Under the pieces are notes generated by a model that did not search any database, was not told the DNA's origin, and saw nothing but the letters and a program-made list of their open reading frames with translations. A stretch of DNA of 33,652 nt, from the NCBI GenBank assembly GCA_001791035.1, contig MGDX01000018.1, positions 1 through 33,652 of the forward strand, read 5' to 3'. This DNA comes from Candidatus Uhrbacteria bacterium RIFCSPHIGHO2_02_FULL_53_13 (lineage in GTDB: Bacteria > Patescibacteriota > Patescibacteriia > UBA9934 > UBA11717). Every line of letters starts with the position of its first letter. Position 1 is the first letter of the stretch. The position numbers and the translations under genes were made by a program. Below are positions 1 through 33,652 of the stretch, piece after piece.

Positions 1-343
1 GCTCTTTTGGCACCACCTTCACTCCGTAGCGAATCGACGCGATGATCCAGTACAAAAATCCGAGATCCCAGAGTAGCAACCAAAAGCGCGACGAAAGAAA
101 CGGCACGTGTTGCCAAGCGGCAAACCAATACAGCAACCCGAGGACACCCATCACGACGAGCATCACGGCCACGCGGCGTCCGATCTCTTTGCCGAACTTA
201 TCTTGCGCCTGTCGTCGCGTGACGAGCCGAACAATAGCGCCGACAATGACCGCCGCCAAAAAGAGAATGAAGTACAACTTCAACGTGACCGGCTCTTGTT
301 GCGGCGCACGATCGAACCAGAATGTGAGTGTAAGAATGCTCAT
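1..343 (-). CDS. Partial membrane protein (3' end beyond left edge): MSILTLTFWFDRAPQQEPVTLKLYFILFLAAVIVGAIVRLVTRRQ...
   Basis: Manual minus-strand translation from the CAT at 341-343 is open to the window edge. Several hydrophobic segments. Start overlaps the upstream stop (ATGA). Absent from the ORF track because it has no stop in the window. Confidence 0.75.
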   Translation of the reverse strand, partial: MSILTLTFWFDRAPQQEPVTLKLYFILFLAAVIVGAIVRLVTRRQAQDKFGKEIGRRVAVMLVVMGVLGLLYWFAAWQHVPFLSSRFWLLLWDLGFLYWIIASIRYGVKVVPKE

Positions 344-894
344 GTTTTATGACAGACAAATGCGTAATGGTATGGACCGACGTGGACATCGCCCTCGTAT
401 CGAAGCCCCGTCACAAGACAGATGGATCGAGCTTCGGCGTCCGTGATACGGCGTTTGATGTGCGGCCCATGGCGGATGGTTCCGGTTGGCTTCCAATCAA
501 CCACGACGATACGCCCGCCGGATTTTAGCAGACGGATGGCTTCCTTTACAACTTCGAGGCGATCGTCGAGAAGCGACAGGCCGTTGACGAGGAGTACAAC
601 GTCCGCCTCGCCGGACGGAAGCGGGATGCCACCGTGGCGCTGTGCGTTTCCCCAGATGGGCTCCACGTGTCCAAATCCCGCTACTTGGGCGCGTGCACGA
701 ATGCTGTCGAGCGCGGAGCGGCGAATGTCGATGGCAAACACGCGCCCGTCGGATCCCACAAGTTCCGCAGCCGGAAGCGTGCAGACACCGTGATGTCCGC
801 AATGCATATCCACCACCGATGCGCCACTGCGCAAACCGGCGGAGCGGCACACCGCGTATGGGTCAAAAAAATCCGTTGTTTGAGAAAGGCGCAT
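340..894 (-). CDS. Class I SAM-dependent methyltransferase
   Basis: VVDMHCGHHGVCTLPAAELVGSDGRVFAIDIRRSALDSIRARA...EADVVLLVNGLSLL...LKSGGRIVVVDWKP fits the Rossmann methyltransferase pattern. Internal ATG at 894 (TAATG overlap with the upstream stop) preferred over the track start at 1026. Confidence 0.8.
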   Translation of the reverse strand: MRLSQTTDFFDPYAVCRSAGLRSGASVVDMHCGHHGVCTLPAAELVGSDGRVFAIDIRRSALDSIRARAQVAGFGHVEPIWGNAQRHGGIPLPSGEADVVLLVNGLSLLDDRLEVVKEAIRLLKSGGRIVVVDWKPTGTIRHGPHIKRRITDAEARSICLVTGLRYEGDVHVGPYHYAFVCHKT

Positions 895-1154
895 TACCGC
901 GGTTTTGGAATGAAGGGGGATACGAGCCAAGCCATCAGGTCCATGTGCAGATTCGTCATGATAAAAAATCCGATAAAAATGGCGACCGTTCCGACGATTT
1001 TCATGATGCCCGTCGTACCGCCCCATATGGCAAATTGCGTTTCCGCCCAGTACGAGCGCCCCATCAAGTCAACAACATCAGAAGACTTCCATACCACCAA
1101 AAAACCAAACGCCGAGACGATGAGTCCAATGATGATGCGCCAAAACCAAGACAT
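894..1154 (-). CDS. Small (86 aa) integral membrane protein, hypothetical
   Basis: Two hydrophobic helices; stop overlaps the methyltransferase start (TAATG). Confidence 0.65.
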   Translation of the reverse strand: MSWFWRIIIGLIVSAFGFLVVWKSSDVVDLMGRSYWAETQFAIWGGTTGIMKIVGTVAIFIGFFIMTNLHMDLMAWLVSPFIPKPR

Positions 1155-1280
1155 AAGGTGAAATAAGAATGCGTATATTCACCTGTGCAGTATACCAAGA
1201 AAGAAGAGATCGAGAGAAACGAGCCGTGTCAAGAGCTCTGCAAACGAAAAACAACAATATCGCTGCCAATTGGTGCGCAT

Positions 1281-2003
1281 CTATATTTTTCCCGTAAACA
1301 CGTTTTCGAGCACGTTACTTTTCATCAACTCCTTCGGTTTCCCGTGAGCCACGACGCGCCCTTTATCGAGCACGTACCCGCGCGTTGCAACGGAGAGCAG
1401 CGACTTGATGTTGTGCTCAACCACCATGATGGCTGTGTTGCGACGCGCGTTGATTTCTTGCATAAGCGCAAAAACCTCTTTCACTATTTTGGGCGCAAGA
1501 CCTAGCGACGGTTCGTCCAAGAGCAAGACCTTTGGATCAGTCATCAGCCCTCGGGCAATCGCGAGTTGTTGCTGTTGCCCTCCCGAAAGCGAACCGGACG
1601 GAACAAAGAGTTTTGTTTTGAGCGCTGGAAATAATTCCAGAACCTCATCGATTCTTGCACTCGTCAGCTTCTTGTCCCGATTCGCATATCCACCAACTTC
1701 CAAGTTCTCACGCACCGTCAGACCAGAAAATACGCGCCGCCCTTGCGGAACAAATGCAATGCCGCGTTCCACAACCTCGTGCGAGATTGGCGTGAACGCC
1801 CTCTCGTGCCACAGCACTTCGCCATGCGTGATAGGTGCAAGGCCAAACATCGCTTTGAGGATCGTTGACTTCCCCGCACCATTTGGCCCCATCAAAGCCA
1901 CAATCTCGCCTTCATCCAGCGTAACCGTTACATGATCAAGAGCGTGCACGCCGCTGTACTGAACCGAAACGTCCTTGAGTTGTAAAAGCGTTTCCGTTTT
2001 CAT
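1281..2003 (-). CDS. livF: Branched-chain amino acid ABC transporter ATP-binding protein (LivF-like)
   Basis: Walker A GPNGAGKST, signature LSGGQQQQLAIARGL, Walker B VLLLDEPSLGLAP; position in liv operon. Confidence 0.92.
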   Translation of the reverse strand: MKTETLLQLKDVSVQYSGVHALDHVTVTLDEGEIVALMGPNGAGKSTILKAMFGLAPITHGEVLWHERAFTPISHEVVERGIAFVPQGRRVFSGLTVRENLEVGGYANRDKKLTSARIDEVLELFPALKTKLFVPSGSLSGGQQQQLAIARGLMTDPKVLLLDEPSLGLAPKIVKEVFALMQEINARRNTAIMVVEHNIKSLLSVATRGYVLDKGRVVAHGKPKELMKSNVLENVFTGKI

Positions 2004-2737
2004 ACGCCCAAATACGCCTCAATCACTGCTGGATTTGTCAGAACTTGCTTGGGCATTCCTTCTGCAAGAAGTTGCCCCGCATCCATCACAATAATGCGGT
2101 CACAGAGCTCACGAATGATAGCCATGTCGTGTTCAATAAGCACGACGGTTTTTTCTCCGGCTCGGAGTTCCTTTAGGATATCGGAAACGACTCTCACCAT
2201 CTCGGGAAAAAGACCAGCGAACGGTTCATCAAAAAGAATCATATCAGCACTGGTGGCAAGAGCACGCGCAATCTCCAAGAGTTTGCGCTGCCCATACGAA
2301 AGCTCTTTTGCAAGCGCGCGGCGCTTATCATACAGCCCAACACGAGTAAGCACTTCTTTGACGAGTGTCTCGTGAATATCACGATGTCTTTCAAATAACG
2401 CAGCAAGAGGCGAGCGCTTCGTCATGGCAATGAGCACGTTATCCTGCACGCTCATCTGCTCAAAGAGTCGAATGTTCTGAAACGTGCGCGCGATCCCAAG
2501 CTCGAATACCTCCCATGCCTTAATCCCCCCTTTTTCTTGTTGATCTCCTATGACGACACGCCCACCATCCATCGCGCTGATACCGGTGAGCACATTGATG
2601 AACGTGGTTTTGCCCGAACCGTTTGGACCGATGATGCCCGTGATTTCACCTTTGCGAATCTGAACAGAAAAACGATCAATCGCGACAACCCCGCCAAATT
2701 TTTTCACGAGCTGCTTTGTTTCAAGAGCGTTCGTCAT
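2000..2737 (-). CDS. livG: Branched-chain amino acid ABC transporter ATP-binding protein (LivG-like)
   Basis: Walker A GPNGSGKTT, signature LSYGQRKLLEIARAL, Walker B MILFDEPFAGL; ATGA overlaps with neighbours. Confidence 0.92.
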   Translation of the reverse strand: MTNALETKQLVKKFGGVVAIDRFSVQIRKGEITGIIGPNGSGKTTFINVLTGISAMDGGRVVIGDQQEKGGIKAWEVFELGIARTFQNIRLFEQMSVQDNVLIAMTKRSPLAALFERHRDIHETLVKEVLTRVGLYDKRRALAKELSYGQRKLLEIARALATSADMILFDEPFAGLFPEMVRVVSDILKELRAGEKTVVLIEHDMAIIRELCDRIIVMDAGQLLAEGMPKQVLTNPAVIEAYLGV

Positions 2738-3600
2738 AGTTTATAAGTGCCGACAAGTCCCTGTGGTCGGTACAGCATCAGCAAAACAAGTATGACACCG
2801 TACAAGAGTTGGCGCATTTGTGCGGCGATATCGGAAGGAAGACCGACAAATCGTAGTAGCTCTGGCAAGAGCACAAGGACAACGGCTCCCATGAGCGGTC
2901 CGCGCAATGATCCGGCACCGCCGAGAATCACGATCGCGAGAATGAAAATGGATTCATTGACCGAAAAGGCCGACGGCGCAATAAAGGTGATGTAACTTGC
3001 GTACAAGCCACCAGCAATCGCCGCCATGCCAGCGGCTATCGTAAAAATGATAAGTTTGTATGAAGTCGTACGATATCCAAAAACAGAAATTGCGGTTTCG
3101 TCTTCACGGATCGCCGTAAGAATTCTGCCGAATGAAGAACGAACCATGAAGCGTGCGAGAGCGTACACACACGCAAGCACAACAAGAGCAAGCAACAAAA
3201 AGGCAACGTTTTCGACAAACGTGAAACCAAACATGTCTGGGCGCGGTATGCCCGGAATCCCAAAGGGCCCACGCGTCACTTGAAGCCAGTTTTGGAATAC
3301 AACATAAACGATCACCCCAAAACCGAGTGATGCGAGAGCATAGTAATCCGTTTTGAACTTTGAGAGCACAACGCCAATCAGGAGCGCAACAAGCATCGTG
3401 ATCACCACTGCAAGCGGAAGAGCAAAAAAGAAATTCAAACCGAGCATCTTCAACAAAAGTGTCGTCGCGTACGCACCAATGCCATAAAATGCCGCGTGCG
3501 CAACCGAAAGCATGCCGGTATAGCCGACGATGAGATCAAGCGAGATCGCCAAGATGCCAAAGATGGCAGAGAAGATCGCAATGTGAATCAGGTACTCCAT
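2734..3600 (-). CDS. livM: Branched-chain amino acid ABC transporter permease (LivM-like)
   Basis: DLIVGYTGMLSVAHAAFYGIGAYA...GGAGSLRGPLMGAVV motifs; start reassigned to MEYLIHIAIFSAIF at 3600. Confidence 0.92.
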   Translation of the reverse strand: MEYLIHIAIFSAIFGILAISLDLIVGYTGMLSVAHAAFYGIGAYATTLLLKMLGLNFFFALPLAVVITMLVALLIGVVLSKFKTDYYALASLGFGVIVYVVFQNWLQVTRGPFGIPGIPRPDMFGFTFVENVAFLLLALVVLACVYALARFMVRSSFGRILTAIREDETAISVFGYRTTSYKLIIFTIAAGMAAIAGGLYASYITFIAPSAFSVNESIFILAIVILGGAGSLRGPLMGAVVLVLLPELLRFVGLPSDIAAQMRQLLYGVILVLLMLYRPQGLVGTYKL

Positions 3601-3602
3601 AC

Positions 3603-4472
3603 TTATTTTCTTCCGAGAATACCGAAAGGTCTCAACAGCAAGAACAGAATCAGAATAGAAAATGAGATCGCGTCTTTCCACTCCCCGGGAATAAACCACA
3701 CTCCGACATTCTCTGAAAACCCCAAAAGATAAGCGCCTAACAATGCGCCCGGTACAGATCCCATACCGCCGATGATCGCCGCAATCACTCCTTTGAGAAG
3801 AAGGGGCAGCCCCATAATGGGTTCAATGCCGGTATCAAAGCCGGATAGAATGCCCGCCATGCCAGCAAGCATGGAACCAATCACAAATGTTTTGCCGATC
3901 ACTTTATGAGTGTTAATGCCGACGATTTTTGCAACTTCCTCGTCGTCGGCGGTGGCGCGAACGACTTTGCCGAACGACGTTTTTTTGAGAATCAACCATA
4001 CACAAACGAATGCCGCCAATGCGGTCCCTACAAGAACAATTTGCACATCGGTGATCGTGGCTCCCGCAACCGTGAATGGAGATCCTCCTTCAAGAATCGG
4101 AGCGAGTGTCAAAAATTGCGAACCAAACAACAGAGCAATGAGCGCCTGAATAGCCGTGAATGCCCCAAGAGATGCGACAAGAAGAACGAGCGCGGAAGAT
4201 TTGCGCGATCGAAGTGGAGAAAACACACATCGCTCTAGAAGCCATCCCACGAGCGTGGCGATGAGAATGCCCAGTGCGACCGCAACCATCACAGGGAGCC
4301 CGAGCATTCTTCCAAAGAAAAACACTCCATATCCACCCACAGCTGCCAAAACACCATGAGCAAGATTAAAAAACTTGGTGACGCTATATATGAGCGAGAA
4401 GCCCATCGCCACAAGCGCATAGAGCGATCCTGCGATGATGGAATTGATGATGATCTGTGGAACAATACTCAT
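3603..4472 (-). CDS. livH: Branched-chain amino acid ABC transporter permease (LivH-like)
   Basis: INSIIAGSLYALVAMGFSLIYSVTKFFNLAHG...IIGGMGSVPGALLGAYLLG typical of LivH. Confidence 0.93.
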   Translation of the reverse strand: MSIVPQIIINSIIAGSLYALVAMGFSLIYSVTKFFNLAHGVLAAVGGYGVFFFGRMLGLPVMVAVALGILIATLVGWLLERCVFSPLRSRKSSALVLLVASLGAFTAIQALIALLFGSQFLTLAPILEGGSPFTVAGATITDVQIVLVGTALAAFVCVWLILKKTSFGKVVRATADDEEVAKIVGINTHKVIGKTFVIGSMLAGMAGILSGFDTGIEPIMGLPLLLKGVIAAIIGGMGSVPGALLGAYLLGFSENVGVWFIPGEWKDAISFSILILFLLLRPFGILGRK

Positions 4473-4501
4473 ACGGGTTTACTCCCGAGAGTGAAACAGC
4501 A

Positions 4502-4527
4502 AACTGCCCCACTCTCGCGGGGCAGTT
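4502..4527 (-). promoter_or_regulatory. Intercistronic hairpin between livJ and livH
   Basis: AACTGCCCC-ACTCTCGC-GGGGCAGTT, 9-bp perfect stem, no strong T tract; lies between the livJ stop (4537) and livH start (4472). Confidence 0.65.
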
Positions 4528-4536
4528 GTTGTTACA

Positions 4537-5655
4537 TTACTTTACGAGCTCTGCCTTTCCGTTTTTATAGACAAAGACTTCGTAGGCGGCCTTTTCCAGA
4601 TCGCCATTATCATCGTAACTGATCTCTGGGAATGAAACTCCTTCGGTATAGGTAAGATCATTGAGCCCCTTCACCACCGCGGCGGCATCCGTGCCGGATT
4701 TCTCCATGATGCCCGCATAAATCTTGAGAGCATCGTAGGCGAGCGGTGCGATGATGTTTGCATCGACACCGGTCAATGCCTTCACTTGCGCCTTAAACTC
4801 GTCTGTATTATTAACCTTTGCGGCCGTGTACATCACTCCCTCACTCACGCCAGAGTTTACGATCTCATCTCCAAGAAATGCATCTCCACCGATCAGCGGT
4901 ACATCTACACCGGCTTCCTTGAATTGCTTGATGGCTGCAATGCCCCCCGCTGGGAAAAGAGGTACATACACGATGTCCGGATTTGTATTCTTGATCTTAC
5001 TGACTTGTGTGCGCACATCTTTCACATCCTGTGCCACGCCCTCATCAAAGAGAATCTCGCCGCCAAGCTCCTTAAAACGCTCAACGAACACTCGACGAAG
5101 CCCAACACCCCATTCGTTGTTCACATACAGAACGGCAACTTTGCGCGCGCCAAGGTCGCTATAGAGATATTCGGCGGCAAACTTACCCTGGAACGCATCA
5201 GACGGATACGTACTGAAGATCGAGTCTGGCCCGCCAGCGAGTCCCGGGGCAGATGCTCCAATCAGAATGAGCGGCACTTCGGCAGAGCGAGCAATTGGGA
5301 TTGCCGCACCGGCAACCGGCGAACACACAGGTCCGATGATTGCACTGACCTTATCAACGTTCACGAGCTTCTGCATGGCACTCACGCCTGACGGACTGCA
5401 AGTGTCGTCCTCGAACACGAGTTCGATCATGCGGCCGTTGACGCCGCCGGCTTCGTTAATTTCTTTCTGTGCAAGAAGCGCACCGGCACGAGCACTTTCA
5501 CCGTAACTTGCCGCCTCACCAGAGAGCGGTGAAGAGACACCGATTTTAATGGGTCCCTCCTCACTCACGGTTTTATTATCGCCAGAAAGAAGCCACAAGC
5601 CCCCTCCTACAACAATGACCGCAACGACTATCCAAAGGATATTCCTATTATTCAT
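4537..5655 (-). CDS. livJ: Branched-chain amino acid ABC transporter substrate-binding protein (LivJ/LivK-like)
   Basis: PIKIGVSSPLSGEAASYGESARAGALLAQKEINEAGGVNGRMIELVFEDDTC is the periplasmic binding protein type 1 pattern; N-terminal signal-anchor, no lipobox Cys. Confidence 0.93.
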   Translation of the reverse strand: MNNRNILWIVVAVIVVGGGLWLLSGDNKTVSEEGPIKIGVSSPLSGEAASYGESARAGALLAQKEINEAGGVNGRMIELVFEDDTCSPSGVSAMQKLVNVDKVSAIIGPVCSPVAGAAIPIARSAEVPLILIGASAPGLAGGPDSIFSTYPSDAFQGKFAAEYLYSDLGARKVAVLYVNNEWGVGLRRVFVERFKELGGEILFDEGVAQDVKDVRTQVSKIKNTNPDIVYVPLFPAGGIAAIKQFKEAGVDVPLIGGDAFLGDEIVNSGVSEGVMYTAAKVNNTDEFKAQVKALTGVDANIIAPLAYDALKIYAGIMEKSGTDAAAVVKGLNDLTYTEGVSFPEISYDDNGDLEKAAYEVFVYKNGKAELVK

Positions 5656-5781
5656 ACTGATCGCCGACTAAAAATGAATGATCTGTTACTCTGACAGCTT
5701 ACATGTTCTGCGTTTTTTGCGCCACAGTTATTCTACCCCCCCGCAAGTAGGACAAGACAGTGTATCTCTAGCAAAACGACG

Positions 5782-5802
5782 TGGTGCGCGCTGAGGGATT
5801 CG
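5782..5802 (-). repeat. 21-bp direct repeat of the 3' end (with CCA) of tRNA-Val(UAC); decayed tRNA end or att-like site
   Basis: TGGTGCGCGCTGAGGGATTCG occurs exactly at 5782-5802 and 6247-6267 in the same orientation. Confidence 0.75.
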
Positions 5803-5995
5803 CCCTCACCTCTCGCCGCTGCAGCGGCTCGGGTTCGAGCCCGGGCCTCACGATGCGCACTGCTGTGCGCATATCGCTCCGGCCGTTCTCATCCCAAGGG
5901 CTTGTTCCCGAATGTGTCTTTGGATGAATTTTGCACAGAAGCGAGCGAGCCGAAGAGAAAAAACGCAGAAATAGCAGAGCTATAATGTGCTGCAA

Positions 5996-6022
5996 AACAT
6001 CGCCCCGCTAGACGGCGGGGCG
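5996..6022 (-). terminator. Candidate intrinsic terminator
   Basis: CGCCCCGC-CGTCTA-GCGGGGCG followed by ATGTTTTG on the minus strand. Confidence 0.45.
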
Positions 6023-6040
6023 AAAATAGAGAAAAAATGT

Positions 6041-6119
6041 GAGCACGAGATAACGACAAGTCCGGTAGATGACTGACCGTCTGTTCATGGGATCGGTGAC
6101 CTGCCGTGATCTCGTGCTC
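6041..6119 (-). ncRNA. Candidate structured RNA (79 nt, nested hairpins), unknown family
   Basis: Perfect 11-bp terminal stem GAGCACGAGAT/ATCTCGTGCTC, inner CTGCCG/CGGTAG and CGGT/ACCG pairings, followed on the minus strand by ACATTTTTTC. Confidence 0.4.
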
Positions 6120-6246
6120 GAAGGACGCATCCACCAACCTGATTTCCCACGAACGACCATATTGTACACACAGAAAAAAAACAGTCAATTTCTTCGCTCC
6201 TTGGATTCACGACAGTAAACAAAAAAACGGCAGTGCCCTTGTCGTT

Positions 6247-6323
6247 TGGTGCGCGCTGAGGGATTCGAACCCCCGACCCTCTCGGTGTAAACGAGATGCT
6301 CTAACCAACTGAGCTAAGCGCGC
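6247..6323 (-). tRNA. tRNA-Val(UAC)
   Basis: GCGCGCTTAGCTCAGTTGGTTAGAGCATCTCGTTTACACCGAGAGGGTCGGGGGTTCGAATCCCTCAGCGCGCACCA; cloverleaf with 7-bp acceptor, loop TTTACAC, encoded CCA. Confidence 0.96.
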
Positions 6324-6356
6324 GTATTTATTGCACGGTGCAGACTAGCATTGCTC

Positions 6357-6392
6357 AAAAAAAAAGCCAAGAGGCTTGGGGCTAGCCTCTTG
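6357..6392 (-). terminator. Intrinsic terminator of the 6382-6951 gene
   Basis: Minus strand CAAGAGGCT-AGCCCCA-AGCCTCTTG then GC and nine T; the stop codon lies inside the hairpin. Confidence 0.8.
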
Positions 6393-6951
6393 AAGCATCG
6401 AGTGTGCTGCACACGGTCGCAGCAAGATCAGAATACGGCTTAGACAGCCATCTGCGCTCGCGATGTGCGCCGACCCAAAGGGCTATCACTGCTTTTTCGA
6501 GCGCACGCCCCTTCTGCTCGCATTTTGCCATCCTCCAAACAAACGCAAGTGCCATCAGCGTCGAAAGAAAGTTGCAGTAAAACCAATCGGGGTTGACAGC
6601 CGCGGACTGCGCGAACGCATACGTCCACAGATTCTCCTTGAATACTGTTGGCTGAAACGCTGACAAGTTCGGTCGGAAAAGATATGGAGTGCACTTCCAT
6701 ACTGTCACTCTTGCTGTTGCTGCACGATCCATGATGACGGCACGCATAGCGCTCGCGCTATCGCATGCCTCGCTCGCGCGTGGCGGAACAAACACCTGAT
6801 ACCGATAGGCTCCGTCAGGGAGAAAATCCGCTCCAGTCAATCGCACGAACGGTACATCGGGCATCCCCATATGTACCGCAACCAATCCAACCGCCTTAGC
6901 GATTTGATCGCCGGAAGGCTCAAGCGTAAGCAGAAGAACGCGATCTTCCAT
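6382..6951 (-). CDS. Hypothetical protein (orphan; alternative start at 6987)
   Basis: Open frame ending exactly in a strong terminator; GGTAGG Shine-Dalgarno-like sequence before the inner ATG (MEDRVLLLTLEPSGDQ...). No recognised domain. Confidence 0.6.
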   Translation of the reverse strand: MEDRVLLLTLEPSGDQIAKAVGLVAVHMGMPDVPFVRLTGADFLPDGAYRYQVFVPPRASEACDSASAMRAVIMDRAATARVTVWKCTPYLFRPNLSAFQPTVFKENLWTYAFAQSAAVNPDWFYCNFLSTLMALAFVWRMAKCEQKGRALEKAVIALWVGAHRERRWLSKPYSDLAATVCSTLDASRG

Positions 6952-6990
6952 GTTGCGCAACCTACCATGTGTGACTGTATGCGTCAATCG

Positions 6991-7019
6991 TTGACACTGG
7001 CGCTTCTAATTGGCATACT
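6991..7019 (+). promoter_or_regulatory. Sigma70-type promoter of tRNA-Leu(GAG)
   Basis: TTGACA - 17 bp - CATACT, 9 bp upstream of the tRNA 5' end. Confidence 0.75.
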
Positions 7020-7028
7020 CCTCTGCGC

Positions 7029-7116
7029 GCGGACGTGGCGGAATGGTAGACGCGCTAGCTTGAGGGGCTAGTGGGCTCTTTTGCCCGTGGAGGTTCAAGT
7101 CCTCTCGTCCGCACCA
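7029..7116 (+). tRNA. tRNA-Leu(GAG)
   Basis: GCGGACGTGGCGGAATGGTAGACGCGCTAGCTTGAGGGGCTAG...GTTCAAGTCCTCTCGTCCGCACCA; class II variable arm, loop TTGAGGG, encoded CCA. Confidence 0.96.
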
Positions 7117-7214
7117 ATAGGGAACTCAACGATTTTTTCGGTGGATTCAAGCGGACGGCGCAAAGCGCCGACCAAGAATTTTTTGGCGGGATTGCAAGGG
7201 AATTCAGAATTTCT

Positions 7215-7248
7215 GGCGCGCAAGCGCGCAGTGTTTTTTCGCCGAGAA
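7215..7248 (+). terminator. Candidate intrinsic terminator downstream of tRNA-Leu(GAG)
   Basis: CTGGCGCGCAAGCGCGCAG hairpin followed by TGTTTTTTCG. Confidence 0.55.
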
Positions 7249-7443
7249 GGAGGTGCGAGCCAAAGATTTCTTTGGCACAGACCTTTTTCGCAAAAAGGTC
7301 TGAATCAGAAGCAATTTTGTCCAAGGATTGAGCGTCTTTTAGCCAGTTTTGGAAAGGTGCGAGCCAATCATTCTGCTTGTGTGAAAAGTTAGAGATTTCT
7401 TCTTCGAGCGACTTCTTTTCAGATAGCAGTTTAGCTTTTTAAG

Positions 7444-7480
7444 GAAAAAAATCTATCCCCTCCGCAGAGTCGCGAAGGGG
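7444..7480 (-). terminator. Intrinsic terminator of the 7500-9227 gene
   Basis: Minus strand CCCCTTCGC-GACTCT-GCGGAGGGG followed by ATAGATTTTTTT. Confidence 0.75.
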
Positions 7481-7499
7481 CTTCACAAGAGGTTTTGCG

Positions 7500-9227
7500 T
7501 TACTTGCCCGTGATACGTGGGATGGCATCGGCCTCAAGGTCGCGCGCGATATTTACGATCAGCTCCCAAATACTGACGTAGCTATCGCGAACGATGCTGT
7601 ACTTCTCCATACAATAGTTTGGCGCGCGACCCGGCGGACGGTCGTATTGCGCATTCTCCCCGGAAAGATGCGGCAAGATTCTTCTTTTCCGCAACAGCAG
7701 GCGATACAAATCCACGTGCCGGACAGGCAGGCCGAATCGGAAGTCCTTCGCCGCGTGCTCGAGCACCGTCTGCACCGCGTACGCCATGCTCTTGAACATC
7801 TCCTTGTCCAGAGTCTCGGCATGCCGCTTGCCACAAACATTGCAACGGCCGTAATAGGTCCCAAGAGCTCTAAGTGCAATGATGCGCAGGTCGTTGAAGA
7901 TGTACGCCCACGACCCGTAAGTCTCCACGGATCCAAGGTGCTCGCGGACGCATTTGAATTCCTCGCGCGTTGCGACAAGGAATCCACAGTTTACGGAACC
8001 GCGTACGGAACTCGGCAACTTCCATTTGGCAAAATCCAAATGTTCCCTCGGCCAATCGTCCGTATTTGGACACTCTATGCACCAGGTTCGCACCACCTCA
8101 AAACATTCGTCAACACTCAAATAAGACCGTTGCGCCTTGTATTTCTCAAGCAGGAGTGCGCGCCATGCCTTCTCGTTTCCAACCAAGCGCTCCAACATGA
8201 GGAGCGCGCCAAGAGCCTTCCTTTTTGTGCGAAGACCCTGAACTTTCGCGTATCGGTATGACAGAGAAAGTGCATTGCGAGCGGATTCGATGCCGCCGTT
8301 TTCAAACGCAATCATGCCAAGAAGCAGCCATGCCTCTGCGTTGGAACTGCGCTTCTTCAAAGCGCGCTCCAGATTTCCAATGGCCGCCGGCTGGTTGCCA
8401 GCTTCAAGATCCACAAGCGCGAACTTATACAGCTCTTCCGCCTCAATACTGCGCCCGTTTGCGGCGAGTTCGCGCAGAGTCTCATCAATAGACGCGACTT
8501 CCGTACGCAGTACTTCAACGCCAGTCGTATGCAAATGCGTCATGCGCTCAAGCAGAGCAAGGTGGTGACGTTGGCTGATGACGCCAAGGCCATGCAGAAG
8601 TGCGTGCGTTGCGCGAGCGCTTCCAACAACTGCATCGGATACCCGACGTGCGCCATCGTGAACGGCGTGCACAGTTTGAGCGGCCGCATCATCCACACGA
8701 TCGGCAACGCGATCGAGCCCTTCACGTACGTCATCAAAACCGCGTCCGAGTGTCTCGTCCAAGGAAGCCAGCTCCTCGGATCGGCGTCGATCCGCCTTCA
8801 CAAGGTGCGCCGCCACCACACCAATACCGCCTCCAATACCCATGAGGAGCGCGTTACTCCTCTCTTGTGCATCCAAAACATCGGGCAAATAACTGGTGTA
8901 GGCATTGATCGCATCCAGCGTCTCATTCCCAATGTCCGCCTTCTCTGCCAACACGGTCAAACTGGAATTCATTAGGCGACCTGCTTCGTGGAGTGCGTCC
9001 TGAACCGCACCGAGATTGTCGGAAACGGCGCCAACGTATTCACCAAGTCCGCCCATGTCGACGGTGACCTCCACCGGAGAATATTCGGAATATTCTCGAT
9101 TCCCCGAGCGCTCAATCACACGTTCGATGGCTTCGATAGCCCGAGTTTGGCGCGCAACATGATCCGTGCGCTGTTCCTCAAGCGATGGACCCCACTGGGG
9201 TTCTCGGTCTTCTTTCCTGGTGCTCAT
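7500..9227 (-). CDS. Uncharacterised protein: N-terminal coiled coil with hydrophobic segment, central TPR-like repeats, C-terminal region with CNVCGKRH
   Basis: Heptad-rich N-terminus; AEELYKFALVDLEAGNQPAAIGNLERALKKRSSNAEAWLLLGMIAFENGGIESARNALSLSYRYA is TPR-like. ATGA overlap with the upstream gene supports the start at 9227 (MSTRKEDREPQ). Confidence 0.8.
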   Translation of the reverse strand: MSTRKEDREPQWGPSLEEQRTDHVARQTRAIEAIERVIERSGNREYSEYSPVEVTVDMGGLGEYVGAVSDNLGAVQDALHEAGRLMNSSLTVLAEKADIGNETLDAINAYTSYLPDVLDAQERSNALLMGIGGGIGVVAAHLVKADRRRSEELASLDETLGRGFDDVREGLDRVADRVDDAAAQTVHAVHDGARRVSDAVVGSARATHALLHGLGVISQRHHLALLERMTHLHTTGVEVLRTEVASIDETLRELAANGRSIEAEELYKFALVDLEAGNQPAAIGNLERALKKRSSNAEAWLLLGMIAFENGGIESARNALSLSYRYAKVQGLRTKRKALGALLMLERLVGNEKAWRALLLEKYKAQRSYLSVDECFEVVRTWCIECPNTDDWPREHLDFAKWKLPSSVRGSVNCGFLVATREEFKCVREHLGSVETYGSWAYIFNDLRIIALRALGTYYGRCNVCGKRHAETLDKEMFKSMAYAVQTVLEHAAKDFRFGLPVRHVDLYRLLLRKRRILPHLSGENAQYDRPPGRAPNYCMEKYSIVRDSYVSIWELIVNIARDLEADAIPRITGK

Positions 9228-9940
9228 GGACGAAGCTTTTCCAATCTTTCCAAGCAAATTCGCTCACCTGCCGTGGATTCGTGCACTGCAAAGGCCCCAA
9301 ACAACACCAGAATTAGCAAAACTGCTAAAACGGTGAGTGAAAGAGAGACTTTGGCTTCTTTCACTGCTTGATCGAATGCACGGTCTTGACTGGTAAATTC
9401 GAATCGTCGCTGACCAACAGCGGCATCTCGTTCGTCAACAGCTACCGAACGTTTTTTGAGCTCTGCGCGCTCGGCCTCAAGCTCTGCGCGCGCTACAGCC
9501 TGCTCGTCTGCAAAGGTAACGCGCTCGTCCTCAAGATCGGTCTTGTACTTTGCACACACCAAGGCCAACTCGTTTTCAAGGGTTCTTTCAATCTTGAGGT
9601 CGCCTTCAACTTTCGTTTTCTGCTCCCGCAGGTCGACCACTCTTGATTCAAGCCCTTTGATGCTTTGCTGCAGTTCGTCTATTCTACGAGCTAGCGCTGA
9701 ACACGATGCTGTCAGCTGACTCAAACGACTTTCCTGTAAAAGAATCTCTGAGACCAATGAGCTCTCCGTCGTTGACAGAGATGTGAGACGTGCTGTCTTT
9801 GTAGCTATGTCCTGAGAAACAGCCGCCTTCTGCACTTCCAGCTCTCGAAGTTCGGCATCGAGCGCAGTCAAGAAACGATCCAAATCCAAAATGCCCCAAT
9901 CCGGGAACCGCAATGACGTTTGACGTTCAGTCTCTGTCAT
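9224..9940 (-). CDS. Uncharacterised long coiled-coil protein with C-terminal transmembrane helix
   Basis: Extended coiled coil (SRLSQLTASCSALARRIDELQQSIKGLESRVVDLREQKTKVEGDL...) then SLSLTVLAVLLILVLFGAFAV. Confidence 0.8.
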   Translation of the reverse strand: MTETERQTSLRFPDWGILDLDRFLTALDAELRELEVQKAAVSQDIATKTARLTSLSTTESSLVSEILLQESRLSQLTASCSALARRIDELQQSIKGLESRVVDLREQKTKVEGDLKIERTLENELALVCAKYKTDLEDERVTFADEQAVARAELEAERAELKKRSVAVDERDAAVGQRRFEFTSQDRAFDQAVKEAKVSLSLTVLAVLLILVLFGAFAVHESTAGERICLERLEKLRP

Positions 9941-10011
9941 TTGTGTAACCTTGTAAGGTACGCCATCAGACTAGCAAAAATGCCATCTGAGGTCAATACA
10001 CCACGCCCAAA

Positions 10012-10033
10012 CAAAAAATCGGCGTTTGCCGAC
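10012..10033 (-). terminator. Intrinsic terminator downstream of the DAGK-like gene
   Basis: Minus strand TCGGC-AAAC-GCCGA followed by TTTTTTG. Confidence 0.75.
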
Positions 10034-10076
10034 ATCATCCATTGCCACAAAGTTGTAAGCGGTGACACCGCAACCA

Positions 10077-10814
10077 TCAAATACTCCGTTCACGGCCGAC
10101 AATCACCTGGAGCGCGCCCGGCTCGGACGAAAGCATAAACTGATTCCCCGTGATTTCCACGCCGTTCGCCTCAACTCGCACCGCGTCTTCAAATAACAAC
10201 TGCGCGCGCTTGAGCGGAAGATGACTTTGCACCTGTCGCTTGCGAAAACGCCCCGGAACATATTGCGTGATAAATAGATCAAGCACACCATCGGTCGGCT
10301 GCGCCATCAAACCCACTTCAGGATCGGTTTCCAAATTCACCACCTGTACATCGCCCTTGCGCTCCATGATGACGTCGTATTGCTTTTCGTAACGCACCAC
10401 GCCGCGCGATGACGGAAACGAGATATTCGTAAAAAATCGGTGATCGTTCACCCGTCCGGCGTCCAGCTTTTCGATATTGCGTTTCGTAAGCACATCGCAC
10501 GCCGCAACACCATTTGGAATCCCCAAAATCCGCGCCATCGAGTTTGGTGTTCCCATCGGAATGATCCCAAGCACCATATGGTGATCCACGATCGCATTGG
10601 CAACTTTGTGCACGGTCTCGTCGTTGCCCACCACCACAACCGTTTTGACACCCGAAGCCACTTCGCGTTCAATAATCTCATTCGGATGCCGAAAAAGCGC
10701 GAGCCGCACAATCTTTCCCTGCAATCCAAGATCCGTGATGCGCGCTTCAATAGCCGCAAGCTCGCGCTCAAACTTTCGCTCCTGAACAAAATCGTCGTAA
10801 ATGTAGCAATACAT
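10077..10814 (-). CDS. Diacylglycerol kinase/LCB-kinase family-like protein with altered catalytic motif
   Basis: VVVVGNDETVHKVANAIVDHHMVLGIIPMGTPNSMARILGIP resembles the DAGK catalytic domain (canonical GGDGT...NEVANG...G.P.GTGNDFAR). Confidence 0.75.
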   Translation of the reverse strand: MYCYIYDDFVQERKFERELAAIEARITDLGLQGKIVRLALFRHPNEIIEREVASGVKTVVVVGNDETVHKVANAIVDHHMVLGIIPMGTPNSMARILGIPNGVAACDVLTKRNIEKLDAGRVNDHRFFTNISFPSSRGVVRYEKQYDVIMERKGDVQVVNLETDPEVGLMAQPTDGVLDLFITQYVPGRFRKRQVQSHLPLKRAQLLFEDAVRVEANGVEITGNQFMLSSEPGALQVIVGRERSI

Positions 10815-10828
10815 GAGGGGAGATTGCC

Positions 10829-11218
10829 CTACGCAACGATCGATCCCTTATTGTGCTTCGGCGTTTCTATGGCGAGTACTCCGTCGGGCATCGTCACTTT
10901 TCCGTTCAGGCGACAGCCTGGCGCCATCAAAATCGTTTGTGCTTCCACGTCGCCTTTCACGCGTGCGGACGATGTCAACTCCAAACGCTCGCCGATACGC
11001 ACGTTACCCTTCACTTCGCCCGAGATGATTGCGTTGTTGGCCGATAGATCGGCGTCAATCATCGCGCGCTCACCAATGGTCACATCGCCGGACGCCGCGA
11101 CGCTCCCACTTACCGCGCCGTCAATCAGCACATTCCCATCGCTCGTAAAATTCCCCTCCACTTTTACCCCCTCGGCAATGATTGTCTCTCCTTGACCTCC
11201 TTTTCCTTTGAATGACAT
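10829..11218 (-). CDS. Bactofilin / polymer-forming cytoskeletal protein
   Basis: ETIIAEGVKVEGNFTSDGNVLIDGAVSGSVAASGDVTIGERAMIDADLSANNAIISGEVKGNVRIGERLELTSSARVKGDVEA; start may be 11236. Confidence 0.88.
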   Translation of the reverse strand: MSFKGKGGQGETIIAEGVKVEGNFTSDGNVLIDGAVSGSVAASGDVTIGERAMIDADLSANNAIISGEVKGNVRIGERLELTSSARVKGDVEAQTILMAPGCRLNGKVTMPDGVLAIETPKHNKGSIVA

Positions 11219-11228
11219 AGGTGTTTTG

Positions 11229-11256
11229 AGTATCATGTATCAAGTATCATGTATTC
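11229..11256. repeat. Two-copy 14-bp tandem repeat AGTATCATGTATCA
   Basis: gagtatcatgtatcaagtatcatgtattc read directly. Confidence 0.8.
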
Positions 11257-11276
11257 GGTGCCGATCTGATGATTCC

Positions 11277-12989
11277 CTACATCTCCTCGATCGGTTCAAG
11301 CCCCATCATACGCAATGCATGGCTCAACGTTATCAAGATTGCGCGACACAGAGCAAGTCGCGTGGCGCTCGCAGCTGGCTTGGCGTCGTCGATGATACGC
11401 ACATCGTTGTAGTACTTAGAGAACGTTTGTGCCAAGCCAAACGCATAGTTTGGGATGTCCGATAGTGCCAAACGCATCGCGGCCGTCGCCACCACGGATG
11501 GATACAGCGCTAGCTGTCGAACAAGTCCGCGCTCAGCATCGCCAAAAATCCCATCGTGCATGGCCGGCTCCATGGACGCTTTGGCAAGCAAGCTCGAAAT
11601 GCGCGATGTCGTATACAGCAGATACGGACCAGTCGCCCCTTCAAACGCCACCGCTTCCTCGATGCAAAACGTGAGATCTTTTTTTGGATCCTGTTTTGCC
11701 ATGGCGTACACCAGCGCCGCGTGCGAAATCGCCTTCGCCGCCTCATGCACGCGCGCTTGCGACCAGTCCGCGTGACGCTCCTGCGTTTCATCGGCGGCCA
11801 CATGCTGCAACTGATTGCGCAACGCATCGTAGCGCACAATCGTACCTTTGCGCGACGACATGGCACCTTCGGGCAACGTCACAAAGTTGTACGACAGATG
11901 CTCGTACGGAATGTGAACGCCCATACGCTTGAGCGTCGCAAACAGCTGACGCATGGCAAGCGACTGCCGCTCATCCACGACAATCAAGCTGCGGTCGAGC
12001 GCGTAATCGCTCGACTTGCGAACCGCCAAAGCCAAATCCTTGGCGTTATACAACAGTGTTCCGTCCGACTTCACAAGGAGATTCGCGCCCAAATCCTCGT
12101 CCGATAAATCCACAATAATCGCCCCGTCATCAAGCTTGGCAATGCCCTGTTCCTGCAGCTCACGCACAATTTTTTTTGTGTCATCAATGAGATCACTCTC
12201 GTAGTACTGCCGATCAATCGGAAGACGAAACTCTTTAAAAACAGCCTGGAGCGCATCAATGGACCACGCCCGCGACTCCTTCCACGCCTTCTGCCACGGT
12301 CCGCGCCCGGTTTCGAGCGTGCGCTGAATCTCGGAAATCTGCGTGCGCGCCTCCTCGTCCGTCTCCGCCACCGTGCCGGCGTCCACGTACAATTTTTGTA
12401 AAAACTCCATCTCATGTCCGGGTTCCGGACGCTCGCCTTCGTGCAACGCGTTCATGGACCAAATGCATCTGGCGACGTTGTTACCAAGATCGTTAATGTA
12501 CGATGTTGCCACCACCTCGTAGCCCACCGTGCGTAGCAGCTGAATAGTGAGAAAGCCGACGACAAAGTTACGCACGTGCCCCACATGAATATCTTTGTGC
12601 GTGTTGGGGTTGGCGTACTCCACCATCACGCGACGACCTTTGCCGATGTTTTGATGGCCATAGCGCTCCCCCGATAGCTGAATCTCTTTCAAGACTTCGC
12701 CGGCAAACACGTCCAGTTTCAGACGCACGTTCACATACGGACCGCTTGAAGTGACCATCTCAATCATTCCCTTTGGCCCGATTTTCGCCGAGAGTTCGGT
12801 TGCCAGTTCGGTGGGATTGCGTCCCATCCCCTTGGCAAGCACAAAACAGGGATAGGCGATTTCGCCCATCGAAGAGTCGGGAGGCGTCGTGAGCTCATCA
12901 ATCGTCGGCGAGTACCCTTTTCCGATATGTGCCTTGAGCGCCTTCAGAACCTCTTGCTGAACGCGCGTCCATGTGTACTGCGGAATCAT
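11277..12989 (-). CDS. argS: Arginyl-tRNA synthetase
   Basis: VEYANPNTHKDIHVGHVRNFVVG and MSSRKGTIV motifs; C-terminal DALR domain-like end (ITLSHALRMMGLEPIEEM). Confidence 0.97.
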   Translation of the reverse strand: MIPQYTWTRVQQEVLKALKAHIGKGYSPTIDELTTPPDSSMGEIAYPCFVLAKGMGRNPTELATELSAKIGPKGMIEMVTSSGPYVNVRLKLDVFAGEVLKEIQLSGERYGHQNIGKGRRVMVEYANPNTHKDIHVGHVRNFVVGFLTIQLLRTVGYEVVATSYINDLGNNVARCIWSMNALHEGERPEPGHEMEFLQKLYVDAGTVAETDEEARTQISEIQRTLETGRGPWQKAWKESRAWSIDALQAVFKEFRLPIDRQYYESDLIDDTKKIVRELQEQGIAKLDDGAIIVDLSDEDLGANLLVKSDGTLLYNAKDLALAVRKSSDYALDRSLIVVDERQSLAMRQLFATLKRMGVHIPYEHLSYNFVTLPEGAMSSRKGTIVRYDALRNQLQHVAADETQERHADWSQARVHEAAKAISHAALVYAMAKQDPKKDLTFCIEEAVAFEGATGPYLLYTTSRISSLLAKASMEPAMHDGIFGDAERGLVRQLALYPSVVATAAMRLALSDIPNYAFGLAQTFSKYYNDVRIIDDAKPAASATRLALCRAILITLSHALRMMGLEPIEEM

Positions 12990-12990
12990 A

Positions 12991-14190
12991 TTATTTCAGG
13001 TTTCGGAAGTAACGCTTCCCTTTTTGTAACATTCCAGGACGCGCCGTTTCGTCGCCGTTCATAATCACGCGTCCGTCCAGCTTCACCGCGCCTTGCGCCA
13101 TTTGCCGACGCGCATCGTTTTTCGATGAACACATTTTTGATTCAATGAGTACGTCCGTCCATGTGACGCCGTGTTTGAGCTTAAAGACCTCTGCGTCCAT
13201 TGGCATCTCTTTTCGCGAAAAGACAGATTCAAAGTGCTCCTGTGCCGCTTTCGCTGCGCTCTCATCGTAATACGTTCGTACGAGTTCGTGCGCCAATTTC
13301 ATTTTCGCGCCACGCGGGTCGTCCGCATACTGACGCTTCCATGCGGCAATCTCTCCAAGAGACGCCTGCGTGCACATCTCAAAACACTGCCACGTTACTT
13401 CGTCGGGAAGCGTCATTACTTTTCCAAACAAGTCCTCCGGCGCCGCGTCAACGTTGATGGCGTTGCCTTCGCTCTTGCCGATCTTGCGCCCCGAAGCGTC
13501 TGCGATCATCGGCAGCGTCAGCACACCTTTATTTTTGTTCTTCACCTTTTTCATCAGCGTGCGCCCGGCGAGCATGTTGAACGTCTGATCCGTTCCGCCA
13601 ACCTCAACGTCCACGTCCATCGCGACCGAGTCATACCCTTGCATGAGCGGATACATAAACTCGTGCACGCCGATCGGGTGACCGTCTTCCATGCGCTTTT
13701 TAAACATATCGCGCTCGAGCATTTGCTGTACCGTAAAGTGCGCGGCCAAACTCGTCACGTCCGCAAAACTCATTTTGGCGAGCCACTCGTGGTTTGATTT
13801 TATGGTGATGGGATTCCCGGGCACATCAAAAATGACACGCGTTTTGTCTTCAAATCCCTTGGCGTTGCGGCGCGTGTCTTGAAGCGTCATCGGCTTGCGC
13901 ATGTCCGCTTTGCCCGACGGATCGCCGAGCGTCGCGGTGAACGTGCCCATGAGCACGATCACCTCGTGCCCAAGCTCTTGAAACTGGCGCAGCTTCCACA
14001 TCCACGCCGTGTGTCCGATGTGCACGTCCGTCGTCGTCGGATCCCAGCCCGTATACACACGCAAACGACGGCCGCTCTTGAGCTCGCCGCGCAGCCATTC
14101 GACATCCGGATACACCGAATCCACGCCACGCGTGAGCAGCTCGTCAATCTTGGCTCCGTCTGTATTGATGTTGTATTTTTTGCTAAACAT
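12991..14190 (-). CDS. tyrS: Tyrosyl-tRNA synthetase
   Basis: YTGWDPTTTDVHIGHTAWMWKLRQFQELGHEVIVLMGTFTATLGDPSGK; GRKIGKSEGNAI; S4-like C-terminus. Start reassigned to MFSKKYNINTDG. Confidence 0.96.
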   Translation of the reverse strand: MFSKKYNINTDGAKIDELLTRGVDSVYPDVEWLRGELKSGRRLRVYTGWDPTTTDVHIGHTAWMWKLRQFQELGHEVIVLMGTFTATLGDPSGKADMRKPMTLQDTRRNAKGFEDKTRVIFDVPGNPITIKSNHEWLAKMSFADVTSLAAHFTVQQMLERDMFKKRMEDGHPIGVHEFMYPLMQGYDSVAMDVDVEVGGTDQTFNMLAGRTLMKKVKNKNKGVLTLPMIADASGRKIGKSEGNAINVDAAPEDLFGKVMTLPDEVTWQCFEMCTQASLGEIAAWKRQYADDPRGAKMKLAHELVRTYYDESAAKAAQEHFESVFSRKEMPMDAEVFKLKHGVTWTDVLIESKMCSSKNDARRQMAQGAVKLDGRVIMNGDETARPGMLQKGKRYFRNLK

Positions 14191-14201
14191 ATTTTTCGTC
14201 T

Positions 14202-16919
14202 TTACGTCAACGCGTCCAGTTGCGCTCGATAGGCGTCGCGCTTGGCACACGCTTCATCTAATTTGCGCCGTTCGCCATCGACAACCTCAACAGGCGCCGC
14301 TTTGACGAACGCCTTGTTTTTCAGCTTCTTCTCTTGCTGCTTCACATAGTCCTCCACGTCTTGCCATGCGCTCATGAGCCGCGCTATCTCAGCTTTCACA
14401 TCGATCGCGCCCGCCAAATGTACACGCACCTCCGTGTCCCCAAGGCTCGCCACCGCATACTGCGCTCCGGATTCAGCGACGTCACAAACCGAGAGCGACT
14501 CCACGAGAACGAGCGTGCGAATCATCGGCTCCATGTCTTTCCAAAAATCGCATTGCGCCGAGATGAGCGTCACCGGAACTGCCGTACGCTCCGGTACGCG
14601 ATAGGTTGCGCGCAGATTTCGAATCATCGTCACCACATCCTTGACGCGAGAAAATGCTTCATCCGGTTTTGTTTCGAGAGCGTCCGGCCACGCTTCCACG
14701 AGCAACAGACCGTCCTCATCCACCTCCTGCCACAAACGCTGCGTCACAAACGGCATAAATGGATGCCACAGCTTGAGCAACGTTTGCGAGACATACAGCA
14801 GGATTTGCTCGGTTGACGACATTTGGTGTTCATCTTTGAGCTGCCCTTTCGCCACTTCAATGTACCAGTCGGCAAAATCAGACCAGGTAAAATCGCGCAG
14901 CTCCTCGCCCGCCTGCGAAAGCGCAAACACGGGTTCCTCGAGTTTTGCGGTCACGCTCGCGTGCACTGCAGCCAAGCGCCCAAGAATCCAGCGATCCGCC
15001 GCCGTCACAGGCTTGGGCGACACATCCACTCGCACAACTTCGCGCACATTCATGAACACAAACCGCGTGATGTTCCATAGCTTGTTCGTGAAGTTGCGAA
15101 AACCAGCAATGCGTTCCTTGGGCAAATTCAAATCGTTTCCGGGTGTCGAACCAATGACAAGCGACAACCGAACAGCGTCGGTGCCGTATGCTTTGATCAT
15201 GTCCAACGGATCGATGATGTTATCAAGCGACTTAGACATTTTGCGTCCCTGCCCGTCGCGCACGAGACCGTGGAGGTAGGCATAGCGAAACGGTACTTCG
15301 CCCAAACAGTATGTCGACATCAAAATCATACGCGCCACCCAGAAAAAGAGGATGTCGCGACCCGTTTCAAGCAATGCGGTTGGATGGTACGTCTGCAAAT
15401 CCAGCGCCGACTCGTCCGGCCATCCAAGCGTTGAAAACGTCCACAATCCGGCCGAAAACCAGGTATCGAGCGTGTCGGGATCCTGCTTCACGGCCCCTCC
15501 GCAGTGCGGACAAGACGTCACGTTCTCGGTAGACACGATGGGTTCTTTGCAGCGCTTCATCGCTTCTTCCGACGCTCCCTTGCCACAGGCGACGCAATAC
15601 CACACCGGAATGCGATGGCCGTACCACAACTGGCGCGAGATGCACCAATCGCGCAAATGATCGATCCAGTGAAAATACGTCGCTTCGAATCGATCCGGAA
15701 TAATCCCAACTTGCCCGGATTTCACCGTGTGTTGCAGGAGGCGCTTGAGCGTCACCTTCTTCCCGTTCTTGAGTCCACGGATCGGAGCGTGCTTCGACTG
15801 TGAAAAGGCAAACTCTTTGTTGACGTCAATGAACCATTGCAATTTCGGCAGCGGCTCAATCACTTCGCCCGTGCGCTCGGCCGTGGAGACGTTTTGCGTA
15901 ATTTCCTGTTCGCCGAGCATGAGATCGTTTTCCTTGAGCCACGCAACAATGTGCTCGCGCGCATCTTGCACCGACATCCCGCGCACCAATTCCCCCGCTG
16001 CGTCCGTCATCTGAGCATGCTCATCAATCACCTGCACCATCGGCAACATATGGCGCTGCGCCATCTCGGCATCAACCATCGAGTGCGCGGGCGTAACGCC
16101 AAGCGCCCCCGTGCCAAATGTCTCGTCAATCTGTTCGTCGCCTATAACGCGCAGATGCAAAGACGCACCGGCAAACTCAACGTCGTATTCCCGCCCGATG
16201 TATTTTTTCCACCTGCCTTTTGGATGCACCGCAATCGCCGTGTCGCCCACTTTTGTTTCCGGGCGCGTCGTGGCAATAGGGATAGGCACATCCTTGCCGT
16301 AGTGAAACGTATACAATGTCGCTTGTCGCTCCTCGTACACGAGCTCGTCGTCGGAAATCACCGTTTGGCCTTTTGGGTCCCAGTTGATGACGCGGTGTCC
16401 GCGATAAATCAGCCGGTCGTCGTACATGCGCTTGAAGCACGTGCGCACGGCCAAGTTGCGCGCCTCGTCGAGCGTAAACGCCTCGCGCGACCAATCAATC
16501 GAACATCCCATTTTTTCGATTTGGTGACGAATGGTCGCGCGGCTTTTTTCCACAAACGCGTCCACGCGCTTCAAAAACGCCTCGCGCCCAAGGTCGTGGC
16601 GCGTCTTGTGTTCTTCCTGTGCCAACAGTTTTTCTACTTTAACCTGTGTGGCAATCGCCGCGTGATCCGTCCCGGGAAGCCACAGCGATTTTTTGCCGCG
16701 CATACGCTGAAAACGCACGACGACATCTTGAATGGCGAGCATGACCGCGTGACCAATGTGCAACGTCCCCGTCGCATTGGGCGGCGGTAAAATCACCGCG
16801 AACGTTTTTTCGCGGCTTCCCGGAAGCTGATCGGGGTTGTAAAACCCACTCAAGCGCTCCGTTTTGGCTATGGCGTCTTCATATTCCTCCGCAACGTACG
16901 CCTTCGGCAGTTCTGGCAT
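14202..16919 (-). CDS. valS: Valyl-tRNA synthetase
   Basis: PPPNATGTLHIGHAVMLAIQD, WLPGTDHAAIATQ, GRKMSKSLDNIIDPLD, C-terminal coiled coil. Start reassigned to MPELPKAYVAEEYEDA. Confidence 0.98.
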   Translation of the reverse strand: MPELPKAYVAEEYEDAIAKTERLSGFYNPDQLPGSREKTFAVILPPPNATGTLHIGHAVMLAIQDVVVRFQRMRGKKSLWLPGTDHAAIATQVKVEKLLAQEEHKTRHDLGREAFLKRVDAFVEKSRATIRHQIEKMGCSIDWSREAFTLDEARNLAVRTCFKRMYDDRLIYRGHRVINWDPKGQTVISDDELVYEERQATLYTFHYGKDVPIPIATTRPETKVGDTAIAVHPKGRWKKYIGREYDVEFAGASLHLRVIGDEQIDETFGTGALGVTPAHSMVDAEMAQRHMLPMVQVIDEHAQMTDAAGELVRGMSVQDAREHIVAWLKENDLMLGEQEITQNVSTAERTGEVIEPLPKLQWFIDVNKEFAFSQSKHAPIRGLKNGKKVTLKRLLQHTVKSGQVGIIPDRFEATYFHWIDHLRDWCISRQLWYGHRIPVWYCVACGKGASEEAMKRCKEPIVSTENVTSCPHCGGAVKQDPDTLDTWFSAGLWTFSTLGWPDESALDLQTYHPTALLETGRDILFFWVARMILMSTYCLGEVPFRYAYLHGLVRDGQGRKMSKSLDNIIDPLDMIKAYGTDAVRLSLVIGSTPGNDLNLPKERIAGFRNFTNKLWNITRFVFMNVREVVRVDVSPKPVTAADRWILGRLAAVHASVTAKLEEPVFALSQAGEELRDFTWSDFADWYIEVAKGQLKDEHQMSSTEQILLYVSQTLLKLWHPFMPFVTQRLWQEVDEDGLLLVEAWPDALETKPDEAFSRVKDVVTMIRNLRATYRVPERTAVPVTLISAQCDFWKDMEPMIRTLVLVESLSVCDVAESGAQYAVASLGDTEVRVHLAGAIDVKAEIARLMSAWQDVEDYVKQQEKKLKNKAFVKAAPVEVVDGERRKLDEACAKRDAYRAQLDALT

Positions 16920-16953
16920 AGTTGACCCATGGTACCCGAAAAAATGCCGACAA

Positions 16954-18099
16954 TCAAGATGTTTCCCTGTGTATCTTGATGCGCTCGGCAAGCGTCTTGA
17001 TCACATGCGCTTCGGCTTGAGGCAGTGATTTGTCGGTAAAGCAGACGCGCGCAAGCTGACGCGTGCCGACCGGTTTGAGCACGGCGGCAAGCGCAAGGCT
17101 GTCAAACGGCTTGATCGCGGAGATGAGGCCACACACGTGCTTTTCGCGATCCTCATACAACAGCGCCACCACCTGTGCCTCGGGCGCGTTGTGAATGAGC
17201 TCCTCAATCACGTCCGGCAACGCTTCCTCGCTCGCGCCAGCCATGGCAAAATCCTGCTGTGTGAGGAGGCTCCACACCAGTTTGACGCTTGTGTCTTTTT
17301 TGAGTCGCGCCAACGCGCGCCCCCACAACCGTAGCGTCTCCACCGAGCGCGTGCGATACAGGTTGTCGACAATCTCCGCACGACGCGCGCCGTGCTTCAC
17401 AAGCTGGCTCGCGCGCGACAACGTCGTCGGCGTCACATTCGGCGTCTTGAAACTCTTGGTTTTAGCAATCATCCCCGTCATCAGGAGTGTCGACATCTCT
17501 TCGTCAAGCTCAACATCTTTGTTGGAAAGAATGAGCGTCAGCACCACTTCGCCGACACTTGATGCCGTGACGTCCACAAGATTGACTTGCCCAAACTGCT
17601 CGTTCGCGGGTGTGTGATCGATGTTGATGATGGGTGTGCGATAAAAAAAATCGGTATGTTCAAGAAAGAGTTGGCCGAGCGCATCCAATTCCGATGCGCC
17701 AAGTACCAAGATGAGATCGTATTTGTAAGTCCCCGTACGTGTAGTGACATCCGCTTCGCTCCATGCGCCCTGCTTTGGCGTGAGGTAAATGGAAAGCGTA
17801 TCGCCATGCAGATCGTACGAGAGTTCGCCAAGCGATGTCTTGGATGTGTCGACGTCAACGACAAACTTGCGTAGTGCGCCAAATCGCGGACGCACCACCG
17901 GCGGCGAAAGAAACGCCAGCAACGATGGTGTCGGCTCCTCCGCCACGATGTCAATGGTTTTTTCAAGACGCGATGCCGCGAGCACGAGCGCAAATGCCGA
18001 CGCGTACCCATCGGGACCAGCGCCGTTAGGAAGCACGATCACGGGCCTGCGGCTTTGCGTCATCAACTGCCAAACTTGATTGTGGAGTGGGAGAGCCAT
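16954..18099 (-). CDS. DHH-family phosphoesterase-like protein, probably catalytically degenerate
   Basis: VVDVDTSKTSLGELSYDLHGDTLSIYLTPKQGAW...YDLILVLGASELDALGQLF...PIINIDHTPANEQFGQVNLVDVTASSVGEVV follows DHH-family organisation but key metal-ligand positions are changed. Confidence 0.75.
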   Translation of the reverse strand: MALPLHNQVWQLMTQSRRPVIVLPNGAGPDGYASAFALVLAASRLEKTIDIVAEEPTPSLLAFLSPPVVRPRFGALRKFVVDVDTSKTSLGELSYDLHGDTLSIYLTPKQGAWSEADVTTRTGTYKYDLILVLGASELDALGQLFLEHTDFFYRTPIINIDHTPANEQFGQVNLVDVTASSVGEVVLTLILSNKDVELDEEMSTLLMTGMIAKTKSFKTPNVTPTTLSRASQLVKHGARRAEIVDNLYRTRSVETLRLWGRALARLKKDTSVKLVWSLLTQQDFAMAGASEEALPDVIEELIHNAPEAQVVALLYEDREKHVCGLISAIKPFDSLALAAVLKPVGTRQLARVCFTDKSLPQAEAHVIKTLAERIKIHRETS

Positions 18100-18154
18100 G
18101 TAAAGTAACGCGCCACTGTATAATGCTCGACCCAAAGCGTCAAGATAAATGGAA

Positions 18155-18176
18155 GACCCCGCCTTGAAACGGGGTC
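18155..18176 (-). terminator. Candidate terminator of the M50 protease gene
   Basis: GACCCCG-CCTTGAAA-CGGGGTC hairpin, weak T tract (TTCCATTTATC) on the minus strand. Confidence 0.5.
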
Positions 18177-18186
18177 CACGAGGAAA

Positions 18187-18966
18187 TTACATCAGGAGTT
18201 TGAGCGCCACTTCAGTATCGGGGCTCTGACACACGATCATCGTGTAGAATAGCAAGCCACCGACCACGATGTACCCAAGGAGTCCGAGCACGATACCGAC
18301 AAGACTCAACTCGGGAATAATCGTTTTTCGGGTCAACCACTTGGCAAAAAACTCAAGCAATCCAATCGGCAAAAGAAGCGCAAAGATCCACAGCTTCAAG
18401 TAAATAAGCGCGATCCCTGCTATCAGGCATGACGCAACAAAGAAGAGCACGCCCAGTATATTGCTGATTGAAAAGAAGAGCCCCTCCATCACACGCCCGC
18501 CGTCAAGCGGAATGATGGGCAGGAGATTGAAGAGGTTTACGAGCGCCATCCACACGGCAGAAGCCGTCAACATCGGCATGTCGCCCGCCATTCCCACCAA
18601 CGCGGTGATCATGGAGAGCACCAGTCCCCAAAACGGACCCATCAGAGCAACGACCACTTCCGCTTCTCGTGACGGGCAACGATCCTCCGAGACCGCCGCA
18701 CCGCCGAAGAACGGCAGGAAGTAGATGCCCTTAACCTTCATCCCATACCATTTCATAGCCCAGATGTGACCGCTCTCATGCACGAACAGCGTCAGCATGA
18801 TGAGCGCCGCGAACTTCCAGCTGAACAGGTAGGCGTACGAGCCGGCGGATGCCGCTGCGAGCCCGACTTTCCCTACCTTCAACGTCTTGGCCATCTTTCC
18901 CAACAATCCAAGCATCTTTGGTCCAAGTTTGAGCGCAAGTGCGATGATTCCAGCGCGCAGTTTCAT
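18187..18966 (-). CDS. M50 family (site-2 protease-like) membrane zinc metallopeptidase
   Basis: TLFVHESGHIWAMKWYGMKVKGIYFLPFFGGAAV (HExxH) and LFNLLPIIPLDGGRV. Confidence 0.9.
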   Translation of the reverse strand: MKLRAGIIALALKLGPKMLGLLGKMAKTLKVGKVGLAAASAGSYAYLFSWKFAALIMLTLFVHESGHIWAMKWYGMKVKGIYFLPFFGGAAVSEDRCPSREAEVVVALMGPFWGLVLSMITALVGMAGDMPMLTASAVWMALVNLFNLLPIIPLDGGRVMEGLFFSISNILGVLFFVASCLIAGIALIYLKLWIFALLLPIGLLEFFAKWLTRKTIIPELSLVGIVLGLLGYIVVGGLLFYTMIVCQSPDTEVALKLLM

Positions 18967-19020
18967 GGGATTCCAATGAGACTCTACATGATTATGAAAA
19001 AATGTCAATCGTAAGCACCG

Positions 19021-19048
19021 TTGATTTTTGATTGCAAACCTGTATACT
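19021..19048 (+). promoter_or_regulatory. Promoter of tRNA-Ile(UAU)
   Basis: TTGATT - 16 bp - TATACT, about 28 bp upstream of the tRNA. Confidence 0.6.
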
Positions 19049-19076
19049 TCTCACGCTCTTTCAATGTAATGACGAT

Positions 19077-19153
19077 GGGCCCGTAGCTCAGTTGGTTAGA
19101 GCGCCGAGCTTATACCTCGGTGGTCCCTGGTTCGAGTCCAGGCGGGCCTACCA
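19077..19153 (+). tRNA. tRNA-Ile(UAU)
   Basis: GGGCCCGTAGCTCAGTTGGTTAGAGCGCCGAGCTTATACCTCGGTGGTCCCTGGTTCGAGTCCAGGCGGGCCTACCA; anticodon stem CCGAG/CTCGG, loop CTTATAC, anticodon TAT; encoded CCA. Confidence 0.93.
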
Positions 19154-19283
19154 TTTTGGAAGTCAGGGATCAGAGGTCGGAGATCGGACTGCTCTACGCT
19201 TGAGCGTTTCGCAGAAGTCGAAAGTTAGCTTCCAACATCTCACTTCAAATATCTAACTTCCATTTGTTATACTCAAGTGACCT

Positions 19284-19700
19284 ATGTTTGCGCAAGTCGG
19301 CACGCTCATCTTTATCCTGTCACTGCTCTGGTTTTTGGTGTATTGGATTTTTGGCGGCGTCGTGTTCATGATCATCGGACTCGTGCGTCCGGGACGCATG
19401 AAGCGTGTGCGATTCAGCTGCTTGTACACCATCGTCTCCGCACTCACGGGATACGGCGCCGCGCGACTTGGCGTGTATTGGGCCACACAAGCGAGTGGAT
19501 CGCTTCCAAAAACGGCGTCCATTGAAGACGTGGCGTTCCTGCTCGGCAGTTTGGAGTTTATCGGAATTCTGCTCGGACTCGCTGTCGGATTTGCCGTGAC
19601 GTTCGTCACTGGATGGATCATCATGCTCCTGTCGCGTAACCAAGAGTCAACATGGTACGACCGCGGACAAGAGCCCGTTGACGAACCGCCGTCTCGTTGA
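19284..19700 (+). CDS. Hypothetical integral membrane protein
   Basis: 138 aa with about 3-4 hydrophobic helices, charged C-terminal tail. Confidence 0.7.
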   Translation: MFAQVGTLIFILSLLWFLVYWIFGGVVFMIIGLVRPGRMKRVRFSCLYTIVSALTGYGAARLGVYWATQASGSLPKTASIEDVAFLLGSLEFIGILLGLAVGFAVTFVTGWIIMLLSRNQESTWYDRGQEPVDEPPSR

Positions 19701-19706
19701 TACATT
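19678..19706 (+). promoter_or_regulatory. Promoter of tRNA-Val(GAC), overlapping the 3' end of the upstream CDS
   Basis: TTGACG - 17 bp - TACATT, 11 bp before the tRNA 5' end. Confidence 0.6.
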
Positions 19707-19717
19707 TTTGCAAACAT

Positions 19718-19794
19718 GCGCGTATAGCTCAGCTGGTTAGAGCGCCACATTGACATTGTGGAGGTCCCCGGTTCGAATCCAGGTACGCGCACCA
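19718..19794 (+). tRNA. tRNA-Val(GAC)
   Basis: GCGCGTATAGCTCAGCTGGTTAGAGCGCCACATTGACATTGTGGAGGTCCCCGGTTCGAATCCAGGTACGCGCACCA; loop TTGACAT; one C-A mismatch in the T-stem. Confidence 0.95.
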
Positions 19795-19875
19795 TTCTTC
19801 GCTCCACTTCGTGGAGCTTCGGATGGCAGGCCATGGCTCTGTCATTTGAAGTGGTGCGAATGATAGTCACATCGT

Positions 19876-21396
19876 ATGATAATTACTCCTTGGAAACTGG
19901 TTTTTGCCGCGATCGTGCTGGCCATTTGGTTTGATGTTCTTTTTTACAAAGCTATTGGAATAGGCCTCAATGTGTTCCTTTTTGAGCTTGCCATCCTTGC
20001 CATTTTGTTCCTTTTTACCCACAAAAAGAAAGGTGATATTGCACTTCAAGAGTGGGTCCTTGGCGGGTTTGGAATCGCTTTTTCTGCCACGTTCGCGATT
20101 TGGACTTCCTCTATCGGCCTCAGACTCTCCATGCTTGGCCTTCTGACCACGAATGTATTCCTGCTTCTCTCACTTTTTGAAGAACAGCTCGAACACCGCC
20201 ACCCATTTCAGTTTATTCCCCGCTCCCTCGTTCGATTTGGAGATGCCTTGAGAGGCCTGAATATTGTGGCAAGACTCCGCGTCCAAAAAGTCAGCGACAA
20301 AACCTCCGTCATCCTTCGCGGAGTTCTGATCGCACTCCCGATTGTTGCAATCTTCGCGTTCCTCTTTATTGCGTCCGACCAAATTCTATCCTTGCATACA
20401 GAAACGTTCTTCAACAGAGATTGGTTTCAAAATAGTGAGGATATTGTCGCGCAAACCATCATCATCGTCTTTGCAAGTCTTGCCGCTCTTGGCATCTTGT
20501 CCGCACTCTTTTGGAAAGAAAGCCGTGCAAAACATCTCGCTACACATACGCCAGTCTTCAGAACAGAATCAACCATCATCCTTCTTGGCACGACCGTGCT
20601 CTTTCTCGCCTTTATCCTGTTCCAGTCGTACTACCTCTTTGGCGGCCAGACGGCTTGGCAATCCATTGAAGGAATCACTTATTCACAATACGCCGTACAA
20701 GGATTTAACGAGCTCGCCGTCGTCGCCGCGCTTGTGCTTTTACTCATTCTGTCGCTTCGCTTCTTCCATGGCGAGAGCGCGAACATGCGCCTCAAAGGAC
20801 TCGAAGTCGCTCTCATAGTGGAAACCTTCATTCTTCTCGTTTCAGCATGGATGCGCCTGCATCTCTATGTACAGCAGTATGGGTTCACTCCTGCGCGCCT
20901 GTTTGGGTTTTGGTTTTTTATCACCGTTAGCATCACCCTCGTTGGTCTTGCAATTCATATTTTCAAAGAACAGCATCAGGGAGCGTTCACAAAACACGCG
21001 CTCGTCATGACAGGATGCGCTATGCTCATCTTCACGGCGATGGCGCCGGACTCTCTGTCGGTACGTTTGAACATTGCTCAAGCACAGAAGGCTCACGAAC
21101 CCATTGATACATGGCCGCTGTATAGGCACTTGAGCGCTGAAGCGTACCCGCTCATGCAGTATAGTCTAAATAAGTTTGAGCATAATTTCGAACAAAGCAA
21201 ATTGGAGCTTCAAACGAAGAAGTGGGATGAGACACGGTGCCTCGCGGTCGATGAGAATGGCAATGCTCGAGGCGGTGAAAAGGGCGTGTATTATTTCAGA
21301 GACAGAATAAACTGGAAAAATTGGAATCTCTCGCGCACGCAACTTCCCGTGTGCACGCAGACACCGATCTGGAACGATCGCTCTTTTCAAAATTAA
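19876..21396 (+). CDS. DUF4173-like multi-pass membrane protein
   Basis: Many TM helices; EGITYSQYAVQGFNELAVVAALVLLL and ...LHLYVQQYGFTPARLFGFWF resemble DUF4173/DUF4153 proteins. Confidence 0.8.
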   Translation: MIITPWKLVFAAIVLAIWFDVLFYKAIGIGLNVFLFELAILAILFLFTHKKKGDIALQEWVLGGFGIAFSATFAIWTSSIGLRLSMLGLLTTNVFLLLSLFEEQLEHRHPFQFIPRSLVRFGDALRGLNIVARLRVQKVSDKTSVILRGVLIALPIVAIFAFLFIASDQILSLHTETFFNRDWFQNSEDIVAQTIIIVFASLAALGILSALFWKESRAKHLATHTPVFRTESTIILLGTTVLFLAFILFQSYYLFGGQTAWQSIEGITYSQYAVQGFNELAVVAALVLLLILSLRFFHGESANMRLKGLEVALIVETFILLVSAWMRLHLYVQQYGFTPARLFGFWFFITVSITLVGLAIHIFKEQHQGAFTKHALVMTGCAMLIFTAMAPDSLSVRLNIAQAQKAHEPIDTWPLYRHLSAEAYPLMQYSLNKFEHNFEQSKLELQTKKWDETRCLAVDENGNARGGEKGVYYFRDRINWKNWNLSRTQLPVCTQTPIWNDRSFQN

Positions 21397-21462
21397 GCTC
21401 TGTGTTGGCGTCATGCAATCCAATCCCTTGCATTCGCCCTCTTTTCTGATAAAGTGACGTGC

Positions 21463-22452
21463 ATGAACAAATCATTCACTGTTGATACTTTTGACGAAGG
21501 CGTGCGGCTCGACGTGTATTTGACGCGCCAGCTTGGTGGTTCGCGCACGCATGTACAAAAGATGATTAAGAACGGAGAGATTCGAGTGAACGGTGCGGAC
21601 GAATGCGTGCCTCATCGTGCTCTGAAGGCCAATGACCTTGTTGAGGTTGCTTCGGTCGCTTCGCTCCCTCGCAATGACAATCAGAATAGCGCCCATCAGT
21701 CTTCCCACTCATTCTGGAAGCGCTTGTCTCGGGTATTTAAACCGCGTCAATACCGCATCGTCCTCGACACTCTGTTTGAGAATAAGGACGTGCTCGTTAT
21801 CAACAAGCACGCTGGCGACTTGGTGCACCCCACGGAACAGTCGAACGAAGACACGGTGATGCACGCGGCCATTCGACACGACCGACACATCGCAAACGTC
21901 GGCGACGAACCAGCGACGCGCGCCGGAATTGTGCATCGGCTCGACCGCATGGCGTCGGGCGTTTTAATGATCGCAAAAACACAGGAGGCATTTGAGCATC
22001 TCAAATCACAGTTCCAAAACCGTTTAGCCGTCAAGCAGTATCGCACCCTCGTGGAAGGTTCTCTCGACAACGACGTTGGAACCATCACGCGAAAAATCGC
22101 GCGCTCGCAAAAGCAAAGACGTATGGTCGCCCGGCCCGTATCGCAGGAGGGCAAAGAAGCCGTGACGCATTACACCGTGCGCCAACGATACGCGAACGCC
22201 ACCGAGCTTGATATTGAAATCGAGACTGGCCGCACGCATCAGATTCGCGTGCACCTGCACTCAACAGGCCATCCGGTGGTGGGCGACTCACTCTACGCCA
22301 TCAAAAACCAAAAGCGCATTGCGTTTGATCGGCTCTGGCTACACGCGGAGTCGCTCGCGATTCTCCTCCCCAGCGAATCCGAGCCGCGCACGTTTACCGC
22401 GCCGTTGCCAACAGAACTCACGCAGCTCACGGATATGTTGCATAAAGTCTAA
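21463..22452 (+). CDS. RluD-type pseudouridine synthase (S4 domain + catalytic domain)
   Basis: S4-like N-terminus (VRLDVYLTRQLGGSRTHVQKMIKNGEIRVNG), IVHRLDRMASGVLMIAKT, TGRTHQIRVHLHSTGHPVVGDSLYA. Confidence 0.93.
   Translation: MNKSFTVDTFDEGVRLDVYLTRQLGGSRTHVQKMIKNGEIRVNGADECVPHRALKANDLVEVASVASLPRNDNQNSAHQSSHSFWKRLSRVFKPRQYRIVLDTLFENKDVLVINKHAGDLVHPTEQSNEDTVMHAAIRHDRHIANVGDEPATRAGIVHRLDRMASGVLMIAKTQEAFEHLKSQFQNRLAVKQYRTLVEGSLDNDVGTITRKIARSQKQRRMVARPVSQEGKEAVTHYTVRQRYANATELDIEIETGRTHQIRVHLHSTGHPVVGDSLYAIKNQKRIAFDRLWLHAESLAILLPSESEPRTFTAPLPTELTQLTDMLHKV
21648..21679. repeat. Palindromic-repeat-like sequence embedded in the pseudouridine synthase linker
   Basis: TGCTTCGGTCGCTTCGCTCCCTCGCAATGACA; reverse frame reads VIARERSDRSNL, typical of dispersed TTGCTTCGTCGCT...CGCAATGAC repeats. 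Confidence 0.65.
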
Positions 22453-22465
22453 CGAAGCGACTTCT

Positions 22466-23053
22466 ATGATCATTACGCTTTCCGGATACCCGGGTTCAGG
22501 AAAGTCAACGGTTGCCACACTTGTCGCAGCGCGACTCGGTCTTCAGCGCCACTCCATGGGCGACCTGCGCCGACAATACGCACAAGAGCACGGCATGACC
22601 ATTGACGAGTGGAATGCGCTGGGAGAAACATCCGATGAGACAGATGCTCCGGTTGATGAACGACAACGCACTCTTGGCCAAACGGAAGATGACTTCGTCA
22701 TCGATGGGCGTATCTCCTGGTACTTTATCCCGCACTCATTCAAAGTGTTCTTGGATGTTGATCCCGATGAGGGAGCGCGGCGTATGTTTGAGCATGCCAG
22801 AGCAGGAAAACGACCGAGTGAGAGTGCGTATGGATCCAAGAAAGCTGTACGCGAGCAAGCCGCGGCGCGATCTGCCTCGGACAACGTACGGTATGGAAAA
22901 TACTACGGCATTCAATGGGACGACAAGGCGAATTTCGATCTTGTCGTTGATACAAGCTCCACGCCTCCCGAGAAGATCGCAGAGCAGATTATTGAGGCAT
23001 TAAAAACGTGGGCTCAAAGAGCCGTCATTGACAAAAAACCGGTCCCCCGATAG
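22466..23053 (+). CDS. Cytidylate kinase-like (P-loop nucleoside monophosphate kinase)
   Basis: MIITLSGYPGSGKSTVATLVAARLGLQRHSMGDLRRQYAQEHGM...DDFVIDGRISWYFIPHSFKVFLDVDPDEGARRMF. Confidence 0.85.
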   Translation: MIITLSGYPGSGKSTVATLVAARLGLQRHSMGDLRRQYAQEHGMTIDEWNALGETSDETDAPVDERQRTLGQTEDDFVIDGRISWYFIPHSFKVFLDVDPDEGARRMFEHARAGKRPSESAYGSKKAVREQAAARSASDNVRYGKYYGIQWDDKANFDLVVDTSSTPPEKIAEQIIEALKTWAQRAVIDKKPVPR

Positions 23054-23085
23054 TATCTGGCCACCTATCTCACAGTCATAAGCTT

Positions 23086-23559
23086 ATGAGCGACGAAGAC
23101 AAGACAACTGAACAACCGGAGGAAAACAAAGAAATCGGAACAAGTGTACAGAAAACAGAGGCAGCTCCAGTGAGTAAAGACGCTCCGGAGGAACATCAAG
23201 ATGAAGCCACCGACGACGGCGCAACGCCCGTCGCGTTCCCGCACCGAGACCTGAAGCCGGGAATGGTTGTGCGCGTGCACGAAGTCATCAAAGATACGAA
23301 CGCTAAAGGTGAAGAGCGTGAGCGTGTGCAGATGTTTGAAGGCACCGTTCTGGGACTCAACGGCAGCGGCATCGGCCGCACGATCACGGTGCGCAAAGTG
23401 TCAGACGGCGTCGGCGTTGAAAAGATTTATCCGCTCGCCTCGCCGCACGTGCGCGAAATAGACATCATCAAACAATATCGTGTGCGACGCGCTAAACTCT
23501 GGTATTTGAAGCGCGACAAAAAGAAGCGCCGACTTAAGGAAGTCCCGCTGAAAACCTAA
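23086..23559 (+). CDS. rplS: Ribosomal protein bL19 with acidic N-terminal extension
   Basis: LKPGMVVRVHEVIKDTNAKGEERERVQMFEGTVLGLNGSGIGRTITVRKVSDGVGVEKIYPLASPHVREIDIIKQYRVRRAKLWYLK. Confidence 0.95.
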   Translation: MSDEDKTTEQPEENKEIGTSVQKTEAAPVSKDAPEEHQDEATDDGATPVAFPHRDLKPGMVVRVHEVIKDTNAKGEERERVQMFEGTVLGLNGSGIGRTITVRKVSDGVGVEKIYPLASPHVREIDIIKQYRVRRAKLWYLKRDKKKRRLKEVPLKT

Positions 23560-23598
23560 AAAACAAAAGACGGGCTCGCACCCGCTCTTTTGTTTATC
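23557..23598. terminator. Bidirectional intrinsic terminator between convergent rplS and the secreted protein gene
   Basis: AAACAAAAGACGGG-CTCGCA-CCCGCTCTTTTGTTT. Confidence 0.8.
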
Positions 23599-23611
23599 AC
23601 GATCACACCGG

Positions 23612-25303
23612 TTACTCGGCCATGTTCGTCACAACTTGATATCGGTCAAGCTGTGCTTTGCTCACAACGTGAACATCGTGCCACCAGAACGGACCGTAAT
23701 ATCTGAATGCCGCCGCTTCGTTGACGATCGGGGATTTGTGCGTGTCGTCAACCACCATATGCACGGTGCTAGCTTCCGGCGACTTGATCATCGTCCCTGG
23801 CGCATACGGCGCAAATCCGCCGTCCACATACGCATTCACATTCATCAGCGACAAATCAATGATACGCGCAAAGTTTGGTTCCCAGGAATAGTAGACATCC
23901 TCGTTCGCAACCGTGTAACGCTTCCCATTTCTGAAGAGGTAGACCGAAGGCGAGCCTGCACGTTTGGCAAAGACGTCTCCCTCCGACCGCAGCCACGCCT
24001 GCGGACGCACCGTGACATACTGATGGCCGTTTCGCCCAAGCATCGGAATCATCACATGCGTTGCGTCCACCACATACGCGCGTCCCAAGGGCGCGTAGCC
24101 AATCACGCGCCGTGCCAATCCCTGCGACCACACCACGCGTCCCTGCCGGTCCACAACCACGCGCGCCGATCCATACGCATCCGTCCACTGAATCCCCCCG
24201 TCTTGCAGGACGCGAAGGCCCGTCTCCATGTCGTACGTGTCATATCCGTCCACAAATTGATCCGCGTGCGTAAACGACACGAGCGTGCCGTTTTGCACAA
24301 ACGCCGTCCCATCCCACGTGCCGATGTTCGAGGTCACGCCCGACCGGCGTCGCATGATGTAATGCCGCCCGTCTTTCTCGTTGTACGAGATGTAAAACAG
24401 GGTTCCGTTATGCGCCATCAAGCGGCTTTCCTGATCCAGAATGTTCTTCTCCCACAACAGACGATCGTCGAGCATCGTCGTGCGACCCGAAGCGATCTCG
24501 TAGAGCATGAGCTTCTGATAACGAAAGAACTCGACCGTGTTCCCCACGATGCGCGCTCCAAGCAGATACCCGTTGATGGTGTAACTGTCCGGAATCGCGC
24601 GCGAAGGAACGTTGTTCTCATGCAACCACAATTCCTGATCGCCGTTTTCAAACACGACGCGGGTCAACACGCGTCCTCGTTGGATGTCCTCGATCACCTC
24701 AAACTGGTTGCGCCACATGTTGTTCACCGTCACCGTAGCCCCATTGGAAGACGTGGCGCGCAGAATCTCCACCTGCGGAAAACCGTTCCGCAATGTTTGC
24801 GTATGCTGTACCTCAAAGTAAAACGTCGCGCCATCCACGCGCACAATGACTTGCGACGCGTTACCAAGAAAGATGTCATCAAAACGCCGCACGCGTACGC
24901 CTTGCGCCAAGTCGAGTTCGTAGATATCAAACCGCGCGGGACTCCCCGACGCTTCGGCCCACACGATGCGATTTTGATTTCTCAAGATGGTTGCCGCACG
25001 GAGCGCCGACACCGGCACGCCATCCACGCGTGCCTCTTTGCCATCGCGATACACGTACACGGCTGTGGTCGCCATATCGATTGGCGCTTCGTAGACAATG
25101 GTCGCGTTTCCGACGCGCTGTACCGTGCCCGCTTGCCGCAGAACAGACGTCGCGTGCGTCGGCACGCTCTGCGAACTGGCGACGCGCAAATCCGTAAACG
25201 CATTCACGCTCGCTCCAAACACCGTTGGCGCCGCGGCCATCATGGTCGTAAGCGCCAGCACGAGAGCAAAACTTTGTTGTCGTATGGTGATCATAATCAT
25301 CAT
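23612..25303 (-). CDS. Secreted surface protein, beta-propeller-like with C-terminal CPR-style surface repeat
   Basis: Signal peptide (MMIMITIRQQSFALVLALTTMMAAAPTVFGA), repetitive beta-strand-rich sequence, GSPSVYLFRNGKRYTVANEDVYYSWEPNFARIIDLSLMNVNAYVDGG. Confidence 0.75.
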   Translation of the reverse strand: MMIMITIRQQSFALVLALTTMMAAAPTVFGASVNAFTDLRVASSQSVPTHATSVLRQAGTVQRVGNATIVYEAPIDMATTAVYVYRDGKEARVDGVPVSALRAATILRNQNRIVWAEASGSPARFDIYELDLAQGVRVRRFDDIFLGNASQVIVRVDGATFYFEVQHTQTLRNGFPQVEILRATSSNGATVTVNNMWRNQFEVIEDIQRGRVLTRVVFENGDQELWLHENNVPSRAIPDSYTINGYLLGARIVGNTVEFFRYQKLMLYEIASGRTTMLDDRLLWEKNILDQESRLMAHNGTLFYISYNEKDGRHYIMRRRSGVTSNIGTWDGTAFVQNGTLVSFTHADQFVDGYDTYDMETGLRVLQDGGIQWTDAYGSARVVVDRQGRVVWSQGLARRVIGYAPLGRAYVVDATHVMIPMLGRNGHQYVTVRPQAWLRSEGDVFAKRAGSPSVYLFRNGKRYTVANEDVYYSWEPNFARIIDLSLMNVNAYVDGGFAPYAPGTMIKSPEASTVHMVVDDTHKSPIVNEAAAFRYYGPFWWHDVHVVSKAQLDRYQVVTNMAE

Positions 25304-25366
25304 GATAGATATGCGACCGTCTTAGCAGAATTCGATATGTTTTGTCAACGCAAAAATTCACCCCAC

Positions 25367-28279
25367 TTACACCGACACGGCCTCCTTTGTTTTTGCGGTC
25401 TTTTTGACCGCCGGTGCTTTCGTCGCCACGCGTGAAGGGAAACGCTTCAGCGCTTCTTTTAAGTATAGGCCCGTCAAGCTCTCGGCACATTTTGCCACTG
25501 TCTCCGGCGTCCCTTGCGCCACCACGTATCCGCCGCGCGCGCCTCCCTCCGGTCCCATGTCAATCACATGGTCGGCGTGGCGAATCACATCCAAATTGTG
25601 CTCGACCATGAGCACCGTGTTGCCTTTATCAACGAGGCGATCCAACACTTCCAGCAATCGTTTGACGTCGTCAAAGTGCAATCCGCTCGTCGGCTCATCC
25701 AAAATGTACAGCGTCTTTCCCGTCGAGCGGCGTGAGAGCTCGGTCGCAAGCTTGACGCGCTGGGCCTCTCCGCCCGAAAGCGTCGTTGCCGATTGCCCGA
25801 GCTTGATGTACCCAAGTCCCACTTCGTGCAGAACGTTGAGCTTATCGTGAATCGCAGGAGTGTCTTCAAAGAATCGGCGCGCCTCCTCAACCGTCATATC
25901 CAAAACGTCAGCAATATTTTTTTGTTTGTAGTGAATCTCAAGCGCCTCGGCGTTGTAGCGCTTGCCATGGCACTCATGGCAATCCACATACACGTCCGGC
26001 ATAAACTGCATCTCAATGCGCTGTTGCCCGTCGCCGCCGCACACTTCGCACCGCCCTCCGCCTTTGACGTTGAAACTAAACTTTCCGGCGTCATAGCCGC
26101 GCATCTGCGCCTCGGGCACGTTGGCAAACACATCGCGCATCGCCGTAAACACCCCTGTGTATGTGGCGGGATTTGAACGCGGCGTTCGACCGATCGGCGA
26201 TTGATCCACCGTCACCACCTTGTCCACGTTTTTGATACCCGTGATGCTCTTATGTTCTGACGGATACGCCTTCGCGCGATAGAAATGCTTGGCGAGCGCC
26301 TTACCAAGAATGTCCAAAATCAATGTAGACTTCCCCGATCCTGAAACGCCCGTCACGCACACAAACTGCCCGAGCGGAATATCCACCGTCACATTTTTGA
26401 GATTGTACGCGGTCGCGCGCGAAATCGTCATCTTCTTTGTCTTCTTCAACGGCCGTCGCTTTTTTGGCGTCGGAATTTCCATCTCGCCCTTCAAGTATTT
26501 TCCCGTGAGCGACTCTTCGCACGCCATCAGGGCCTCGGCAGAACCGGCGGCAATAATCTCGCCGCCGTACACGCCCGCGCCCGGACCCACGTCAATCACA
26601 TAGTCGGCCGCGCGCATCATGGCCTCGTCGTGCTCCACAACAATCACCGTGTTGCCAATGTCGCGCAGAGTCTTCATGGTCGCGATGAGTTTGTTGTTGT
26701 CGCGCTGATGCAATCCAATAGACGGCTCGTCCAAAATGTAAATGACGCCCGACAAGTTGGTACCCAGTTGTGTCGCTAAGCGCACGCGTTGACTCTCTCC
26801 TCCCGACAAGCTCACCGCCGCGCGATCAAGCGTCAAGTAGCCTAATCCAACATTGATAAGACTCTCCAACCGGTGCATAACTTCGCGCTTCACATTCTCA
26901 ATCACCTTCGTCTCTATCTCGGAAAGCTCCCGTTGCGCATGCAACGATTGTTCGCTCAATGTGATGAATGTCTCACGCAGTTCATCAAGAGGCATTTGTA
27001 CCAAATCACACAGGTAGTGCCCCGCCACGGTGACCGCCAAGCTCTCCAAGCGCAGCCGCTTCCCGTCGCACTCCGGACACGTCGTCTTGCGCATATACGT
27101 CTCCAGTTCCTTGCGCACGTACTCGGAATCGGTCTCCTTGTACTTTTGTTCGAGCATCCCCAGAATGCCAGAAAACAGCATGTCCTTTCCGCCAATCGTG
27201 AATGTTTCACCGCCCGTGCCGTTCAAGATGAGACGCTTTTTGGATTCCGAAAATTTTTGAATCGGCGTGTGAATATCAAACTGATGCACGACACCGACCG
27301 CTTCGAGCATCTTCAAATACACGGTCGAGTTTCCGGCAATGCGGCTCCATGGTTTGACGGCGCCTTCGGCAAGCGTAAGACGCGGATTTGGAATCACGAG
27401 CTCGGGCTCCAACACCAGCTTCACGCCAAGGCCCGTACACTCGTGACACGCGCCGTTTGGCGAATTAAAGCTGAACATATTTGGCTGTAAGCTTGGCAAC
27501 GAACGCTGACACTCGGGGCACATGAGCGCCTGACTCATGAGAATATCCTCTCCGGTATCTTCGCGCATGAGGGTCAGGCATCCGTTTCCAAGATCCAACG
27601 CTTCCTTGATCTGTGCCGTAAGATCCTCGTTTGAAACCGCCTGTCCCTTTGTATAACGAGCAACGACCATATCAAGATCGTGTGCTTTCTTTTTGTCTTT
27701 GCGCAGTGAGACGAGCTCGTCCAAGTCCATCAAGAGCCCATCGTAGCGCGCCGATGTAAACCCCGCCGCCTCGGCCGCCACGAGCGCCTGTTTGTGTTCG
27801 CCCTTCGCTTGTCGCACCATCGGCGAGAGCACAACAACGTCCGTCTGCTGAACCAGTGCCGTGATGGTCGTCATCATTTGTTCGAGCGTTTGCTCCACCA
27901 CCGGCACATGACACTCCGGACAATGCGCCTGCCCCGCGCGCGCAAACAGCACGCGCAGTGAGTCATAAATCTCGGTCACCGTGCCGACCGTTGAGCGCGG
28001 ATTGGTAGACGCCGTTTTTTGATCAATCGCAATCGTCGGCGACAATCCTTCAATCGCATCCACGTCCGGCTTGTCCTGCATCTCCAAAAACTGGCGCGCG
28101 TACGAAGAAAGACTCTCCATGTATCGACGTTGCCCCTCCGCGTAGATGGTGTCAAACGCGAGCGAGGATTTACCTGAACCGGAAAGTCCCGTCATAACCG
28201 TCAACGTTCCCTTGGGAATGTCAACGTTGATATTTTTCAAATTGTGAACGCGCGCGCCGCGAACAGAAATGGAAGACAT
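25367..28279 (-). CDS. uvrA: Excinuclease ABC subunit A
   Basis: GLSGSGKSSLAFDTIYAEGQRRYMESLSSYARQFLEMQDKPDVDAIEGLSPTIAIDQKT; GVSGSGKSTLILDIL; LSGGEAQRVKLATELSRRSTGKTLYILDEPTSGLHFDD; zinc-finger CxxC pairs. Confidence 0.99.
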   Translation of the reverse strand: MSSISVRGARVHNLKNINVDIPKGTLTVMTGLSGSGKSSLAFDTIYAEGQRRYMESLSSYARQFLEMQDKPDVDAIEGLSPTIAIDQKTASTNPRSTVGTVTEIYDSLRVLFARAGQAHCPECHVPVVEQTLEQMMTTITALVQQTDVVVLSPMVRQAKGEHKQALVAAEAAGFTSARYDGLLMDLDELVSLRKDKKKAHDLDMVVARYTKGQAVSNEDLTAQIKEALDLGNGCLTLMREDTGEDILMSQALMCPECQRSLPSLQPNMFSFNSPNGACHECTGLGVKLVLEPELVIPNPRLTLAEGAVKPWSRIAGNSTVYLKMLEAVGVVHQFDIHTPIQKFSESKKRLILNGTGGETFTIGGKDMLFSGILGMLEQKYKETDSEYVRKELETYMRKTTCPECDGKRLRLESLAVTVAGHYLCDLVQMPLDELRETFITLSEQSLHAQRELSEIETKVIENVKREVMHRLESLINVGLGYLTLDRAAVSLSGGESQRVRLATQLGTNLSGVIYILDEPSIGLHQRDNNKLIATMKTLRDIGNTVIVVEHDEAMMRAADYVIDVGPGAGVYGGEIIAAGSAEALMACEESLTGKYLKGEMEIPTPKKRRPLKKTKKMTISRATAYNLKNVTVDIPLGQFVCVTGVSGSGKSTLILDILGKALAKHFYRAKAYPSEHKSITGIKNVDKVVTVDQSPIGRTPRSNPATYTGVFTAMRDVFANVPEAQMRGYDAGKFSFNVKGGGRCEVCGGDGQQRIEMQFMPDVYVDCHECHGKRYNAEALEIHYKQKNIADVLDMTVEEARRFFEDTPAIHDKLNVLHEVGLGYIKLGQSATTLSGGEAQRVKLATELSRRSTGKTLYILDEPTSGLHFDDVKRLLEVLDRLVDKGNTVLMVEHNLDVIRHADHVIDMGPEGGARGGYVVAQGTPETVAKCAESLTGLYLKEALKRFPSRVATKAPAVKKTAKTKEAVSV

Positions 28280-28403
28280 AGGGAGGTTGTGTCTGTGTTC
28301 ACCATTGAAAATGCTGATGGCGACTCTAACACAAGAAACAGATGTGTCAAGGCGCCAAGGTGGATGACCAAATCACAAACACGATTGGTTGTCAAATGTT
28401 TGG

Positions 28404-28427
28404 TATACTTATAGTCATAACACTATG
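28404..28427 (+). promoter_or_regulatory. -10 element (TATACT) and very short leader to the DsbA-like ATG
   Basis: TATACTTATAGTCATAACACTATG; -10 to ATG is 15 nt, so the mRNA would be near-leaderless. Confidence 0.45.
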
Positions 28428-29216
28428 CAGTTGACTCCACACGAGGAAGCGTCCACGGTGCTGAACGCAAAACAAAAACACACGGGCGTGTGGATTGTGG
28501 TTGGCATTGTCGTGGTGCTGGCGCTCTTGTTTTTGTGGCGCGTGATTGTGTACGCGGTGCAGATTTCCCGCGGAATGGCCATCCCTCCGCAATCATTTTC
28601 TGCGTCTATCACGCTCGATCAAACGCTGGAAAAAAGCGTCCTCAATACTCCGAGCGAAACCGAAACAATTTTGGCCATTGGCACCGGTGCCAGCGATGAT
28701 CCGTCGCTCGGACCGCCCGAGGCGCTCGCCCTTTTGACGATCACCGAGTTTGCGGACTTTGGATGTCCGTTTTCGCGCGAAACGAGCTACATCGCGCGAG
28801 CGCTGGCCGAGCACACGGATATTGTACGCTATGTGTATCGCGATTTTCCGCTCACGGATCTGCACCCCAATGCCGATGTGGCCGCACAAGCAGGACAATG
28901 TGCAAACGAGCAGGGACGCTTTTTTGACTACCACGACAAGCTCTACCAAAATCAATACGATCTTTCTACGGAGCGCTTGAAGCAATACGCGCAAGAGATC
29001 GGCCTTGAGACGCGCTCGTTCAACGCGTGCCTTGACTCGCACCGATACGCCGCCGAGGTTGCCGCCGACAAACAGGCGGGCATGGAGGCAGGCGTGCGCG
29101 GCACTCCAACGTTTTTCTTTAATGGAGCGCGCGTTGAGGGCGCGTTTCCGCGCGCGTTCTTAACCGATATGTTGCGGCAGTTCCGCGGCGTTGCCAATGC
29201 GCAAACCGCTCAATAA
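28425..29216 (+). CDS. DsbA-like thioredoxin-fold protein (CPFS active-site motif), membrane-anchored
   Basis: TM helix near the N-terminus; ITEFADFGCPFSRETSYIARALAEHTDIVRYVYRDFPL...GVRGTPTFFFNGARVEGAFP. Confidence 0.9.
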   Translation: MQLTPHEEASTVLNAKQKHTGVWIVVGIVVVLALLFLWRVIVYAVQISRGMAIPPQSFSASITLDQTLEKSVLNTPSETETILAIGTGASDDPSLGPPEALALLTITEFADFGCPFSRETSYIARALAEHTDIVRYVYRDFPLTDLHPNADVAAQAGQCANEQGRFFDYHDKLYQNQYDLSTERLKQYAQEIGLETRSFNACLDSHRYAAEVAADKQAGMEAGVRGTPTFFFNGARVEGAFPRAFLTDMLRQFRGVANAQTAQ

Positions 29217-29279
29217 TCCTTGCACGAACATAGATACGATTGACAACAACAGCCCCGCGCGCTACGATGGCACCCACCT

Positions 29280-29501
29280 ATGGAACTCCTCTTCAACATC
29301 GCTCAAATTGTTTTGGCCATCCTGCTCATGCTCGGCGTTCTGCTCCAGCAACGCGGCGCGGGACTTGGTGCCGGTTTTGGGGGCGATAGCGCGGTGTTCA
29401 CCACCAAGCGCGGTGCTGAAAAAGTGCTGTACAACGCCACCATCGTGATCGCCATCATCTTTTTTACCGTTTCTCTCGTACGTGTGATTGTCTTCGCTTA
29501 G
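29280..29501 (+). CDS. secG: Preprotein translocase subunit SecG
   Basis: 73 aa; IAQIVLAILLMLGVLLQQRGAGLGAGFGGDSAVFTTKRGAEKVLYNATIVIAIIFF. Confidence 0.92.
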   Translation: MELLFNIAQIVLAILLMLGVLLQQRGAGLGAGFGGDSAVFTTKRGAEKVLYNATIVIAIIFFTVSLVRVIVFA

Positions 29502-29516
29502 CGCGACGGCTCTCTT

Positions 29517-31298
29517 GTGCCCTCCCCTAAAAACAATCCCTTTTCGCGGTGGTTCAAACGAACACGATCCGCATCCTCAAAGCCCGTTGCTTCTTCGCGC
29601 GAAAAACGCGAGAAGCGATTTTTCCAGACGCTCCACGCCGGACGCACATTTCCGGCTCTCACGAAATGGCGTTTTCTTCCGCTCGTGCTCAATAAAAAAG
29701 AGCGTACCTTATTTTGGTGCGCGCTATGCCTTCTTGTCGTAAGTGTCTTTGCGCTCCTCATCAGTTGGTACGTTTCGCACGTGGCGCTCGGTTCATCGCG
29801 CGGAGGCACGTACACGGAGGGCGTTATCGGAACGCCGCAGTTCGTCAACCCCCTCTACGCGCAAGGCAACGACATTGACCAAGATCTTGTGCGTCTCGTT
29901 TACACGGGCCTCATGCAGTGGCATCCCACGGAAGGTCTTGTGACGGATTTGGCCGAGTCGTACACCATCAGCGATGATGAGCGCGTCTATGCGTTTACCT
30001 TGCGCGACGATGCTCTCTGGCATGACGGAACACCGGTGACAATTCGCGATGTCATTTTTACGTTCAATGCCATTCAAAATCCGGAGTACAAAAGCTCTTT
30101 GCATTCAGCGTTTCGCGGCGTAACCATTGAGCAGATTGACGATCGGTCGGTCGCTTTCACCTTGAGCGAGCCGTTTGCTCCATTTTTGGCCGCACTGACC
30201 GTGGGAATTCTCCCTGCGGAATACTGGGGCGACTTGGATCCGACAACAGCAAGACTCGCGGAACGGAATTTGACGCCCATGGGAAGCGGGCCGTATGCCG
30301 TTTTGGAGTTTACTAAAGACAAGCGCGGAGCCATTCAGTCGTACACGCTGGAACGATTCGAGGATTTCTACGGCGGCGAACCGAACATTGACACCATCGA
30401 GTTTAAGATGTATGAGTCCTTGCCCGAGCTCCTGCTCGCGCTCAAAAACCACAATGTTGAAGGCGCCGCGTTTGTGCCAAAGAGCCGCGTGGATGAGTTT
30501 TCCAGCGCTCCGTACCAGCTCATCAATCCGCATCTCCCACAAGTCACTGCCCTGTTTTTCAACGTAAAACACGAGTACGTTGAAGACGCGCGCGTGCGGC
30601 AAGCGCTGAGCGCGGCTTTAGACAAAGACGTTATTGTAGAGACGGTCCTCAAGGGCCACGGTACGGTAGCGCATTCCCTGCTCCTTCCAGATAGCGTTGA
30701 ATCACCTCTTGAAAATCCGCTTGGATACAGCCCCGACAAGGCGCGCACCTTGCTTGAAGAGGTCGGGTTCGACGACGAAACGCATCTCCCGATTACGCTC
30801 ACGACCGTGGATCAAGAAGAGACGGTGCTCGCCGCAAACAGCATCGCGGATATGTGGCGCGCCGTTGGCGTAGACGTGACCGTCAAAGCCGTGGACCCCG
30901 CTCGCCTGCGCGAGGAAGTGCTCAAAGATCGTTCGTATGATATTCTGTTGTCAGGAACGCTCTACGGCATTGATCCGGATCCGTATCCGTTTTGGCACAG
31001 CTCGCAAGCGACACATCCGGGACTCAACCTCTCACAGTACGCCAATCGCGATGTGGATAAAGCGATTGAAAAGGCGCGCACGCTCAGCGACGTGAATGAA
31101 CGACAGGGTTTGTATCGTGAAGTAGCCACGACAGTGAATGCATCGCTCCCGGCCATTTTCTTGTATCAACCAACTTACAGCTACGTGACATCCTCGCGCA
31201 TTCGTGGTATCAACATTGACTCCATCGTCATTCCGGCCGACCGATTCGGCCAAGTGCACGAGTGGTACATCAAAACGCGCAGACAGTTTTATTGGTAA
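29517..31298 (+). CDS. Peptide/oligopeptide ABC transporter substrate-binding protein family 5, signal-anchored (GTG start)
   Basis: TEGVIGTPQFVNPLYAQGNDIDQDLVRLVYTGLMQWHPTEGLVTDLAESYTISDDERVYAFTLRDDALWHDGTPVTIRDVIFTF. Confidence 0.93.
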   Translation: MPSPKNNPFSRWFKRTRSASSKPVASSREKREKRFFQTLHAGRTFPALTKWRFLPLVLNKKERTLFWCALCLLVVSVFALLISWYVSHVALGSSRGGTYTEGVIGTPQFVNPLYAQGNDIDQDLVRLVYTGLMQWHPTEGLVTDLAESYTISDDERVYAFTLRDDALWHDGTPVTIRDVIFTFNAIQNPEYKSSLHSAFRGVTIEQIDDRSVAFTLSEPFAPFLAALTVGILPAEYWGDLDPTTARLAERNLTPMGSGPYAVLEFTKDKRGAIQSYTLERFEDFYGGEPNIDTIEFKMYESLPELLLALKNHNVEGAAFVPKSRVDEFSSAPYQLINPHLPQVTALFFNVKHEYVEDARVRQALSAALDKDVIVETVLKGHGTVAHSLLLPDSVESPLENPLGYSPDKARTLLEEVGFDDETHLPITLTTVDQEETVLAANSIADMWRAVGVDVTVKAVDPARLREEVLKDRSYDILLSGTLYGIDPDPYPFWHSSQATHPGLNLSQYANRDVDKAIEKARTLSDVNERQGLYREVATTVNASLPAIFLYQPTYSYVTSSRIRGINIDSIVIPADRFGQVHEWYIKTRRQFYW

Positions 31299-31319
31299 GC
31301 TGGCGCCGAGAATACATGA

Positions 31320-31405
31320 GGGCAAGTGGCGGAACGGTAGACGCGCTACGTTCAGGGCGTAGTATCCGCAAGGATGTGAGGGTTCAAATCCCTCCTTGCC
31401 CACCA
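31320..31405 (+). tRNA. tRNA-Leu(CAG)
   Basis: GGGCAAGTGGCGGAACGGTAGACGCGCTACGTTCAGGGCGTAG...GGTTCAAATCCCTCCTTGCCCACCA; loop TTCAGGG, class II variable arm, encoded CCA. Confidence 0.96.
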
Positions 31406-31497
31406 AAATGGAATTTGTCATTTTTGAAACTGAATCTTTGAGCCGTGCCTATCAACGGAAGTTCCAAGCGTCTTGAGGGACGTTGCCAACTCTCGTT

Positions 31498-31531
31498 GAT
31501 GTCATACGACATCTGTTGGGACTCGTCCCAA
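31498..31531 (+). promoter_or_regulatory. Two tandem hairpins in the ribonuclease J leader
   Basis: GATGTC-ATAC-GACATC and TTGGGA-CTCG-TCCCAA, about 30 nt before the ATG. Confidence 0.5.
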
Positions 31532-31561
31532 TGAACATTTATTCATAACGAAGTATTTATT

Positions 31562-33427
31562 ATGGTTGAAAAACCTAAGAGCTCGGCGGCATCGTCGAGC
31601 AAACGGCCACGACGCCCGCAAGGCGGCGGTGACCGACGCGGCGGACACAAACGTCCGCCACACGCGCGCGGAGGACGCCGCCCCGAGGGCGGCCGCACGC
31701 CGCGACGCGCTACGACGACCGACGAAACGTTCGTCGTTCATCCAAAGGACATCAAGGCGCCGGACAGTGAGGTCCTGCGTGTCATTGTGCTTGGCGGCTG
31801 TGAAGAAGTCGGCCGCAACTGCACTTTGCTCGAGTACGGCAACGACATCATTCTCATTGACATGGGGTTGCAGTTTCCCGAGGAGGATATGCCGGGGATT
31901 GACTACATTATCCCCAACACCGCGTATCTGCGCGGAAAAGAAAAGCGCATTCGCGGCCTCATTATCACGCACGGCCACTACGACCACATCGGCGCCATCC
32001 CACACGTCTTGCCTAAAATCGGCAATCCGCCCATTTACGGTTTGCCCATCACCAACGCAATCATTCGCAAACGCCAAACCGACTACAAGGGATACCCGAA
32101 ACTGAATGTCCACGATCTCAAGGTTGACGACAAAATCAAGCTCGGCAAATTTGAGGTGTCGTTCTTCCACATCAATCACAACATCCCTGATGCCGTGGGC
32201 ATTTTGGTAGAAACGCCTTCAACGCGCCTCGTGCATACCGGCGATTGGAAGTTTGACTTTCATCCCGTCGGCGAAGACCGCGCCGACTTTCAGCGCATCG
32301 CGCTCATCGGCTCCAAGGGTGTTGACGTGCTCATGGGCGACTCGACGAACGCGTCCATTCCTGGACACACCATCTCTGAAAAAGTGGTGGGTGAAGAAAT
32401 CGAGCGCCTCATTGAAAAAGCTACGGGACGCCTTATCATCGGAACGTTCGCCTCGCTCTTGTCGCGCGTCAAGCAGATCATTGAGATGGCCGAGAAGCAC
32501 GGAAAGTTTGTCGCGATCGAAGGATACTCAATGAAAACGAATACGGAGATTGCCAAAGAAGTCGGATTCATCAAATGCAAAGCGAGCACGCTCATCCCAT
32601 CGGACCGCATGGACAAATATCCGGACGATAAAATTGTGATTCTCTGCACCGGCGCGCAGGGTGAGTCCAACGCCGCGCTCATGCGCATCGCCAACAACGA
32701 GCATCGCTTTGTGCGTATCCGCCAAGGAGATACGGTGGTGTTCTCCTCGTCCATCATTCCTGGAAACGAATCCACTGTGCAGAAAGTGTACGACACGCTC
32801 TACCGCCGTGGCGCCAAGGTCATCAACTATCACATGATGGACGTGCACGCGGGCGGACACGGCCGACAAGAGGATTTGAAGCTGATGCTTTCTTTGATGA
32901 AACCGAAGTACTACATTCCCATCGAAGGAAATCACTTCATGCTCAAAGACAACGCCGACATCGCCTACTCACTCGGCTGGGACGCAGAGCACGTGTTCGT
33001 GACAGACAACGGACAGCTGATGGAATTCAAGAACGGGCGCGGTGTGATGCGAAAGGAAAAGGTGCCAACAAACTATGTGTTTGTAGATGGGCTGGGCGTT
33101 GGCGATGTGTCGGATGTTGTGCTACGCGATCGCAACGAGCTGGCGTCCGACGGCATGATTGTCATCATCGCGCAAGTCGAACAGAAAACCGGCAAGCTCG
33201 TGGGCCAGCCGGACATTATCTCGCGTGGGTTTGTGCACATGAAAGAAAACCGCGACTTGATTATGGGCATCAAAAAAGTTGTGCAAAAGTCTGCCTCAAG
33301 TTCAGATCCAAAGAGCACCGCGGACGACGACTACGTGCGACGTCAAATCCGCAACGAGGTCGGGCAGTTTGTTTTGCAAAAGACGAACCGCCGCCCGATG
33401 ATTTTGCCGGTAGTGATTGGGGTATAA
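31562..33427 (+). CDS. rnj: Ribonuclease J with Arg/Gly-rich N-terminal extension
   Basis: RVIVLGGCEEVGRNCTLLEYGNDIILIDMGLQFPEEDMPGIDYIIPNTAYL...ITHGHYDHIGAIPHVL...GDSTNASIPGHTISEKVV. Confidence 0.97.
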   Translation: MVEKPKSSAASSSKRPRRPQGGGDRRGGHKRPPHARGGRRPEGGRTPRRATTTDETFVVHPKDIKAPDSEVLRVIVLGGCEEVGRNCTLLEYGNDIILIDMGLQFPEEDMPGIDYIIPNTAYLRGKEKRIRGLIITHGHYDHIGAIPHVLPKIGNPPIYGLPITNAIIRKRQTDYKGYPKLNVHDLKVDDKIKLGKFEVSFFHINHNIPDAVGILVETPSTRLVHTGDWKFDFHPVGEDRADFQRIALIGSKGVDVLMGDSTNASIPGHTISEKVVGEEIERLIEKATGRLIIGTFASLLSRVKQIIEMAEKHGKFVAIEGYSMKTNTEIAKEVGFIKCKASTLIPSDRMDKYPDDKIVILCTGAQGESNAALMRIANNEHRFVRIRQGDTVVFSSSIIPGNESTVQKVYDTLYRRGAKVINYHMMDVHAGGHGRQEDLKLMLSLMKPKYYIPIEGNHFMLKDNADIAYSLGWDAEHVFVTDNGQLMEFKNGRGVMRKEKVPTNYVFVDGLGVGDVSDVVLRDRNELASDGMIVIIAQVEQKTGKLVGQPDIISRGFVHMKENRDLIMGIKKVVQKSASSSDPKSTADDDYVRRQIRNEVGQFVLQKTNRRPMILPVVIGV

Positions 33428-33534
33428 GAAATGGGGGTTAGTGAGTAGTGGACTAGCGGAACCTCACAAGGAGCCAACGGTCGGAAGTAAACAAATGGAA
33501 GTTATAGTCATCACACTATGAAACAGGAATTAGC

Positions 33535-33652
33535 ATTTTTGAAACAGAGCGAAGTCCGATGCTCTGCAGGGAGAAAAAACCGCAGATGTAGCCGTAGCTA
33601 CATTGAGGATTTTTTCTTCCGAAGAGCTAGGAATTCGCTCTGTTTCAAGAAT
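33535..33652. repeat. Nested palindromic element (MITE/REP-like), possibly continuing past the window
   Basis: Terminal inverted repeats ATTTTTGAAACAGAGCGAA / TTCGCTCTGTTTCAAGAAT (one G-U) around an imperfect inner stem centred on GATGTAGC-CGTA-GCTACAT. Confidence 0.75.

Follow-up and report, generated by a model that had tools for sequence, protein, structure and literature searches.

A rare TPR protein family and a tRNA-Leu(gag)/tRNA-Val(tac) integration hotspot in Candidatus Uhrbacteria

We analyzed two adjacent genes in a 33,652-base window at the start of an 80-kb contig from a 928-kb genome; the named members of the order concerned are Candidatus Uhrbacteria. Judged from the loci compared, the tRNA-Leu(gag)/tRNA-Val(tac) pair beside these genes is an integration hotspot across the order, and this hotspot accounts for their location. 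The product of the longer gene, P0001, is by its sequence a member of a rare, patchy, and unnamed family. The usable result is the hotspot together with the P0001 family, and the idea that P0001 and its neighbor P0002 form a two-gene system was weakened. The pair is not a known system, and the function discussed below is an unproven proposal.

The features of the two-gene locus are as follows.
9224..9940, minus strand: P0002 gene, 238 aa (ORF calls)
7500..9227, minus strand: P0001 gene, 575 aa (ORF calls)
9224..9227, minus strand: ATGA stop/start overlap joining P0002 and P0001 (sequence)
7457..7480, minus strand: intrinsic terminator of the P0002/P0001 pair, 10-bp stem and T-run (terminator scan)
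10018..10033, minus strand: terminator-like hairpin behind the lipid-kinase gene, separating that gene from P0002 (terminator scan)

Both ORFs were found where the first-pass annotation had placed them, and the junction, CGTCCATGAGC, was read directly; its ATGA (9224-9227) is common to the stop codon (TGA) of P0002 and the start codon (ATG) of P0001. On the 3′ side of P0001, a strong GC-rich hairpin with a 10-bp stem and a T-run (7480-7457, -18.2 kcal/mol) bore out the claim that the pair ends at a terminator of its own. The hairpin at 10033-10018 was weaker. As the terminator scan overall was mildly above chance (8 found versus 4.3 ± 2.2 expected), the case for these terminators is based on the position and strength of the hairpins and not on scan counts. 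Given the hairpins on both flanks, the P0002/P0001 pair is probably a single transcription unit. The base composition of P0001 was unremarkable (GC 0.557, GC3 0.597), and that of P0002 was lower (GC 0.502, GC3 0.477).

The following features define the hotspot in the window.
7029..7116, plus strand: tRNA-Leu(gag), presumed target site of the recombinase lineage (tRNA search)
6247..6323, minus strand: tRNA-Val(tac), second tRNA of the conserved pair (tRNA search)
10077..10814, minus strand: DAGK-type lipid kinase gene, conserved core gene at the other side of the hotspot (domain match and locus comparison)
7085..7438, minus strand: serine recombinase remnant, C-terminal 118 aa only (61% identical to the intact G025 recombinase)
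5782..5802, minus strand: exact direct repeat of the tRNA-Val(tac) 3′ end, 21 bp (repeat search)

In nearly all loci read with enough flank, the layout across the order was a lipid-kinase gene followed by tRNA-Val(tac)/tRNA-Leu(gag), often with methyltransferase-like, YraN-like, and NusA-like genes beyond the tRNA pair (names judged by reading the sequences alone). The lipid-kinase gene is a core gene of the order that occurs with or without a TPR gene, and variable genes are inserted around the tRNA pair. The P0001/P0002 pair was absent from the hotspot in G001 and G002, which belong to the same family as the source genome. In G025 the site is occupied by an ORF for a recombinase of 552 aa (domains: Resolvase, Recombinase, and zinc ribbon), the end of which overlaps tRNA-Leu(gag), and beyond it lie a zeta-toxin-like gene and an HD-domain gene. 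The cargo of G012 comprises a type I restriction-modification (R-M) methylase, a BRO-type protein, and an OLD-family ATPase, and in G035 a TPR family member of its own lies directly behind the same tRNA-Leu(gag).

The recombinase remnant in the window matched the intact copy at the same tRNA in G025 over 118 aa with 61% identity (E=6e-35). It ends antisense inside tRNA-Leu(gag), and the missing rest breaks off right at the P0001 terminator; from this alignment, it is the pseudogene of a truncated large serine recombinase. What had been described as a hairpin-rich non-coding region beside tRNA-Leu is largely this remnant (7085-7438, minus strand). The antisense strand of tRNA-Leu in G035 also resembles the recombinase end, but most of this resemblance comes from the tRNA sequence, and no remnant was scored there. 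An integrase remnant was present beside the target tRNA, the site was empty or differently filled in relatives, and the accessory-type location proposed in the first-pass annotation is strongly supported by the tRNA hotspot and the truncated recombinase. The 21-bp tRNA-Val repeat at 5782-5802 is a probable att relic of another insertion. No tRNA-Leu att repeat was found at 9900-10150; because a second such repeat around the pair was not seen, assignment of the pair to the element that left the recombinase remnant is unproven and is considered putative. Genomic islands that target tRNA genes have been catalogued by Islander (PMC4383910). The present locus resembles them in its cargo beside a tRNA gene, its integrase remnant, and its tRNA-fragment repeat, but its recombinase is of the large serine type and not the tyrosine type, and a matching att pair around the P0001/P0002 cargo was not found.

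Several further observations were made around the hotspot. The orientation of the tRNA pair in some genomes of the order (for example, the window, G012, G020, G033, G016, and G045) is inverted relative to others (G001, G002, G022, G010, G025, and G007), which suggests that inversion of the pair is recurrent at this site (window 6247-7116, loci L062-L081). LAGLIDADG-like ORFs adjoin tRNA-Leu(gag) in several genomes, mostly between the two tRNAs (L016 7249-7941, L068, L071, L081). In the window, the two tRNAs are separated by a 201-aa ORF (6382-6987, minus strand) for which Pfam, NCBIfam, and PADLOC gave no match. A branched-chain amino-acid type ABC transporter operon (340-5655), including a periplasmic binding protein (4537-5655) and a permease (3603-4472), lies beyond the scar marked by the tRNA-Val repeat; only 20 of the 72 genomes compared from the order have a relative of the binding protein. 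In G001, a partial duplication of the tRNA-Val 3′ region (L062 2300-3200) precedes the full tRNA gene and is a probable further insertion scar at the same hotspot.

P0001 consists of a helical N-terminus (1-255), a TPR domain (about 261-430), and a divergent C-terminus. The TPR_16 match (E=5.8e-7, residues 267-319) scored 30.3 bits, below the Pfam gathering score of 32.7, and AF2 predicted confident helical repeats at 261-430 (pLDDT mostly 74-90). The N-terminus was modeled as helical at low confidence, and confidence was also low for the C-terminus (433-575). With the motif of the TPR superfamily present in both the domain match and the predicted fold, the TPR in P0001 is judged real, as had been called for the 575-aa protein. 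Sequence and fold searches returned TPR scaffolds only, the Foldseek matches including the magnetosome protein MamA and the envelope protein LapB. P0001 shares helical hairpins at 261-430 with such generic TPR scaffolds (TPR_16; MamA, 3vtx; consensus TPR, 8ump/9qhc; LapB, 7wzb), but nothing in them corresponds to its long helical region at the N-terminus or to its divergent C-terminus.

A zinc site had been proposed for the CxxC region of P0001. The protein contains two CxxC pairs, C383/C386 and C462/C465, which were absent from all six relatives; conserved cysteine ligands were thus not found, and the pairs are private to P0001. P0001 may still have a private zinc site, the predicted structure of residues 433-575 being of low confidence.

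A putative membrane segment had been assigned to both proteins, and this held only for P0002. P0002 was predicted by AF2 in single-sequence mode as one long charged helix (residues 17-236, ~220 residues, pLDDT 84), and the C-terminal TM segment is clear (residues 201-219, mean hydropathy 2.8). P0002 is therefore convincingly membrane-anchored. The hydrophobic stretch of P0001 at 125-143 is Gly-rich, with a mean hydropathy of 1.66 and an unfavorable insertion score, and appears to be a poor TM candidate; the aligned position in the Peregrinibacteria member carries a similar patch. In a membrane-tethered P0001-P0002 complex, P0002 would thus provide a convincing anchor, but P0001 would not.

Six further proteins with the layout of P0001 (a helical N-terminus, a TPR core of ~100 aa, and a variable tail) were found, in G045, G035, G019 (two), G399 (a Peregrinibacterium), and, more distantly, G216. 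P0001 scored 60 bits against a profile built from five other members with P0001 left out. Its N-terminal half without the TPR scored 18.3 bits with the family profile versus a maximum of 4.8 in 300 shuffles, indicating that the proteins form a family beyond their shared TPRs. Shared residues are kept across the family at about 23% identity. Members occur in 4 of 73 genomes of the order and, counting the source genome, in 3 of 380 genomes of the phylum sample and 2 of 381 of the class sample. The relatives are few and divergent. Its divergence made profile A1 unsuitable for the contig scan, and the core-only profile A2 recovered three members, which carry the names Ca. Uhrbacteria and Ca. Peregrinibacteria. 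Candidates L009-L011 and L014 were generic TPR matches without the N-terminal region and were rejected; one of them had appeared in the family-profile list at 4.7 bits. Single-protein searches with P0001 returned nothing in phages, plasmids, IMG/VR, or GTDB contigs, and nothing was found in plasmids for relatives L017 and L026 or in phages for L017. Literature searches covering Uhrbacteria and the serine recombinases of the candidate phyla radiation turned up nothing about the P0001 family. Four of the seven family members adjoin a tRNA gene (p ~0.002 by a rough binomial estimate, assuming 9% per gene, our own estimate from about 40 tRNA genes per 0.9- to 1.1-Mb genome).

The first-pass annotation had described a two-gene module and had named homologs of the two genes occurring apart as evidence against it. 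For the TPR gene, this is what was found: in the loci examined, a P0002-like neighbor is missing from all six P0001 relatives, including the second G019 copy, where the contig begins about 530 bases upstream and only a short flank is readable. P0002 itself had no recognizable homolog in sequence searches; a match in G081 looks like an HlyD-type secretion protein, covered the coil only, and was rejected as a relative. The pair is therefore not a conserved two-gene system. The C-termini vary among family members; in the G035 protein and in one of the two from G019, the C-terminus is formed by a charged helix or coil and a TM segment, in place of a P0002-like neighbor. P0002 showed no sequence similarity to the fused tails of these TPR relatives (lowest E value 2.1 against the tails and 0.42 against all family members).

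The earlier statement that the pair matches no named system was borne out by searches of Pfam, NCBIfam, PHROGs, and PADLOC. PADLOC-DB 2.0 gave no significant full-domain match, only low-score coiled-coil matches; the weak matches (ZorA, JetC, LmuB), as well as those to SMC/CENP-F, were judged coiled-coil noise. The resemblance to Zorya is limited to a weak coiled-coil match of the ZorA tail (E=7.5e-4, 16 bits), and the pair differs in having no MotA/ExbB/TolQ membrane domain (Pfam) and no other Zorya gene beside it; in place of a ZorB partner, P0002 is a plain helix with a TM segment. Domain searches of P0001 and P0002 revealed no effector domain. Because of this and because PADLOC gave nothing beyond coiled-coil noise, defense is not directly supported.

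The best reading of the locus as a whole is that of island cargo encoding a membrane-tethered TPR scaffold, possibly for defense, and we regard its correctness as an even call. The pair would be cargo brought to the tRNA-Leu(gag)/tRNA-Val(tac) hotspot by a genomic island or by successive insertions, and the island would now be fixed because only a C-terminal fragment of its serine recombinase is left. P0001 would act as a helical TPR scaffold that probably oligomerizes through its N-terminal helices and binds a partner in the groove of its TPR core, with the fast-changing C-terminus giving specificity. P0002, translated just before P0001, would be a cytoplasmic rod with a C-terminal TM anchor and would most likely tether P0001 to the membrane; in two relatives, tethering may be done by the coil and TM segment at the TPR protein's own end. 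The role would most plausibly be conflict-related, against phage or other elements, and is proposed on the grounds that another genome has R-M and OLD-type genes at this position. We infer the pair's own mobility, the tethering by P0002, and this role, the last of which, taken alone, is only weakly indicated and unlikely. The reading is weakened by the missing second att repeat, the unremarkable base composition of P0001, the dissimilarity of P0002 to the fused tails, and the lack of an effector domain or a PADLOC match beyond noise.

P0001 and P0002 could also be unrelated accessory genes that became adjacent by chance in a variable locus, the ATGA being ordinary packing with no complex formed. 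Short gene overlaps are common in compact genomes, and the solitary relatives of P0001 and the lack of a recognizable P0002 homolog are in line with such an origin. Terminators on both sides, which make the pair look like one transcription unit, and the recurrence of coil and TM modules as fusions in two relatives argue against it, and we consider it somewhat unlikely.

It appears improbable that the pair is a horizontally acquired and since domesticated scaffold serving the envelope, division, or a surface appendage rather than conflict. The Foldseek matches to TPR scaffolds such as MamA and LapB would fit, as would the cytoskeletal and membrane functions of the neighboring bactofilin and lipid-kinase genes; however, any TPR fold yields such matches, the lipid kinase is found in the order whether or not a TPR gene is present, and a core envelope role would call for a much commoner family. 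That the pair is a decaying, functionless remnant like the truncated recombinase next to it is hardly credible, since the two genes are uninterrupted across their 575 and 238 codons, the junction that couples them is clean, a terminator follows, and the TPR family keeps its shared residues despite its low identity.

The P0001 family might represent a new kind of anti-mobile-element system in Patescibacteria, with a TPR scaffold that is fixed to the membrane through its own tail or through a coiled-coil anchor encoded separately, and spread as cargo of tRNA-targeting serine-recombinase islands, a prospect we rate as distinctly improbable. The genomes of Patescibacteria are very small, yet one tRNA locus in this order stays open to a changing set of cargo genes. 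A rare TPR family found repeatedly beside tRNA genes is a candidate for a role in defense or conflict in organisms about whose immunity little is known.
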